Assembly: GCF_014639315.1 (NCBI RefSeq)
Contig: NZ_BMFY01000001.1
Span: 248,001-312,000 of the forward strand
Reading direction: 5' to 3'
Length of the DNA stretch: 64,000 nucleotides
Source of the DNA: Sediminivirga luteola
GTDB taxonomy: Bacteria; Actinomycetota; Actinomycetes; Actinomycetales; Brevibacteriaceae
A program made the translations under genes and the position numbers. Below, in pieces: positions 1 to 64,000 of this stretch. Each line of letters begins with the position of its first letter. The stretch's first letter is position 1. The notes under the pieces are model-generated. The model saw only the letters and a list, made by a program, of their open reading frames with translations, was not told where the DNA came from and did no database searches.

Positions 1-186
1 GACCTGGAGCAGGCGATCCGGGACGCTATCGTGATGGCGTTGCCTTTCCAGCCGGTCGCGGCCGACGCCGATGAGGACTTCAGCTACACCACCGGGGCCG
101 ACTGGGAACCGGAGAGTGAAGCAGAGGACGCCGACCCCCGCTGGTCGGCACTGAAGAGTTTGTTGGACGAGAAGAAAGAGAGCTAG
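1..186 (+). CDS. YceD/DUF177 family protein (3' end only)
   Basis: Only the last 61 codons are in the window; the gene starts upstream. DUF177 (YceD) proteins are small cytoplasmic proteins that are almost always encoded just before rpmF, and their molecular role is poorly defined. The visible tail is acidic and ends in the [10 protein letters not shown] stretch typical of the family C terminus. The TAG stop lies 2 nt before the rpmF start, so the two are cotranscribed. The call rests on this tail motif and on position. Confidence 0.8.
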
Positions 187-188
187 AC

Positions 189-392
189 GTGGCAGTCCCG
201 AAGCGCAAGGTTTCGCGCAGCAACACCCGCCATCGTCGTTCGCAGTGGAAGGCGAAGGCCCCGGCCCTCGTCAAGTCCGTCGAGAACGGCCGGGTCGTGT
301 ACTCCCGCCCGCATCACGCAAAGGTCGTCGAGGACTCCGCGGGTACCCCGCTGTTCTTCGAGTACAAGGGCCGCAAGGTCGCCGACGTCTGA
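189..392 (+). CDS. rpmF: 50S ribosomal protein L32, zinc-independent form
   Basis: This 67-residue protein begins [20 protein letters not shown], the hallmark N terminus of L32, a small protein of the large ribosomal subunit. The start is GTG. The usual CxxC...CxxC zinc ribbon is absent: the protein has no cysteine, so it is the C-minus form that needs no zinc. It sits between yceD and rnc in the usual actinobacterial order, 10 nt before rnc. C-minus L32 proteins are often under zinc control when a C-plus paralogue exists, but no operator is visible here and the gene looks like the housekeeping copy. Confidence 0.97.
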
Positions 393-402
393 CCGGTCTG
401 GC

Positions 403-1212
403 ATGGCTGACGGTACGACCGGCAGCGGAGCCGATCTGACGGCATTCACGGAGCGTCTCGGAGTCGACCTCGACCCCGAGGCGCTTCGTCTTGCCCTCAC
501 GCACCGCTCCTATGCCTTCGAGAACGGCGACCTCCCGACCAACGAGCGGCTGGAGTTCCTCGGCGACGCCGTCCTGGGACTGGCCGTGACGGACGTCCTG
601 TTCCGGGACAACCCCGACCTGCCCGAGGGACGCCTGGCCAAGATGCGTTCCGCCGTGGTCAACACCCGTGCCCTCGCGACGGTGGCACGGGACCTCGGCG
701 TGGGCGAGTACCTTCTGCTGGGCCGCGGCGAGCAGGTGACTGGAGGGCGGGACAAGGACTCCATCCTCGCCGACGCCCTGGAGGCGATCATCGGCGCCGT
801 GTACTCCACCCTGGGACCGGAGACGGCCGCCGCCTTCGTGCGACGCATCGTCGGACCCATGCTGGACGATGCGATCCGGCTCGGCGCCGGGATGGACTGG
901 AAAACCACCCTGCAGGAGACCGCAGCGCAGCGCGGCCTGGGAGCGGTCAGCTACGAGGTCACCGGCGTCGGACCCGACCACCAGCGCGAGTTCACCGCCC
1001 TGGCGCAGGTGGGCGGCATCACCCGCGGCTCGGGAGTGGGTCCGAACAAGAAGACCGCTGAAGCCCGGGCCGCCGAGGCCGCCGTGCGCGCCATCGTCGA
1101 CGGTGAGCGCCTGGCCGCCGGCCGCAGCCGGGGTGTCCCGGACACTGAGGCCTCGCGGCCGCACGGGGAGCCGGAGCCAGCCGGCGACGCCGCCTCCCCA
1201 GCGCAGTCCTGA
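403..1212 (+). CDS. rnc: Ribonuclease III
   Basis: This double-strand-specific endoribonuclease matures rRNA precursors and trims other structured RNAs in the cytoplasm as a homodimer. The 269-residue protein has the signature [12 protein letters not shown] at residues 47-58, with the metal-binding acidic residues, and a second acidic motif ([11 protein letters not shown]) near residue 125. A dsRNA-binding domain fills about residues 165-235, starting DWKTTLQE. About 30 residues of low-complexity tail follow. The ATG start lies 10 nt after rpmF, and mutM begins 8 nt after the stop, so yceD-rpmF-rnc-mutM looks like one operon. Confidence 0.97.
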
Positions 1213-1220
1213 GCCGCGCG

Positions 1221-2153
1221 ATGCCTGAGCTTCCGGAGGTCGAGGTCGTCCGGGCCGGTCTGGCCCGCCACGTGCCCGGCCGGCGAGTCGAATCCGTCGA
1301 GGTACTCGATGCGCGCAGCGTCCGGCGCCAGCCCGACGGCCCGGCAGGCTTCGTCGCGGGCTTGACCGGCGCCGTGCTGGGTGAACCGGTGCGCCGCGGC
1401 AAGTTCCTCTGGATCCCGCTGCACGGGCGGGCCCTTCCGGTCGCGCTCGTGGCCCATCTGGGGATGAGCGGCCAGATCCTGCTGCACCGCGCCGATCAGC
1501 CGCCGGACCAGTGGCACCGGCACACCCGCATCGTGCTTACCCTCTCGGCGCCGGAACGAGCCGTCTTCGATCAGATCCGCTTCCAGGACCAGCGCATGTT
1601 CGGCGGCCTGCATCTGGCGCCGATGCTGCCCACCGCCGACGGCGCCCCGGCAGGCCATGCCGATGGCGTCGCCGAGGCCCTGCTGCCGGTGCCGGTGTCA
1701 CACATCGCCCGTGATCCGCTCGATCCGCACCTGGACCCGGCCGAGGTGCTGGCGCGGATGCGCCGTAGGCGGACCGGGGTCAAGCGGGCGCTGCTGGACC
1801 AGGGACTGATCTCCGGCATCGGCAACATCTACGCCGATGAGGCCCTGTGGCGAGCGGGCGTGCACTATGCCGCGCCCACCGACACGACGCGGCCCGCGCG
1901 GCTCGAAGCGGTCCTGCGTCACTGCGCCGAGGTGATGGAACAGGCCCTGGCCGAAGGCGGGACGAGCTTTGACGACCTCTACGTCAACGTCAACGGCGAA
2001 TCCGGGTACTTCGACCGGAGTCTCAATGTGTATGGCCGCGCCGGGCTGCCGTGCCGGCGCTGCGGGGAACCGGTCCGCCGGGAGACGTTCATGAACCGCG
2101 GCTCCCATTTCTGCCCCCGCTGCCAGCGTCGCCCGCGCAACCCCCGGTGGTGA
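1221..2153 (+). CDS. mutM: Formamidopyrimidine-DNA glycosylase (Fpg/MutM)
   Basis: This base-excision-repair enzyme removes 8-oxoguanine and formamidopyrimidines and then nicks the abasic site by beta/delta elimination. The N terminus is the invariant [10 protein letters not shown]: Pro2 is the catalytic nucleophile and Glu3 the acid/base. The helix-two-turn-helix region includes [21 protein letters not shown]-terminal zinc finger has cysteine pairs in CRRC and CPRC (about residues 275-300). At 310 residues it is somewhat longer than the usual 270-290 because of a loop near residue 140. It is the last gene of the plus-strand run, facing the minus-strand lysE. Confidence 0.96.
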
Positions 2154-2294
2154 GCCCCCCGGGAGCCGGACCTTCCAGTTGCATCCGGAACGGCGTGAGG
2201 CGCGGCCGAGGCGCTCGGGACGAGCATCATGATCGTGAGCGCACCCGCCTCGACGCGCCCGGGCGCAGTCCCCGTTCAGCGCGGCCCATGCGAT

Positions 2295-2930
2295 TCAGGG
2301 CAGCGCTGCGACCGCCAGCTCGGCGAGGATGACGGCGGCCACGCCGATGAACACCACGCCGGCGATGAGATCCAGCCAGGGAGCAGCCTGACGGAACCGG
2401 CGCCGGAACGCCTGGGCCGAGGCCGCCAGCGCCACCCCGGTGAACCACAGCAGACCGGTCACGATCATCAGCGCGGCGATTCCCGCCTTGTCCCAGCCGC
2501 TGGCCTCCGCGGGGAGGAACTGGGTGATGAGCGCGGTGAAGAAGATGATCGCCTTCGGATTGGACAGGTTCGTCATCAGCCCGAGCGCCCACGGCCGCCG
2601 GGTGGCCGGTGCCGGTGTGCTGTCGCGGGTGCCCGTGCGCAGTCCGGTCACGCCGGCGCGGATGCTCTGCACCCCGAGCCAGAGCAGCACGCAGGATCCG
2701 AGCGCCTGAAGGACCGGCAACGCCCACGGAAGCGTGAGCAGCAGCGCGGTCAGTCCCAGGACGGAGGCGGCGATCCAGAGCGCGTTGCCGCTCATGATGC
2801 CCAGTGCCGCCAGGACGGCGGCGCGCCGTTCCCGTGCCCCCAGGCGCAGCAGGAGGAAGATATCGGGACCCGGCGTCGCAATGGCGACAGCCCAGGTCAG
2901 GGCCAGCAGCAGCCAGCCGTGCGGCGTCAT
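2295..2930 (-). CDS. LysE/RhtB-family amino-acid exporter
   Basis: A 211-residue integral membrane protein with about six hydrophobic helices. It starts MTPHGWLLLALTWAVAIATP and carries the family's GPD motif near residue 22 (TPGPDIFLL) and the conserved NPKAIIFF stretch. LysE/RhtB proteins export amino acids such as lysine, homoserine or threonine from the cytoplasm by proton antiport. The substrate cannot be told from sequence. The ATG at 2930 was chosen because upstream in-frame codons encode no membrane segment. It is monocistronic and convergent with mutM. Confidence 0.88.
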   Translation of the reverse strand: MTPHGWLLLALTWAVAIATPGPDIFLLLRLGARERRAAVLAALGIMSGNALWIAASVLGLTALLLTLPWALPVLQALGSCVLLWLGVQSIRAGVTGLRTGTRDSTPAPATRRPWALGLMTNLSNPKAIIFFTALITQFLPAEASGWDKAGIAALMIVTGLLWFTGVALAASAQAFRRRFRQAAPWLDLIAGVVFIGVAAVILAELAVAALP

Positions 2931-3307
2931 GCGCGCAGCCTGAGGTACGACGATGTCACGGGCCGATGCTACCGGGTGCCGGCACCGGCCGCGCGCTCGT
3001 GCCGGAGGGCGCCTCGCGCCCTCCGGACAGCCGCATCCGAAAGGAACGCAGCCAGACCACATCGCCTGCAAGACCACGCCGCCCGGGGACAAAGACCACG
3101 CCGCCAGGCGGCACCAATGGCGGGCTGCTGTGCCGGTAACGGGCATCCCGCGGCGGAATCGCCATAGAATCGCCGTTATCGCCATGCAGCACCCAGGTTC
3201 ATGGGGCAGCCGTGGCCCGGCCGCTTCCCGGGACGGCCCGGACGAGAGCGCTACACCGCGGTGCCGGCCGGCAAGCGGGATGCGCAAGAGAGGGGGACTG
3301 AGACGCC
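2931..3307. other. Intergenic region between lysE and smc
   Basis: This 377-nt divergent spacer should contain promoters for both flanking genes. A TAGAAT-like -10 lies at 3165-3170, about 140 nt before smc, without a convincing -35. Neither strand shows a coding region with a plausible start and ribosome site. Acylphosphatase, sometimes encoded between mutM and smc, is not here. Confidence 0.4.
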
Positions 3308-6300
3308 GTGCACCTGAAGACACTCACCCTGCGCGGCTTCAAGTCCTTCGCCTCCGCGACCACGCTGCACTTCGAGCCCGGGGTGACCTGCGTCGTCGGC
3401 CCGAACGGATCCGGCAAGTCGAACGTCGTCGACGCCCTCGCCTGGGTGATGGGGGAACAGGGTGCCAAGAGCCTGCGCGGCGGGAAGATGGAAGACGTCA
3501 TCTTCGCCGGCACCACGACGCGCCCCGCGCTCGGCCGGGCGGAGGTCTCGCTCACGATCGACAACTCCGACGGCGCGCTGCCCATCGAGTACACCGAGGT
3601 GACCATCTCCCGGACCCTGTTCCGGTCCGGTGGCAGTGAGTACGCCATCAACGGCCAGCAGGCCCGCCTCCTGGACGTGCAGGAGCTGCTGAGCGACTCC
3701 GGCCTGGGACGGGAAATGCACGTCATCGTCGGCCAGGGGCAGCTGGACGCCGTGCTGCGCGCCACCCCCGAGGACCGGCGCGGCTTCATCGAGGAGGCCG
3801 CGGGCGTGCTCAAGCACCGGCGGCGCAAGGAGAAGGCGCAGCGCAAGCTCACCGGCATGCAGGCCAATCTGGACCGGCTGAGCGATCTCACCGCGGAGGT
3901 CGCCAAGCAGCTGGGACCGCTCGGGAGACAGGCCGAGGCAGCCCGGCGCGCTCAGACCGTCCAGCGGGATCTGCGCGACGCCCAGGCCCGGTTGCTCGCC
4001 GACGACCTCGCCCAGCTGCAGGCGAGCATCGACGCGGAGGCCGACTCCCACTCGGGGCTGAAGGCCGAACTCGCTCAGGTGGAGGAGGAGCGCCGCCGTC
4101 TGGAGGGCGAACTGAACGTGAACGCGGAGCTGCTCACCGCCTGCTCCCGGGACGTCGATGCCGCCCGTGAACTCTGCTTCCAGCTCTCGGCCTCCCATCA
4201 GAAGGCGCTGGCCCTGGCCAGGCGGGCCGGCGAGCGTTCCGCCCTGCTGGACCAGCAGGGCGAGGACCAGACCGGCGTCGGGCGCAGCCCCGAGGAGCTC
4301 GAAGCGCAGGCGGAACGGCTCGGCGAGGAGGTCGCTGAGCAAGAAGGACACGTCGCGGAACTCTCCGCACGGCGGGAGCAGGCCGCGCAGGCCAAGCAGG
4401 CCGCCGAGGAAGCCTACCGCGCCGAGGACCGGCGGATCGCGGAACTGACCCGTGCCGCCGCCGACCGCCGGGAGCATCTGGCCACGCTGGCCGGCAAGGT
4501 GTCCACGGCGGCGTCCCGGGTGGAGGCCGCCGAGGCCGAACTGACCAGGCAGCGCGAGCAGCTGACGGCGGCGAGGGAGCGCCGCGAGCGCTTCCAGACC
4601 GAGTTCACCGCCGCCGAGCAGGAGGCCGCGAGCGTCGACGTCGGGGAGGAGGACCTCGATGCCGCGCACGAGGCCGCCCTCGCCCGGCAGGAGACCGCCG
4701 ACGCCGCCCTCGCCGAGGCGGAGAAGGCCCACCGGGAGGCGCTGGCGTCCCGGACCGCCCTGCAGTCCCGGCTCGAGGCGCTGCGCCTCGGGCTGGAACG
4801 CAGCGACGCGGCCGCCGAGCTGATCGAGGCGGGCGCACCCGGCGTCCGTGGCCGGCTGGCCGATCACATCGCCGTGGAACCCGGCTACGAGGACGCCGTC
4901 ACGGTGGCCCTGGGCGGCAATGCGGAGGGTCTGCTGGTCGAATCGGCCGATGCCGCGGCCGAGGTCCTGGCACTGGCCCGGGAACAGGACGCGGGCAGCC
5001 TCGCGCTGAGCTACCCGCCGCTGCGCCCCGCTCAGGCCGCCGGTGCCGCAGGTCCGGAGGACCTCCCGCCCGGTGCGCGTCCCGCCGCCGGCCTGGTGCG
5101 CGGCGAGGACGCGGGTGTCGCGGCGCTGCTGGAGACCCTGCTGGCCGAGGTGGTCATCGCCGATCAGGCCGGCCCGGCAGAACTGGCGCTGCTGGAGCGC
5201 GGGCTCACCGTCGTGACCACGGCCGGGGAGCGCTTCGGCCCGGCGCAGGCCAGCCTGAGGCAGCACGGCGGGGAACTGCTTCAGCTGCACTCCGCAGTGG
5301 AGGAGACCCAGGGGGAACTGGAACGCCTGGAACGCCGCATCCAGCGGATGGCCTTCGAACTGGGGCCGCTGCGGCACGCCGCGCAGACCGCCGTGGACGA
5401 GGTGGAGGAGACGCTGGCGGCGCTGCACGAATCCGATGCGCGCATCACCGCCACCGTCGAGCATCTGGGCCAGCTGGGACAGAACGTCCGTGCCGCCGCA
5501 GCCGAGGCCGAGCGCATCGAGACGCTCATCGCCCGCACCGAAGAGGAACTGGAACGGCACCGCGCCCAGCACGTCAAGGCGCAGCAGGATCTGCGGGAGG
5601 CGGAGTCCGGGGAGACCGTGGACCTGTCGGACCCCGCGGAGCGGGACCGGCTCGCCGCGGAGGCGCAGACGGCCGCGGAGGCGCTCATGGACGCGACCCT
5701 CGCGCTGCGTGCGGCGCAGGACCAGCTGGACTTCACCCGTAAGCGGCAGACGGGACTGCAGGACACCGCCCGGCGGGAGCGACGTGCCCGGGAAGAGGCG
5801 GCGCGCCGCCGCGAAGCACGGAAGGCCGCGGCCTGCCGCGCTGCCGCCGTCGCCCGGCTGGCGGAGCAGGCCGCTGAGGTCGCCGCGGCGCTGGAGAGCC
5901 AGGGCGTCGCCATGCGGGAGAAAGCCGTGGCGCGGCTGGAGCAGCTCAAGGAAGGACAGACGGAGCTGGGCACCCGCATGAACGAGGTGCAGGAGCGCCA
6001 CGGCACCCTCACCCAGGCGGTGCACCGCGATGAGGTCGCCCGCGAGCAGCTGCACGCCAAGTACGAGTCGGCCGCCGAACGCGCCATGGAGAAGCTCTCC
6101 CTCACACCGGAGGCGCTGCTGGAGGGGTACGGCCCGCATCTGCCGGTACCCGATCCGGGCGATCCGGACGCGCCGGGCAAGCCCTATGTGCGCGCCGAAC
6201 AGGAGAAGCGGCTCAGGCAGGCGGAGAAGACTCTGGCCAGGATGGGGCAGATCAACCCCCTGGCACTGGAGGAGTTCGCCGCGCTGGAGGAACGCCACCG

Positions 6301-6838
6301 CTACCTGGAGACGCAGCTCGCGGATCTGAAGAAGTCCCGCGCGGACCTGATCGGCATCATGCGCGATGTGGACCGGCACGTGGAGGAGATCTTCACCGCC
6401 GCGTACCACGACACGGCACGGGAGTTCGGCAAGGTCTTCCCGGTCCTGTTCCCCGGCGGCGAGGGCAAACTGGTCCTCACCGACCCGGAGGACATGCTCA
6501 CCACTGGCATCGAGGTGGAGGCCCGCCCGGCCGGCAAGAAGGTCAAACGGCTCTCGCTGCTGTCCGGCGGCGAGCGCTCGCTGACCGCCGTGGCGCTGCT
6601 GGTGGCGATCTTCAAGGCGCGGCCGAGCCCGTTCTACGTGATGGACGAGGTCGAAGCCGCGCTGGACGATGTGAACCTGTCCCGGCTGCTGACCATCTTC
6701 GAGGAGCTGCGCGAGTCCTCGCAGCTGATCATCATCACCCATCAGAAGCGGACGATGCAGGTGGCCGACTCGCTGTACGGCGTCACGATGCAGAACGACG
6801 GCGTCAGCCAGGTGATCTCCCAGCGCATTCCCCGCTGA
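3308..6838 (+). CDS. smc: Chromosome segregation ATPase SMC
   Basis: SMC forms the ring ATPase of bacterial condensin with ScpA and ScpB and compacts and segregates the chromosome. The 1,176-residue protein has the expected five parts. The N-terminal ATPase half carries Walker A GPNGSGKSN (31-39). Two long coiled coils, rich in Glu, Ala, Arg and Leu, flank a hinge at about residues 510-640 with a VRGRLADHI start. The C-terminal half has signature LSGGERSLTAVALL and Walker B FYVMDEVEAALDD. The start is GTG, and the FKSFA motif lies at 11-15. It precedes a small membrane-protein gene and ftsY, the usual actinobacterial arrangement. Confidence 0.98.
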   Translation: MHLKTLTLRGFKSFASATTLHFEPGVTCVVGPNGSGKSNVVDALAWVMGEQGAKSLRGGKMEDVIFAGTTTRPALGRAEVSLTIDNSDGALPIEYTEVTISRTLFRSGGSEYAINGQQARLLDVQELLSDSGLGREMHVIVGQGQLDAVLRATPEDRRGFIEEAAGVLKHRRRKEKAQRKLTGMQANLDRLSDLTAEVAKQLGPLGRQAEAARRAQTVQRDLRDAQARLLADDLAQLQASIDAEADSHSGLKAELAQVEEERRRLEGELNVNAELLTACSRDVDAARELCFQLSASHQKALALARRAGERSALLDQQGEDQTGVGRSPEELEAQAERLGEEVAEQEGHVAELSARREQAAQAKQAAEEAYRAEDRRIAELTRAAADRREHLATLAGKVSTAASRVEAAEAELTRQREQLTAARERRERFQTEFTAAEQEAASVDVGEEDLDAAHEAALARQETADAALAEAEKAHREALASRTALQSRLEALRLGLERSDAAAELIEAGAPGVRGRLADHIAVEPGYEDAVTVALGGNAEGLLVESADAAAEVLALAREQDAGSLALSYPPLRPAQAAGAAGPEDLPPGARPAAGLVRGEDAGVAALLETLLAEVVIADQAGPAELALLERGLTVVTTAGERFGPAQASLRQHGGELLQLHSAVEETQGELERLERRIQRMAFELGPLRHAAQTAVDEVEETLAALHESDARITATVEHLGQLGQNVRAAAAEAERIETLIARTEEELERHRAQHVKAQQDLREAESGETVDLSDPAERDRLAAEAQTAAEALMDATLALRAAQDQLDFTRKRQTGLQDTARRERRAREEAARRREARKAAACRAAAVARLAEQAAEVAAALESQGVAMREKAVARLEQLKEGQTELGTRMNEVQERHGTLTQAVHRDEVAREQLHAKYESAAERAMEKLSLTPEALLEGYGPHLPVPDPGDPDAPGKPYVRAEQEKRLRQAEKTLARMGQINPLALEEFAALEERHRYLETQLADLKKSRADLIGIMRDVDRHVEEIFTAAYHDTAREFGKVFPVLFPGGEGKLVLTDPEDMLTTGIEVEARPAGKKVKRLSLLSGGERSLTAVALLVAIFKARPSPFYVMDEVEAALDDVNLSRLLTIFEELRESSQLIIITHQKRTMQVADSLYGVTMQNDGVSQVISQRIPR

Positions 6839-6879
6839 TGTCAAGGGCCGCGATGCGACCGGGCTGAAAGATTGGGGGA

Positions 6880-6897
6880 CATCGGGAACGCCCGATG
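6880..6897 (+). other. Perfect 7-bp hairpin after smc
   Basis: Arms catcggg (6880-6886) and cccgatg (6891-6897) enclose a 4-nt loop, 42 nt after the smc stop. No T tract follows, so it is either a weak terminator or an mRNA-end structure. A TACCAT hexamer at about 6905 may be the -10 of the next gene. Confidence 0.4.
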
Positions 6898-7056
6898 CGT
6901 GGTCTACCATGTAATGGCACGTCTGACATCGCTTTTCACCCGCGATGCAGCGCCCGCGATGCAGGCCGCGCAGCACACCGCGCGCGGGGATGAACACCGT
7001 GGCGGATACGGTGGCGAACACCATGACGAGACTGGACGAGGGGAGGAGCCCGGGGG

Positions 7057-7446
7057 ATGGACATCATCATCATCGGGCTCCTGGTCTGTCTCGCCATCGC
7101 GACCACGATCGTGCTCCTGGTAGCCGTCCCGGGCTTGCGCGCCGAGGGACGCCTGCGCAGCTCCCGCAAGGAGAACGAGCGCTTCCGGCTGCCGTACACC
7201 TGGACCGGCTACGACGCCAGCGGATACTTCGACGTGGACGAGGAGACCGCGCACCTGGCCACGCGCGAGCAGGCCGCCGTCACGGTCATGAAGGAGCACT
7301 CCTATGTGCTCTCGCCCCAGCCGGCCCGTCATCGGGTGCCCAGCGCGCTGACCTTCCGCCCGCGCACCCGCCACTGGGCGGTGCCCGACAACGGCGGGCA
7401 GGGATTCCTCGCCGGTCTGCGTCTCGTCCTCGGCCGCCGCTCCTGA
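7057..7446 (+). CDS. Small membrane-anchored protein of unknown function
   Basis: A 129-residue protein with one N-terminal hydrophobic helix (about residues 3-26, MDIIIIGLLVCLAIATTIVL) and then a soluble, basic region ending LVLGRRS. The topology fits a single-pass or uncleaved signal-anchor protein. I do not recognise a named domain. The gene lies between smc and ftsY and ends 34 nt before ftsY. That position links it to chromosome or secretion housekeeping but gives no function. The ATG follows a GGGGG-rich purine stretch that can serve as a ribosome site. Confidence 0.7.
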   Translation: MDIIIIGLLVCLAIATTIVLLVAVPGLRAEGRLRSSRKENERFRLPYTWTGYDASGYFDVDEETAHLATREQAAVTVMKEHSYVLSPQPARHRVPSALTFRPRTRHWAVPDNGGQGFLAGLRLVLGRRS

Positions 7447-7480
7447 AGACCGGGCCGCCGATGCGGCACAATGGAGTCCC

Positions 7481-8599
7481 GTGGAGACCACTGACCTGCT
7501 GATCTTCGGAATCGTCTTTGTCCTGGCCGTGCTGGGCACCGTCGGCGTGCTGTTCCTGCGTGCCACGCGCCTGCGCCGGCAGGAGCAGGCCCCGCTGGAG
7601 ACCGACGTCCCCGAGGCCCCGACCGTCGAGGAGGAGACGCCGCCGGCACCGCCGCTGCGAGACGTCCCCACCGAGCCACAGGGCCGGCTGGCCCGGCTGC
7701 GCGACCGGCTGGCCAAGTCCAACTCGACACTCGGCCGCGGCCTGCTGAGCCTGCTGAGCCAGGACACCCTGGACGAGGCCACCTGGGAGGAGATCGAGGA
7801 CACCCTGCTGCTGGCGGACATCGGCGCCGGGCCCAGCGCGGAACTGGTGGACCGGCTGCGCGAGCGGGTGCGGGTGCTGGGCACGCGCGATCCCGGGACC
7901 GTCCAGGCGCTGTTGCGTGAGGAACTGCTCGCGCTTGTGGACCCTCAGATGGACCGTGCCCTGAACGTGGACGGTGAGCAGAAGCCCGCCGTGATCCTCG
8001 TCGTCGGCGTCAACGGGGCGGGCAAGACCACCACCGTCGGCAAGATCGCCCGGGTCCTCGTGGCTGAGCACCGCAGCGTCCTGCTCGGTGCCGCCGATAC
8101 CTTCCGGGCCGCCGCCGCCGAGCAGCTGGCGACCTGGGGCTCGCGTGTGGGCGTGGAGACCGAGCGCGCCGAGCAGGAGGGCGCCGATCCGGCCTCCGTC
8201 GCCTATCGCGCGGTGGAACGCGGGGTACAGGAGGGCACGGACGTCGTGCTGGTGGACACCGCCGGCCGGCTGCAGAACAAGGTCGGCCTGATGGACCAGC
8301 TCGGCAAGGTCAAGCGCGTCGCGGAGAAGCCCCTGGGCGGCCGGCCCGTCGACGAGGTGCTGCTGGTCCTCGACGCCACCACCGGCCAGAACGGCATGCA
8401 GCAGGCCCGGGTGTTCGCCGAGGCCGTGAACATCAGCGGCATCGTGCTCACCAAGCTCGACGGGACCGCCAAGGGCGGCATCGTGGTGGCGGTGCAGCGC
8501 GAACTCGGCGTGCCGGTCAAGCTCGTCGGCCTGGGCGAGGGCGCAGACGATCTGGCGCCCTTCGACCCCGAGGAGTTCGTCGACGCCCTGCTGCGCTGA
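7481..8599 (+). CDS. ftsY: Signal recognition particle receptor FtsY
   Basis: FtsY is the membrane-associated GTPase that receives SRP-bound ribosomes and pairs with Ffh (encoded at 10922). The 372 residues comprise an N-terminal hydrophobic helix (residues 5-25), a short acidic linker, the NG four-helix bundle, and a G domain with NGAGKTTTVGKIA, DTFRAAA, DTAGRL and TKLDGTAKGG. The start is GTG. A CACAAT hexamer at 7467-7472 ends 8 nt before it, so a leaderless transcript is possible. The membrane helix at the start is common in actinobacterial FtsY. Confidence 0.97.
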   Translation: METTDLLIFGIVFVLAVLGTVGVLFLRATRLRRQEQAPLETDVPEAPTVEEETPPAPPLRDVPTEPQGRLARLRDRLAKSNSTLGRGLLSLLSQDTLDEATWEEIEDTLLLADIGAGPSAELVDRLRERVRVLGTRDPGTVQALLREELLALVDPQMDRALNVDGEQKPAVILVVGVNGAGKTTTVGKIARVLVAEHRSVLLGAADTFRAAAAEQLATWGSRVGVETERAEQEGADPASVAYRAVERGVQEGTDVVLVDTAGRLQNKVGLMDQLGKVKRVAEKPLGGRPVDEVLLVLDATTGQNGMQQARVFAEAVNISGIVLTKLDGTAKGGIVVAVQRELGVPVKLVGLGEGADDLAPFDPEEFVDALLR

Positions 8600-8696
8600 G
8601 CACCCTCGTCCCGTGCCGTGCGGCGCCCTGCCGCGCTGAGCGCCTCCCGCTGCCGCCCGGCGCACTCCCGGGCGGCTTCCTTCACAGAACAACGGG

Positions 8697-8799
8697 GTAA
8701 TGACGAAAGACCTCCGTAGACGGTGTCGTTTTGTCACTACGCTGTTGTTTTCTCACTACGCCGTTGTTTTCTCACTACCCTGTCGTTTTGTCACTGCGC
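8697..8799. repeat. 19-bp tandem repeat array with an inverted copy (family 1, copy a)
   Basis: Four head-to-tail 19-bp units run at 8724-8742, 8743-8761, 8762-8780 and 8781-8799, the first reading tgtcgttttgtcactacgc. A partial inverted copy, gtaatgacgaaa, lies at 8697-8708, so the 5' end can fold as a hairpin. The unit on the minus strand (GTGAC then an A-rich stretch then GCGTA) has the same length and a related sequence to arrays at 15309-15364 and 39522-39610. It lies just downstream of ftsY. Confidence 0.85.
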
Positions 8800-8905
8800 T
8801 GATGTTCTGTTCCTTCCGCCCAGGTGCTGATGGGTCACAAGCGGAACCGCCATAAGGCTTGCTCAGGGAACCACTAGGGGTTCCACCAGGACCGCTGAAG
8901 CCCAC

Positions 8906-8952
8906 GTAACCGGCGTTTAACGCAGGCGCCTAGGACGTAACGCCGACGAAAC
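8906..8952 (+). promoter_or_regulatory. Candidate GlnR boxes upstream of amt
   Basis: Two half-site pairs of the GTnAC-N6-GAAAC type are present: gtaac-N6-ttaac at 8906-8921 and an exact gtaac-N6-gaaac at 8937-8952. Their starts are 31 bp apart, three helical turns, rather than the 22 bp usual in Streptomyces. They lie upstream of the likely -35 at 8962, a position suited to activation. GlnR is the actinobacterial nitrogen regulator that controls amt-glnK in several genera. The regulator gene itself is not in the window. Confidence 0.6.
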
Positions 8953-9059
8953 ATCCGCGCGTTTCAGCTTTAACATCCGCTGGGAATACTGGCACCCAGT
9001 CGGCGCGTCGCGCCGCCTATCGAAGACGGGGAAACTCCTGGTCTGGATACGGGGGAACA

Positions 9060-10690
<1,631 letters not shown>

Positions 10691-10770
10691 GCGTCCATCC
10701 GGCCCGGTGCGGCGGGTCTCCCCGTCTGCCTCGCCGTGCATGAGGGCCACGTGCAGGGATGGACGGGTCC

Positions 10771-10821
10771 GGCGGGCATGGGCAGGCCTCCCCATATCGG
10801 GGAGTGCCTCCCGTGCCCGCC
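10771..10821 (+). terminator. Long hairpin after glnK
   Basis: Outer arms ggcgggca (10771-10778) and tgcccgcc (10814-10821) are perfect, and the interior also pairs well (cctcccc against cggggag), giving a long GC-rich stem. No T tract follows. It probably ends the amt-glnK transcript or protects its 3' end. The remaining spacer to ffh holds a TACCCT hexamer near 10863 that may be the ffh -10. Confidence 0.55.
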
Positions 10822-10921
10822 GTTCCGCTGTCCGGCGCGAGACTGAGCATCCGCGTGCCTTGGTACCCTGGAAGCTGACCTCTCCACGCGGAACTCGAGC
10901 ATCACGACGCACAAGGAAACC

Positions 10922-12523
10922 ATGTTCACCTCACTTTCGGATCGGCTGTCCGCCACCTTCAAGAACCTGCGTGGCAAGGGACGGCTCTCCGAGGCGGATG
11001 TCGACGCCACCATCCGGGAGATCCGCCGGGCGCTGCTGGACGCCGATGTCGCACTCCCCGTGGTGCGCGCCTTCACCGGCGCGGTCCGGGAGCGGGCGCT
11101 CTCCGACGAGGTCTCGCAGGCACTGAACCCCAGCCAGCAGGTCGTCAAGATCGTCAACGACGAGCTGGTGGGCATCCTCGGCGGCCAGACCCGCCGCATC
11201 CAGTTCGCCAAGCGGCCGCCGACGGTGATCATGCTCGCCGGTCTGCAGGGTGCCGGAAAGACGACGCTGGCGGGCAAGCTCGCCCACTGGCTGACCTCGG
11301 AGGGGCACCGGCCGATGCTGGTGGCCTGTGACCTGCAGCGGCCCAATGCCGTCAACCAGCTGCAGATCGTCGGCGAGCGCGCCGGCGCCTTCGTGTATGC
11401 GCCTGAGCCCGGCAACGGCGTCGGGGACCCGGTGAAGGTGGCCCGCGACGCCATCGAAGTCGCCAAGACCAAACTGCACGACATCGTGATCGTGGACACC
11501 GCCGGCCGGCTGGGCATCGACGAGGAGCTCATGCGGCAGGCCGCGGACATCCGCGCCGCGGTGAACCCCGACGAGGTCCTGTTCGTCATCGACGCGATGA
11601 TCGGTCAGGATGCCGTCACCACGGCGCAGGCCTTCAACGAGGGCGTGGACTTCACCGGCGTGGTGCTCTCCAAGCTGGACGGCGATGCCCGTGGCGGCGC
11701 GGCGCTGTCCGTCGCCTCCGTGACCGGCAAGCCCATCATGTTCGCCTCGACCGGTGAGGGCCTGACCGACTTCGAGACCTTCCATCCCGACCGGATGGCC
11801 TCGCGCATCCTCGACATGGGCGATGTGCTCACCCTGATCGAGCAGGCCGAGAAGACCTTCGACGCCAAGCAGACGGAACAGCTCGCCAAGAAGGTCGAGA
11901 AGGGCGAGGACTTCGATCTCAACGACTTCCTCGTGCAGATGGAGTCCATCAAGAAGATGGGCTCGCTGAAGAAGATGATCGCCATGATGCCCGGCGCCGC
12001 TCAGTTCAAGGAGCAGCTGGAGGCCTTCGACGAGCGCGAGATCGACCGGGTCGAGGCGATCGTGCGGTCGATGACCCCGCAGGAGCGGGCCAATCCCCGC
12101 ATCCTCAACGGATCCCGCCGGGCCCGCATCGCCCGCGGTTCCGGCCGCACGGTCACCGATGTCAACCAGCTCATGGAACGGTTCGAGCACGCCCGCAAGA
12201 TGATGCGGCAGGCGGCCTCGGGCCGCGGGATGCCGCAGATGCCCGGTATGGGCGGCCCCGGGATGCCGCAGATGCCCCAGATGCCGGGAATGGGCGCCGG
12301 CGGCGGCAAGAAGACCCGCGGGAAGCAGCAGGCCAAGAAGCGCAAGGGCGGCAAGTCCGGCAACCCGGCCAAGCGCGCCGCCGAGGCGAAGGCCGCGGCC
12401 GAGGGCAAGAAGACCCAGCACCCGGCGGGCGCCTCCTTCGGCGGTTTCGACACCGGACCGGAGGAGCAGTTCGACCCGGGCAATCTGCCGAAGGGCTTCG
12501 GCGGCATCTTCGGCGGCCGGTGA
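10922..12523 (+). CDS. ffh: Signal recognition particle protein Ffh
   Basis: Ffh is the GTPase that binds 4.5S RNA and signal sequences and hands ribosomes to FtsY. It has N and G domains (GLQGAGKTTLAGKLA, DTAGRLGIDEELM, SKLDGDARGGAAL) and then a Met-rich M domain (about residues 300-435) with the RNA-binding LNGSRRARIARGSG region. At 533 residues it is longer than the usual 450. The extra tail has GMPQMPGMG-type repeats and a Lys/Ala-rich stretch ending GFGGIFGGR. Such Met- and Gly-rich extensions occur in high-GC actinobacteria. Confidence 0.97.
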   Translation: MFTSLSDRLSATFKNLRGKGRLSEADVDATIREIRRALLDADVALPVVRAFTGAVRERALSDEVSQALNPSQQVVKIVNDELVGILGGQTRRIQFAKRPPTVIMLAGLQGAGKTTLAGKLAHWLTSEGHRPMLVACDLQRPNAVNQLQIVGERAGAFVYAPEPGNGVGDPVKVARDAIEVAKTKLHDIVIVDTAGRLGIDEELMRQAADIRAAVNPDEVLFVIDAMIGQDAVTTAQAFNEGVDFTGVVLSKLDGDARGGAALSVASVTGKPIMFASTGEGLTDFETFHPDRMASRILDMGDVLTLIEQAEKTFDAKQTEQLAKKVEKGEDFDLNDFLVQMESIKKMGSLKKMIAMMPGAAQFKEQLEAFDEREIDRVEAIVRSMTPQERANPRILNGSRRARIARGSGRTVTDVNQLMERFEHARKMMRQAASGRGMPQMPGMGGPGMPQMPQMPGMGAGGGKKTRGKQQAKKRKGGKSGNPAKRAAEAKAAAEGKKTQHPAGASFGGFDTGPEEQFDPGNLPKGFGGIFGGR

Positions 12524-12646
12524 CCACGCTGGGGCCGTGTCGGCTGCGGGCTGGGGCTGGGCGGGCTCCTTCGCGCGACTGTGACTGCCAGATCCTCACG
12601 ACTGTGAAAGGCTCCGCTCGATTGGGCGAAGTGGCGCTTTCTCTGG

Positions 12647-12652
12647 CACAAT
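12647..12652 (+). promoter_or_regulatory. Candidate -10 element for rpsP
   Basis: CACAAT at 12647-12652 is preceded by TTGGGC at 12622-12627 with a 19-bp spacer. The pair sits in the 261-nt spacer between ffh and rpsP, about 130 nt before the rpsP start, leaving a long leader. The rest of the spacer shows no gene. Confidence 0.4.
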
Positions 12653-12784
12653 AAGCTGCTGTACCCGGTGCGTGCGGACCCTCTCAACCGTCATGCGCCG
12701 TGTCCGTGCAGCGCTTCACCGTTCCAGCCGCCCCACAGCTGCGGTGAGCGCTCGAAAACGAGAACCAAAGGAGACACCACTTCC

Positions 12785-13213
12785 GTGGCAGTCAAGATTC
12801 GACTCAAGCGTTTCGGCAAGATCCGCGAGCCCTTCTATCGCGTGGTCGTCGCCGACTCGCGCACCAAGCGCGATGGCCGGGCCATCGAAGAGATCGGCCT
12901 GTACCACCCGCTCCGCCAGCCCTCGCTCATCGAGATCGACTCCGAGCGCGCGCAGTACTGGCTCAGCGTGGGCGCGCAGCCGAGCGAGCAGGTCCTGAAC
13001 CTGCTCAAGATCACCGGCGACTGGCAGAAGTTCAAGGGCCTTGAGGGCGCCGAGGGGACCCTGAAGCAGCCCGAGCCCAAGCCCGAGTTCAAGGCTCCTG
13101 AGGGTGGCTCCGTGCTGAAGGAAGCCATCACCCAGAAGGGCAAGGGCGGCAACGCTGACAACGCCAAGGCCGAGCAGGCCGAGGAGACGTCCGCCGAGGA
13201 CGAGCAGGCCTGA
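12785..13213 (+). CDS. rpsP: 30S ribosomal protein S16
   Basis: S16 is a small-subunit protein needed for 16S rRNA folding. It starts [20 protein letters not shown]. The GTG at 12785 is set by an AAAGGAG ribosome site at 12767-12773. The core takes about 80 residues. The 142-residue total includes a long Lys/Glu/Ala tail ending AEDEQA, a common actinobacterial extension. The stop overlaps the ATG of the KH-domain gene (TGATG), which couples their translation. Confidence 0.97.
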
Positions 13214-13443
13214 TGCTGGCGGAGGCGCTGGAGCATCTGGTCCGCGGCATCGTCGATTACCCCGAGGATGTCGTCGTCCGGGAGCGTGGCGGCCGTCGCG
13301 GCACCACCCTCGAGGTGCGGGTGCATCCCGAAGACCTCGGCCGGGTGATCGGCCGCCAGGGCCGCACCGCCAAAGCGCTGCGCACCGTCATCGGCGCACT
13401 GGCCGGCCGCGACCAGGTCCGCGTGGACCTGTCCGAGGCCTGA
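13213..13443 (+). CDS. khpA: KH-domain RNA-binding protein KhpA
   Basis: A 76-residue protein made of one KH domain. The RNA-contacting loop is GRVIGRQGRTAKALR, the family GxxG form. KhpA proteins bind RNA, often together with KhpB/Jag, and affect division and cell shape in Firmicutes. The gene is fixed between rpsP and rimM in most Gram-positive bacteria. It begins within the stop of rpsP, so expression is coupled. Confidence 0.93.
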   Translation: MLAEALEHLVRGIVDYPEDVVVRERGGRRGTTLEVRVHPEDLGRVIGRQGRTAKALRTVIGALAGRDQVRVDLSEA

Positions 13444-13490
13444 GGGCACGGGCGCCGGCAGAGGCACAGCCGTGCGCATGAACGCGATCA

Positions 13491-13524
13491 CCGGCCCCCG
13501 TGAGCACATGCTCGCGGGGGCCGG
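13491..13524 (+). terminator. Strong GC-rich hairpin between khpA and rimM
   Basis: The perfect 10-bp outer stem ccggcccccg (13491-13500) pairs with cgggggccgg (13515-13524). Inside, a wobble and gagc/gctc extend it to about 15 bp around a 4-nt loop. No T tract follows. It lies 47 nt after khpA in a 419-nt spacer that is otherwise without a credible gene. It may split the rpsP-trmD operon by termination or processing. Confidence 0.6.
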
Positions 13525-13862
13525 CGTCGTTGCCGGCGCTACGGGAACGCGCACGGATGGCGCTGCGGGAACCCGGGAAGAAGACGCGGCACGACGCGGC
13601 GCGGGACAACCGCGTGACCGGCGGCAGGGCGCGTGCCGATCAGCCAGGTTGCCCGCCCATCAGGCAGAGCGCGCGCATCCATCAGGAGGACGGCTGCCCC
13701 GCGGGCACCAGGGCGGGCCGCCGCAGCGAGAACGCCGATGCGGTGTCAAGACAGCCGTCCCCCGGTACCCGGGCGGCTGCGCGCCGGAGCCGGCGCGATG
13801 AACCCCGGGAACGCCGAGCGTCCGCTGGCGGGGGGCAGGAAAGCAGGAGGATCAGGGACAGC

Positions 13863-14372
13863 ATGGCTGAGATGAACGCGGTGGCACGGCTGGGCAAACC
13901 CCACGGCATCCGCGGCGAGGTGACCGTGGAGGTCCTCACCGACGCCCCGGAGGAGCGATTCGTGCCGGACACGGTCTTCGTCACCGAGCCGGACATCGGC
14001 CCCCTCACCCTGACCGGCGCCCGCTGGCACCGCGAGCGCCTGCTGCTCTCCTTCGCCGAAGTGACGGACCGCACCCGCGCCGAGCAGATCCGCAACACCC
14101 GCCTGATGGCGCCGGTGCTCGACGACGAGGAGGACGACGACGCCTGGCGCGCCGAAGAACTGACGGGCCTGAGCGTCCTGCGCGAGGGGACCCGCATCGG
14201 CGAGGTCACGGACCTGCTGTTCGGCACCGCCCAGGACCTGCTGGAGATCCGCCTGGACGAGGACGATCGCGCCGTGCTCGTTCCCTTCGTGGAGCAGATC
14301 GTCCCCGAGGTGGACGTCGAGGCGGGGCACATCGTGATCACCCCGCCCGGCGGGCTCATCGAGGAGGCCTGA
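13863..14372 (+). CDS. rimM: 16S rRNA processing protein RimM
   Basis: RimM binds ribosomal protein S19 and helps mature the 30S head. The protein begins MAEMNAVARLGKPHGIRGEV; the LGKPHGIRGEV motif is the family signature. A PRC-barrel follows in the second half (about residue 95 on, EELTGLSVL...VPFVEQIVPEVD). The ATG at 13863 follows AGGAGG at 13845-13850, which rejects longer upstream starts. At 169 residues it has typical length. It is 6 nt before trmD. Confidence 0.95.
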   Translation: MAEMNAVARLGKPHGIRGEVTVEVLTDAPEERFVPDTVFVTEPDIGPLTLTGARWHRERLLLSFAEVTDRTRAEQIRNTRLMAPVLDDEEDDDAWRAEELTGLSVLREGTRIGEVTDLLFGTAQDLLEIRLDEDDRAVLVPFVEQIVPEVDVEAGHIVITPPGGLIEEA

Positions 14373-14378
14373 GCGGGT

Positions 14379-15170
14379 ATGCGCATCGACGTCTTCTCCA
14401 TCTTCCCGGAGTACCTCGGGCCCCTGGATCTGTCCCTCATCGGCAAAGCCCGCGAGGCCGGGCTGCTGGATCTGCGGGTCCACGATCTTCGCGACTACGC
14501 CCACGACCGGCATCGCACCGTGGACGACACCCCCTACGGCGGCGGTGCGGGCATGGTCATGCGACCCCAGGTGTGGGGGGAGGCGCTCGACGCGGCCGCG
14601 GCGGACCGGCCCGGCGGTGTCCTGGTCGTCCCGAGCCCCGCGGGCGAGCCGTTCACCCAGGCGATCGCGCGGGACCTGGCCGCACGAGACCGGCTGCTGT
14701 TCGCCTGCGGACGCTACGAGGGCATCGATCAGCGGGTCTTCGCCGATGCGGGGCGCCATTTCGAGGTGCGTCTGCTCAGCTTGGGCGACTACGTCCTCAA
14801 CGGCGGCGAAGTGGCCGCGCTGGCCATGATCGAAGCCGTCGGACGGCTGCTGCCCGGCGTCGTCGGGAACCCCGAGTCCCTGGCAGAGGAATCCCACGAG
14901 AACGGGCTGCTGGAAGCCCCCGTCTACACCAAGCCCGCCGAATGGCGGGGCTTAAGCGTGCCGGAGGAGCTCCTGAGCGGGCACCACGCCCGGATCGCGC
15001 GCTATCGTCGGGACGAGTCCCTGCGCCGGACCGCCGAGGTCCGGCCCGATCTCATCGCCGCACTGGACGCGCGGACGCTGGACGCGCACGACCTCCAGGT
15101 GCTCTCGGTGCTGGGCTGGACGGTCGAAGGCGGCCGCCTGGACCGGCGCCGTGACGACGTCACCCAGTAG
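14379..15170 (+). CDS. trmD: tRNA (guanine-37-N1)-methyltransferase TrmD
   Basis: TrmD is the SAM-dependent SPOUT enzyme that makes m1G37 in tRNAs reading CNN codons and prevents +1 frameshifting. Seen are the start [13 protein letters not shown], the knot region with [13 protein letters not shown] and [12 protein letters not shown], and the motif [16 protein letters not shown]. The C-terminal helical domain contains YTKPAEWRG and [13 protein letters not shown]. At 263 residues it has family length. It is followed by a 430-nt spacer with a family-1 repeat before rplS. Confidence 0.97.
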
Positions 15171-15244
15171 CGCACGTGCGCGGTGGCACTGTCTCGCGTG
15201 AACGTGCCCGGGATGCGGGTCGCGTGATCGGGCGGCATCCACGT

Positions 15245-15365
15245 GTGCGCGGTCGAGATGCTTAAATCGTCGCTGCGCCCGTACATCGTCGCTCTCCAGG
15301 TCTGGGCGACGACGACATAAGAGCGCAGTGACGATATAAGAGCGCAGTGACGATATAAGGGCGGT
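15245..15365. repeat. Palindromic 19-bp-unit element (family 1, copy b)
   Basis: Left arm 15261-15291 and right arm 15310-15340 are inverted copies with 25 of 31 positions matching. The loop is ctctccaggtctgggcga-like. The right arm continues as direct 19-bp units at 15309-15327, 15328-15346 and 15347-15364 (for example gtgacgatataagagcgca). The left flank gtgcgcggtcgagatgctta is also found at copy c (39457). It lies in the spacer between trmD and rplS. Confidence 0.85.
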
Positions 15366-15405
15366 GGCCGTGTGCCGGCGGCCGCGCAGGGGCTCGCGCA
15401 TGCGA

Positions 15406-15435
15406 TTCGCCTGTCCGCGCGCGCTGTGGCAGAAT
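15406..15435 (+). promoter_or_regulatory. Candidate rplS promoter
   Basis: TTCGCC (15406-15411) and CAGAAT (15430-15435) are separated by 18 bp. This would give a leader of about 160 nt before rplS. Some L19 operons use a leader for autoregulation, but I could not identify a defined structure here. Confidence 0.4.
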
Positions 15436-15601
15436 TGGCTGGTGCGTTTGTGCGCCGCCGCTCTGCCTGAAGGGACGCGGTGGCAGCGAGCTCCCCGGCG
15501 ATGCCGGGCGCAGACGAAACCCAAGAACTCGCCGCCGGGGAAACCCGCGACGGCCCGAGCAATGCTCTCGTGGCTTCAGGCACGGGACAGGAGAAACCAT
15601 C

Positions 15602-15943
15602 ATGCAGAAGCTTGATCTGGTCGATGCCGCCTCGCTGAAGTCGGATGTCCCTGAGTTCCGCGCCGGTGACACCCTCGACGTGCACGTGCGCGTCATCGAG
15701 GGAAACCGCTCCCGTGTCCAGGTGTTCAAGGGCGTCGTGATCCGCCGCCAGGGCCACGGCGTCCGCGAGACCTTCACCGTTCGCAAGATCTCCTTCGGCG
15801 TCGGCGTCGAGCGCACCTTCCCGCTGCACTCGCCCGTGATCGAGAAGATCGACGTGCTCACCCGCGGCGACGTCCGCCGCGCCAAGCTGTACTACCTGCG
15901 CAACCTGCGCGGTAAGGCCGCGAAGATCCGCGAGAAGCGCTGA
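15602..15943 (+). CDS. rplS: 50S ribosomal protein L19
   Basis: L19 sits at the interface of the two ribosomal subunits. The 113-residue protein shows the conserved core [51 protein letters not shown] and [18 protein letters not shown]. The ATG at 15602 follows a GGAG ribosome site (acaggagaaa). A hairpin lies just past its stop. Confidence 0.98.
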
Positions 15944-15963
15944 TCTGACGCCGCCTCGAAGCT

Positions 15964-15984
15964 CATCCGCCGATCACGCGGATG
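15964..15984 (+). other. Hairpin after rplS that includes a possible lepB start codon
   Basis: Perfect 7-bp arms catccgc (15964-15970) and gcggatg (15978-15984) enclose a 7-nt loop. The final ATG of the 3' arm is the first possible start of the following signal peptidase gene. It may weaken that start or act as a terminator. There is no T tract. Confidence 0.4.
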
Positions 15985-16749
15985 CGCCGGCGCGACAGTA
16001 TGACAGCGCGATCCGCCCGAACCCCCGGCAGCCCGTCCCACGGACGGCGTCGCCGGGGGTTCGCGCTGTTCGGCGGCGCCCGGCGGCCGGGAACGGCCGC
16101 GCCCGAGGCAGACACGTCAGAGACCACCGCGTCCGGGACCGGCACGGCAGATCGGCGCCGATGGCCGGTGTGGGCCCGTCTGCTGGCCTTCGCCCTGGTG
16201 TGCGGACTGGTGGCCCTCGCCGTCCGGGTGTTCGCGATCCAGGTGTTCGCCATCCCGAGCGAGTCGATGCAGCCCACCCTCAATCCGGGCGAGCGCATCG
16301 CCGTCTGGCGGCCGGGTGCCTGGCAGGAGCCGGAACGCGGCGATCTCGTCGTCGTCGACGGCCGTGGCTCCTTCCTCGGCGGGATGCCGCCGAGCGGCCC
16401 GGAGACGGTCGCCTCCTGGCTTGGAGTCGGACCCGGCGACGTGTTCTACGTCAAACGCGTCATCGGCGTCGCCGGTGACACGGTGGAGTGCTGTGACGAG
16501 GCCGGCCGCCTGCAGGTCAACGGCCAGCCCCTGGACGAGCCGTATCTGGCCGAGCCGGGCGAGCCGGCCTCCGATGTGCCCTTCGCGGTGGAGGTGCCCG
16601 CCGGCCGGCTCTGGCTGATGGGAGACAACCGCCGCAACTCCGCCGATTCCCGCAGCCTGCTGGGCGCTCCCGGCGGCGGGATGATCCCCCAGCAGCGGGT
16701 CATCGGCACCGTGGTGCACCGCGTCTGGCCGGACCCCGCGCCGCTGTAG
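15982..16749 (+). CDS. lepB: Signal peptidase I (first of two)
   Basis: This membrane-bound Ser/Lys protease removes signal peptides from exported proteins. It has a basic, Pro-rich cytoplasmic N terminus of about 60 residues, one membrane helix (about 62-88), catalytic Ser95 in IPSESMQPT, catalytic Lys158 in YVKRVIGVAGD, and the GDNRRNSADSR box. It has 255 residues from ATG 15982; an in-frame ATG at 16000 is equally possible, because neither has a clear ribosome site. A paralogue follows 146 nt downstream with its own start, so both are likely functional. Confidence 0.93.
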   Translation: MRRRDSMTARSARTPGSPSHGRRRRGFALFGGARRPGTAAPEADTSETTASGTGTADRRRWPVWARLLAFALVCGLVALAVRVFAIQVFAIPSESMQPTLNPGERIAVWRPGAWQEPERGDLVVVDGRGSFLGGMPPSGPETVASWLGVGPGDVFYVKRVIGVAGDTVECCDEAGRLQVNGQPLDEPYLAEPGEPASDVPFAVEVPAGRLWLMGDNRRNSADSRSLLGAPGGGMIPQQRVIGTVVHRVWPDPAPL

Positions 16750-16882
16750 CGGCGCGAATCGTTCACCCGGCCCGCCTCGGCTCAGGTGGCGCCGTTGTCG
16801 GTGCGCCTCACAGCCGCACGTGGCTCCGCCGCCGGGGATCTGGCTGCCGGCGTCGCCCCGCTTCACCCCCGGGGCCGTGCCG

Positions 16883-16888
16883 TAGAAT
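16883..16888 (+). promoter_or_regulatory. Candidate -10 for a leaderless second lepB
   Basis: TAGAAT at 16883-16888 ends 7 nt before the GTG start at 16896, the spacing expected when transcription begins at the start codon. No ribosome-binding sequence lies between. The -35 is weak. Confidence 0.45.
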
Positions 16889-16895
16889 CCCAAGG

Positions 16896-17573
16896 GTGTC
16901 AGCCAACTCCAAGAAGCGCCCGGGCTGGGTGGCGATCCTGCGGGAGATCGCGATCGTCGTCGTCATCGCCCTGGTCGTCACCTTCGTGGTGCGCACCTGG
17001 CTGGTACGGGCCTTCTACATCCCCTCCGCGTCCATGTCCAGCACGCTCGAAGTGGATGACAGGGTGCTGGCGAACCAGCTGGCGCCCACGCTCGGGACGA
17101 TCGACCGCGGGGACATCATCGTCTTCAACGATCCCGGCGGCTGGCTCGACGGCACCACAGTGGCGCAGTACGAGCCCAATCCGGTGCTCGCGGCGATCGG
17201 CCTCGTGCCCGCCGATGCGGGCCAGCAGCTGATCAAGCGCGTCATCGGCGTCGGCGGGGACACGGTCGAATGCTGCGACGAGGAGGGCCGCGTCACCGTC
17301 AACGGCGCACCGCTGCAGGAGGACTACCTGGACGCCGCGGTGGCGCCCTCCGAGATGCCCTTCCACGCGGAGGTCCCGCCGGGCCACTATTGGGTGATGG
17401 GTGACAACCGTGCCAACTCGCTCGACTCCCGGTACAACGAGGACACCGCCGGCGGGGCGTTCGTGCCGGAGGACAACGTCGTCGGCACCGCGTTCCTGCT
17501 CAACTGGCCCCTGCAGCGCTTCGGCATCATCAGCAACCCCGACGAGGTCTTCGCGCATGTCCCCGAACCCTGA
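16896..17573 (+). CDS. lepB: Signal peptidase I (second of two)
   Basis: A second, shorter Ser/Lys signal peptidase of 225 residues. It has a membrane helix at about residues 14-36, catalytic Ser46 in IPSASMSST, catalytic Lys114 in LIKRVIGVGGD, and the GDNRANSLDSR box. Both paralogues share a TVECCDE segment after the catalytic lysine box, pointing to a fairly recent duplication. The GTG start lies just after a TAGAAT element. Its last 17 nt overlap rnhB in another frame, so translation is probably coupled. Confidence 0.93.
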   Translation: MSANSKKRPGWVAILREIAIVVVIALVVTFVVRTWLVRAFYIPSASMSSTLEVDDRVLANQLAPTLGTIDRGDIIVFNDPGGWLDGTTVAQYEPNPVLAAIGLVPADAGQQLIKRVIGVGGDTVECCDEEGRVTVNGAPLQEDYLDAAVAPSEMPFHAEVPPGHYWVMGDNRANSLDSRYNEDTAGGAFVPEDNVVGTAFLLNWPLQRFGIISNPDEVFAHVPEP

Positions 17574-18288
17574 CCTGCTCCTGCGGGACCCCGGCATCGA
17601 CCACGAGCGCGCGCTCGCCGAGACCGGGCAGCGCTATCTGATCGGCATCGACGAGGTCGGACGCGGCGCGGTGGCCGGGCCCGTCTGCGTCGGCGCGGTC
17701 GCCGTCGACCTGCACGCGCTCACCCTGCTGGAGGGCGTACGCGACTCCAAGCTGCTCACGCCCGCCCAGCGAGAGGCGCTCGTCCCGGCGATCCGTTCCT
17801 GGGGCACCGCCTGTGCGGTCGGCGAGGCCTCACCGGACGAGATCGACGCCTTCGGCATCACCACGGCGCTCCGGCTGGCCGGCAGGAGAGCCATCGCCGA
17901 ACTCCGGCTACCGGGCCCGGACGCCGATGCCGGACCGGCCCGGGGTTGCTCCATCCTCCTGGACGGCAGCCACGACTGGCTCTCCGATCCTGCCGCCGAT
18001 CTGTTCACGGTCGATGCCGAGGCCCTCACCGGGATGCCGGAACTGCCCCCGTACCCCGTGCGGACACTGATCAAAGGCGACCGCAGCGTCCTGACCATCG
18101 CCGCTGCCAGCGTGCTGGCGAAGGTCCACCGGGACGGGATCATGGTGACCCTGCACGATGAGCACCCGCAGTACGAGTGGGTGCGCAATATGGGGTACAA
18201 GACCGCCGCGCACAGCCGCGCCATCGCCGCGCACGGCCTGTGCCGGTACCACCGCAGGAGCTGGAGGATCCAGGGAGTGCAGCCATGA
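17557..18288 (+). CDS. rnhB: Ribonuclease HII
   Basis: RNase HII cuts the RNA strand of RNA-DNA hybrids and single ribonucleotides in DNA. The catalytic motif is GIDEVGRGAVAGP, with Asp32 and Glu33. Later acidic residues include the Asp in LLDGSHDWL, and a conserved ASVLAKVHRDGIM segment follows. The ATG at 17557 gives 243 residues with the usual short N-terminal extension and overlaps the lepB stop. It overlaps the DUF2469 gene by 4 nt (ATGA). Confidence 0.96.
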   Translation: MSPNPDLLLRDPGIDHERALAETGQRYLIGIDEVGRGAVAGPVCVGAVAVDLHALTLLEGVRDSKLLTPAQREALVPAIRSWGTACAVGEASPDEIDAFGITTALRLAGRRAIAELRLPGPDADAGPARGCSILLDGSHDWLSDPAADLFTVDAEALTGMPELPPYPVRTLIKGDRSVLTIAAASVLAKVHRDGIMVTLHDEHPQYEWVRNMGYKTAAHSRAIAAHGLCRYHRRSWRIQGVQP

Positions 18289-18590
18289 GCGTCGACGACG
18301 TCGAGGAGTACGAAGCGGAGATGGAGCTTCAGCTCTACCGCGAGTACCGGGACGTGGTGGGGCTGTTCCGGTATGTGGTGGAGACTGAGCGCCGCTTCTA
18401 CCTGGCCAACCGCGTCAATGTGAAACAGGAGTCCAGGCACGGCGAGGTCTACTTCGACGTGACGCTGGAGGACGCCTGGGTATGGGACGTGTACCGGCCC
18501 AAGCGGTTCGCCGCCAAGGTGCGCATCATGACGTTCCGGGACGTCAACGTGGAGCAGCTGGCGCAGAGCGACTTCGACGTGCCCAGCTGA
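18285..18590 (+). CDS. DUF2469 family protein
   Basis: This 101-residue acidic protein starts MSVDDVEEYEAEMELQLYRE and contains FRYVVETERRFYLAN and YFDVTLEDAWVWDVYRP. These conserved strings mark the actinobacterial DUF2469 family, which has no known activity. It is constant behind rnhB across the phylum. In many actinobacteria yraN, comM and dprA come next; here the order is broken by the minus-strand hydrolase/TetR pair. Confidence 0.93.
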   Translation: MSVDDVEEYEAEMELQLYREYRDVVGLFRYVVETERRFYLANRVNVKQESRHGEVYFDVTLEDAWVWDVYRPKRFAAKVRIMTFRDVNVEQLAQSDFDVPS

Positions 18591-18647
18591 GCCGCCGCTC
18601 CTGCGCCATGACTCCTGCATCGCGGCGCCGGACATGCCCGGCGCGGG

Positions 18648-19634
18648 TCACGGCGTGCTGGCCGGCGGTCGGCACTGACGACGGTCGATGTAGGCCAGGA
18701 AGTCCCGCACCTCCGTGAGGAAGCGGTCGCTGGCCTCGAGCTGCGCCCAGTGGCCGCATTCGGGGACCAGCACGAGCCGGGCGTCCGGCATGAGCTCGCT
18801 CGCCAAGCGCGAGCCCTCGGGATCCACCAGCGGGTCGTCCTGGCCGTGGAAGAAGAGTGCCGGGACGCCGACGCGACCGACTGCCGGAAGCAGGTTGTTG
18901 CGCATCGACCAGGGCCCGAGCGAGGCCTGGTTGTACCGGCCGTAGGCCATCCCGGCGCCAGGACGTCTCGCTTCGCGGGTGAACTCGTCCAGCACCTGGG
19001 GCGGCAGGGCGTCCGGATCCTTGACGATCGCTTTGATGACGGTCTCGACGTGGCGGTTCGCCAGCCGCGTGAGCGGTACCAGCAGTGCGTCCGGGAGCTG
19101 GGCGGCCAGCCAGGCCGAGAACTGGGCGGCCCGGTTGCGGAACACGGGGACCAGGCCGCCCGGGGCGATGAGCACCAGCGCCGCGACCAGCTCCGGATGG
19201 CGCAGCGCAAGGTTCAAGGCGACGTCGCCGCCCATGGAGACACCCATGACGACGGCTCGGGGAATGGCGAGTGCGTGTGCGGCACGGGCGACGAAGCCGG
19301 CGAGTTCCGGCGCTCCGCCTACTGGTTCGATGCCGGTGGTCCGGCCGAATCCCGGCAGGTCGATGGCGATCACCTCGCGCGATGTGCCAGCTGCACCCAG
19401 GGCGGCGAAGACCTCGTACCAGGAGATCGCCGAGTTGTCGGTGCCGCCGCCATGGATCAGCAGCACCGGCGCCGGCCGAGTGGCGCAGCGGCGGGGCTCG
19501 GCGGCGGGCGCATCGGATACGGCGGATCCGGCGCGGGACGGTGCCACCGGCCTGGACGTGGAGCGCAGGACGCGGACCCGGCCGCCGTCGAGGTCGATGA
19601 ACGTCTCGATGCTTCCCGGCGGGATGAGGCTCAT
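18648..19634 (-). CDS. Alpha/beta-fold hydrolase
   Basis: This 328-residue hydrolase has an oxyanion motif LLIHGGG (about 58-64), the nucleophile elbow GVSMGG, a late acid in HGQDDPLVDPEG and the catalytic His in CGHWAQLE. It resembles the family of meta-cleavage-product hydrolases, haloalkane dehalogenases and esterases; the substrate cannot be deduced. The start codon overlaps the stop of the upstream tetR gene by 4 nt, so the regulator probably controls it. The ligand of the TetR protein may be its substrate. Confidence 0.85.
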   Translation of the reverse strand: MSLIPPGSIETFIDLDGGRVRVLRSTSRPVAPSRAGSAVSDAPAAEPRRCATRPAPVLLIHGGGTDNSAISWYEVFAALGAAGTSREVIAIDLPGFGRTTGIEPVGGAPELAGFVARAAHALAIPRAVVMGVSMGGDVALNLALRHPELVAALVLIAPGGLVPVFRNRAAQFSAWLAAQLPDALLVPLTRLANRHVETVIKAIVKDPDALPPQVLDEFTREARRPGAGMAYGRYNQASLGPWSMRNNLLPAVGRVGVPALFFHGQDDPLVDPEGSRLASELMPDARLVLVPECGHWAQLEASDRFLTEVRDFLAYIDRRQCRPPASTP

Positions 19635-20320
19635 GGCCGTGGCTCCTTGCGGCCGGCCCCGGCGGGTGCGGTCTGTTCTGCGTGGTCGATCAGCCGGTGG
19701 GCGAACTCGGCGAAGGCGACCTTGCCCGGGGTGGTGTCGGTGACATCGGCGTCGACGGCGCGTGCGATCAGATCGCCGATGCCGACGACCAGGGCGTCGA
19801 TGTCGTCATGCGGCGCCCTCGCGGCCAGGCCGACGGACCAGACGGCGAGGAGGCGGGCGAGGGTGCCCGGTTCGATATCAGCGCGGATCATTCCTTTGCG
19901 GTGCAGTTCCTCGAAGAAGTCCGTCCCGAGCACCTGGCGGGCGGGGTACCGGCTGCCGGAGCGGTCCCTGACCAGCCGGGCCACGACGCGTGACTCGCCG
20001 TGCGCGGCACTGTAGAAGGCGGTCAGCACGGGGCTGGCGTGGACCGCGCGGAGTGAGTGCAGATAGAGCCGGGAGAGCAGGCCGCCGCGTGGATCCTCTT
20101 CTACCAGCGTGGCCAGGGCTCGCACGGCGTTCGCGAATTCACGGTCGAGCAGGGCGCCGAACAGTTCGTCTTTGCTGGCGAACCGGAGGTAGAGGACTCC
20201 CTTGGCGACGCCGGCGGCCTTGGCGATGTCCTCCGTGGTCACGTGGTCGAAGCCGCGGCGGGCGAGCAGATTCGCCGCGGAGTCGAGGATGTGATCGGTA
20301 CTGACGCTGGGCCGGGGCAT
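19631..20320 (-). CDS. TetR/AcrR-family transcriptional repressor
   Basis: A 229-residue protein with an N-terminal helix-turn-helix (HILDSAANLLARRGFDHVTT then EDIAKAAGVAKGVLYLRFASK, about residues 10-55) and a ligand-binding all-helical C domain. It lies first in a two-gene operon with the alpha/beta hydrolase. A 36-bp perfect inverted repeat sits just upstream of its start, so it most likely represses its own operon until an effector binds. GGAGG precedes the ATG. Confidence 0.9.
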   Translation of the reverse strand: MPRPSVSTDHILDSAANLLARRGFDHVTTEDIAKAAGVAKGVLYLRFASKDELFGALLDREFANAVRALATLVEEDPRGGLLSRLYLHSLRAVHASPVLTAFYSAAHGESRVVARLVRDRSGSRYPARQVLGTDFFEELHRKGMIRADIEPGTLARLLAVWSVGLAARAPHDDIDALVVGIGDLIARAVDADVTDTTPGKVAFAEFAHRLIDHAEQTAPAGAGRKEPRP

Positions 20321-20334
20321 GCCGCCTCCATATG

Positions 20335-20370
20335 ACTAAATGACCAGAAAAATGTATCTGGTCATTTAGT
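20335..20370 (-). promoter_or_regulatory. TetR operator, perfect inverted repeat
   Basis: Arms actaaatgaccag (20335-20347) and ctggtcatttagt (20358-20370) are exact inverted copies of 13 bp with a 10-bp AT-rich spacer. The site begins 15 bp upstream of the tetR start codon. Such a position and symmetry fit an autoregulatory operator for a TetR-family dimer or pair of dimers. Confidence 0.85.
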
Positions 20371-20569
20371 GTAGGGCATCAGGATCCTGGTTGCGTATTG
20401 CGGCGGTTCCGAGTGAGCGTCATGGGCTGTGCGCACCGGGTTGCGACGGCCAACGGCGGCGTGAGTCATCGGCGGCGGTCCGGGCGCGTGACGGCGTCAG
20501 CCTGGCGGCTTCAGCGCCATAACTCCTGCACCGCGGCGCCGGGCAAGACCGGACGCCGGGCCGGCCGGG

Positions 20570-21580
20570 TCAGCGCTGGCGGATCGGGGCGGCCGAGGAA
20601 CGCAGCAGCAGATCCGGTGCCACCTGGAGCAGCGGCTGGGGCCCGCGCCGGGCTGCTCCGCCGGACAGCGGCCCGGAGGCATCCCGCCCCGCCAGCGCGG
20701 TGAGGGCATCGATCGCCTGGGTGGCCACCTCGGTCCAGTCGAAGGTCACCTGCGAGACCGCCGGGGAGAGCACTTCCGGTTCCGGCACCTCCCCGATGGC
20801 GAGGAGGGAGAGCTGGTCGGGCATGCTCAGACCCGCCAGCTGAGCGGACTGCATCGCGCCGAGCGTCAGCGCCGGCCCGCAGGAGACGATCGCGGTGCAG
20901 CCTGCGGCAAGGAGCGCATCGGCGGCCTGCCTGCCTGCGGGGACACCCGGCCCGGCCTGCTCCACGGGAGCCTGGGCGCGGGTGGCCTCGATGTGCAGCC
21001 GCCGGGCGGCGCTGCGCCGGAACGCCGCAGCCCGCGGTCCGGCGTCCGGACCGAGCGCCACGGCCATGCCGATCCGCCGATGCCCCAGCTGGCTGAGATG
21101 ACGCACCGCCGTGTCGATCCCGGCGTCGAAGTCCAGCAGGATGCTGCCCGGCCCGGCAGGAGGCCGCACCGCGATGCGCAGCACCGGCACGCCGGCGGCT
21201 TCCAGGGCAGCCCCGGCGGTCTTTCCCTCCTCGCCGAGCACGAGCGCCCCGAGCAGGTCGAAATCCCGGAAGCGGCCGGGAGCCGGACGTTCCTCGGCGG
21301 TCACCGTGACGCCCACGAAGCCCGCCTCGAACAGGTGCAGGAACAGCTCACGCCGCAGCGGTTTCCACGCGTCCAGATCGAAGTACCGCACCCGGGGCAC
21401 CACCACCGCGATCATCGGAGCCCCGCCGGCATGCGCGCCGGCCAGGCCCAGCAGCCGCAGGGCCGACTGCACCGTCTCCGCCGCCTCGGCAGAGACGTTC
21501 TCCTTGCCCCGCAGCACCCGGGAGACGGTGGAGACCGACAGGCCCGTGCGCCGGGCCAGCTCCTGCAGGGTGACGGGCAT
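20570..21580 (-). CDS. LacI-family transcriptional regulator (downstream copy)
   Basis: A 336-residue protein. The N-terminal HTH reads TLQELARRTGLSVSTVSRVL, and the hinge is short and lacks the usual minor-groove-binding Tyr/Leu pattern (RLLGLAGAHAGG). A periplasmic-binding-like domain follows for a small sugar-type ligand. It starts at the base where the stop of another LacI-type gene begins, so the two are cotranscribed. It may regulate the sugar-related operon that runs the other way at 22798. Confidence 0.88.
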   Translation of the reverse strand: MPVTLQELARRTGLSVSTVSRVLRGKENVSAEAAETVQSALRLLGLAGAHAGGAPMIAVVVPRVRYFDLDAWKPLRRELFLHLFEAGFVGVTVTAEERPAPGRFRDFDLLGALVLGEEGKTAGAALEAAGVPVLRIAVRPPAGPGSILLDFDAGIDTAVRHLSQLGHRRIGMAVALGPDAGPRAAAFRRSAARRLHIEATRAQAPVEQAGPGVPAGRQAADALLAAGCTAIVSCGPALTLGAMQSAQLAGLSMPDQLSLLAIGEVPEPEVLSPAVSQVTFDWTEVATQAIDALTALAGRDASGPLSGGAARRGPQPLLQVAPDLLLRSSAAPIRQR

Positions 21581-22605
21581 CAGCGCACCCTCGCGGTCGA
21601 ATCGCGGGACACCAGGGCGGGGACGAAGCTCGGCGGCACCGTCAGCCGGCGTGCCTGCTCGCCCTCCTCCAGGACCGACTGCAGGCCCAGCAGCAGCGCA
21701 TCGGCGATCTCCTGCTCCCGGAACCGCAGCGCGGTCACCGCCGGCTGCAGGAAGGGCAGCGTGGCGCTGTCACCTAGGGCGATCACCGAAAGATCGCGCG
21801 GGACCATCATCCGGTTCTCCCGCAGGGCCTGGTAGACGCCGTGCAACTGGCGGGCGCTCTGCACGATCACGGCGGTGCAGGTGGCGTCGAGCAGGCGCCT
21901 GGCCGCGGCCGCGCCTCCGGAGACGGTCTTGGGCACCCGCGCCGTCCAGGCGCCGAAGTCGCCGCGTACCGCCCGGGCGGGGTGGTGCGCGGCGAACTCC
22001 ACCTCCAGGCTCTCGGCCAGATAACCACGGTCATTGCAGATCAACCCGATCCTGCGGTGCCCCAGCCCGGTGAGGTGGTCGAACGCCGCCCGTAGCCCGG
22101 CGGCGATGTCGATGCCGGCCGCCACGACGTCATGCATGGCCCCCGGGCCACCGGGCGCCTCCACGATCCGCTCGTCGGCGGATTTGGCCAGCCGCAGCAC
22201 CGGAACGCGGTCGATGCCGGTGAGCAAGCCCTCGGAGACGGTCAGGGGGGTGAAGATGGGCGCCACCATGGCCGCGGCGCCGGCCCGCACGGCCGTGGCC
22301 ACCGCGGTGCCGTCCCCGAACAGCGCGGGGGTCGTCACGAGCATGCCCCGTGCCTCGACCCAGTCCGCCACGCGCTGGCACACCGCACGCTGCCATTCCT
22401 CGGGATCGTAGGGGGCGCAGACGCCGATGAGCCGGGCGGAGAGCGGGTCCAGCAGGGTGGAGCGCCGGTAACCGAGCCGATCGGCGGCCTCCCGTACGCG
22501 GTCGGCGGTGGGACCGGCGACGTTCCCGCGGCGGGCGAAGACGCGGGAGACGGTGGCGGGGGAGACCCCGGCCTCCCGCGCGACGTCCTCCACGCTCACC
22601 CTCAT
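21580..22605 (-). CDS. LacI-family transcriptional regulator (upstream copy)
   Basis: A 341-residue regulator starting MRVSVEDVAREAGVSPATVS, an HTH typical of LacI/GalR, then hinge RVREAADRLGYRRSTL and a ligand-binding domain with repeated GHRRIGLI-type motifs. The ATG at 22605 is fixed by the HTH; longer frames add no domain. It is divergent from the ABC-ATPase/DUF4032/SDR operon across a 192-bp spacer, so that operon is the likely target. Two LacI regulators in one operon is unusual and could allow heterodimers or a two-signal response. Confidence 0.88.
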   Translation of the reverse strand: MRVSVEDVAREAGVSPATVSRVFARRGNVAGPTADRVREAADRLGYRRSTLLDPLSARLIGVCAPYDPEEWQRAVCQRVADWVEARGMLVTTPALFGDGTAVATAVRAGAAAMVAPIFTPLTVSEGLLTGIDRVPVLRLAKSADERIVEAPGGPGAMHDVVAAGIDIAAGLRAAFDHLTGLGHRRIGLICNDRGYLAESLEVEFAAHHPARAVRGDFGAWTARVPKTVSGGAAAARRLLDATCTAVIVQSARQLHGVYQALRENRMMVPRDLSVIALGDSATLPFLQPAVTALRFREQEIADALLLGLQSVLEEGEQARRLTVPPSFVPALVSRDSTARVR

Positions 22606-22757
22606 GCTGACGATTCTAGGCCGGAGCGCGATCACCGCCGTTCCCTGCTCGGCAGCCGGTGCTCGTGCGACGGTGCCGGCGTCCGCCGCACCGGGCCGGC
22701 GCTGTGATGTTGAGCCGACCCTGCGCACCGGCGTGCCACTCGCCCGGCGCGAGGAAG

Positions 22758-22782
22758 TAAACTGGATGCAGTTGTCCGCATC
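22758..22782 (+). promoter_or_regulatory. Candidate -10 and dyad before the ABC/DUF4032/SDR operon
   Basis: TAAACT (22758-22763) is followed at once by a short dyad, gatgc (22765-22769) and gcatc (22778-22782), which would cover the transcription start. A GGAGGGGG ribosome site follows. The dyad could be bound by one of the divergent LacI proteins, but it lacks the central CG of many LacI operators. Confidence 0.3.
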
Positions 22783-22797
22783 GGAGGGGGAGTGACT

Positions 22798-23478
22798 ATG
22801 GCGTCGGTGTCGTTCGTCGATGTGCAGCACTCCTACCCGCACGCCATCAGGCCCACCCTGGTGGACATCGACTGGACGATCCGAGCCGGCGAGTTCGCCG
22901 TCCTCTACGGGCCGCCCGGCAGCGGGAAGTCCACTTTGCTGCGTGTGCTCGCGGGTCTGGAGGCCCCCACCGGCGGCGCCGTGTTCCGCGGCGACCTTGA
23001 CATCACCCGGATGCCCGCCCCGGACCGCGATATCGTGATGGCGCTGGACAGCTACGCCCTCTACCCGCACCTGAGCGTCGCGGACAATCTTGGTTTCGTG
23101 CTGCGGCTGGCCGGCCTGAGCTCCGAGGAGATCGAGCAGCGGGTCGCCCAGGCGGCCGAACAGCTCGAGCTCACCGAGGTCCTCGCCTCCGCGCCGGCGG
23201 CACTGACCAGTGCCCAGCGGCACCGCGTGGCGCTCGGCCGGGCCCTGGTCCGCCGCCCCAGCGTGCTCCTGCTGGACGAGCCGCTGAACCAGCTCGGCGA
23301 GGAAGACCACGAGCAGGTGCGCGAGCAGATCCGCACGCTCCAGGCGGCGTTGCGGATCACCACCATCTACGCCACCTCCTCCCAGGACGATGCGCAGGCG
23401 CTCAGCGGCGGCACGATGGCCGTCCTGGACAAAGGCCGGCTGACCGTCCCCGTCCGGGAGGGCACGGCGGCCCCATGA
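22798..23478 (+). CDS. ABC-type ATPase with degenerate motifs
   Basis: A 226-residue protein related to the MalK/UgpC sugar-ABC ATPases but without their C-terminal TOBE domain. Walker A is intact (GPPGSGKST, 38-46), as is Walker B with Glu (LLLDEP, Asp160/Glu161). Other parts of the cycle are altered: the Q-loop Gln is Asp84 in MALDSYALYPH, LSGGQ reads LTSAQ (136-140), the D-loop reads NQLG, and the switch His is Ser194 in ATSSQDDA. No permease or binding protein is nearby. ATG 22798 lies 9 nt after GGAGGGGG; a GTG at 22792 is too close. It overlaps the DUF4032 gene by 4 nt. Its role is unknown. Confidence 0.8.
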   Translation: MASVSFVDVQHSYPHAIRPTLVDIDWTIRAGEFAVLYGPPGSGKSTLLRVLAGLEAPTGGAVFRGDLDITRMPAPDRDIVMALDSYALYPHLSVADNLGFVLRLAGLSSEEIEQRVAQAAEQLELTEVLASAPAALTSAQRHRVALGRALVRRPSVLLLDEPLNQLGEEDHEQVREQIRTLQAALRITTIYATSSQDDAQALSGGTMAVLDKGRLTVPVREGTAAP

Positions 23479-24779
23479 GCGCCGCGCCGCTCAGGACACC
23501 CGGAGCGGGCGGGCTCTCCATCACCGCGGCCGCTCACGCCGAGGACCTGGCCGAGCTGCCCTGGGATCAGCCGCTCGCCGAATGGCCGGTGCAGAAGCTC
23601 GTCGGGCTGCCACGAGGCATCTCCCGCCACGTGGTCCGCTTCGTGGAGATCTCCGGGGCCATCGTCGCGGTCAAAGAGACCCGCGAGCATCTGGCGGTGC
23701 GCGAGTACTACATGCTCAAGGACCTCGTCCGCCTCGACGTGCCCTGCGTGCGGCCGCTGGGATTCGTGCGCGGACGGCGGGACCGCGACGGCAATCCGCT
23801 CGACTGCGCCCTGCTGACGACGCACCTGCGGTTCTCCCTGCCCTACCGGGCGCTGTTCACCAGGTCCATGGACTCCGGGACCGCGGCCCGGCTGGTGGAC
23901 GCGCTGGCGGTCCTGCTGGTGCGCCTGCACCTGGTCGGCTTCTTCTGGGGCGATGTGTCCCTCTCCAACACCCTTTTCACCCGCGATGCCGAAGCGTTCC
24001 AGGCCTTCCTGGTGGACGCCGAGACCGGCGAACTGCATGAGGAACTCACCGACGGGCAGCGCGAGCACGACCTCACCCTCGCCCACACCAATATCGCCGG
24101 CGAGTTCATGGACCTGCAGGCCGGCGGGTTGATCGACCCGCACGTCGACCCGCTGGGGGTCTCGGAGCGGCTGCGCGAGCGGTACACCGAACTGTGGCAG
24201 GAGATCACGCGCACGGAGACATTCTCCACCGCGGAGCGCTGGCGCGTGGACGAACGGGTCCGGCGGTTGAACGAACTGGGCTTCGACGTCGGCGAGATCG
24301 CGGTGACCACCGACATCGACGGCGTCACCGCCCATCTGGAGCCGAAGGTCGTCGCGCCCGGGCATCATGTCCGCCGGCTCAAACGGCTCACCGGGGTGGA
24401 CGCCAAGGAGAATCAGGCCCGCCGGCTGCTGAACGACCTGGACCAGTACCGCACGTCCCTGGAGTACGAGGGCCTGAGCGAGGAAGAAGCCGCCGCCCGC
24501 TGGAAGCGGGAGGTCTTCGACGTGGTGCTCGGCGCGGTGCCGGCGGATCTGAGCGGCAAGCTGGAGCCGGCGCAGATCTTCCACGAGTTCCTGGACCATC
24601 GCTGGCTGCGCTCGGAAGCGGAGCAACGCGACGTTCCATTGCAGGAGGCCACCGCCTCCTACATCGCCGAGGTCCTCCGGCACCGCCGGGACGAGGCCTC
24701 GTACATCCGCGCCGTCGACGAGCAGGACTCGGACACGGCCGGTTTCTATCCGCCCGACCCACAAGGAGAGCATCCATGA
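23475..24779 (+). CDS. DUF4032 protein with kinase-like N-terminal domain
   Basis: A 434-residue cytoplasmic protein. The first about 200 residues resemble the lipopolysaccharide-kinase/InaA type of protein-kinase-like fold: Lys67 in IVAVKET, Glu77 in REYYML, catalytic-loop Asp160 and Asn165 in FFWGDVSLSNTLF, and metal Asp181 in FLVDAETGE. These residues suggest an active phosphotransferase. The rest matches the actinobacterial DUF4032 domain. The phosphoacceptor is unknown. It is coupled by 4-nt overlaps to the ABC ATPase before it and the SDR after it. Confidence 0.8.
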   Translation: MSAAPLRTPGAGGLSITAAAHAEDLAELPWDQPLAEWPVQKLVGLPRGISRHVVRFVEISGAIVAVKETREHLAVREYYMLKDLVRLDVPCVRPLGFVRGRRDRDGNPLDCALLTTHLRFSLPYRALFTRSMDSGTAARLVDALAVLLVRLHLVGFFWGDVSLSNTLFTRDAEAFQAFLVDAETGELHEELTDGQREHDLTLAHTNIAGEFMDLQAGGLIDPHVDPLGVSERLRERYTELWQEITRTETFSTAERWRVDERVRRLNELGFDVGEIAVTTDIDGVTAHLEPKVVAPGHHVRRLKRLTGVDAKENQARRLLNDLDQYRTSLEYEGLSEEEAAARWKREVFDVVLGAVPADLSGKLEPAQIFHEFLDHRWLRSEAEQRDVPLQEATASYIAEVLRHRRDEASYIRAVDEQDSDTAGFYPPDPQGEHP

Positions 24780-25576
24780 CCGCACCGGCCGACTACCCCA
24801 ACATCCGCACCCTGCTGAGCCTGGAGGGCAAGCAGGCCGTCGTCATCGGCGCCGCCTCCGGCCTGGGTCAGGCCTCCGCGATCGGCCTGGCGGACTGCGG
24901 TGCCGAGGTCATCTGCGCGGATCTGAACGCCGATGGCGCGCGTGCCACCGCGGAGGTGATCGCCGGGCGCGGCGGCCAGGCGACCTCGCTCGGCTCGGAT
25001 CTGACCAGCACCGCCGATGCGGATGCGCTCGCCGAGCAGTACGCCGGGGCGGACATCCTGGTGGTGACGCCGGGCTTCAACGTCCGCAAGCGGCTGCTGG
25101 AGACCACGGACGAGGAGTTCGACCGGGTCATCGACATCAACCTCAAAGGCACCTACCGCCTGATGCGCTCCTTCGGCCGGAAGATGGCCGAGCGCGGCCG
25201 CGGCTCCATCATCACCTTCGCCAGCTTCCGTGCCCAGGTGGTCGAGCCGGGCCAGAGCATCTACGCCGCCGCGAAGGCCGGCGTGGTGCAGCTGACCAAG
25301 ACCCTCGCCAGCGAGCTGGGCACCACGGGGGTGCGGGTGAACGCCATCCTGCCGGGCACCTTCGCCACCGCGCTGACCACGCAGATCAAGAACGATCCGG
25401 AGTGGTGGACCGCCTACGAGACGAAGTCCGCTCTCAAGCGGTGGGCCTCCCCGCACGAGATCGCCGGCGCGGTGGCGTTCCTCGCCTCCGACGCCGCCAG
25501 CTATGTCACCGGCACCACGCAGCTCGTCGACGGCGGCTGGACGGCGCACGACGGGCGGTTCGAGCCCTCGCTGTGA
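24776..25576 (+). CDS. Short-chain dehydrogenase/reductase
   Basis: A 266-residue classical SDR oxidoreductase, NAD(P)-dependent. Cofactor loop GAASGLG lies at 25-31, and catalytic Ser150, Tyr163 and Lys167 sit in FAS...SIYAAAK. The usual NNAG strand end is replaced by TPGFN. It resembles gluconate-5-dehydrogenase and sugar-alcohol dehydrogenases, so the substrate may be a polyol or sugar acid. The ATG at 24776 follows AAGGAG and overlaps DUF4032. It is the last gene before a strong terminator. Confidence 0.87.
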   Translation: MTAPADYPNIRTLLSLEGKQAVVIGAASGLGQASAIGLADCGAEVICADLNADGARATAEVIAGRGGQATSLGSDLTSTADADALAEQYAGADILVVTPGFNVRKRLLETTDEEFDRVIDINLKGTYRLMRSFGRKMAERGRGSIITFASFRAQVVEPGQSIYAAAKAGVVQLTKTLASELGTTGVRVNAILPGTFATALTTQIKNDPEWWTAYETKSALKRWASPHEIAGAVAFLASDAASYVTGTTQLVDGGWTAHDGRFEPSL

Positions 25577-25591
25577 CCGCGGCCTGAGATC

Positions 25592-25631
25592 CGGCCCTGC
25601 ACGGCCCCTCCCCGGGGCGCGTGCAGGGCCG
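25592..25631. terminator. Terminator between convergent operons
   Basis: A perfect 12-bp stem, cggccctgcacg (25592-25603) with cgtgcagggccg (25620-25631), has a 16-nt loop and is followed by ctttcgtct. It lies 16 nt after the SDR gene and can serve that operon. A family-2 repeat separates it from the end of the trehalose gene on the other strand. Confidence 0.8.
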
Positions 25632-25693
25632 CTTTCGTCTGCGCGCTTCCTGTAGCCGGCACGGACCGCCCCCACGGGCTGCCCTGATCAAAC

Positions 25694-25753
25694 CCCGCGG
25701 CTGTTCCCAAAACCCACCGGAGATCTGCAGCAGGAATTCGAAACAGCAGCGGG
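25694..25753. repeat. About 60-bp palindromic repeat (family 2, copy a)
   Basis: Ends cccgcggctgtt (25694-25705) and aacagcagcggg (25742-25753) are inverted copies with one mismatch. A second copy with the same ends and similar interior (aaa, cc, cgaaacagc blocks in the same order) is at 49178-49238. Both lie between genes. It resembles a REP-type palindromic element. Confidence 0.75.
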
Positions 25754-25798
25754 TTTCTGACCCGGCAGGGCCATGGATGGCCGTCCCGCTGGGCGGGG

Positions 25799-28243
25799 TC
25801 AGCTGCGGTTGGCGCTGCGCCGGAGCCGCAGGCACTCGACCAGCACCGCCGTGACGGCGTGCGGATCGGAGATGCGTCCGGCCGCCAGGGTGTGCCCCGG
25901 CCCGACCTTGAGGCCCAGATCCGGACCCGGCCCGGCCTGCCTCAGCCTGGCGAAGGCGTCCTCATCGGTGACGTCGTCGCCGATGTACAGGATGGCGTCC
26001 GCTCCGGTGGCCGCCCGCAGCGCGGTGATGGCGTGCCCCTTCGTGCTGTGACGCACCGCGAACTCGCGGACCTCGTGCCCGCGGGTGTACCTCAGCCGGG
26101 GGTGGTCCTCCGCGATCTCCTGCATCAGGTCGTAGACCCTGTCGGCGAACTCGGGCTCCAGTCCGCGGGTGTGCACGCTACGGCCCAGCGCCTTCTCCTC
26201 CACCCGGAACTGGCCGTAGTCGCCGAGCTGCTGCGCGGCACGGTCGAGCGCGGCGTCGAGGTCGGCCAGCTGTTCCCGTTCCTCCGTGCTCGGGTGCAGC
26301 TCCGCCAGGGGAGACCCGGCACGGCTCGTCGTGGACGGCGCCGCCGCACCCAGGCCGGACAGATCCAGCTGGGCGCCGTGGCTGCCGGCGAACAGCGCCC
26401 CCGGGGGCGCATCGACGCGGGAGACGAGGTCCGGCAGCTCGCGGCCGGACACATAGGCGATGAGCACATCGTCCAGGGCGGCCAGCCGGTGCACGGTCTC
26501 GACCGTCTCCGGCAGCGGCGCAGAGGTGGCGGGGTCGTCGACCAGGGGTGCCAGCACGCCGTCGAAGTCCAGCGCGATCAGCAGGCGCCGGGCGCTGCAC
26601 ACCGCGGAGAGCCGCTCGACGACATCGGCCGGGAGAGCGCTCTCCTGCGTGACGCGGCTGGGCCGCTGCGTCTCCGGCAGCACCGAATGCGTGCGCTCCC
26701 GCTGCTCGCCGACCATCTGCAGCCGGTCCAGGAAAGTGCTGGCCCATTGCAGGACGTCGTCGTGGCGCACCTTGGACCGCAGCCGCCGCATCCGCCGGCC
26801 GGCCTCCTCCGGGGTCATGTGGACCGCCTGCGTGATGGCGTTCTTCAGGCCCGCGATGTCATGGGGGTTGACCAGCAGCGCCTGCCGGAGTTCATCGGCG
26901 GCGCCGGTGAACTCGCTGAGCACGAGTACGCCGTCCTCCTCGACGCGGCAGGCGACGTATTCCTTGGCCACCAGGTTCATCCCGTCGCGCAGCGCGGTCA
27001 CCAGCATCACGTCGGCGGCGAGGTAGAACGCCGCCATCTCCTCCCGGGGGAAGGACTGGTGCAGGTAGTGCACGGCAGCCTTGCCCAGCGCGGAGTGGTC
27101 GCCGTTGATCCGCCCGACCGCCAGCTCCACATCGCGACGGATCTGCTTGTAGTAGTCCAGCCGCTCGCGTGAGGGCGTGGCGATCTGGATGAACGTGGTG
27201 CTCTCGGTGGAGAGGCGGCCGTCCTCCAGCAGCTCCTCGTAGGCCTTCAGCCGGTGCCGGATGCCCTTGGTGTAGTCCATCCGGTCGACGCCCAGGATGA
27301 GGGTGCGCGGATTGCCGACCTCCTCGCGGATCTCCTCCGCGCGCTTGCGGATGCGCTCGTCCCTGGCCAGGGCGTCCATCGCCCCGGCGTCGATGGAGAT
27401 CGGGAAGGAGCCGGTCTCGCACAGGTGCTCGGGGCTCTGCTGGGAGGCGGGCACCCGCACGACGGAGTTCCGGGCCAGGTAGCCGAGCGTGCGCCGCACC
27501 GCGCGGCGGAAGTTGGCGGTGTCCGAGGGACGCTGGAAGCCGACCAGGTCCGCGCCCAGGAGGCCGATGAGGATCCGCCGGCGCCAGGGCAGCTGGGCGA
27601 AGATCTCGTAGGGAGGGAAGGGGATGTGGTTGAAGAACCCGATCTTCACGTCCGGGCGCAGCTCGCGCAGGATGCCGGGCACCAGCTGCAGCTGGTAGTC
27701 GTGCACCCATACCAGTGCGCCGGGTGCGGCGGACGCGGCCGCCGCACGGGCGAAACGGGTATTGACCCGCACATACGCGTCCCACCATTTGCGGTGGAAC
27801 TCCGGGGGGACGATCACATCGTGGTACAGCGGCCACAGGGTCGCGTTGGAGAAGCCCTCGTAGTAGGAGTACACGTCATCGGTCGAGAGCCGCACCGGTA
27901 CCAGGTGCATGTCATCCAGGTCGAAGGGCTCGATCTCCTCGTCGGGTGCGCCCGTCCAGCCGATCCACGCCCCGGAGCGGCGCTTCATCACGGGCGCCAG
28001 GCCGGTCACGAGGCCGCCGGGGGACTGCCGCCACTCCGGCCCCTGCGGCCCCTGCGCGCGGTCCACCGGGAGCCGGTTGGCCACCACCACGAAGTCGTAC
28101 GAGTCGTTCCCGCCGGAGGCGCCGGCGGCACCGGGATCATCGGCGGCGTGAGGGACGCTGGGAGGCCTGTTCTCGGAGCCAGGGACGGAGGGTCGGGAAG
28201 TGTGTGAATCGTCCGTGCTGAGGGCATTCGTGTGCGAGTTCAC
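25799..28243 (-). CDS. otsA-otsB: Bifunctional trehalose-6-phosphate synthase/phosphatase
   Basis: A fusion of both steps of trehalose synthesis, 814 residues. Residues of about 50-530 form an OtsA GT20 glycosyltransferase ([56 protein letters not shown]) that joins UDP-glucose and glucose 6-phosphate. About 560-814 is an OtsB HAD phosphatase ([39 protein letters not shown]) that releases trehalose. The two enzymes are usually separate in bacteria, and the fusion is more like the plant/fungal and some actinobacterial arrangement. It is divergent from the kinase gene across 59 bp. The product serves as an osmotic and desiccation protectant. Confidence 0.94.
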
Positions 28244-28302
28244 TGCATCCTCTTCGTCTCAAGTGGTCGGAGAGAGTCTATCGGTTGGGTACGGTAGAGA
28301 GG

Positions 28303-30066
28303 ATGTCAGGGTCAGGTGCCAGAGAGATCGGCGGCTACCGCCTTGTCGAGGAACTCGGCACGGGCGGTATGGGTGCTGTCCATCTGGGCGTGAGCCCGGA
28401 GGGCGAGCACGTCGCCATCAAGATCCTGCACCCGCATATCGCCTCAGACCAGGCGGCGCGCCAGCGGCTGGCGCGTGAAGTGCGGACCCTGCGCCGGATC
28501 CGGCATCCGCGCGTGGCGGAGGTCCTCGACGCGGAACTGGACGCCCCGGCGCCGTTCATCGTCACCCAGTTCGTGGACGGTCAGACGCTCTCGAAGGACG
28601 TCGCGGAGAACGGCCCGTTCGCGGAGGACGAACTGGTGCACTTCGGGCACGGCCTGCTCGATGCGCTGCGCGCCGTGCATGCCGCGGGAGTGGTGCACCG
28701 CGATCTCAAGCCGGCCAATGTCATGATCATGGATGGTGAGCCGATGGTGATCGACTTCGGCATCGCCCAGGCCGCCGATGAGGTCAAGGTCACCGCGACC
28801 GGGCTGGTGATGGGCACGCCTGGCTACCTGAGCCCCGAGATCGCCGAGGGCGAGCGTGCCACCGAGGCCACCGACTGGTGGGGCTGGGGTGCCACGATGG
28901 CATTCGCCGCCAGCGGGACCAATCCCTTCGGCGGCGGCCCGCTGGAGGCGATCCTCGGACGGGTGGCGCGCGGCAAGGCGAATCTGGAGGGCGTGCCGCA
29001 GCGGTTCGTCCCGCTGATCGAGGCCTGCTTGAGCCCTGCACCGCAGGATCGGCCCGATGGCGATGCCATCCTGGGCGCTCTGGTCGACATCGAGTCCGGC
29101 CGCTATCCGCGCCTGCCCGGCGTCGCCACGCCGGGACGCGCCGCCCTCGGCGCCGAGCCCCCGCGCACCGCGGTGATGCCGGTGCCGCCGGCACCCCAGC
29201 CGCAACCGTTCGCGCCGCTGCAGGGCGTGCCCCGGGCGGAGCACCCGCAGTGGAACGCCGGCTACGCGCCGCCGGCGCAGCACCAGCCGCCGCCCCGGCA
29301 CCAGCTGGCCGGTCAGCAGCAGGGCCAGTACCCGCCGGCTCCCGCGATGAACGAGCGGCGGCCGGTCCAGGCCCAGCGCACCGGGTACGGCCCTCTGGGC
29401 CTGGACCAGCCCTCCGCCGCCGAGCAGGGGCAGCTCTACCGCGAGCCGTATCACGCGCCGGTGCCGCCGGCTCCGGCTCCTGTCAGCGGCAGCGTGCTGG
29501 CACTGCTGGCGCTCGTCCTGTTCTCGGTGCTGGCAGCACCGCTGGGCCCGTTCGTCATGCTCGCCCTGGCCTATGTCTGGTCGGTGCTGGCCCGCACCGT
29601 CGGCCGGCTGGCTCGGCGGCAGCGGCTGCGGCAGTACGAGGCAGGACCGCAGTCGGGCTGGTCCGCCGCCGCGGCCGCCCCGGGCGCCTTCGCTCTTTCC
29701 CTGTTCACCGCGTTCTTCAGTCATATCCTGCCGCTCATCGCGGGCCTGGCCGCCGCGGTGCTGATCCGGCTGGATGCGCTCGGGGCCGTGCCGATCGGGT
29801 TCTCCGAGCAGTTCTCCATGTGGGGTGCCGCCGCGGTGTTCGCCCTGGTGTTCTGGTTCGGTCCGGGCAGCGGGAACCTGCGGCTCGGCTCGCGCCTGAT
29901 CGTCCGGCGCGTCGCGCCGCCGCCGTGGGGGCACATCATCGTTCCCATCGTGTTCGCCGTCCTGGGCTTGCTGGCGCTTTCCACGATCCTCGCCGGCGGC
30001 TCGACCACATGGTGGCCGTTCGGCTCTAACCCGTTCGATCTGGTGCCGCGCAACTGGGAACCGTGA
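28303..30066 (+). CDS. Membrane Ser/Thr protein kinase
   Basis: An STPK of 587 residues. The kinase domain is complete: GTGGMG (19-24), Lys40, HRDLKPAN with Asp134, DFG at 151-153 and GTPGYLSPE. A Pro/Gln-rich linker of about 130 residues follows, and then about four hydrophobic helices in the last 150 residues. Most actinobacterial STPKs have one membrane helix and outer sensor repeats (PASTA), so this multi-helix C terminus is atypical. ATG 28303 is preferred; a TTG at 28285 has a better ribosome site (GGAGAG at 28269-28274) and would add six residues. It shares an upstream region with the trehalose gene. Confidence 0.88.
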   Translation: MSGSGAREIGGYRLVEELGTGGMGAVHLGVSPEGEHVAIKILHPHIASDQAARQRLAREVRTLRRIRHPRVAEVLDAELDAPAPFIVTQFVDGQTLSKDVAENGPFAEDELVHFGHGLLDALRAVHAAGVVHRDLKPANVMIMDGEPMVIDFGIAQAADEVKVTATGLVMGTPGYLSPEIAEGERATEATDWWGWGATMAFAASGTNPFGGGPLEAILGRVARGKANLEGVPQRFVPLIEACLSPAPQDRPDGDAILGALVDIESGRYPRLPGVATPGRAALGAEPPRTAVMPVPPAPQPQPFAPLQGVPRAEHPQWNAGYAPPAQHQPPPRHQLAGQQQGQYPPAPAMNERRPVQAQRTGYGPLGLDQPSAAEQGQLYREPYHAPVPPAPAPVSGSVLALLALVLFSVLAAPLGPFVMLALAYVWSVLARTVGRLARRQRLRQYEAGPQSGWSAAAAAPGAFALSLFTAFFSHILPLIAGLAAAVLIRLDALGAVPIGFSEQFSMWGAAAVFALVFWFGPGSGNLRLGSRLIVRRVAPPPWGHIIVPIVFAVLGLLALSTILAGGSTTWWPFGSNPFDLVPRNWEP

Positions 30067-30236
30067 GGCCCGGAGCCGCGAGGATCCGCGTGCGGCCCCC
30101 TCGTGACGCGGAATTCGCCGGGCGTTCAGGCTGCTGTGCCAGAATGAACGTCGATGTGCCTGCCGGCCGGCGCGCGGGTGAGGCGCACGCCAGGCGCGTG
30201 ACGAAATCCATCGATTGAGACGAGTTCGAGGGGTCC

Positions 30237-31259
30237 ATGGGGAAGAACAGCCGGTCCGGCGGTAAGAAGAAGGGCAATCCCAAGGCAGACGCGCACGAGC
30301 GCGAGGAGGCCGCCGCGCGCCGTTCGGCCGCGCGGGAGAAGGCGCGGCAGATGGCCGAGGCGCAGGCGCGCAAGGAACAGCGGACCAAGCTGTTCGTCCG
30401 CAGCGCGATCGCCGTCGTGGTGGTCGCGGTCCTCGTGGTGGTGGGCGTCCTGGTGTGGCGGGCCGCCCAGCCGGGGATGACCCCCAGCGCCGCGGCCGAC
30501 GGCGGCGTCACGCTGGTGCAGGGCGATGAGCTCGTCGCCTCGCCCCTCGTCGACGACGCGGACATCCCTGCCGGCCTGGCCAAGCCGACCGCCGACCAGC
30601 TCACCGAGGGCGCCCCGCACGTGAAGGTGGTCCTGGACTTCCAGTGCCCTGCCTGCCAGGCCTTCGAGCTCACCAACGGGGAACTGCTGAGCCGCATGGT
30701 CGACGACGGCGCCATCTCGCTGGAGTACAACGCCATCTCCTTCCTGGACTCGACGTCCGGCGGCAACCGCTACTCCACCCGCGCGGCGAACGCCTCCCTG
30801 TGCGTGGCCGACTCCCAGCCCCAGACGTACATGGACGTCGTCATGGCGATGTTCGTCAATCAGCCCGGCGAGGGCGAGAGCGGCCGTACGGACGATGAGC
30901 TCTTCGCCACCCTCGAAGGCGCCGGCGTTGACCTCGACCAGCCCATCGCCACCAGCGGCGAGGGCGAGGACCCGGTCTCGGTGCGCGAGTGCATCTCCGA
31001 GGAGGTCTTCTCGGGCGCGGTGTCCGACAACACCCAGAGCCAGTCGGAGCAGGGTTACACCTCGACGCCGACGGTGCTCATCAACGGCGAGCGCTTCGAG
31101 CAGTGGCAGGACCCGGGCTCTTTCGCCGCCGCGATCATCGCCGCCAGCGAGGGTGCCGCCGCCGACGCCGCGGAAGAGGCCGCCGATGAGGAGGGCGCGG
31201 CTCCGGAGGGCGCCGCGCCGGAGGATGAGCAGGCGCCCGCCGAGGAAGGCTCCGAGTGA
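30237..31259 (+). CDS. Membrane-anchored DsbA-like thioredoxin-fold protein
   Basis: A 340-residue protein with a basic cytoplasmic N terminus (about 55 residues, Lys/Arg/Ala-rich), one membrane helix (about 57-78) and an outside thioredoxin-like domain of the DsbA_4/DsbG type. The redox motif is CPAC in VLDFQCPACQAFE (about 140). A cis-Pro loop appears in GYTSTPTVLING. The last about 45 residues are acidic low complexity. It probably forms or isomerises disulphides in exported proteins. Two further Cys residues (SLCVAD, RECISEE) may form a structural bond. Confidence 0.88.
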   Translation: MGKNSRSGGKKKGNPKADAHEREEAAARRSAAREKARQMAEAQARKEQRTKLFVRSAIAVVVVAVLVVVGVLVWRAAQPGMTPSAAADGGVTLVQGDELVASPLVDDADIPAGLAKPTADQLTEGAPHVKVVLDFQCPACQAFELTNGELLSRMVDDGAISLEYNAISFLDSTSGGNRYSTRAANASLCVADSQPQTYMDVVMAMFVNQPGEGESGRTDDELFATLEGAGVDLDQPIATSGEGEDPVSVRECISEEVFSGAVSDNTQSQSEQGYTSTPTVLINGERFEQWQDPGSFAAAIIAASEGAAADAAEEAADEEGAAPEGAAPEDEQAPAEEGSE

Positions 31260-31283
31260 TCCATCCGGTCTGAGACCGTCAGT

Positions 31284-31327
31284 GCGGCGGGGTCTGCCGG
31301 GCCGCGATGCCCGGCGGGCCCCGCCGC
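31284..31327 (+). terminator. Terminator after the DsbA-like gene
   Basis: Nested perfect arms gcggcgggg (31284-31292)/ccccgccgc (31319-31327) and gccgggc (31296-31302)/gcccggc (31309-31315), followed by ttctgtg. The rest of the 412-nt spacer up to the tRNA shows no convincing gene. Confidence 0.75.
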
Positions 31328-31625
31328 TTCTGTGCCGGACGCTGTACGGGCGTGCGCCCGGGATCTCAGGTCGGCCCTGGTGCCGGCGATGCCGGCCTCG
31401 CCTTGCGCTGATCGGTCTTGTGCCGGGCGGAGGGGTCTCGGCTTTGCGCCGAGGAAGTTGCGCCGCTTCGGCGCCGGGCGAGGAGAAGCACATCGTGCCC
31501 GCGTGGGGTGCCTCGGGCCTGCACCTGCCGGATGAGCGTGGCGCGGGGTGGGTCGACGGCCGCGACCGACCCCGCGACTCGTGCCTGCCGGGTGCGCGTG
31601 GCACACGTCTGAGGACGTTGCGCGT

Positions 31626-31655
31626 TTCAGCGACGTTCGCCAGGTGCAGTAGACT
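31626..31655 (+). promoter_or_regulatory. Candidate promoter of tRNA-Thr
   Basis: TTCAGC (31626-31631) and TAGACT (31650-31655), spacer 18 bp. Transcription would begin about 10 nt before the mature tRNA. Confidence 0.5.
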
Positions 31656-31671
31656 TCCCTTCCGAAGTCCC

Positions 31672-31747
31672 GCCGCCTTAGCTCAGCTGGTAGAGCAACG
31701 CTCTTGTAAAGCGTAGGTCGTCGGTTCGAACCCGACAGGCGGCTCCA
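31672..31747 (+). tRNA. tRNA-Thr (anticodon UGU), CCA encoded
   Basis: A full cloverleaf can be drawn: acceptor GCCGCCT (31672-31678) with AGGCGGC (31737-31743), a D stem GCTC/GAGC, anticodon arm ACGCT-CTTGTAA-AGCGT giving anticodon TGT, T arm GTCGG-TTCGAAC-CCGAC, discriminator T and an encoded CCA at 31745-31747. It is a lone tRNA gene with its own promoter and terminator. No integrated element is seen at its 3' end. Confidence 0.97.
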
Positions 31748-31753
31748 ATGAAA

Positions 31754-31791
31754 AAGGCCCCTCACCTGGAAACATCCGGGTGAGGGGCCTT
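31754..31791 (+). terminator. Rho-independent terminator after tRNA-Thr
   Basis: A perfect 13-bp stem, aaggcccctcacc (31754-31766) with ggtgaggggcctt (31779-31791), is preceded by a run of A and followed by cgtgtt. It starts 7 nt after the tRNA CCA. Confidence 0.9.
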
Positions 31792-31995
31792 CGTGTTCCG
31801 ATGACCCCGGGTCTCCATCCGGATGCGCCCGTTCCCGGTGCCTGCCGCGCATCAGCGGCGGCGTGGCCGATCCGATCCCTGCCGCGCGCCAGCGGCCACA
31901 CGCCAGCGGCGCGACGCCTGATCATGCGCTCCGGCCGGCGGTCCGGCGACCTGATCGCGTGATGCTCCCGGTTCATCCTTTCAGAAAATGATCTC

Positions 31996-32055
31996 TTGAA
32001 TCTCCGGGTCGGCGGTGCTAACAATAATAAACACGAAAGTGAGCCAAACGCTCAC
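31996..32055 (+). promoter_or_regulatory. Promoter and operator of the PTS/DRL/E1-E2 operon
   Basis: TTGAAT (31996-32001) and TAACAA (32019-32024) are spaced by 17 bp. A perfect dyad gtgagc-N5-gctcac at 32039-32055 lies 14 bp past the -10, over or just after the transcription start, as for a repressor. The local sequence is AT-rich compared with the surroundings. The SorC-type protein encoded at the far end of the locus is the best candidate to bind it; GutM may also act here. About 150 nt of leader precede the first gene. Confidence 0.65.
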
Positions 32056-32205
32056 AAATGTGCAAATCCCGCCGATGCGAGGCGGGCGATCATCGCGCCA
32101 CTGATCGTGGCGGGTTCATGGGCACCCCGGGACGATGGAGACCGGCCCGGTGCCCGCGGCTCCTCAAGCGCCACAACGACGTTGCGGCTTGAAAGGCGTC
32201 CCATC

Positions 32206-32904
32206 ATGTCACCACCCGTATCCCTCAATCCGATCCCGGTCGCGGCGGGCGAGCCGCCCGCGGCGATCGCCGACAACCCTGTCATGCAAGCCCTGACCTG
32301 GGCCGCGACTCACTTCATCGGACTGTTCCAGGCCTCCGGGGAAACCTTCGTCGGCCTGGTCACCGGCATCCTCCCGGTGCTGATCGTCCTGCTCACCCTG
32401 ATGTTCGCCATCACCACCTGGGTCGGCGAGGACCGGGTCACACGGATCGTGCAGTGGGCCGGTCGCTATGCCATCACCAGGTACACCGTGATGCCGGTCC
32501 TGGCGGTCATCCTGCTGACCAACCCGATGGCGTACTCTTTCGGCGTCTACCTGCCCGAACGCCAGAAGCCCGCCTTCTACGACTCGGCGGTGTCCTTCGT
32601 GCACCCGGTCACGGCGTTCTTCCCCCACGCCAATGCCGGCGAGATCTTCGTCTGGACCGGGGTCTCGGCCGGAGTCCTGACCGCGGCGCCGGACAAGTAC
32701 CCGTTGCTGGCGTTGCTGTACTTCGTGGTCGGGATCGTCGTGATCCTCATCCGCGGCATGGTCACGGAGGGCATCACCCGGTTGCTGATCCGCAGGCAGG
32801 GCCTCACCGAGGTCTTCGACGAGTACGACCGGGCGTTCCTCCAGGCACGCGGCCGGCGGGCGGCCTCCACGGCGCCCGCCGGCGGGGAAGCAGGTGCGGC
32901 ATGA
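32206..32904 (+). CDS. srlA: PTS glucitol/sorbitol-family EIIC component
   Basis: The membrane channel part of a glucitol-type phosphotransferase system (EII-GUT, EIIC). The 232-residue protein has four or five hydrophobic helices (ILPVLIVLLTLMFAI, YTVMPVLAVILLTNP, YPLLALLYFVVGIVVILI) and the family strings GRYAITRY, TNPMAYSFGVYLPERQKPAFYDSA and HPVTAFFPHANAGE. E. coli SrlA is about 187 residues; the extra here is a cytoplasmic tail. ATG 32206 follows AAAGG. It is the first gene of an eight-gene operon and overlaps srlE by 4 nt. The substrate is probably a linear or branched polyol, not necessarily glucitol. Confidence 0.92.
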   Translation: MSPPVSLNPIPVAAGEPPAAIADNPVMQALTWAATHFIGLFQASGETFVGLVTGILPVLIVLLTLMFAITTWVGEDRVTRIVQWAGRYAITRYTVMPVLAVILLTNPMAYSFGVYLPERQKPAFYDSAVSFVHPVTAFFPHANAGEIFVWTGVSAGVLTAAPDKYPLLALLYFVVGIVVILIRGMVTEGITRLLIRRQGLTEVFDEYDRAFLQARGRRAASTAPAGGEAGAA

Positions 32905-33941
32905 GCTATCAGGGAGTGTTCGTGCGTCCCGGCGGGGGCGGCTGGGGCCGGGGCCTTCACATCCGGCCCAGCGAGGAGAAGAACCTGATCGTCTCGGTCA
33001 CCGGCGGAGGCATCCACCCGGTCGCGGCCCGCATGGCCGAGCTCACCGGTGCTGAGGTCGTCGACGGCTTCACCACCAGCGTCCCTGAGGAACGCATGGC
33101 CGCGGTCGTGATCAACTGTGGCGGCACGGCGCGCATCGGGGTATACCCCAAGAAGCGGATCCCGACCATCGACGTGTACCCCGGGGAGCCCTCCGGCCCG
33201 CTGGCGCAGTTCATCACCGATGACATCTTCGTCTCGGCCGTGGGCGTGGGGGAGATCGAGCTGAGCGACGGCGAACCGGTGTCCCAGGTGGCCCGTGCCC
33301 CCGAAGGCACCGCCGTCGCCGGTGCCGGAAGCGCCGGGACCGCCGAGCGCATCGCCGCGGCGAAGGCGAAGGCCGCCGCCGACGATGCGGGCCGGGGTGG
33401 CATCGTCGGCGTCTTCTCGTCCATGGTCACCGGGTTCGGCAACGTCATCGGCGGCATCATCAACACGCTGCTCTCGGCGGGCCGGAAGACCTTCCAGCTG
33501 CTGCTGCAGACGATCCTGCCGTTCATGGCCTACGTCAGCCTGCTGATCGGCATCGTGACGTACACGGGACTGTCGGATCTGATCGCCCACGGCGTCACGC
33601 CGCTGGCCGGCAACCCGGTGGGCCTGGTGCTCCTGGGGGTCATCACCGGCCTGCCGTTCCTGTCGCCGATCCTGGGGCCCGGCGCCGCCATCGCCCAGGT
33701 CGTCGGCGTGCTGATGGGAACGCAGATCGCCTCCGGCGCGCTGCCTGTGCCCTATGCGCTGCCCACGCTGTTCGCCATCAACGGGCAGGTCGGCTGTGAC
33801 TTCGTGCCGGTCGGACTCGCGCTCGGGGAGGCCAAGCCCGAGACGGTCGCCGTCGGCGTCCCCGCGGTGCTGTTCTCCCGGCTGTTCACCTCGCCGCTGG
33901 CCGTGCTCATCGCCTGGCTGGGCAGCTTCCTGCTCATCTGA
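32901..33941 (+). CDS. srlE: PTS glucitol/sorbitol-family EIIBC component
   Basis: This subunit carries the cytoplasmic EIIB domain (about residues 1-125) and a second membrane part (about 185-346). The phospho-accepting Cys is Cys73 in VINCGGTARIGVYPKK, matching the glucitol EIIB motif. The membrane part has FMAYVSLLIGIVTYTG, SPILGPGAAIAQVVG and FAINGQVGCDFVPVGLALGE, all family features. It has 346 residues, as in the family (about 320-345). It receives phosphate from EIIA (33957) and passes it to the incoming polyol. The start overlaps srlA. Confidence 0.93.
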   Translation: MSYQGVFVRPGGGGWGRGLHIRPSEEKNLIVSVTGGGIHPVAARMAELTGAEVVDGFTTSVPEERMAAVVINCGGTARIGVYPKKRIPTIDVYPGEPSGPLAQFITDDIFVSAVGVGEIELSDGEPVSQVARAPEGTAVAGAGSAGTAERIAAAKAKAAADDAGRGGIVGVFSSMVTGFGNVIGGIINTLLSAGRKTFQLLLQTILPFMAYVSLLIGIVTYTGLSDLIAHGVTPLAGNPVGLVLLGVITGLPFLSPILGPGAAIAQVVGVLMGTQIASGALPVPYALPTLFAINGQVGCDFVPVGLALGEAKPETVAVGVPAVLFSRLFTSPLAVLIAWLGSFLLI

Positions 33942-33956
33942 CCCCTAGGAGGAAAC

Positions 33957-34334
33957 GTGACCACCATGACGACCTACTACAGCAGCACAGTCTCCGAGGT
34001 GGGCGCCGATGCGGCGGACATGCTCGACGGCGGCGTCGCCATCTTCTTCGGCACCGGATGCCCGCCGGCCCTGGCGGAGGTGAGCATCGTGCACCGGGCG
34101 GACACCGAGCTGCACCGGGACCCCCGCCCGGGGGACGTCCTCCGGGTGGGCGACACCGCCGTGGAGCTGACCAGGGTGGGCGAACGGGCCGGTGAGAACC
34201 TGCGCACGCTGGGGCACATCGTGGTCTACACCGATCCGGAACCGGGGACCTCGCTGCTGCCGGGCGCCGTGCATGCCACCGGACGGCTCGCCGTCCCGGA
34301 GCCCGGCGCAGTGATCCTCCTGGAAGGGGAATGA
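33957..34334 (+). CDS. srlB: PTS glucitol/sorbitol-family EIIA component
   Basis: A 125-residue cytoplasmic phosphocarrier that takes phosphate from HPr. Conserved histidines are His46 (SIVHRADTEL) and His87 (RTLGHIVVYTD), and the C-terminal GAVHATGRLAVPEPGAVILL matches the family. The GTG at 33957 follows AGGAGG; an in-frame ATG is three codons later. It stands 1 nt before gutM. Together with srlA and srlE it completes one EII complex, so this PTS should be functional if HPr and EI are encoded elsewhere. Confidence 0.9.
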   Translation: MTTMTTYYSSTVSEVGADAADMLDGGVAIFFGTGCPPALAEVSIVHRADTELHRDPRPGDVLRVGDTAVELTRVGERAGENLRTLGHIVVYTDPEPGTSLLPGAVHATGRLAVPEPGAVILLEGE

Positions 34335-34335
34335 C

Positions 34336-34752
34336 ATGGATACCGGATTCGCCTTGCTGCTCGGCGCGGCGCTCGTGGCGAGCATGCTGATGGGCCTGTG
34401 GCAGTACCGCGCCTACACCGGCGCCGCGCGGCGGCTGCAGAACCGCTACGCCGGACGAGACCGGCACTACCTGGTCTCCGGCCGCGCCCGGGGACCGCTG
34501 CGCGGGGCGATCGTGCTGCTGGTCATCGACGCCGGCACCAAGACCGTGGTGAACGCCGAGGCCATGGTCGGTGCCAGCGCGCTGGCCCGGTTCAGGCCGC
34601 GCCCTGAGCTGGAGGGAAGCGTCTCCGGCCTGCAGGGGCGCACCGGCGATGAGAAGCTCCGCGAGGCGCTGCGCGGCGCCGTCGAACAGTACCGGCTCAT
34701 CCGAAAGGGCGGTTCCGCCGCCCGGCCGGCGGACATGATGAGGAAAGGCTGA
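34336..34752 (+). CDS. gutM: GutM-family protein
   Basis: A 138-residue protein with an N-terminal membrane helix (about 5-24) and the GutM pattern GLWQYRAYTGAARRL, RGAIVLLVIDAGTKTVVNAEAMVG and ASALARFRP. In E. coli GutM activates the glucitol operon next to the repressor GutR; the mechanism is not well understood. Here it lies inside the operon while a SorC regulator is encoded at the end. The helix suggests that it works at the membrane, perhaps sensing PTS activity. Confidence 0.85.
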   Translation: MDTGFALLLGAALVASMLMGLWQYRAYTGAARRLQNRYAGRDRHYLVSGRARGPLRGAIVLLVIDAGTKTVVNAEAMVGASALARFRPRPELEGSVSGLQGRTGDEKLREALRGAVEQYRLIRKGGSAARPADMMRKG

Positions 34753-34758
34753 GCGCCC

Positions 34759-36072
34759 ATGAGCTACACACGCAAGCTTCTCGACCGTCAGGCGGAACTC
34801 GGCCGACCGGTGCGCGTCGGGCTCGTCGGCGCCGGACAGATGGGATCCGGATTCATCGCGCAGATCGCCAGGCAGAAGGGCGTCGACATCAGCGCGGTGG
34901 CGGACATCGACCCCGCCCGCGCGGTCGAGGCGCTGCGCGCGGCCGGCATCGGCGAGGTGACCCGCGAGGGTGATCTGGCCGCCCGGATCGAGGCGGGCGG
35001 ACACGTGGTGGTGGCCGATGCCGTCGAACTGACCCGGTTGCCAGTCGACATCGTCATCGAATGCTCGGGCGTGCCGGACGTCGCCGCCCGGGTGGCATTC
35101 GCGGCGCTGCTGGCGGGCCGGCACACGGCGCTGATGACCGTGGAAGCCGATGTCACCGTCGGCCTCCTGCTGAGCCGGATCGCCGCGCAGACCGGCGCCG
35201 TCTACACGGTGTGCCGCGGCGACGAGCCGGTGGAGTGCCTCAAGCTCGTCGAATACGTCCAGGACATCGGACTGGACGTGGTCTTCGCCGGCAAGGGGAA
35301 GAACAACCCGCTCCGGCCGCAGGCCACCGCCGAGGAGCTCACCGAGGAAGCCCGCACCAAGGGGATGAACCCGCGGATGCTGTGCAGCTTCGTCGACGGC
35401 ACCAAGACCATGATCGAGATGGCCGCGCTGGCGAACGCGGCCGATCTGCAGCTGACCCAGCGGGGACTCACGGGACCGGCGGCCACCGTCGGCACCCTGC
35501 ACGAGGTGTTCCGCCCGGTCGCCGACGGCGGCGTGCTGGAGCGGCACGGCGTGGTGGACTACGCGACCGGCCCGGTGGCTCCCGGCGTGTTCGTCATCGG
35601 CCGCACCGACGATCCCGTGGTGCGCGAGGAGCTGGAGTACCTGAAAATGGGATCGGGCCCGTACTTCTCCTTCTACCGTCCCTACCATCTGGCCAGCGTC
35701 GAGGCCGTGCTCTCCATCGGCGAGGCGGTCTGCGACGGCCAGTCGTCCCTCGCCCCCGTGGTGTGGAACGCCGAGGTCACGGCGGTGGCCAAGCGGGACC
35801 TCACCGCCGGCCGCCGGCTGGAGGGCATCGGCGGCGCCGATGTCCGCGGTGAGGCGGTCCCGGCCGCGGAGGCGCGCACCGGCGGCGAGCTGCCGGTCGG
35901 GCTGGCCTCCGCCGCCACCCTGCGCGCCGACGTCCCCGCCGGCCGGCCGGTCCGGTACCAGGACGTGGACCTCGACGAGAGCAGCACCATCGTCCAGCTG
36001 AGACGGCTGCAGGACGGCCTGCTGCGCACCGGGACCCTCACCGCCGGCCCGCTCGCGGAGGTGCCCGCATGA
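34759..36072 (+). CDS. DRL-like (DXR-II) oxidoreductase with SAF domain
   Basis: A 437-residue NAD(P)-dependent protein of the homoserine-dehydrogenase-like superfamily. A Rossmann motif GLVGAGQMG is at 21-29, then MTVEADVTVG (126-135), AGKGKNNPLRP, the conserved GMNPRMLCSFVDGTKTMIEM (202-221), YRPYHLASVE (306-315) and a C-terminal SAF domain from about 345 (AVAKRDLTAGRRLEG to about 405). This pattern matches, as I recall it, the family that includes Brucella DRL, which reduces and isomerises 1-deoxy-D-xylulose 5-phosphate to MEP in place of DXR. In this PTS operon it may run the other way, oxidising an imported phospho-polyol (MEP) to DXP. It overlaps the E1alpha gene by 4 nt. A different 2-methyl- or deoxy-polyol phosphate remains possible. 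Confidence 0.8.
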   Translation: MSYTRKLLDRQAELGRPVRVGLVGAGQMGSGFIAQIARQKGVDISAVADIDPARAVEALRAAGIGEVTREGDLAARIEAGGHVVVADAVELTRLPVDIVIECSGVPDVAARVAFAALLAGRHTALMTVEADVTVGLLLSRIAAQTGAVYTVCRGDEPVECLKLVEYVQDIGLDVVFAGKGKNNPLRPQATAEELTEEARTKGMNPRMLCSFVDGTKTMIEMAALANAADLQLTQRGLTGPAATVGTLHEVFRPVADGGVLERHGVVDYATGPVAPGVFVIGRTDDPVVREELEYLKMGSGPYFSFYRPYHLASVEAVLSIGEAVCDGQSSLAPVVWNAEVTAVAKRDLTAGRRLEGIGGADVRGEAVPAAEARTGGELPVGLASAATLRADVPAGRPVRYQDVDLDESSTIVQLRRLQDGLLRTGTLTAGPLAEVPA

Positions 36073-37055
36073 ACGCCCCGAAGATCGCCGAAGACGCCGG
36101 CCGCGCCAGGGAGAGCCTGCGCACCATGTGGCGGATCCGCCGGTTCGAGGAGGCCGTGGAGGAACTGTACGGTCGCGGTCTCATGCACGGCACCATGCAC
36201 CTGTCCATCGGCCAGGAAGCAGTGCCCACGGCGGTGTGCCAGACCCTCAGACGCGACGACTACATCACCTCCACGCATCGCGGGCACGGGCACTGCATCG
36301 CCAAGGGCGCGGATCCGGAGTCGATGATGGCCGAGCTCCTGGCCAAGGAGACCGGTTACTGCCGGGGACGCGGCGGTTCCATGCACATCGCCGACACGGC
36401 GACCGGGAACCTCGGCGCCAACGGCATCGTCGCCGGCGGGGTGCCCATCGCGGCAGGAGCGGCGCTCTCGGCCTCCATGCGGGGCACCGACCAGGTCGCG
36501 GTGTGCTTCCACGGCGACGGGGCCCTGGGTGAGGGAGCCTGGCACGAGGCCGTGGTGCTGGCCGCCATGTGGCGGCTCCCGGTGGTGTTCCTGTGCGAGG
36601 ACAACCACTACGGGATGTCCATGTCCAGCCGCCGCGCGTTCGGGCTCGCGGACCTTTCCGACCGCGCTCGCGGTTACGGGATCCCGGGCGTCTCCGTCGA
36701 CGGCAACGACCTTCAGGCGGTGCACGATGCCGCGGCCGAGGCGGTCGGACGGGCACGCGCCGGAGAGGGGCCGAGCCTGGTCGTGGCCACGACGTACCGC
36801 TGGCGGGGGCACTCGAAATCCGATAAGAACCTCTACCGCACGCGGGAGGAGATCGAGGAGTGGCGGGCGCAGGACCCCATCGTGCGATTCGAGCGCGCGG
36901 TCCTGGAAGCCGGCACGCTCACCGCGACGGACCTCGAGCAGATCGGCCAGGAGGTGCGCTCGGAACTGCGGACGGCCGTCCAGCGGGCGCACGCCGCCCC
37001 GGACGCCCGGCCCGACGATCTGCTGGAGTCGGTCTACGCGGAGGTGGACGCATGA
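36069..37055 (+). CDS. ThDP-dependent dehydrogenase E1 alpha subunit (AcoA-like)
   Basis: A 328-residue alpha subunit of a 2-oxoacid/acetoin-type dehydrogenase. The thiamine diphosphate motif runs from GDG (149-151) to Asn179 in [17 protein letters not shown] and [10 protein letters not shown] are also present. These features fit AcoA (acetoin dehydrogenase) and PdhA equally. It has no mitochondrial-type regulatory serine context. With E1beta and E2 in one operon it should cleave a methyl-ketone substrate and pass an acetyl unit to lipoate. DXP, a 1-deoxy-2-ketose, has the same CH3-CO-CHOH group as acetoin. Confidence 0.88.
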
Positions 37056-38035
37056 GCGAGATGACGTATGCCGAGGCGGTGCGGTCGGCACTGGCCATCG
37101 CGATGGAACAGGACGAGCGGGTCTTCCTGATGGGCGAGGACGTGGGCACCTACGGCGGCGCCTTCGGCGTCACCGGCGACCTCATCCATCGCATGGGCGC
37201 GCAGAGGATCCGGGACACCACGATCAGCGAACTGGGCATCGTCGGAATGGGCGTCGGCGCGGCGATGACCGGCATGCGGCCGGTGGTGGAGATCCAGTTC
37301 TCCGACTTCAGCGCGCAGGCGATGGACCAGATCGCCAATCAGGCGGCGAAGATCCACTTCATGCTCGGCGGGGCGGTATCTGTCCCGCTGGTCATCCGCG
37401 CACCTGGAGGGTCGGGCACCGGCGCCGCCGCCCAGCACTCGCAGAGCCTGGAGGCCTGGTTCACGCATGTGCCGGGCCTCAAAGTGGTCATGCCGGCCAC
37501 CGCCGATGACGCCAAGGGCCTGCTGCTGGCAGCCATCGACGATCCCAACCCGGTGGTGGTCCTGGAGCACAAGCTCCTCTACCGGACCAGCGGTCCGGTG
37601 CGGGAGGGCGCCGAGCGGACGCCGCTGGGCGTGGCCGCGGTGCCGCGGCGGGGGACCGATCTGACCATCGTCGCCACCGGTGTGCAGGTCAGCCGGTCGC
37701 TGGAAGCCGCGGAGCAACTGGCGCAGGAGGGCATCGAGGCGACGGTCGTGGACCCGCGGACGCTCAAGCCCCTGGACGAGGAGACCATCGCCGCGGAGGC
37801 CATCGCCACCGGCCGGGTACTGCTGGTGCAGGAGGCCGTCCGGACGCTGGGCTTCATGTCCGAGGTGGCGGCGCTGTTGTCGGAGGGCGAGGCGTTCGTG
37901 CACCTGAAGGCGCCCATTCGCCGGTTGACCGGCCTCGATGTGCCGATTCCCTACGCACCCCAGCTGGAACGCGCCGTGGTGCCGCAGGTGGAGGACATCG
38001 TCGCTGCTGCCCAGACGCTGGTGAGGGAGTGGTGA
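37052..38035 (+). CDS. ThDP-dependent dehydrogenase E1 beta subunit (AcoB-like)
   Basis: A 327-residue beta subunit that completes the E1 heterotetramer. Seen are [36 protein letters not shown] (catalytic Glu region), [20 protein letters not shown] and the transketolase C domain with [15 protein letters not shown]. Its start overlaps the E1alpha stop (ATGA), and E2 starts 1 nt after its stop. The order E1alpha-E1beta-E2 is that of aco and pdh operons. Confidence 0.9.
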
Positions 38036-38036
38036 G

Positions 38037-39368
38037 ATGCCCGAGCTGCCGCTGACGATGCCGAAGATGTCCATGACGATGGAGGAGGGCACCGTCGTTT
38101 CGTGGCTGAAGGCCCCCGGTGACGAGATCCGCGAGGGCGAACCGGTCTGCGAGGTGGCCACCGACAAGGTGGACATGGAGGTCGAATCGCCCTACTCCGG
38201 CACGCTGGCCAGGATCGAGGCCGAGATCGGGGACATCCTCCCGGTGGGTGAGACCCTCGCGTTCATCACGACCGACGCTGACGATCTCCTCGGCGGCCTC
38301 CTGGATGTCCCCGGCCCGGAAGTCCCGGCAGCCGAGCCGGGGGTTGCCCCGTCTGGGTCGACGGTTACCGCGGCCGAGTCCGAGGCATCCAAGGGGTCAG
38401 CCGGGCTTGAGGCAACGGGAGGATCGGCGACGATCCCTGCCGCAACCGGTGGGCCGCGTAGTTTTGATGACTCGGCGGCGACCGCGGGCGAGTCCGCCGC
38501 GCCGTCAGAGACCGCTGCGCTGTCTCCGGTCGCGGCTGGAGCCACGGTTCCATCTGGAACCGCCGGCCGGGTCCCGTCCGTGCCGGCGGCGCGTGCGCTG
38601 GCGGCCAGGCACGGCATCGACCTCGCCTCGGTCACGGCCACCGGCCCTTGGGGCGCGGTGCGCCTGGCCGATGTCGAGGCAGCGGTGGCGGCGCCGCCGT
38701 CGGCGTCCCGGACGGACGACCGCCGGGCCCGCACCCGCAGACGCGTGGCCGAGGTGATGACAGCCTCCGCGGCGGTGCCCCAGTTCACGGTGTTCGCCGA
38801 ACTCGACCTCTCCCGTGCGGAGAGAGCGCGGCATGATCTCCTCGCTGGCGCCGGCTGGACGGCTCTGCTGGTCCGCGCGCACGCGCTGGCGCTCCTGGAG
38901 CATCCCAGCCTGCGCGCGCACTGGGGCGAGGCGGGCCCCGCGCCGGATGAGGGCGTGGGGGTGGCGCTCGCGGTGGACTCGCCTGCCGGCCTGCTCGCAC
39001 CCGTCATCGGCGACCCCCAGGACCGCACGATCGCAGACGTCTCCGCAGCGGTGCGGGACGTGGTGACCCGGGCCCGCGACGGCGGCCTGCGCCCGGAGGA
39101 CCTGGCCGGCGGGACCACGGTGGTGTCGAACCTCGGCGGCTTCGGCGTCGAGCGCTTCACGGCGCTGCTCACGCCGCCGCACGCCACCGCGCTGTCCGTG
39201 GGGGCGGTGGCGCAGCGCCTCGTCGTGCACCCGGACGGGTCCTTCGGCCCCCGCCTGGGCTGCACCGTCGGCCTGACCGTCGATCACCGGGTGGCGGATG
39301 GCGCCGACGCCGCCCGCTATCTTGAGACGCTCGCGGCACTGCTCTCCGATCCCGTCCGGCTGAGATGA
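38037..39368 (+). CDS. Dihydrolipoamide acyltransferase E2 (AcoC-like)
   Basis: The 443-residue E2 core of the complex. A lipoyl domain is at 1-80 with Lys44 in ATDKVDMEV, then a long Ala/Ser/Thr/Pro-rich linker (about 85-180), a peripheral-subunit-binding domain (about 183-215, VPAARALAARHGIDL...TGPWGAV) and a catalytic acyltransferase domain with DHRVADG near the end, holding the active His and Asp. The acetyl unit goes from lipoate to CoA. No E3 (lipoamide dehydrogenase) is encoded here; it must be shared with other complexes. A decayed copy of the subunit-binding domain lies right after the stop. Confidence 0.9.
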   Translation: MPELPLTMPKMSMTMEEGTVVSWLKAPGDEIREGEPVCEVATDKVDMEVESPYSGTLARIEAEIGDILPVGETLAFITTDADDLLGGLLDVPGPEVPAAEPGVAPSGSTVTAAESEASKGSAGLEATGGSATIPAATGGPRSFDDSAATAGESAAPSETAALSPVAAGATVPSGTAGRVPSVPAARALAARHGIDLASVTATGPWGAVRLADVEAAVAAPPSASRTDDRRARTRRRVAEVMTASAAVPQFTVFAELDLSRAERARHDLLAGAGWTALLVRAHALALLEHPSLRAHWGEAGPAPDEGVGVALAVDSPAGLLAPVIGDPQDRTIADVSAAVRDVVTRARDGGLRPEDLAGGTTVVSNLGGFGVERFTALLTPPHATALSVGAVAQRLVVHPDGSFGPRLGCTVGLTVDHRVADGADAARYLETLAALLSDPVRLR

Positions 39369-39375
39369 ACGCCGA

Positions 39376-39444
39376 CGGCGCGTGCGCTGGTGGCCGAGGC
39401 GCGGCATCGGCCTCGCCTCGGCCACGGCCACCGGCCCCTGGGGC
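39376..39444 (+). pseudogene. Duplicated remnant of the E2 subunit-binding domain
   Basis: Beginning 7 nt after the E2 stop, this 69-bp segment closely matches E2 positions 38587-38654. Both start cggcgcgtgcgctgg and share cacggccaccggccc. An extra base near position 25 breaks the frame; read with the shift it would give GIGLASATATGPWG, against GIDLASVTATGPWG in the gene. The similarity continues weakly into cggtgcgc and gtcgagg, where repeat copy c begins. Confidence 0.75.
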
Positions 39445-39456
39445 ACCTCCGCTCGG

Positions 39457-39610
39457 TGCGCGGGGTCGAGGTGCTTATATCGCCGCCGCGCTCTTAGACC
39501 GTCACTCTCCAGGCCTGGGCGGCGACGACGTAAGGGCGCGGCGACGACATAAGGGCGCAGCGGCGACGTAAAGGTGCGGCGACGGCACGAAGGCGCAGCG
39601 ACGACGTGAC
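39457..39610. repeat. 19-bp tandem array with inverted arm (family 1, copy c)
   Basis: The left flank and left arm (gtgcttatatcgccgcc...) resemble copy b at 15245. The loop ctctccaggcctgggcg is almost the same. To the right, direct 19-bp units run at 39522-39540, 39541-39559, 39560-39578, 39579-39597 and part at 39598-39610, for example gcgacgacataagggcgca. It occupies the spacer between the convergent E2 and sorC genes; the rest of that 348-nt spacer shows no gene. Confidence 0.88.
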
Positions 39611-39716
39611 CCGGCCGGGCACATGCGCCATCGGCGTGTGCCGCATGGCCGCCGCCGGAGCCCGGGCACCGCTGCAGCCTCCGCTGGGCGCCCGGCCGCG
39701 CCGGGGTCCCCTTACC

Positions 39717-40664
39717 TCAGCCGTCCAGCAGGTGCTCGGCGAGGTCGAGGTCGGTGATGAGGACGTCGACGAGACCTCCGCGCAGGGCGCCCAGGGTCCC
39801 CTGTGCTTTGCGCGCGCCGGCCGCCACGCCGACGACGGTGGGGATGGTGCGCAGAGCGTCGAGCTCGACGGCGATCACGCGTTCGTTCACCGCCGAGTCG
39901 ACGACCTTCCCCTCCAGGTCGAAGAACCGCGTGCAGCAGTCGCCCACGGCTCCCGAGGCCTCGAACGCGGCCCGCTCGTCCGGGTCGAGGCGCATGGAGT
40001 CGATGATCGCCGCGGAGGCGCCAGCCCCCACCTGCCCGATGCCGACGACGGCGCACTGCGCGCCGCTGGCGGCTTCCAGCACGGAGGCGATGGCGGACTC
40101 GCGCATCAGCGCATCGCGGGAGACGACGGACTCGACCACGGCGGGAGCGTACAGCCGGCGATGGCGGGCGCCGAGCTTGGTGGCCAGCAGCCGCACGAGC
40201 ACATTGCCGTCCCTGGCGGAGTCGACGCTGGAGAGCCCGCCGACCAGCGGCAGGATCTCCACGCCGCCGTGCTCGGCGGACGTGCTGACGGCATCCACGA
40301 CCGCTTGCACGGAGGCGCCCCAGGACAGCGCCACCGCGCCGTCGGACGGCAGGTTCTCCAGCAGCCATTGGGCGCCCAGCGCGCCCACCCGGGACAGCTG
40401 CGTCTCCGGTGTGCCGCGGCCGGCGACCCGCGCCGCGCGCAGCCCGTACCGCGCGATGAGCCTGTCCTCGATCTCAGGGACGCGGCCGAAGGGATTGTTG
40501 ATCCTGATGTCCACGATCCCGGCCCGCCGGGCGTCGGCCAGGATCCGTGAGACGTTCGACCGGGAGACGCCCAGCGTCCTGGCGATCTCCGCCTGGGACC
40601 TGTTCTCCAGGTAGTACATGGTGGCTGCCGCGACGAGCACCGCCTGGTCACGGGGTTGCGGCAT
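39717..40664 (-). CDS. SorC/DeoR-type sugar-binding regulator
   Basis: A 315-residue regulator. An N-terminal HTH lies at about 20-50 (RSQAEIARTLGVSRSNVSRI), then the SorC sugar-binding domain of the NagB-like fold (ARVAGRGTPETQLSRVGALGA, ALSWGASVQAVVDAV, ILPLVGGLSSVD, VVGIGQVGAG). Such proteins bind phosphorylated sugars or polyols. It is convergent to the PTS/DRL/E1-E2 operon and is the likely regulator of the dyad at 32039-32055. ATG 40664 is chosen for its AAGGAG ribosome site; a start nine codons upstream is less likely. Confidence 0.9.
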   Translation of the reverse strand: MPQPRDQAVLVAAATMYYLENRSQAEIARTLGVSRSNVSRILADARRAGIVDIRINNPFGRVPEIEDRLIARYGLRAARVAGRGTPETQLSRVGALGAQWLLENLPSDGAVALSWGASVQAVVDAVSTSAEHGGVEILPLVGGLSSVDSARDGNVLVRLLATKLGARHRRLYAPAVVESVVSRDALMRESAIASVLEAASGAQCAVVGIGQVGAGASAAIIDSMRLDPDERAAFEASGAVGDCCTRFFDLEGKVVDSAVNERVIAVELDALRTIPTVVGVAAGARKAQGTLGALRGGLVDVLITDLDLAEHLLDG

Positions 40665-40788
40665 GCCTGCCTCTCCTTCGAACGGCCACATCGGTCACAT
40701 CCGGACAGTCTACGTACGGCCGGGGCGCTCGCGCTGAGCCGGCTCGTACGAAGGGTACCCTGGCCTGCCAGCTGGTAGCGTGACAGGC

Positions 40789-41478
40789 ATGTCCGTCTCC
40801 GAGCTCTCGCCCTCGGCGCAGAACTATCTCAAGGTCATCTGGAGCCTGAGCGAGTGGTCCGATGAACCCGTGACCCCGACCGGCATCGCCGCCCGCTCCG
40901 GCGTGCGCCTGTCCACCGTCTCGGACGCGGTGCGCAAGCTCGCCGAACAGGGCCTGGTCGAGCATTCACCCTATAAGGCGGTGGCGCTCACTCCCGCCGG
41001 CGAACGCCACGCGCTGGCGATGGTGCGCCGGCATCGGCTGATCGAGACGTTCCTGGTCCAGGTGCTCGGATACACCTGGGACGAGGTACACGATGAGGCC
41101 GAGCAGCTCGAGCACGCCGTCTCCGATCTCATGGTCGACCGCATCGACGCCCTGCTGGGCCGGCCCACGCGGGATCCGCACGGCGATCCGATCCCGTCCG
41201 CGGCCGGCGTCGTGGAACAGCCCGAGGCGACCGCCCTGGCCACGGCCGCGCCGGGGGAGCGGGTGCGCGTGGTGCGGGTGGCCGATCACGACCCGGCGAT
41301 GCTGCAGTACTTCCACGAGCGCGGCGTCGTGGTCGACGCGGTGCTGCTGGTGGCCGAGAGCGCGCCGTTCTCGGAGGTGACCCAGGTGCGGGTCGACGGC
41401 AGGGACGAGCCCATCGGGCTCGGCCGGCAGGCGGCTCAGTCGGTCTGGGTCTGCCCGGTGGAGCCGGCTGCGTCCTGA
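40789..41478 (+). CDS. DtxR/MntR-family metal-dependent regulator
   Basis: A 229-residue repressor: winged HTH (SAQNYLKVIWSLSE, TGIAARSGVRLSTVSDAVRKL), a dimerisation domain with metal ligands in RRHRLIETFLVQVLGYTWDEVHDEAEQLEH, and an SH3-like C-terminal FeoA-type domain (about 150-220). DtxR-family proteins use Fe(II) or Mn(II) as corepressor; which metal cannot be told with certainty. ATG 40789 is preferred over a GTG nine bases upstream. Its 3' end overlaps the convergent SGNH gene by 43 bp. Confidence 0.88.
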   Translation: MSVSELSPSAQNYLKVIWSLSEWSDEPVTPTGIAARSGVRLSTVSDAVRKLAEQGLVEHSPYKAVALTPAGERHALAMVRRHRLIETFLVQVLGYTWDEVHDEAEQLEHAVSDLMVDRIDALLGRPTRDPHGDPIPSAAGVVEQPEATALATAAPGERVRVVRVADHDPAMLQYFHERGVVVDAVLLVAESAPFSEVTQVRVDGRDEPIGLGRQAAQSVWVCPVEPAAS

Positions 41479-42323
41479 TCGCCGTCTCCGGCCGGGGAAC
41501 CGGCGCCGGCCGGATCGACGAAGCTCAGCTGCGGCAGCTTCGGCTGGCGGAAATCGCCGGAGGAGACCCCGCGGATCCTGCGCCCCACCCACGGCGCCAG
41601 ATGCTCGCGCACCCACCGGCTCTCCTCCGCCACGGCCTGACGGACCGGACGCGGCGGACGCGGCGGGATCGGATGCCCGTGACTCGGCAGGGGTCGTCCT
41701 TCGAGCACGGCGAGCGCCTCGTCGGCGACCAGGGCGTGACCGCTGGAGGTCAGGTGCAGCCGGTCCTGAGACCAGTGCGTCGCCCCCTGCAGTTCACGGA
41801 TCGCCCAGAGATTGAGGACGTCGGCGCCGTGCTGCTGGGCAATGGACCAGATGTTGGCGTTGTAGATCCCGATCCGGCCTCGCACCGCTTTGAACACCGG
41901 CATGTGCTTGGTGTCGAAGCCGGTGCCCAGCAGCACCCGGATGCCGGCCTTCCGCAGCGTCGCCACTGCCTCCTCCAGGAGGGAGGAGAGCGCGTCCACA
42001 TCGGCCTTGGGGCGGATGCAGTCATTGCCTCCGCCGATGAGGGACACCAGATCGGGTTTGAGTTCCAGGGCTCGGGGGAGCTGCTCGTCGACGATCGCCG
42101 CCAGCAGCCGGCCGCGGATGGCCAGATTGGCGTACCGCAGCCGGGGGCTTCCGATGGGGCTCTGGGTTAGGTGCTCGGCGAGCCGGTCGGCCCAGCCCCT
42201 GAACCGGTCCAGCTGTTCGGGGTCGTCCCCGGGGGCCGGGTCGTTGAGCCCCTCGGAGAAGGAGTCGCCGAGGGCGCAGTAGCTCGTGATCCGCTCGGGA
42301 AGCGGCGGATAGTCATCCAGCAT
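41436..42323 (-). CDS. SGNH/GDSL-type lipase/esterase-like hydrolase
   Basis: A 295-residue hydrolase of the SGNH fold: Ser in CALGDSFSEGLND (block I), Asn in IGGGNDCIRP (block III), and Asp/His in SQDRLHLTSSGHALVAD (block V). Enzymes of this kind cleave esters, often of lipids or acetylated sugars. No signal peptide is visible, so it acts in the cytoplasm. The C-terminal 70 residues are Pro-rich and of unknown use. ATG 42323 begins the conserved part. Its end overlaps the metal regulator gene on the other strand. Confidence 0.87.
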   Translation of the reverse strand: MLDDYPPLPERITSYCALGDSFSEGLNDPAPGDDPEQLDRFRGWADRLAEHLTQSPIGSPRLRYANLAIRGRLLAAIVDEQLPRALELKPDLVSLIGGGNDCIRPKADVDALSSLLEEAVATLRKAGIRVLLGTGFDTKHMPVFKAVRGRIGIYNANIWSIAQQHGADVLNLWAIRELQGATHWSQDRLHLTSSGHALVADEALAVLEGRPLPSHGHPIPPRPPRPVRQAVAEESRWVREHLAPWVGRRIRGVSSGDFRQPKLPQLSFVDPAGAGSPAGDGDQDAAGSTGQTQTD

Positions 42324-42462
42324 GAAACCCAGGCTACTGCAGCGCCCTGACAGCGCCACCCGATGCCTGCGCTGCGATCAGCGGACGTGCACCGGCCATG
42401 CGGTCGGCTGTCCGCCGGATGTGACAGCATGGTGCCACCCGCCCGAGCCGAAGGAGGACGTC

Positions 42463-43725
42463 ATGAGCGGAACATCCGGTGCCCTTGCCATCGTCGGCGG
42501 CCGCGTCGTCCCGGTGGCGGACGAGCACGGCCACCGGAGGGAACCCCTGGACGAGGGCACCGTGCTCGTCCAGGACGGCGTGATCACCGCCGTCGGTGCC
42601 GAGGTCACGCTGCCGCCGGGCTGTGAGGTGGTGGACGCGTCTGGGCAGTGGGTACTGCCGGGATTCGTGGAGCCGCACGCCCACATCGGCTTGCACGAGG
42701 AAGGGGAGGGCGCCGCCAGCAACGACGCCAATGAACAGTGGAACGCCGACGCCGCTATGCTGCGCGCCATCGACGGCATCACCCCGCAGGACATGGGTTT
42801 CCGCGATGCGCTGCGCGGCGGGATCACCACCGCCGTCGTGAAGCCGGGATCCGGCAACCCCATCGGCGGCCGGTCCGCGGCGGTGAAGACCTGGGGCCGG
42901 ATCGTCGAGGAGATGCTCGTCTCCCAGGACGTGTCGATCAAGAGCGCGCTCGGGGAGAATCCCAAGCGGTTCGGTGAGCACCGCTCCCAGCGTCCCTCGA
43001 CCCGGATGGGCACGGCAGCGGAGCTGCGGCGGGCCTTCGCCGCGGCCGCGGACTACCTGGCCGAGCGGGAGGCCGCGGCCGCCGAGGGGCGCCATCTGCC
43101 CAGGGACCTGGTGAAGGAAGCGCTCGCGGAGGTGCTCTCCGGCCGCCTGGCCTGGGACCAGCATGCGCACCGGGCCGACGACATCGCCACGGCGGTGCGG
43201 CTGAGCGAGGAGTTCGGCTACCGCCTCGTGCTCAACCACGGCACCGAGGCGCACCTGCTGGCCGACTACCTGGCCGAACGGGACATCCCGGTGATCTACG
43301 GGCCGCTGTTCACCAGCCGCAGCAAGGCGGAACTGCGGGGCCGCGCCATCGCCAACGCCGGTGTCCTCGCCCGCGCCGGGCTGACCCTGGCGCTGACCAC
43401 CGACCACCCCGTCGTGCCCATCGACTTCCTGGTCTACCAGGCCGCCATCGCGGTCAAGGAGGGGCTGGACCCCGTCGTCGCGCTGGAGGCGCTCACCGTC
43501 AACCCGGCCACCATCTTCGGGCTCCAGGAACGGGTCGGATCCCTCGCGCCGGGACGCGACGGCGATGTCGTACTCTGGAGCGGCGACCCCCTCGACGTGC
43601 GCCAGCGCGCGCTGGCGGTGTACATCGCGGGGACGCCCGTCTACCGGTGGGACGCGGAAGCCCGGCGCCCGGTCTACGCCGAGTTCCCCGCCGCGCCCGC
43701 CCCCATACCCCAGCAAGCCGGCTGA
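42463..43725 (+). CDS. Amidohydrolase, imidazolonepropionase-like
   Basis: A 420-residue metal-dependent hydrolase of the amidohydrolase superfamily. The HxH motif is at His72/His74 (EPHAHIG). Further ligands appear in DQHAHRADD, VLNHGTEAHL and TTDHPVVP (the late Asp), and the composite beta-domain begins AIVGGRVVPV and returns as LAPGRDGDVVLWSGDP. Members hydrolyse cyclic amides or imidazolone-propionate-like rings; no hut gene is near, so the substrate is open. AAGGAGG precedes the ATG at 42463. The ThrE gene follows 21 nt later. Confidence 0.88.
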   Translation: MSGTSGALAIVGGRVVPVADEHGHRREPLDEGTVLVQDGVITAVGAEVTLPPGCEVVDASGQWVLPGFVEPHAHIGLHEEGEGAASNDANEQWNADAAMLRAIDGITPQDMGFRDALRGGITTAVVKPGSGNPIGGRSAAVKTWGRIVEEMLVSQDVSIKSALGENPKRFGEHRSQRPSTRMGTAAELRRAFAAAADYLAEREAAAAEGRHLPRDLVKEALAEVLSGRLAWDQHAHRADDIATAVRLSEEFGYRLVLNHGTEAHLLADYLAERDIPVIYGPLFTSRSKAELRGRAIANAGVLARAGLTLALTTDHPVVPIDFLVYQAAIAVKEGLDPVVALEALTVNPATIFGLQERVGSLAPGRDGDVVLWSGDPLDVRQRALAVYIAGTPVYRWDAEARRPVYAEFPAAPAPIPQQAG

Positions 43726-43746
43726 CCGCCCGCCTCGGAGAGGAAC

Positions 43747-45417
43747 GTGTCACAGGACGAGCCCGCATCCGCCCGCCCCTATCAGGGCGGCGCTGTGCCC
43801 GGAGAGCCGGTCGCGCCCGGCAGGCCGGACGTGGTGGCCGATGGCGCGGCCGACACCGTTCCGGTCCCCGCCGTGCCGGCGAAGGCCTCGAACCGGAAGC
43901 CTCCGTCCGGGCGCCGCAGGGGCGCGCAGGGCGCGCCGCGTCCGGGGGCCCAGCCCGGGCGAGCGCAGAACGTGGCCCTCGTCGCGGCGGCGGCGCAGAC
44001 CCGCCGCGCCGAGCGCATCGCCCGTCGCGCCGTGACCCGGCTCGTGGTGAACAACGAACCGGCCACCGATCCGCTTCCGGTGGTGGAGACGCTGCGCGGA
44101 ACGCCGTACTCGCGGCCGGTGGAGGCGCAGGAACCCGATGGCGAGCGGGCCCGGCAGATCCTCCACTTCGCGGTGGAACTGGGCAAGATGATGCTCCGCG
44201 CGGGTGCGGGCACAGCGGACGTGGAGAGCACCGTCGCGGCCGCCTGCGCGGCGTGCGGCCTCAAACGGGCACAGGTCGACCTGACCTACCAGTCGCTCAT
44301 CGTCCACCACACCACCGCCGACGGCCACCCCATCACCGTGATGGGGATCAACCGGGGCGAGTCGCTGAACTTCGCCCGGTTGCGCGCGGTGCACGCCCTG
44401 GTGAGCGATCTGGTGGACGGGCACCTGGAGTTCGAGGATGCCCAGGCCCGCCTGGACGCCATCAAAGCGCAGCGCAAGCCGTTCAGCAACGGCATCGTCT
44501 CCCTCGCCTGGGGCGTCCTGGCCGCGGGCCTGATCATCCTGATCGGCGGTTCCTGGGTCTCCGTGACCCTGGGCGCGCTGACCACGATCTTCGCCGACCG
44601 GATGGGGCGCATCCTGGCCAAGACCGGGATGCCGTTCTTCTTCATCGCCTTCCTGGCCACCTGCGCGAGCATGCTGGTGGCGATGACGGCGTTCCAGCTG
44701 GAGCTGATCAGCAGGCCGCAGTACATGGTCGCCGCGGGGATCGTCGTGATGCTGCCCACCATGACGCTGCTCTCCGCGGTGCAGGACGCGCTGACGAACT
44801 TCCCGCTCACCGCGGCCGGGCGGATGGTCCAGGTGATGATGATCTTCGGCGCGCTGATCTCCGGGGTCGCGGTGGGCCTGATGATCGGCGCGGCCTTCGG
44901 CATGCGCGAGATCGAGGTCATCGTCGGCGGCCGGGAGACCGGGGTCCTGACGGTGCTGGTGGGCGTGCTGTGCTCCGGCGTGGTCGCCGCGGCCGGCGGT
45001 GTCGCGCAGCAGGTGTCCAAGCGGCTGCTGCTGCCGGCCGCGCTGGTGGGCATCCTCGGGTACCTGGCGCTCACCGCCATGTCGGAACTCCGGGTCGGCA
45101 ACATCCTGACCACGCTGGTGGCCTCGACCGTGGTCGGCCTGGTCGCCCGCCCGCTGGCGCTGCGGATGGGAGCGCCTCCGATCGTGCTCATCATCCCCGG
45201 CATCTTCCCGCTGCTGCAGGGCCTGGCGATCTTCGCCGGCGCCTATGAACTCGTCACCGGGGAGGCGTCCCTCGCCACCGCCGGAGCGAATCTGGTGGCA
45301 GCGGTGCTGGCCAACGCCGCCATCGGCGTGGGCGCCGTGTTCGGCAACTTCCTGGCCCAGCCGCTACGCAAGCGGCGGAAGAGCCCAGGAGACCGGGCTC
45401 GCACCCTGAGCAGTTAG
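43747..45417 (+). CDS. Threonine/serine exporter ThrE-type protein
   Basis: A 556-residue membrane protein. An about 110-residue cytoplasmic N terminus rich in Pro/Ala/Arg is followed by the ThrE/DUF1212 domain ([54 protein letters not shown]) and about ten hydrophobic helices, with a second ThrE-like half at the C terminus. In Corynebacterium ThrE exports threonine and serine by proton antiport. The start is GTG after GAGG. Its 3' end overlaps the uracil-DNA glycosylase gene by 54 bp on the opposite strand. Confidence 0.9.
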
Positions 45418-46089
45418 CAGTTCGTTGGCCCGGGAGAACGGCCGCGAACCGAAGAACCCGCGTGAGGCTGACAGCGGGCTCGGATGGGCAGACTCGATCC
45501 GGGGCACGTCCCCGAGCAGCCCGCCCAGCCGCTGGGCGTCGCGGCCCCACAGGATCGCCACCAGCGGGCCGCCCCGGGCGGCCAGTGCCCGGATCGCCGT
45601 CTCGGTGACCTCCTCCCAGCCCTTGCCCCGGTGGGAGGCCGGTTGCCCGGGCCGGACGGTGAGCACGCGGTTGAGCAGCATGACTCCCTGGTCCTGCCAC
45701 GCCGAGAGATCGCCGTGCTCGGCGCGCGGGATGCCCAGATCCGCCTGCAGCTCCGCGTAGATGTTCTCCAGGGAACGCGGCAGCGGGCGGACGTGGGAGT
45801 CCACCGCGAAGGACAGGCCGATGGGGTGCCCCGGGGTGGGATACGGGTCCTGACCGACGATGAGGACGCGGACGCGGGCGAGCGGGAGCCGGAACGCCCG
45901 CAGGATGTCCTTGCCCGCCGGCAGATAGCCGTGACCATTCGCGTTCTCGGCCCGGAGGAAGTCCCCGAGGGCGGCGATCCGGCCCGCCTGCGGTTCGAGG
46001 ACCTCCGCCCAGTCCGGCGCGATCGACTGTCTCCAATCCGGCCGCCGCGCTTCGTCCGCGGCGCCGTTTCCCCCGTTCGTCTCGCTCAT
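45364..46089 (-). CDS. ung: Uracil-DNA glycosylase, family 1
   Basis: Ung removes uracil from DNA at the start of base-excision repair. The 241-residue protein has the water-activating motif [18 protein letters not shown] with Asp81, and the late [17 protein letters not shown] with the catalytic His. [21 protein letters not shown] is also family-specific. ATG 46089 is chosen; a GTG nine bases upstream is possible. It is convergent with and overlaps thrE. Confidence 0.96.
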
Positions 46090-46271
46090 GGACACCACAG
46101 TAATGCGCCCGCGCGGGAACGTGCCGGGCGCCGCCGATGCCGCCTCTGCCCGCCGGGGCCCGCCGGCGCACCCCCGCGGGGTGATGCCGGCGATGAGCGG
46201 CTGGCGCTAGAGTGTGGAGCACTTAAGCGGAAACCAGCGGAACACGCGGTGCGCAACAAAGGAGTTGAGCG

Positions 46272-47168
46272 ATGAGCACTATCGGATGGATCGGTCTGGG
46301 CAATATGGGAGGCCCGATGACCGCCAACCTCGTCGGGGCCGGGCACGAGGTGAAGGGCTTCGACCTGTCGGCACAGGCGCTCGCCGCCGCGGCGGAGCGC
46401 GGCGTGAACGCGGCGGCCTCGGCTGCCGAGGCGGTCGCCGGCGCCGAGATCGTGTTCACCATGCTGCCCCGCGGCGAGCACGCCCTGGCGGCGTACCGCG
46501 GCGAGGACGGCATCTTCGCCAACGCCGCCCCGGGCACGCTCCTGGTCGACTGCTCGACCATCGACGTCGCCTCGGCGCAGACCCTGCACGAGGAGGCAGC
46601 CGCCGCGGGCTTCTCGTTCCTGGACGCCCCCGTCTCCGGCGGCACTGCCGGGGCCGAGGCTGGGACCCTGACGTTCATGGTCGGCGGCGCCGACGCCGAT
46701 GTCGAGCGCGCCCGGCCCTTCATCGAGCCGATGGCCCGGACCATCGTGCATACCGGCGGGCCCACCACCGGGCAGGCCACCAAGATCTGCAACAACCTCA
46801 TTCTCGCGATCAACCTCATCGCCACGGCCGAGGGCACGGTCCTGGCGGACCGGCTCGGCCTGGATCACGAGATGTTCCTCTCCGTCGCCCGCGCCTCATC
46901 CGGGGACAACTGGGCGCTGCGTACCTGGTACCCCTATCCGGGCGTGGTGGAGTCCTCCCCGGCCAACCGGGACTTCGCGCCCACCTTCACCACGGACCTG
47001 CTGCGCAAGGACCTCTCCCTGGCGCTCGCCGCGGGCCAGGACACCGGCACCCCGCTCGCCTTCGGGGAGCGGGTCCAGGAGTTGCTGGACCAGGTGGCCG
47101 ATGCCGGTTTCGGCGGGAAAGACTGCTCCATCGTCCGCAGGGTCGTCGACGGTTCCCTGGAGACCTGA
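46272..47168 (+). CDS. 3-hydroxyisobutyrate dehydrogenase-type oxidoreductase
   Basis: A 298-residue NAD(P)-dependent beta-hydroxyacid dehydrogenase. The cofactor motif is GLGNMGGPM (8-16), the substrate loop DAPVSGGTAGAEAGTLTFMVGG, and the catalytic Lys lies in GQATKICNNLILA. Relatives act on 3-hydroxyisobutyrate, tartronate semialdehyde or 6-phosphogluconate-like acids. With the aldehyde dehydrogenase that follows it could carry out two successive oxidations, as in valine breakdown (MmsB/MmsA). The ALDH here is not clearly of the CoA-acylating MmsA kind. Confidence 0.85.
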   Translation: MSTIGWIGLGNMGGPMTANLVGAGHEVKGFDLSAQALAAAAERGVNAAASAAEAVAGAEIVFTMLPRGEHALAAYRGEDGIFANAAPGTLLVDCSTIDVASAQTLHEEAAAAGFSFLDAPVSGGTAGAEAGTLTFMVGGADADVERARPFIEPMARTIVHTGGPTTGQATKICNNLILAINLIATAEGTVLADRLGLDHEMFLSVARASSGDNWALRTWYPYPGVVESSPANRDFAPTFTTDLLRKDLSLALAAGQDTGTPLAFGERVQELLDQVADAGFGGKDCSIVRRVVDGSLET

Positions 47169-47173
47169 CCCGC

Positions 47174-47219
47174 CCCGGGGGCCCGCGACCGCTCCCGCAA
47201 GGAGCGTGATGCCCCCGGG
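47174..47219 (+). terminator. Hairpin between the hydroxyacid and aldehyde dehydrogenase genes
   Basis: Outer perfect arms cccgggggc (47174-47182) and gcccccggg (47211-47219), with inner gctcc (47191-47195) and ggagc (47201-47205). It lies 6 nt after the stop. With a TATAGT hexamer at 47347-47352 downstream, it suggests that the ALDH gene has its own transcript. Confidence 0.65.
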
Positions 47220-47427
47220 CCGGGAACCCCGGGCGGCCCCGGGTTGCTCCACCGGCGCGAAACAGCCCGGGCGCTGCTGGCCGGCAGTGCCCGCAGCGCG
47301 GGCGCCCGGGACCCGGGCCGCCACCGCTTGGCACGGCGCCAGCCCCTATAGTGGGACGCGCGTAGCACAGGACCGTCGCAGACGACGCAGGAACGTCGCG
47401 AAACGACGCCGAGCAGAAGGATTCCCC

Positions 47428-48900
47428 ATGACGGAGACACCGCAGATCGATAAGACCGAATGGCAGATGCTCATCGGCGGCCAGTGGGTGGAGGCCGCCT
47501 CCGGCCAGCGCGCCGATGTGATCACCCCGATCAACCGCAACACGGTCATCGCCACGGTGCCCGAGGGCGGCCCGGAGGACGCCGACCGTGCCGTCGCCGC
47601 TGCCCGCAAGGCATTCCCCGCCTGGGCCGCCCTGCACTTCAAGGAGCGCCAGCGGCTGCTGAACAAGGCCGCCGACGCGCTGGCTGCCCGCACCGAGGAG
47701 CTTGCCGCCCTGACCGCCGTGGACACCGGGAACGCGATCTCCACGCAGGCGCGCCCCGAGGCGGGCATGCTGGTCGAGCTGTTCCGCTACTTCGGCGGCG
47801 TGGCCGGTGAGGTCAAGGGCGTCACCCTGCCGGCCGGCGATGGCCAGCTGCAGTACACCCGGCGTGAGCCCCTGGGCGTCGTGGCGGGCATCCTGCCCTG
47901 GAACTCCCCGCTCATGATCGCCGGGTTCAAGACGCCGGCTGCCCTGGCCGCAGGCAACACGCTCGTGCTGAAGGCCGCCGAGGACGCGCCGCTGACGATC
48001 CTGCTGATGGCGGAGATCGTCAACGAGTTCCTGCCGGAGGGCGTGCTGAACGTCGTCACCGGCAAGGGCAGCGTCATCGGCGAGGCCCTCGTGGTGCACC
48101 CGGGCGTGGATAAGGTCTCGTTCACCGGGTCCACCGCCGTCGGCAAGCACGTCGCCGAGGTGGCCGGCGCGCGGCTGGCGCACTCGTCGATGGAGCTCGG
48201 CGGCAAGTCGCCCAACATCATCTTCCCCGACTCCAATGACGAGGCCACCCTGGATCAGGTGCTCCTGTCGACCCGCTTCGCCCGCCAAGGCCAGTCCTGC
48301 ACGATGGGTTCGCGCCTGTTCCTGCACGAGGACATCTACGAAGACTTCCTGGGCAAGCTGGTGGACCGGATCGCCGGGATGAAGGTGGGCGATCCGCGCG
48401 AGGAGTCCAGCGACATCGGCTGCGTGATCAACCAGAAGCAGTACGACCGGATCGCCGATTACATCGCCTGGGGCAAGGCGCAGTCCGGCGTCGAGGTGGC
48501 GTACGACGGCTCCGATTCCCTCCAGGTCGGCGAGCCGGGCTTCTACCATGCGCCGGTCGTCTTCTCCAGGGTCCGCAATGACTGGAAGACCAGCCAGGAG
48601 GAGATCTTCGGTCCTGTCCTGTCGGTCATGCCGTGGCGTACCGAGGACGAGGTCATCGAGATGGCGAACGACTCCGAGTACGGCCTCGCCGCCTACGTCT
48701 TCTCCAAGGACATCAACGCGGCGCTGAACGCCGCCCACCGGATCCAGTCCGGCTGGGTGCAGATCAACCAGGGCGGCGGCCAGGTCGTCGGCCAGGCCTA
48801 TGGCGGCTACAAGACCTCCGGCTTCGGCCGCGAGGTGTCGCTCGAAGGCATGCTGGAAGGCTTCACGCAGATCAAGCAGATCAACGTCAAGCTCTCCTGA
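47428..48900 (+). CDS. NAD(P)-dependent aldehyde dehydrogenase
   Basis: A 490-residue classical ALDH. The N-terminal oxyanion Asn is in ILPWNSPLMIAG, the cofactor loop is SFTGSTAVGK, the general base Glu is in MELGGKSPN, and the nucleophile Cys is in FARQGQSCTMGSR. GYKTSGFGREV is the usual C-terminal part. It oxidises an aldehyde to an acid; the exact substrate is unknown. The ATG at 47428 follows agaagg. A hairpin terminator comes just after the stop. Confidence 0.92.
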   Translation: MTETPQIDKTEWQMLIGGQWVEAASGQRADVITPINRNTVIATVPEGGPEDADRAVAAARKAFPAWAALHFKERQRLLNKAADALAARTEELAALTAVDTGNAISTQARPEAGMLVELFRYFGGVAGEVKGVTLPAGDGQLQYTRREPLGVVAGILPWNSPLMIAGFKTPAALAAGNTLVLKAAEDAPLTILLMAEIVNEFLPEGVLNVVTGKGSVIGEALVVHPGVDKVSFTGSTAVGKHVAEVAGARLAHSSMELGGKSPNIIFPDSNDEATLDQVLLSTRFARQGQSCTMGSRLFLHEDIYEDFLGKLVDRIAGMKVGDPREESSDIGCVINQKQYDRIADYIAWGKAQSGVEVAYDGSDSLQVGEPGFYHAPVVFSRVRNDWKTSQEEIFGPVLSVMPWRTEDEVIEMANDSEYGLAAYVFSKDINAALNAAHRIQSGWVQINQGGGQVVGQAYGGYKTSGFGREVSLEGMLEGFTQIKQINVKLS

Positions 48901-48911
48901 ACGTCCGGGAC

Positions 48912-48944
48912 CCCCACCGTCTCTGCAGGTCGGAGGCGGTGGGG
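48912..48944 (+). terminator. Terminator after the aldehyde dehydrogenase gene
   Basis: Arms ccccaccg (48912-48919) and cggtgggg (48937-48944) with a 17-nt loop, 11 nt after the stop. No T tract follows. Confidence 0.6.
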
Positions 48945-49002
48945 CGCCTATCACTCCCGATGAAGTGACGCCGCCGCCCCGCTGCCATAGGGTGTGCGCC
49001 CA

Positions 49003-49038
49003 CCTCCCGCGCCTCCCGCGCCTCCCGCACCTCCCGGG
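49003..49038. repeat. Short 9-bp tandem repeat
   Basis: Four near-identical units of the form cctcccgcg/cctcccgca follow head to tail in the spacer after the aldehyde dehydrogenase gene. It looks like slippage-type low complexity. No function is apparent. Confidence 0.6.
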
Positions 49039-49177
49039 GTGAGATGCCATCGGACCGCCGGACGCGGGGCTCCGCACGTCCCGCCCGTCCCTAGGCGAGG
49101 CACAATTGGACCGCCGGACGTCAGCGGTCGCCCGCCGCGATCAGGCTCGCCGGTGTGGCCGCCCGGATACCTGAACC

Positions 49178-49238
49178 CCCACGGCTGTTTTCCGAAATCC
49201 TCCGCTGATGAGGCGTGGATTCTCGAAACAGCCGTGGG
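49178..49238. repeat. About 60-bp palindromic repeat (family 2, copy b)
   Basis: Perfect 13-bp ends cccacggctgttt (49178-49190) and aaacagccgtggg (49226-49238) surround a 35-nt interior that is itself partly symmetrical (gaaatcctcc against ggattctcg). It is the same element as 25694-25753. It sits in the 463-nt spacer between the aldehyde dehydrogenase gene and the DUF3263 gene, which holds no credible gene. Confidence 0.8.
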
Positions 49239-49327
49239 AATTGGCCCGCCGGCGGTCTATCGGGTCCGCTGGGGCGGACCGGCGCGGGCAGGGGGCTGCG
49301 GCGTTCTTCCTCCGGCAGGGTGTGCGA

Positions 49328-49356
49328 ATGACAACGCTGTAACTCGCCCGTAGAAT
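49328..49356 (+). promoter_or_regulatory. Promoter for a probably leaderless DUF3263 gene
   Basis: ATGACA (49328-49333) and TAGAAT (49351-49356) are separated by exactly 17 bp. The GTG start at 49364 lies 7 nt past the -10, so transcription should begin at or next to the start codon. An ATG at 49355 lies inside the -10 itself and is therefore not a credible start. Confidence 0.7.
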
Positions 49357-49363
49357 GGAAGCC

Positions 49364-49657
49364 GTGAGCCACGCGATGCACGAACCCGTACCTGACGCCG
49401 TCGAGGCGCAGCTCTCGGAGCGGGATCAGGAGATCCTCGCCTTCGAGCGGCAGTGGTACCGCTACGCCGGTCAGAAGGAGCGGGCGATCCGCGAGAAGTT
49501 CGGCCTCTCGTCCACCAGTTACTTTCAGATCCTCAACTCCCTGCTGGACGATCCGCGTGCCCTGGCCCATGACCCCATGCTCGTCAAGCGCCTGCGCCGG
49601 ATGCGCCAGGCGCGTCAGGCGCAGCGCACCGCCCGCCGCCTTGCCAAGCGGGCCTGA
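49364..49657 (+). CDS. DUF3263 family protein
   Basis: A 97-residue basic protein with the pattern LSERDQEILAFERQWYRYAGQKERAIREKFGLSSTSYFQILN, typical of the actinobacterial DUF3263 family. The sequence looks like a helix-turn-helix similar to sigma-factor region 4, so DNA binding is possible, but no function is established. The start is the GTG at 49364 because the promoter -10 covers the upstream ATG. The gene for a LytR_C protein follows 11 nt later, a pairing common in the phylum. Confidence 0.88.
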   Translation: MSHAMHEPVPDAVEAQLSERDQEILAFERQWYRYAGQKERAIREKFGLSSTSYFQILNSLLDDPRALAHDPMLVKRLRRMRQARQAQRTARRLAKRA

Positions 49658-49668
49658 CGGGGCTGCCG

Positions 49669-50301
49669 ATGCCTGAGAACCCCGGCGAACGCCGCGCAGC
49701 CCACCGTGAGCGCAGGGACGGCACGGGGGCGACTCCCATCGTCGTCGTCACAGTGCTCGCCATCATCGCCGTCGTGCTGATCGCCGGCGTCGTCAACATC
49801 ATCCGGCTCTCCGCCGGCAACCCTGAGGATCTGGGCCCGGCGGCCCAGGAGGAGTCCGGCGTCTCCGACGACGAGCTCCCCGAGGGCGGGGAGCAGCAGG
49901 ACTCCGGTGAGGAGAACGAGGCCCCGGTGGAGAAGACCGCGGAGGTGACGGTGCTCAACGGCTCCGGGGTCAGCGGCGTGGCCGCCACGTACAGCGACCT
50001 GCTGGGCCAGAACGACTGGAACGTCGTCGAGACCGGGAACTACAGCACCCCCGACAGCACCTCCACGGTTTACTACTCCGCCGAGGAGTTCCGCGCGCAG
50101 GCCGAGCTCCTGGCCGAGGAGACCGGAGCGCCGGACGTGGAGCAGTCCGCGGAGTTCTCCGGGGATGTCACGCTCGTCGTCTGCTCCGACCTGGCGAGCA
50201 CTCAGCCCGGTGAGACGGGTACGGACGCGCCGGGCACAGGAACCGCGCCCGGCGGCGGCACGGGCGCCGACGAGCCGGAAAGCGGCCTGGGCAGCCCCTA
50301 G
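49669..50301 (+). CDS. Membrane-anchored LytR_C-domain protein
   Basis: A 210-residue protein with a short basic cytoplasmic part, one membrane helix (about 22-47, TPIVVVTVLAIIAVVLIAGV), an acidic outer linker and a LytR_C domain (about 90-165: AEVTVLNGSGVSGVAATYSDLL...NVVETGNY). A Gly/Thr/Pro-rich tail ends SGLGSP. LytR_C domains often accompany the LCP enzymes that attach glycopolymers to peptidoglycan, but no LCP domain is present. A cell-envelope role is likely. Confidence 0.87.
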   Translation: MPENPGERRAAHRERRDGTGATPIVVVTVLAIIAVVLIAGVVNIIRLSAGNPEDLGPAAQEESGVSDDELPEGGEQQDSGEENEAPVEKTAEVTVLNGSGVSGVAATYSDLLGQNDWNVVETGNYSTPDSTSTVYYSAEEFRAQAELLAEETGAPDVEQSAEFSGDVTLVVCSDLASTQPGETGTDAPGTGTAPGGGTGADEPESGLGSP

Positions 50302-50453
50302 CGACTGCTTCGGCCTCCTCAGCCCCGCCCGCTCGCCTCCGGGTTCTGTCCGCTTTTTCCACCCGGCGTCTCATGGCGGCGTGCCGCCGTTGCGGGCGCT
50401 TTTCGGCTGCTGGCGAAGAACGTCTCATGGGCCCGTGCCGGGCGCCGCTCATA

Positions 50454-50480
50454 TTTGCACTCGCAGGGTGGGAGTGCTAA
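50454..50480 (+). promoter_or_regulatory. CIRCE operator 1 upstream of groEL
   Basis: tttgcactc (50454-50462), a 9-nt spacer, then gagtgctaa (50472-50480): the CIRCE form TTAGCACTC-N9-GAGTGCTAA with one change in the left arm. HrcA binds such sites and represses chaperone genes until heat shock. Confidence 0.88.
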
Positions 50481-50488
50481 ACCTAGAG

Positions 50489-50515
50489 TTAGCACTCGTG
50501 AAGCCGGAGTGCTAC
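50489..50515 (+). promoter_or_regulatory. CIRCE operator 2 upstream of groEL
   Basis: ttagcactc (50489-50497), a 9-nt spacer and gagtgctac (50507-50515), with one change at the last base. It lies 35 bp from operator 1, about 120 nt before the groEL start. Two sites suggest tight HrcA control. Confidence 0.9.
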
Positions 50516-50601
50516 ACCACCGAGGCAGTGAGGGCTGTGCGCCGGCGTGGCATGGATCGCCCACGTGCAGCTCGTCCGTCGCGGGCACTGACGGTGGCTG
50601 A

Positions 50602-52266
<1,665 letters not shown>

Positions 52267-52290
52267 ATCCCAGCCTGACCGCAGCTAGTG

Positions 52291-52326
52291 CGAAGGGGCG
52301 GCACCCTCACCGGTGCCGCCCCTTCG
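52291..52326 (+). terminator. Terminator after groEL
   Basis: A perfect 15-bp stem, cgaaggggcggcacc (52291-52305) with ggtgccgccccttcg (52312-52326), has a 6-nt loop and is followed by tcgtg. It lies 25 nt after the stop. Confidence 0.88.
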
Positions 52327-52415
52327 TCGTGCCCGGGCGCGACGGCATGGGCGTTCTGGCGTGAACGAGCAGTCCGTGCCCCGCGCCCGCAGCACCCCGG
52401 GGCCCGCAGACCCCG

Positions 52416-52490
52416 CTACGTCGTCACCGCGCCCGTACGTCGTGGTTCCCCATCCATGGGCAGCGACGACGTACGGGCGCAGCGGCGAAC
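52416..52490. repeat. Palindromic 19-bp-unit element (family 1, copy d)
   Basis: Left arm ctacgtcgtcaccgcgcccg... (from 52416) is inverted relative to right arm gcgacgacgtacgggcgcag (from 52463). gacgacgtacgggcgc occurs in both. The core gcgacga-gtacgggcgcagcg-cga is nearly the same as one arm of copy b. The loop differs (ccccatccatggg). It lies between groEL and the convergent TauE gene; the remaining spacer is empty. Confidence 0.8.
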
Positions 52491-52524
52491 CACCGACGAA
52501 CAGGCTGCGCCATGCGGGCCTGGA

Positions 52525-53274
52525 TCAGCCGCTGACGTGCACGATGCCGCCGATGAGCGCGGCGACCCCCCCGGCGTAGGCGAGAGTGATCATCAGGATG
52601 CGTGCCACCCGCACCGGAACGATCCGCGCCAGGCGCTCGCCGATCAGCTGTCCGGCGCCGATGCACAGGGCGATCCCGAGCCACATGGGGCCGGGCAGCT
52701 GCGGCCAGGCATCGGCTTCGAAGAGCAGCTTGAACGCCAGGGACGAGATGCCCATCATGATGAGCACCGGCTGCATCGTCGCCGCGAACCGTTTCTGCTC
52801 CCAGCGGGTGAGCACCGCGTAGACGCTGATCGCCGGCCCGCCGACTCCGGCGGCGGCGTTCATGAACCCGGCCGTCAGTCCGGTCGCGCCGGTCACCGGG
52901 AGCGTGCGGTGGATCTCGCGTCGCAGCCACGGCGTGAACAGGGAGGCGCTCATCGCGATGATGATGAGGATGCCGATGACGATCTGCATCAGCCCGTCGT
53001 CCAGGACCGCGCCGAGCCAGGCCCCGGCCACCACGCCGACGGCGGCGAACGCCATCAGCCGCCAGGCCGTCCGCCACTCCGCGTGCCGGTAGGTCTGCAC
53101 GCAGACGATCGCGGCGGAGACCGCGCCGCAGAGGTTGACCAGCATGACGCCGCTGATGGGGCCGAAGAGAAGGACCATGAAGGGAGCGACGATCAGCGCG
53201 AATCCCATGCCTGTCAGGCGCTGGGACATGGCGCCGACGAGCACAGCGAGGAGCCCTAGGACGACGATGACCAT
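52525..53274 (-). CDS. TauE/SafE-family membrane permease
   Basis: A 249-residue protein with about eight hydrophobic helices, an inverted-repeat layout and the glycine/proline-rich motifs of TauE/SafE: GMGFALIVAPFMVLLFGP in the first half and GFMNAAAGVGGPAISVYAV in the second. Family members export sulphite, sulphoacetate or other small anions. The substrate here is unknown. It is monocistronic and convergent with groEL. Confidence 0.9.
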   Translation of the reverse strand: MVIVVLGLLAVLVGAMSQRLTGMGFALIVAPFMVLLFGPISGVMLVNLCGAVSAAIVCVQTYRHAEWRTAWRLMAFAAVGVVAGAWLGAVLDDGLMQIVIGILIIIAMSASLFTPWLRREIHRTLPVTGATGLTAGFMNAAAGVGGPAISVYAVLTRWEQKRFAATMQPVLIMMGISSLAFKLLFEADAWPQLPGPMWLGIALCIGAGQLIGERLARIVPVRVARILMITLAYAGGVAALIGGIVHVSG

Positions 53275-53511
53275 GAGCCAAGCCTAGAGCGTCCGGCCGC
53301 GCATCTTTCCGCGCCCCCCGGCCAGGACCGGATCGGCGTGCCCGCAGCATGCCGCCATGCGCGCCGGTCCGCTTCCCGTGTGCCGCAGGCGGGATGCCAA
53401 CGGGTCGCGGTGACCCGGGACACAGCAGTCACCCAGCTTCAGGGAGGACACTGGAGCGGAGGAACGAACCGGTACTATGGCTGCCAAGCCGATCTTCGAG
53501 GTTTTCATTCA

Positions 53512-54330
53512 ATGGTTGTTCTCTTCTGGTGCCTACTTCTTGCAGTCGCGGCCTTCGCGGGAATCTCCTTCGTCCGTTCCCGGGGCCTGGAGCGGGAGCG
53601 GCAGCGCGAGGAACTCGAGCGCGTGAAGCAGACCGCGGAGGAGGATGTCACCCTCTTCGGCGAGGAGCTCTCGGAGCTGGACGTCGTCACCGCCACCGCG
53701 GAACTCGATGCAGCGGGCCGGCAGGATTACCAGCGGGCGCTCGACTCCTACGAGACCGCCAAGCAGATCCTGGATGCCGTCTCCAAGCCGGAGGACATCA
53801 AGCACGTCACCGAGGCCCTGGAAGACGGCCGGTACGCGGCAAGCTGCGTTCAGGCCCGGGTCGAGGGCCGTGAGCTTCCCACCCGCCGCCCGCCGTGCTT
53901 CTTCAACCCCCAGCACGGCCCCTCGGTGCAGGACGTCGACTGGGCCCCCGCCGGCGGTCAGCTGCGTCCGGTGCCGGTCTGCGCCGCCGATGCCGAGCGG
54001 GTCGAGTGCGGGGCGGAACCGGCCGTGCGCAAGGTCCGCGACGCGGATGGTGTCTCGCGTCGTGCCTATTGGGAAGCCGGACCCGCCTACGCCCCGTACA
54101 ACCAGGGCTACTTCAACTCCTACGCCGGCTCGGGGCTGCTGCCGGGCGTGCTGCTGGGCGCGATGATGTTCAACGGCTTCGGCATGGGCTGGGACGGCGG
54201 CGCCGCAGACGCCGGTGCCGGGGACATGGGCGCCGGGGACGGGGGCTTCGGCGAGGGCGGTTTCGGCGACGCCGGTGGCGATATGGGCGGCGACTTCGAC
54301 GGTTTCGGCGACCTCGGCGACATCTTCTAG
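53512..54330 (+). CDS. Membrane-anchored protein with Gly/Asp-rich tail, unknown function
   Basis: A 272-residue protein: an N-terminal membrane helix (about 2-22), a charged coiled-coil-like stretch (about 25-105, RERQREELERVKQTAEED), a Cys/Pro-containing middle (PCFFNPQHGP, VPVCAADAERVECG) and a tail with YAPYNQGYFNSY, a short hydrophobic segment (LLPGVLLGAMMF) and a Gly/Asp/Phe-rich end (GDGGFGEGGFGDAGG). The tail resembles those after TPM-domain phosphatases, but no TPM domain is seen. A TACTAT hexamer at about 53473 may be its -10. Its function is unknown. Confidence 0.7.
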   Translation: MVVLFWCLLLAVAAFAGISFVRSRGLERERQREELERVKQTAEEDVTLFGEELSELDVVTATAELDAAGRQDYQRALDSYETAKQILDAVSKPEDIKHVTEALEDGRYAASCVQARVEGRELPTRRPPCFFNPQHGPSVQDVDWAPAGGQLRPVPVCAADAERVECGAEPAVRKVRDADGVSRRAYWEAGPAYAPYNQGYFNSYAGSGLLPGVLLGAMMFNGFGMGWDGGAADAGAGDMGAGDGGFGEGGFGDAGGDMGGDFDGFGDLGDIF

Positions 54331-54443
54331 CGGACGCCCCACGTCCGGGTCCCTGGCGCGGGCTGCCACCGCGAGGGCGCCGGACGATGCGGCAGGAGAG
54401 CCATGAGGACCGTTACGCTCACTCCAGGAAGGCACTGGCGCCG

Positions 54444-54923
54444 ATGACCGAGCACAGCACCCCCGGCGGGTTCCCGGCGAACTCCGCCCCGGCGTCGGGC
54501 ACGGCCCGGCTGGTTCTGGCGGAGGTGACTTCGGACCCGATCGATCCGGCACGCATGCGCGAGGCCGTGCGCGTCGAGGCCGCGGGGGCCGTGGTGACGT
54601 TCGAGGGCGTGGTACGCGATCACGACGCCGGGCGCACCGTCGTGGCGCTCGACTACGAGGCGCATCCGGCCGCGGAGCGGCTGCTCCGCGAGCTTCTCAC
54701 CGATCTGGCGGCGGAACTTCCGGTGGAGGCGTTCGCCGTGAGCCATCGGGTGGGGGCGCTGGCGATCGGCGATCTTGCCTTCGCAGTGGCCGTGTCCGCC
54801 GCGCACCGCAAGGAGGCCTTCGCCGCCTGCGCCGTCCTGGTGGACGAGGTCAAAGCACGGCTGCCGGTGTGGAAACGCCAGCAGTTCGCCGACGGCACGG
54901 CCGAATGGGTCGGCGCCGCCTGA
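54444..54923 (+). CDS. moaE: Molybdopterin synthase catalytic subunit MoaE
   Basis: MoaE, with MoaD (encoded at 57409), inserts sulphur into precursor Z to make molybdopterin. The 159-residue protein has GAVVTFEGVVRDHDAGR, LDYEAHPAAERLL, VSHRVGALAIGDLAFAVAVSAAHRKEAF and the catalytic Lys region VKARLPVWKRQQFADG. ATG 54444 is preferred because AGGAAGG lies 12 nt upstream. Its partner moaD and moaA are 2.5 kb away on the opposite strand with a GS-like locus between. Confidence 0.94.
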   Translation: MTEHSTPGGFPANSAPASGTARLVLAEVTSDPIDPARMREAVRVEAAGAVVTFEGVVRDHDAGRTVVALDYEAHPAAERLLRELLTDLAAELPVEAFAVSHRVGALAIGDLAFAVAVSAAHRKEAFAACAVLVDEVKARLPVWKRQQFADGTAEWVGAA

Positions 54924-55057
54924 GAAGGACTCTGCCCGAAAGGGCGAGCGCACCGGATCCGCCTGCCGTGAGATGACGTTCCGCTTCCGCGGGTGACGGC
55001 CGCCACAGCGCCGCCGTCTAGTCTGTACCTGGAGTGTTGACGCACGAGGAGGAGACC

Positions 55058-56473
55058 ATGGCGAACGATCTCGATGCCCTTGCTGGTGTAGTCCCGGCCG
55101 ATCAGGTGACGGGTCGTCTGACGGAGGCGGGCCGTCTGGCCGAGGAGCTGAGCGAACAGGGCATCAGCGGCGTCGTCCTGTACTGGGCGGACAACAACGG
55201 CATCCCGCGTTCGCGCACGGTTCCGATTCAGCGGCTTCCCCGCGTGGCGGAGGAAGGAGTCGGGGTCACGGTGCTGTTCGCCGTGTTCGACTCCCATGAC
55301 GCCATCACCCACAGCTATGGCGGCCTGAGCACCGCCAGCGGGGAACGCCGTATCGTCCCGGACCTGTCCGGCCTGCGCACGGTGGCAAGCGCTCCGGGCC
55401 TGGCCTACGCGCCGGTGGACCAGTTCCGGGTCAGCGGCGAGGTGAGCGAATACGATCAGCGGGCGGCGCTGCGCCGGCAGGTTGAACGCGCGGAGCAGCA
55501 GGGCATCGAGCTGCGATTCGGTTATGAGATCGAGTTCAGCCTGTTCCGCGCGGACGGCTCCACGCCGGCGCACAGCGGGCCGGCCTACAGTCCGCACGCG
55601 CTGACCGTGCTGGGAGACTTCCAGGCCGACCTGCTCCGGGCCTTCGCCGAGACCGGTCTGGAGCTCAACCAGGTGCACGCCGAATACGGCCTCGCCCAGC
55701 TGGAGGTGAGCCTCAGGCCGGCGGAACCGTTGCGGGCCGCCGATGAGCAGCTGCTGGCCCGGCAGATCATCCACGGCGTCGCCCACCGGCACGGCTACCG
55801 GGTCAGCTTCGCCCCGCTCGTGACGGCCGAGGGCGTCGGGAACGGCTGGCATGTCCATGTCTCGCCGTGGCGGGACGGCCGGAACCTGCTGACGCCGGCC
55901 GGCGACGGCAGCGATGTGCACGGGCTGGGCCGGGACGGTGCCGCCTTCCTGGCCGGTCTCCACCGGAATCTGCCGGCCCTTTCCGCGGTGGGCGCTCCTA
56001 GCGTGCCGTCTCTGCTGCGGCTGCGTCCGGGCTACTTCGCCGGGGCCCACACCATCTGGGGTGTGGAGAACCGGGAAGCGCCGCTGCGCCTTGTCCAGGG
56101 CGGCGGCCTGCTGGGCGAGGGGCAGTGGAACATCGAGTTCAAGTCCTCCGACGCCTCCGCCAATCCCTATCTGCTGCTGGCGGCGCTGATCTCGGCGGGA
56201 CTCTCCGGTCTGGAGGAGGGCACCGCGCCCCCTCCTCCCGTGGCGGAGGACCCCGGAACCTGGACCGAGGAGCAGCGGGCCGAGCGAGGCATCGGCGCCC
56301 TTCCGACTGATCCGGAGGACGCCGATGCCGCCATCGACGACAGCGCTGCCGTGAGCGCCGTCTTCACCCCCGAGCACCGCGAAGCCTTCCGGGCGGTGCG
56401 TGCCTCCGATGTGGCCTGGGCGGACGGGCTGACGGACGCCGAGATCGTCGCCGGTCACCTCTGGTTGTACTGA
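55058..56473 (+). CDS. Glutamine-synthetase-like amidoligase
   Basis: A 471-residue member of the glutamine synthetase fold but not GlnA. It has a short N-terminal domain (SGVVLYWADNNGIPRSRTVP), FGYEIEFSLFR with the metal-binding Glu pair, VGNGWHVHVSPW, LRLRPGYFAGAHTIWGVENREAPLR and WNIEFKSSDASANPYLLLAA. Such proteins ligate an acid to ammonia or an amine using ATP, for instance gamma-glutamylpolyamine or GlnT-type enzymes. AGGAGG fixes the ATG at 55058. It is 6 nt before a gene for a possible papain-like protein, suggesting that the two work together. Confidence 0.85.
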   Translation: MANDLDALAGVVPADQVTGRLTEAGRLAEELSEQGISGVVLYWADNNGIPRSRTVPIQRLPRVAEEGVGVTVLFAVFDSHDAITHSYGGLSTASGERRIVPDLSGLRTVASAPGLAYAPVDQFRVSGEVSEYDQRAALRRQVERAEQQGIELRFGYEIEFSLFRADGSTPAHSGPAYSPHALTVLGDFQADLLRAFAETGLELNQVHAEYGLAQLEVSLRPAEPLRAADEQLLARQIIHGVAHRHGYRVSFAPLVTAEGVGNGWHVHVSPWRDGRNLLTPAGDGSDVHGLGRDGAAFLAGLHRNLPALSAVGAPSVPSLLRLRPGYFAGAHTIWGVENREAPLRLVQGGGLLGEGQWNIEFKSSDASANPYLLLAALISAGLSGLEEGTAPPPPVAEDPGTWTEEQRAERGIGALPTDPEDADAAIDDSAAVSAVFTPEHREAFRAVRASDVAWADGLTDAEIVAGHLWLY

Positions 56474-56479
56474 AGGCCG

Positions 56480-57313
56480 ATGGTGGTGCCGCTGAGGGAA
56501 CTGCTGCCCGGCTATCCGGCGCTGCGAGCAGCGGCGCATCCGGAGCTGCCGCAGAAGGATGACCTGTGCGGTCCGTTCTGGACCCTGGCCGTGCTGCGTG
56601 CGCTGCAGCGCCGCGGCGTGCCGGTTCAGGTTCCCGGGAGCCAGGAGGAAGCGGCGGACGCGGCGGGCGCAGTGCGTCTTGCCGGCGCTGAGTCGCTGCC
56701 GCCGCGGCAGCCGTCGCGTCCCCCGGAGGGCGAGCTGCCGGTCACCGAGGTGCCGGCACAGGCGGGCACCACTGCCCGCGGGCTCGCGCGAGCCATCCGC
56801 CGGTTCGCCGGGACGGCCGATGCCGGCGTGCTGCCGCTGTGCTCGGCCGGATCCTGGAGCACTGGCGAAGTAGTCGGCGCGGTACGCGCTGCGACGCGGC
56901 ACGATGCACTGCTGCTCGCCAATGTCGCCACCGCCCGGTACCGGTTCGGTGCAAGGCAGGCCTGGGAGGTGTACTTCAGCACGGGGGACGCTGCCGCGAT
57001 GCATCCCTCGCCGTGGAAGGTGGGGCACTTCGCAGCGATCGGCGGCCTCGTCTGCTCTCCCGTGGCCACTGCGGTCCTGGTGCATGACAGCTACCCGCTC
57101 ACCGGCCTGCTGGACGCCGAGGACGCCGGGTCGGAGTGGGAGCACCTGCAACCGGCCGAGGCCTTCGCGGCGGCGCTGACCCGGCCCGGCCTACCGCCCG
57201 GCGGCTTGCTGGCGGTCGGGTCCGCGGCGGCGCTCGGTGCCCTCCGGGAGGAAGCCGGGGCGCTGGGCCTGCACCCGGACTGGTGGGAGGAGCCGCCGCC
57301 CGGAGAAGAATGA
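56480..57313 (+). CDS. DUF6885-like protein, possible papain-like fold
   Basis: A 277-residue cytoplasmic protein. Cys30 in KDDLCGPFWTLAVLRAL resembles the nucleophile helix of C39-like/papain-fold enzymes. His in WKVGHFAAIGGLV and Asp in VLVHDSYPLTG follow in the right order for a Cys-His-Asp triad. The middle (about 50-110) is variable and Pro/Ala-rich. I believe it belongs to DUF6885, but this cannot be checked here. It is translated right after the glutamine-synthetase-like ligase and may remove, add or exchange amide-linked groups. It could instead be an inactive binding protein. Confidence 0.6.
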   Translation: MVVPLRELLPGYPALRAAAHPELPQKDDLCGPFWTLAVLRALQRRGVPVQVPGSQEEAADAAGAVRLAGAESLPPRQPSRPPEGELPVTEVPAQAGTTARGLARAIRRFAGTADAGVLPLCSAGSWSTGEVVGAVRAATRHDALLLANVATARYRFGARQAWEVYFSTGDAAAMHPSPWKVGHFAAIGGLVCSPVATAVLVHDSYPLTGLLDAEDAGSEWEHLQPAEAFAAALTRPGLPPGGLLAVGSAAALGALREEAGALGLHPDWWEEPPPGEE

Positions 57314-57408
57314 GGCAGGGCCGGGACGAGGCAGAGCGGATTGAGACCGGACCGGCCACGGTGGGGTTGCCCGGATCGGGACGAGGCACGGGCAGGTTGC
57401 GGCGGGTC

Positions 57409-57675
57409 TCAGCCTCCGGCGAAGGGCGGCAGCACGTCCACTTCCGCGCCCGGACCGAGGGGTTCGGCGGCGCGGGGGGTGCCGGGCTCGACCACGATGC
57501 CGTCGCGGAGAAAGCTGCAGGAGCCGAGCAGTTCGCGCATCCCCGGATACCGGCCGGCGAGGATCGTCCGCAGCGCCTCCAGGCTCGTGCCCGGCGGTAC
57601 GGCGACCTGTTCGGTGCGGCGGCCGGCCGCTTCGCGGGCGGCCGCGAAGTAGCGGATCCGCACGGTGTTCTCCAT
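57409..57675 (-). CDS. moaD: Molybdopterin synthase sulphur carrier MoaD
   Basis: An 88-residue beta-grasp ubiquitin-like protein that ends in the required GG (LPPFAGG). The C-terminal Gly is thiocarboxylated and gives sulphur to MoaE. VRIRYFAAAREAAGRRTE is the usual MoaD start. It begins 2 nt after the moaA stop in the same operon. ThiS is less likely given the FAAAREAAG motif and the moaA neighbour. Confidence 0.92.
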   Translation of the reverse strand: MENTVRIRYFAAAREAAGRRTEQVAVPPGTSLEALRTILAGRYPGMRELLGSCSFLRDGIVVEPGTPRAAEPLGPGAEVDVLPPFAGG

Positions 57676-57677
57676 GG

Positions 57678-58808
57678 TCAGCCTCCGATCGCGCTCATGG
57701 GCCGGGACGGGCGGATGAAACCGTCATCGGCGCCGGCCGGACGGGTGTCCTGACCGTGCCCGGCCTTCTTCGCCCAGGCGTTCGCCCGCCACGCGGCGGC
57801 GATGTCCTCGTCACTGCGGCCAGGGTCGCGCAGCAGGGCGCGCAGATCGCTTTCCTGGGTGCCGAAGAGGCAGTTGCGCAACTGGCCATCCGCCGTGAGC
57901 CGGGTGCGGTCGCAGGCGGCGCAGAAGTTGCGCGTGACCGAGGCGATCACGCCGACCGTGCCGCGCAGGCATGAGTCGGCTCGGGACTGGGCGTGCCAGA
58001 GTTCGGCCGGCGCCGAGCCCCGCTGGGACGGATCGGCCGGGGTCAGATGGAAGCGCCGCTCCAGCCGGCGGAGGATGTCTGCCGCCGTGATCATCCCGTC
58101 CCGGGTCCAGGCGTGCTGGGCGTCCAAGGGCATCTGCTCGATGAACCGCAGCTGGTAGCCCTCGCGGATGGCCCATTCGAGCAGATCGGCGGCCTGATGG
58201 TCGTTCTGGCCGGGCATGAGCACGGCATTGATCTTGACCGGGTCCAGCCCTGCGGCACGTGCGGCCTGCAGGCCGGCCAGGACGTCCGGTAGCCGGTCCC
58301 GGTGGGTCATGCCGCGGAAGGTCTCCTCGTCCAGGGTGTCCAGGGAGACGTTGATCCGCCGCAGCCCCGCGGCAGCCAGGGCACTGGCGCGCCGGTCCAG
58401 GCCGATGGCGTTGGTCGTCAGGGAGATCTCCACGGGTGCGCCCGCCTCGCCGGCCGGCCCGCGGGTGCGCAGTGCCGCGGTCCCGGCGATGACCGTCTCC
58501 AGGCCGCGGCGCAGCAGCGGCTCCCCGCCGGTGAAGCGCACCTCGCGGATGCCGAGTCGTTCCACGCCGATGCGCAGTAGCCGCAGGAGTTCCTCGTCGG
58601 TGAGCAGTTCCGCTTTGGGCGTCCAGTCCAGGCCTTCGGCAGGCATGCAGTAGGTGCAGCGCAGGTTGCAGCGGTCCGTCAGGGAGACCCGCAGATCGGT
58701 CGCGATGCGGCCGAAGCGGTCGATCAGGCCGGGGTGGTCCGGCCGGCCGGGAGCGGACGGTGAGTCCGCGCGGAGCCGGAAGGTCGGCAGCCCCAGATCG
58801 ACGCTCAT
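57678..58808 (-). CDS. moaA: GTP 3',8-cyclase MoaA
   Basis: A radical-SAM enzyme for the first step of molybdenum cofactor synthesis. The N-terminal cluster motif CNLRCTYC has Cys47, Cys51 and Cys54; the C-terminal cluster Cys residues are in RNFCAACDRTRL and RNCLFG. The last residues are SAIGG, the conserved Gly-Gly tail that reaches the active site. At 376 residues it is slightly long owing to an N-terminal extension. It is upstream of moaD on the minus strand. Confidence 0.96.
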   Translation of the reverse strand: MSVDLGLPTFRLRADSPSAPGRPDHPGLIDRFGRIATDLRVSLTDRCNLRCTYCMPAEGLDWTPKAELLTDEELLRLLRIGVERLGIREVRFTGGEPLLRRGLETVIAGTAALRTRGPAGEAGAPVEISLTTNAIGLDRRASALAAAGLRRINVSLDTLDEETFRGMTHRDRLPDVLAGLQAARAAGLDPVKINAVLMPGQNDHQAADLLEWAIREGYQLRFIEQMPLDAQHAWTRDGMITAADILRRLERRFHLTPADPSQRGSAPAELWHAQSRADSCLRGTVGVIASVTRNFCAACDRTRLTADGQLRNCLFGTQESDLRALLRDPGRSDEDIAAAWRANAWAKKAGHGQDTRPAGADDGFIRPSRPMSAIGG

Positions 58809-58817
58809 GGCGGCACG

Positions 58818-59420
58818 TCAGTGCTCCTCGTCCGGGGCAGGCGCCTCGTCCAGCCCGGGGGCGCCCCACAGAGGCGACCACTTGGAGAGGTCGTCTTCGA
58901 TGCGGAGATCGTCGGCGATGGTGCCCCGGATCTGCAGCTCCAGGGCGCTGTTGCGCTGCTGGGAACCGGGAACTGGGGCGAAGGGGTAGAACGTCCCGCG
59001 CTTATACAGGTACACCAGGGCGAGCGCCTGGCCGGCGGAATCGCGCAGGTACATCGTGGAGCACAGCAGCATCGGGCCGAAACCCTGCGCCTCCAGCGCG
59101 CTGTTGACCGCGTGCAGGCTGGTCACCAGGGACGAGGCGTCCCGGCTCTTGCTGCGCACGACCTCCCAGGTGTAGCCGAAGCCGTCGTTGGCCTGCCGCA
59201 CGGCGATGTCCGAGTCTCCGCCGAGCAGCCCCTTGATCTCCTGCTCCACGCTCGTGAACGCGGCACCCTCCACCTGCCGGAACGCGACGGCGCCGATGCC
59301 GGTGGGCCGGAAATCGGTGGCGGCCTGCAGGGTGATGGCCGCGGACGGGAAGCCGAACAGCTGGTCGAGGTTCGCCTGCTTTGGCTTGCTGCGTCCGAGG
59401 ATGATGTCGAGGAGTCCCAC
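58818..59420 (-). CDS. pspAB: PspA-associated protein PspAB
   Basis: A 200-residue cytoplasmic protein beginning MGLLDIILGRSKPKQANLDQLF, with FGYTWEVVRS and VYLYKRGTFYPFAP, as in the PspAB family of actinobacterial and archaeal psp operons. Its activity is unknown; it is thought to act with PspA and HtpX in membrane stress. The acidic tail ends PDEEH. It is the last gene of the pspA-pspAA-htpX-pspAB operon. Confidence 0.88.
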   Translation of the reverse strand: MGLLDIILGRSKPKQANLDQLFGFPSAAITLQAATDFRPTGIGAVAFRQVEGAAFTSVEQEIKGLLGGDSDIAVRQANDGFGYTWEVVRSKSRDASSLVTSLHAVNSALEAQGFGPMLLCSTMYLRDSAGQALALVYLYKRGTFYPFAPVPGSQQRNSALELQIRGTIADDLRIEDDLSKWSPLWGAPGLDEAPAPDEEH

Positions 59421-59438
59421 GAAGACGTTCTTTCTTCT

Positions 59439-60350
59439 TTAGGCGGGGCGGGAGAGGTCGGCGGAGATGCGGCTGAGCTGGTCCAGCCGCTTCTGCAGCG
59501 GCGGGTGGGTGGAGAACAGGGCGCCGATGCTCTTCCCGTCCAGCGCGGGAACCAGGTTGAGGTGGTTCACGGTCGCGGCCTGGCGCAGGTCCTTGCTGGG
59601 GATCCGGCCGATCTCGCCGGAGATCTTCACCAGCGCCGAGGACAGGGTGCTGGGCTTGCCGGTGAGGTACGCCGCGGCGCGATCGGCCGCCAGCTCCCGG
59701 TACCGCGAGAGCACCCGGATGAGCAGGAAGGACAGCGCGTAGACGACCACGCCGACGAGCGTCATGGCCAGCAGCACGATGGCGCCGTTGTTATTGCGGT
59801 TGCCGCCGGCCATCCCGGAGTACATGGCCGAGCGCATCATGAGGCCGGCGACGACGCCGGTCACCCCGGCCACCGTCATGACGGTCACATCGCGGTGCGC
59901 CACATGGGAGAGCTCATGGGCCAGCACGGCCTCGACCTCTTCCTGGCTCAGCTGCTTCAGCAGACCCGAGGTCACGCACACCACCGAATGGTTGGGCGAG
60001 CGCCCCGTCGCGAAGGCGTTCGGGATCTCGGAGTAGGCGATGGCGACTCGCGGCTTCTTCATGTCCGCCAGCTGGCACAGCCGGTCGACGAGCATGTGCA
60101 GCTCGGGTGCCTGTTCGGGCGTGACCTCGCGGGCGCCCATGGCCCGCATCGCGATCGCGTCCGAGCTGTACCACTGGAAGAAGAAGGCCACTCCGCTGAT
60201 CAGGAGCGCGATGACGACACCGCCGGTGGTCTGGCCGAAGATGAACCAGATGGCCAGGATGAGGACCACGTAGAGGGCGCCGTTGAGGAAGATCGCCAGC
60301 CACATGCGGCTGCTCAAGCCGTAGTCCTTGATGAAGCGGGTGCTGCTCAT
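59439..60350 (-). CDS. htpX: Membrane zinc protease HtpX
   Basis: HtpX is an M48 metalloprotease that degrades misfolded membrane proteins. The 303-residue protein has two N-terminal helices, the zinc motif HELSH (in VLAHELSHVAHRD), two further helices (VTVMTVAGVTGVVAGL, IVLLAMTLVGVVVYAL) and a downstream Glu ligand in RELAADRAAAYL. FSTHPPLQKRL is the family C-terminal motif. It lies between pspAA and pspAB. Confidence 0.95.
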   Translation of the reverse strand: MSSTRFIKDYGLSSRMWLAIFLNGALYVVLILAIWFIFGQTTGGVVIALLISGVAFFFQWYSSDAIAMRAMGAREVTPEQAPELHMLVDRLCQLADMKKPRVAIAYSEIPNAFATGRSPNHSVVCVTSGLLKQLSQEEVEAVLAHELSHVAHRDVTVMTVAGVTGVVAGLMMRSAMYSGMAGGNRNNNGAIVLLAMTLVGVVVYALSFLLIRVLSRYRELAADRAAAYLTGKPSTLSSALVKISGEIGRIPSKDLRQAATVNHLNLVPALDGKSIGALFSTHPPLQKRLDQLSRISADLSRPA

Positions 60351-60369
60351 CGTTCAAGCTCCTCCTCGA

Positions 60370-60651
60370 TCAGAAGTCCGGTATCAGCCCTTCCTCGTTC
60401 AACAATCCCTGGATGTCGGAGATATCAGCGTCCGGGAACGGCACGACGACATCCGAGGGGCCGAGGTAGTCGTCGGCGACGGGTTCTCCGTGCGTGACAA
60501 TGAAATCACGCAGGGCCACGAGTGAGCTGTGGACTCGCTCCTCGTCGCCTGAGGCCACGGCGGTCTCGATGTCGTCGTCGAACCGCTGCAGCGCCTCCTG
60601 CTCGATGTCCGCGATGTTGAACTGTCCCTCGCCGAGGATGCGCACGATCAT
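60370..60651 (-). CDS. pspAA: PspA-associated protein PspAA
   Basis: A 93-residue acidic protein beginning MIVRILGEGQFNIADIEQEALQ. This N terminus and the VPFPDADISDIQGLL end are typical of PspAA, an actinobacterial partner of PspA. It overlaps the pspA stop by 4 nt, so the two are made together. Confidence 0.88.
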   Translation of the reverse strand: MIVRILGEGQFNIADIEQEALQRFDDDIETAVASGDEERVHSSLVALRDFIVTHGEPVADDYLGPSDVVVPFPDADISDIQGLLNEEGLIPDF

Positions 60652-61400
60652 CGGTTCTCGCCCTGCCCCTCTTCCAGCTGGCCGGGCGCCTGCTGCTGAC
60701 CGGAGGGGAGGGACTCCCGCAGCCGCTGCAGCTCAAGTTCCACGTCGTTCTGCGAGGAGAGGGCGTCCAGCTCTGCGCTGATGTCGTCCCGGCTGGAACC
60801 GGTGACGTCGTCGAGCGCCCCTGAGGCGAGCAGCTCGTCCACGGCGCCGGCGCGCGCCTGAAGCTCCGCGGTCTTGTCCTCGGCGCGCTGGACCGCCATG
60901 CCGACGTCGCCGAACTCCTCGGAGATGCCGCTGAAGGCCTCGCCGATCTTGGTCTGGGCCTCGGCGGCGTTGTACGTGGCCTTGAGCGTCTCCTTGCGGG
61001 TGCGGAAGGAATCGACCTTCGCCTGCAGACGCTGAGAGGCCAGCGTCAGCTTCTGCTCTTCGTTCTGCAGGCTCTCGTGCTGGGTCTGCAGGTCGCTGAT
61101 CTGCTGCTGCAGGCCGGACTTGCGGGTCAGCGCCTCGCGGGCGAGGTCTTCGCGACCCACCTGCATGGCCTTCTGCGCCTGCGCGTTCAGCTTGTCCTGC
61201 TGCTGCTCCAGCTGGCCGATCTGCAGTTCCAGCCGCTTGCGGCTCGTGGCCACGTCCGCGACTCCGCGGCGGACCTTCTGCAAGAGTTCCAGCTGCTTCT
61301 GGTAGGAGTAATCCAGAGTCTGATTCGGATCCTCAGCCCGGTCCAGCGCCTTGTTGGCCTTGGCGCCGAAGATCATCTTGATGCGCTTGAAAATGCTCAT
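60648..61400 (-). CDS. pspA: Phage-shock protein A (PspA/IM30 family)
   Basis: A 250-residue, almost wholly helical coiled-coil protein that assembles on damaged inner membrane. It starts MSIFKRIKMIFGAKANKALD, with the amphipathic membrane-binding helix, followed by the ESCRT-III-like helices (DPNQTLDYSYQKQLELLQKVRR). The ATG at 61400 is chosen because family members start MS(I/L)(F/L); a frame extending 29 codons upstream has no family match. It is the first gene of the psp operon. Its promoter must lie in the 231-nt spacer upstream, where I saw no clear -10. Confidence 0.94.
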   Translation of the reverse strand: MSIFKRIKMIFGAKANKALDRAEDPNQTLDYSYQKQLELLQKVRRGVADVATSRKRLELQIGQLEQQQDKLNAQAQKAMQVGREDLAREALTRKSGLQQQISDLQTQHESLQNEEQKLTLASQRLQAKVDSFRTRKETLKATYNAAEAQTKIGEAFSGISEEFGDVGMAVQRAEDKTAELQARAGAVDELLASGALDDVTGSSRDDISAELDALSSQNDVELELQRLRESLPSGQQQAPGQLEEGQGENR

Positions 61401-61631
61401 GAGACTTCCGACCAGCTCCTCTAGAGTCGTGACGTGCGCAGCGCGGTCCGATTCCCGGCTGCCGGCAGTACCTGGGTCCTTTGCCATCAGCCTATCGCGC
61501 GGGGCCCGCGCAGCGCGACGGATCGCCCTGGATTACGAGCGAACCTGAAGCCTGCCGGCTCGTAGCACTCCGGCGGGCGAGCCTGCCCGCCCGAGCGTAC
61601 GGCCACTCCCCGACAGCGGGGAGAGGACGGG

Positions 61632-61922
61632 TCAGAAGCGGAACATCCGACTGTTGGCGTCCTCCACCTCGGCGTACTGACGGCCGGCGACCGCGAGCGC
61701 CTCCCGGATGCCCTGCAGGGATTCGCGCACCTGCTCCTGGACCCCGTGCCATTCGTCGACCACTGACTGGAAGCCCTCGGCCGCCTGGCCCTGCCAGGAG
61801 TCCTGCAGGCCGCGCAGATTGCTCATCATGGTCTGGACCTCGTCCGCGACCGCACCGGCGGAGGCCTCCACCGCGCGGGAGGATTCCATCACCCGTTCCG
61901 CGTCCACCCGGAAACTGCTCAT
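61632..61922 (-). CDS. WXG100-family protein (EsxA-like)
   Basis: A 96-residue helical hairpin with Trp-x-Gly in the turn (LQDSWQGQAAEGFQSVV), as in ESAT-6/EsxA small substrates of type VII secretion. The C-terminal Yxxx(D/E)-type signal could be YAEVE in RQYAEVEDANSRMF. No EccC, EccD or other ESX gene is nearby, so the secretion machine must be encoded elsewhere. It is next to but not clearly in the psp operon. Confidence 0.9.
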   Translation of the reverse strand: MSSFRVDAERVMESSRAVEASAGAVADEVQTMMSNLRGLQDSWQGQAAEGFQSVVDEWHGVQEQVRESLQGIREALAVAGRQYAEVEDANSRMFRF

Positions 61923-62190
61923 CCTCGTGCTCCTCTCCTCATCCAGCGCCCCGGCGGCGCTTGCCTCCGGCCAGCGTGCCCGTTCCGGCCGCCGGCTGCT
62001 GCCTGCGCGGTGCGGATTGTGGATGATCTCGCCGGCGAGCCGCTCGCTGTGACCGCCGGATCGCCTGACCTGTGGACGCCGGCGGACGTGATGCTGGAGG
62101 AATCGACCTCGTGAGGAACCGATGCGAGGGAGGAGACCGCCGTGCCGGGCGCACCGGGACAGGACCGCGGAGTGGTGCAGGGCAGGAGGC

Positions 62191-62562
62191 CTACCTCCAC
62201 ATCACGCCGTGGTCGACGTGCTCGCGGACGCGGTACTGGATCATCCGTCTCAGGAGATCGGCGGGCAGGGGCTCCGCATAGGGGAGCGCGACGCTGCCCT
62301 TGCCGGTGGTGAATGCCGCCAGCTCCGTCGCGAATGTCTCCCGCGTGCTGGGCGTGAAGACGATGTTCGCGTGGTGCTTGAACGCGTTGAGGACGAACAG
62401 GATCGTCCCGGAGGGGTGGACATAGGCAGGTGAGCCCCACTTGATCGCCTCGGCGGCGTCCGGGGCGCTTTCCTGGCAGAGGGCGCGCAGTTCCACGATC
62501 CGGCTCTGTGCCGGGCCTTCAAGCGCTTCGATGTACTCGTCCACCGATGTCGGTCTGCCCAT
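62191..62562 (-). CDS. DUF1801 (YdhG-like) protein
   Basis: A 123-residue single-domain protein: VDEYIEALEGPAQSRIVELRALC, then EAIKWGSPAYVHPSGTILFVLNAFKHHANIVF and PADLLRRMIQYRVREHV. These match the DUF1801/YdhG family, related to a Bacillus frataxin-like iron protein. Its role here is unknown. It appears to be monocistronic. Confidence 0.87.
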   Translation of the reverse strand: MGRPTSVDEYIEALEGPAQSRIVELRALCQESAPDAAEAIKWGSPAYVHPSGTILFVLNAFKHHANIVFTPSTRETFATELAAFTTGKGSVALPYAEPLPADLLRRMIQYRVREHVDHGVMWR

Positions 62563-62748
62563 GACGCCACGGTACCGGAGACGCCCGCTACCGCCGGGCG
62601 TCTCCCGCTCCCCGGAAAGCGCTTCCGCACTCGACGAGCCCCGGTGCTGTGAACATGAGTGTCCCCCGCTCCGCGCAAAGCGCTTCCCTCCCCGTCACCC
62701 GTGTGCGGATGGCGGGGAGGGAAGCGGCGAGCCAGCCGGAAGGCCCGG

Positions 62749-64000
62749 TCAGCTGCCCTGCAGGGTGACGCTCAGCTGCTGCTCCTGACCGTCCCTGACC
62801 ACCGTGATGGTCACGTCCTGCCCGATGCGCAGGGAACGGATGAGGGCTTGCAGGGAGATGGCGTTGTTGATCTGGACATCGTCCACCGCGATGATGTGGT
62901 CTCCCGCTTGGATCCCGCCCTGCTCGGCCGCGGAGCCGGGATCCACCTGGCCGACCTCCGCGGAGCCACGGGTGATGCCGCCGGACTCCACCGACGAGGA
63001 CGTCAGGGTGATGCCCAGCGCCGGGTGCTCGGCGGTGCCGGTCTCGATCAGCTGGTCCGCGATGGTCACGGCGCTCGTGATCGGGATGGCGAAGCCGATG
63101 CCGATCGACCCGGCCTGGCCGCCGCTGGGACCGCCCTGCTGCAGGTTCGCGATCGAGGAGTTCACCCCGATCACCTCGCCCTGGCTGTTGATCAGCGGGC
63201 CGCCGGAGTTACCCGGGTTGATGGCGGCATCGGTCTGGATCGCGTTGGTGATGGTCGTCGCGATGTCATCGCTGCTCGGGTCCTCACCCAGGTTCTGGGT
63301 GGTGACCGGGCGGTTGAGCGCGGAGACGATGCCGGTGGTGACGGTGTCGGCCAGGCCCAGGGGGTTGCCGAGGGCCATGACCGGATCGCCCACCCGGATG
63401 GCGGAGGAATCGCCCACCGGCAGCGGTGCGAAGCCGTCGGGGACCTGGCTGAGCTCGAGCACCGCGACGTCGGTGTTCGGGTCCCGGCCCGTGATCTGGG
63501 CCGGCACGGTGCTGCCGTCGTTGAAAGCGACCAGCACCTCGCCCCCGGCGGTGTCGGCCGGGGCGACGACGTGGCTGTTGGTGACCACGTGTCCCTGATC
63601 GTCGTAGAGGAAACCGGAGCCCTGGCCCTGCAGCTGCCCGTCGACGCCCACCTGGATCGCGACGACGCTCTGCGAGGCCTGCTCGGCGATGGCGCTCCAG
63701 TCCGGTGCGTCGGCGACGGCGACCGGCGCCTCCTGCTCTGCCTGGGTCGTCTCCGGCTCCGCGGTGCTGTCCATCAGGGCGGCCACGCCGATGCTCGCCC
63801 CGGCCGTCACGAGTGCCGTGAGCACGACCGCCACGATGAGGGCGAGCCAGCCGGGCCCGCGCCGCTTCTCCCGCGTCGCCGGCTGCGGTTCGGCGCCGGG
63901 TCCCCCGAAGGAGCCGGAGGATCCCGGGGCCGGGGCGGAACCGGAGTAGGCTGTGCCGGCGCCGCCAGGCCCGGCCGGAGGCGGAGAGGAGCTAGCCGGC
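62749..64000 (-). CDS. HtrA/DegP-type serine protease with PDZ domain (5' end outside window)
   Basis: A membrane-anchored trypsin-like protease, open at the window edge. From the N side: a Pro/Gly/Ser-rich cytoplasmic part, a membrane helix (WLALIVAVVLTALVTAGASIG), then the protease with His in VVTNSHVVAP, Asp in RDPNTDVAVLEL and Ser in AINPGNSGGPLIN. A C-terminal PDZ domain follows (GSAEVGQVDPGSAAEQGGIQAGDHIIAV). It probably degrades misfolded proteins outside the membrane. The frame runs without a stop to base 64000, so the start codon is beyond the window. It fits with the Psp genes as envelope quality control. Confidence 0.93.
   Translation of the reverse strand, partial: PASSSPPPAGPGGAGTAYSGSAPAPGSSGSFGGPGAEPQPATREKRRGPGWLALIVAVVLTALVTAGASIGVAALMDSTAEPETTQAEQEAPVAVADAPDWSAIAEQASQSVVAIQVGVDGQLQGQGSGFLYDDQGHVVTNSHVVAPADTAGGEVLVAFNDGSTVPAQITGRDPNTDVAVLELSQVPDGFAPLPVGDSSAIRVGDPVMALGNPLGLADTVTTGIVSALNRPVTTQNLGEDPSSDDIATTITNAIQTDAAINPGNSGGPLINSQGEVIGVNSSIANLQQGGPSGGQAGSIGIGFAIPITSAVTIADQLIETGTAEHPALGITLTSSSVESGGITRGSAEVGQVDPGSAAEQGGIQAGDHIIAVDDVQINNAISLQALIRSLRIGQDVTITVVRDGQEQQLSVTLQGS

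Follow-up and report, generated by a model that had tools for sequence, protein, structure and literature searches.

A putatively hydrolysis-deficient MsiK-type ABC ATPase beside a DUF4032 kinase-like protein in Brevibacteriaceae: sequence evidence for a possible second role of a shared importer ATPase

ABC ATPases also work outside transport, as in UvrA, SMC and ABC-F, which keep at least one working composite site. Among the ATPases of sugar importers, E. coli MalK is the precedent for a protein that also regulates; its regulatory contacts use its C-terminal domain, and it hydrolyses ATP. The closest described relatives of the ATPase studied here are those shared between importers. MsmX appears in passages of two papers (PMC7658222, PMC5730181) as the ATPase common to several sugar importers, and MsiK is likewise a multitask ATPase of sugar importers. 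Titles and abstracts near this topic contained no description of a degenerate MsiK-type ATPase beside DUF4032, and a literature search by the DUF4032 name or the PF13224 accession found no paper. Here we describe such a pair in Sediminivirga luteola (Brevibacteriaceae), compare it with the corresponding loci of relatives, and consider what the ATPase may do beside the kinase-like protein.

The operon and its degenerate ATPase

The window, that is, the whole stretch of DNA that was analysed, comprises 64,000 nucleotides. The operon lies at positions 22798-25576 of it, in the following neighbourhood:

20570..21580, minus strand: LacI-family regulator 1, following regulator 2 downstream; position conserved in family loci
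21580..22605, minus strand: LacI-family regulator 2, oriented divergently to the operon; position conserved in family loci
22798..23478, plus strand: MsiK/MalK-type ABC ATPase, 226 aa, truncated, with the hydrolysis motifs gone and the nucleotide-binding half retained (putative pseudo-ATPase)
23475..24779, plus strand: DUF4032 protein, 434 aa, with an N-terminal Kdo/WaaP-like kinase region (K67, E77, D160, N165, D181) and a C-terminal DUF4032 domain (residues 239-401)
24776..25576, plus strand: short-chain dehydrogenase/reductase, SDR (adh_short_C2), 266 aa
25799..28243, minus strand: trehalose-6-phosphate synthase/phosphatase fusion (GT20 and Trehalose_PPase), belonging to the ancestral neighbourhood but placed here at the opposite side of the operon
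28285..30066, plus strand: Ser/Thr protein kinase (Pkinase), which adjoins the trehalose gene in Brevibacterium too

The ATPase frame runs from an ATG at 22798 to a stop codon at 23476-23478, the DUF4032 frame from 23475 to a stop codon at 24777-24779, and the SDR frame from 24776 to a stop codon at 25574-25576. Both gene junctions, ATPase/DUF4032 and DUF4032/SDR, read ATGA, so that the 4-nt overlaps that the first-pass annotation had assigned to the three genes are true of the window. The overlap of ATPase and kinase is not universal: in many Brevibacterium loci the ATPase stop lies tens of bases before the start of the DUF4032 match, and in locus L266 the gap is 55 nt. The LacI-family pair matches PF00356 and PF13377. 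The same annotation had noted the lack of a permease, and indeed no PF00528 permease occurs within the window, the nearest on the contig being 102 kb off. The SDR is present in 29 of 30 own-family loci, and none above 34% identity was found in the DUF4032 stretches of other families; it is a later addition specific to the host family.

The ATPase matches PF00005 (1.1e-27) and retains Walker A (GPPGSGKST) and Walker B (LLLDEP). In contrast to canonical MsiK, its Q-loop is LDS rather than FQN, its signature LTSAQ rather than LSGGQ, its D-loop NQLGE rather than SNLDA, and its switch ATSS rather than VTHD. It is also much shorter, at 226 aa against about 356-396 aa, and has no match to the OB/TOBE C-terminal regulatory domains, whereas OB_MalK and TOBE_2 both match in the canonical MsiK of G058, a sister genus. 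The structure model of the ATPase (pLDDT 88) has the MalK fold. A Foldseek search with this model led to E. coli MalK, which is 46% identical; identity to the MsiK of a sister genus is 47%, and the closest NCBIfam models, UgpC and MalK, are matched far below their cut-offs. The likeness to MalK, together with a position in the gene slot that MsiK occupies in two sister genera, bears out the earlier proposal that this is a former transporter ATPase. Since it lacks the catalytic elements that define the MsiK kind, annotation as an ATPase of sugar importers would be inappropriate.

Degenerate ATPases beside the kinase were compared in the host and Brevibacterium, in all 45 family genomes showing one (28, then 17 more). 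The Q-loop Gln is lost in 45/45 (Glu in 44, Asp in 1), and so are the second signature Gly (replaced by Leu, Ala or Thr), the D-loop Asp (Val, Pro, Ala or Gly) and the switch His (Ser, Ala, Arg, Thr, Lys or Glu). Just as uniform are the retained elements: the A-loop Tyr13, Asp160 and Glu161 (Walker B with its Glu) and the permease-docking segment YALYPH (86-91) are invariant in all 45. The Walker A Lys is retained in 44 and is Arg in the remaining one, which suggests that nucleotide binding may not be essential. Thus, the combination first read from the window sequence, Walker A and B without the Q-loop Gln, LSGGQ, D-loop Asp and switch His, was confirmed there and in every one of the 45 homologues, and losses fixed to this extent are more than chance. 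The lost elements are those acting across the dimer or coupling to the permease cycle; the kept ones are those for nucleotide binding in one half-site and for the groove in which a permease helix docks. Among 158 positions that are invariant in 29 canonical MsiK proteins, 60 are kept and 50 are lost in 28 degenerate sequences. With the same losses in all 45 sequences, the same retentions but for the one Walker A Lys, and Gln to Glu in 44, the pattern reads as a directed change, not random decay, and the catalytic losses are ancient within the clade. The degenerate ATPases form one clade (support 100/99), with long branches and an unsure place relative to the MsiK clade. Median dN/dS is 0.122 for the ATPase, 0.128 for the kinase and 0.162 for the SDR (14 Brevibacterium loci, 90 pairs each); the ATPase is under purifying selection.

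The MsiK slot and its importer clients

DUF4032 is present in 367 of 396 sampled genomes of the host order, compared with 77 of 396 across the phylum. In other families of the order, its usual neighbour is a canonical MsiK: a complete one stands beside DUF4032 in 35 of 37 stretches of 9-13 kb (in 31 of these it lies immediately upstream in the same orientation, no more than 600 nt away), in 24 of 28 additional loci read with flanks of 1.5 kb, and in 78 of 80 named loci (in 72 of these within 400 nt), the three locus sets overlapping in part. The two exceptions among the named loci are Janibacter anophelis, with none, and Brevibacterium renqingii, with a degenerate ATPase; three of the 78 MsiK read-outs lack LSGGQ because the frame was read only partially. 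Among the complete ATPases of the sampled loci, none without LSGGQ was found beside DUF4032 outside the host family. Whether the same losses recur in homologues next to DUF4032, a check that had been proposed at the outset, has therefore two answers: they do so throughout the own family (45/45), but other families keep normal motifs in almost every sampled locus. As normal motifs are found beside DUF4032 outside the family, which is half of what the first-pass annotation had named as refuting it, the degenerate ATPase is the derived state of a wider MsiK-DUF4032 association that this annotation had not noticed.

Gene order shows that the slot is the same. In the sister genera G058 and G059, trehalose genes, the LacI pair, a canonical MsiK (100% and 86%), DUF4032 and the SDR follow one another; Brevibacterium has this order with the degenerate ATPase in the place of MsiK, and in the host the trehalose gene is on the other side of the operon. 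Outside the host order the link between MsiK and DUF4032 is weak: an MsiK-type ATPase lies within 2 kb of DUF4032 in 3 of 20 stretches, a further one is some 5.5 kb distant on the opposite side, and none was found beside DUF4032 in three Streptomyces-sized genomes. Control matches to DUF4032 were obtained in Thermus composti, Deinobacterium chartae and Corynebacterium glutamicum. A look at plasmid records for a more distant context gave five actinobacterial ones, and no relative of the kinase was confirmed in viral contigs.

In three normal-slot genomes, most MalG-like permeases have no ATPase within 8 kb (9 of 14 in G058, 9 of 10 in G067 and 24 of 25 in G284), as opposed to 0 of 3 in the host and 0 of 1 in the Brevibacterium genome G026; this comparison used 101 of 141 ATPase entries, among them all of those of G067 and G284 and 32 of 33 of those of G058, whose omitted entry is near no permease, and the entries are partial for G000 and G026, with the sole effect of making both look worse. 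In a larger comparison at E <= 1e-20, MalG-like permeases number 3-67 (median 11) in the 23 genomes whose slot has a canonical MsiK and 0-4 (median 1) in the 45 degenerate-slot genomes, 8 of which have none; as all the genome contrasts amount to essentially one evolutionary change, P values overstate their support. Three of 24 genomes, all outside the family and with no MsiK seen beside DUF4032, were set aside in this comparison: G777 has 2 MalG-like permeases, but G512 and G586 still have 10 and 11, which weighs against an explanation by loss of clients. Brevibacterium genomes without DUF4032 are also poor in MalG-like permeases (0-1), so the loss of clients is a trait of the family, not specific to the degenerate slot. 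When importers without an ATPase of their own vanish, a shared ATPase loses its work. Many Brevibacterium genomes do have a canonical MsiK-like ATPase (66-74%) elsewhere, which in both inspected loci is near a solute-binding protein gene and in one of them also near a permease; the best canonical MsiK-like ATPase of the host is only 53% identical.

The DUF4032 kinase-like protein and its partnership with the ATPase

The second protein of the operon matches DUF4032 (PF13224) at 2.3e-64 over residues 239-401. The full set of kinase residues that had been claimed for it, Lys67, Glu77, Asp160, Asn165 and Asp181, stands: all five are the same in every one of 22 aligned members and again throughout a set of 36. 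Of the alignments made, A2 lacks 9 of 30 kinase references (L014 and L145 with a stop in the named stretch, seven dropped untested), A3 draws on 35 of the 80 named loci (stops in the named stretch exclude L220 and L227, and size the others), and A4 was built from 28 of 78 complete-start ATPases. PF06293 (Kdo/WaaP) is matched by 18 of the 22 members, at best with 6.9e-9, and the window protein has no match to it at E <= 1. The structure model of this protein is weak (pLDDT 67, pTM 0.47), and the Foldseek matches of that model, SelO/YdiU, WaaP (6dfl), IRAK4, RioK1 and APH, have TM values of 0.18-0.28. Sequence searches of the PDB gave only weak unrelated matches with phmmer and only HopBF1, at E 0.15-0.19, with a profile. 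Judged by its residues and family matches, the DUF4032 protein resembles an active Kdo/WaaP-type kinase.

The partnership was followed through a family sample of 60 genomes, of which 57 are Brevibacterium and to which the host contributes a different genus. The kinase gene is present in 49 of them, accompanied by an adjacent degenerate ATPase in 45, by a canonical MsiK in 2 and by neither in 2. G010 and G020 retain the kinase and the SDR without the ATPase, and so the kinase can manage without it. Conversely, a search at E <= 1e-58 gave no degenerate ATPase in the 11 family genomes lacking the kinase, an absence that weighs less because this threshold also missed the host's own copy. In the reduced genomes G031 and G040, only the kinase part is left and the DUF4032 domain is gone, while the degenerate ATPase stays; no SDR was found in the stretches read of these two. 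From this pattern of occurrence, we lean slightly towards the degenerate ATPase being a working partner of the DUF4032 kinase.

A possible second role of MsiK, its alternatives and known systems

Taken together, these results make it probable that the first gene encodes a non-transport pseudo-ATPase derived from MsiK. As the kinase is the only partner conserved throughout, we infer that the ATPase may be a non-hydrolysing regulatory subunit of it. The overall reading, in which an MsiK lost the capacity for ATP hydrolysis and was retained because it binds nucleotide and works with the DUF4032 kinase, has in our estimate about an even chance of being right. An ancestor would have lost the ATPase-less importers that needed MsiK, and selection on hydrolysis would have gone with them; a second role with the kinase, which MsiK had or gained, would be what selection still keeps. 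The ATPase would then bind ATP or ADP in its single half-site without hydrolysing it, contact the kinase, perhaps via the former coupling-helix groove, and set the activity or target of the kinase by nucleotide or sugar state. The LacI pair may turn the operon on at a carbohydrate signal, and the SDR may perform a linked redox step. The contact residues of MalK were sought in passages of four papers (PMC7658222, PMC8603345, PMC5730181, PMC3150292), the first two of which place the permease coupling-helix groove, in the passages concerned, at F81-Y87. Even where no MalG-like permease is encoded the groove persists, so another ligand is probably bound there. The first-pass interpretation is supported in part: that the ATPase acts on the kinase as a nucleotide-gated switch is possible but doubtful, and a small-molecule substrate of the kinase would be conjecture. 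A broader idea is more speculative still: throughout the order, MsiK could do two jobs, driving importers and serving the DUF4032 kinase as a regulatory subunit, with both partners sharing the coupling-helix groove. Carbohydrate uptake in general would then be switched by the kinase, and Brevibacteriaceae would display the regulatory job in pure form after the loss of transport.

The retained groove could also be understood as a plug for permeases, with the pseudo-ATPase docking on sugar importers through YALYPH as a dominant-negative brake set by the kinase. The groove is kept in 45/45 from Tyr86 to Tyr89 and the hydrolysis residues are lost, as such a brake would have it; however, the first three groove positions have changed (L/F, E/D, S/N), and the eight degenerate-slot genomes without a MalG-like permease at E <= 1e-20 led us to demote this reading, which we find improbable even though the degenerate-slot counts refer to MalG-like permeases and other PF00528 permeases could still be targets. 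Even less probable is a working importer subunit, a heterodimer with a normal MalK-type ATPase in which one site is dead, as in asymmetric ABC exporters. Retention of Walker A, Walker B and the catalytic Glu would suit it, and exporters with degenerate-site heterodimers are known (PMC4046567, PMC12038006), but passages of the literature on MalK-type importers gave no instance of such pairing. Moreover, the Q-loop, signature, D-loop and switch are all lost together, the dimer-stabilising C-terminal domain is gone, the window is free of permeases, and in the host genome 83 of 83 PF00528 matches have an ATPase match within 4 kb (110 of 125 ATPase entries used).

DUF4032 might instead be a sugar or metabolite kinase acting on substrates imported with MsiK, and the degenerate ATPase a chaperone or scaffold whose nucleotide carries no information. 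The Kdo/WaaP and APH families phosphorylate small molecules, PF06293 is matched by most of the aligned members (18/22), the neighbourhood of SDR, LacI pair and trehalose genes is metabolic, and the one ATPase that has lost its Walker A Lys would do for a scaffold. Yet the sugars that depend on MsiK are many and diverse, which would leave the general link unexplained by any one imported substrate, and the retained A-loop Tyr and Walker motifs favour nucleotide binding; we consider this combination unlikely. The loss of four motifs and one domain, and the absence of the ATPase from G010 and G020, would fit a functionless relic on its way out. We rejected this on the dN/dS of about 0.12, and with uniform substitutions, a nucleotide site and groove kept in 45/45 and retention in reduced genomes, we give it hardly any credence.

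Returning to the partnership with the kinase, the preservation of a motor ATPase beside a kinase-like protein after the loss of its motor motifs suggests a second job for a shared importer ATPase. Its association with MsiK places DUF4032 in a concrete context for the first time: it may control the ATPase that drives many sugar importers, or be controlled by it. The degenerate family may be regarded as a natural separation-of-function mutant that keeps what MsiK needs beyond transport, and a second role of shared importer ATPases is thereby directly testable.

Compared with known systems, the window ATPase is closest to MsiK, MsmX and MsmK, the shared ATPases of CUT1 importers, with which it has in common the fold, the slot beside DUF4032, the nucleotide half-site and the YALYPH docking segment. 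It differs from them in lacking the Q-loop Gln, LSGGQ, the D-loop Asp, the switch His and the C-terminal regulatory domain, and in having no permease nearby and few or no client importers in the genome. It differs from E. coli MalK, too, in that the C-terminal domain that MalK uses for regulation is missing. The DUF4032 protein shares its catalytic residues with the Kdo/WaaP kinases (PF06293) and, more remotely, with APH, RIO and SelO, but carries an extra C-terminal DUF4032 domain; to our knowledge, bacteria of the host order are without LPS. UvrA, SMC, ABC-F and the degenerate-site ABC exporters resemble the window ATPase in having an ABC fold used beyond plain transport, or a dead site, whereas the window ATPase is of importer origin and has lost every trans-acting element.

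Variation of the operon within Brevibacteriaceae

The Walker A lysine of the degenerate ATPase, a truncated MsiK/MalK-type ABC protein, is replaced with arginine in only 1 of the 45 degenerate ATPases (locus L014:753-1451). At two Brevibacteriaceae loci (L015 in genome G010 and L016 in G020), the DUF4032 kinase and the SDR are present with no ATPase; there, the kinase is directly flanked by a LacI gene, and the SDR is followed by an MFS transporter-like frame. In two reduced Brevibacterium genomes (L193 in G040, L194 in G031), the kinase is missing its DUF4032 domain, retains its catalytic residues and still lies next to the degenerate ATPase.

Trehalose genes

In all family loci read (window 25799-30066; L280, L281, L283 and L284), the trehalose synthase/phosphatase genes are flanked by a Ser/Thr protein kinase gene; in the host and in L284, synthase and phosphatase form a single fused gene.

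Sugar permeases and MsiK

ABC systems are numerous in the 3.86-Mb host genome (G000): the ATPase query matched it 125 times and PF00528 permeases number 83, but just one MalG-like sugar permease is clear. Outside Brevibacteriaceae, MsiK, the shared sugar-importer ATPase, was not seen beside DUF4032 in the stretches read of G512, G586 and G777 (L191, L125 and L192); two of these three genomes still carry 10-11 MalG-like permeases.
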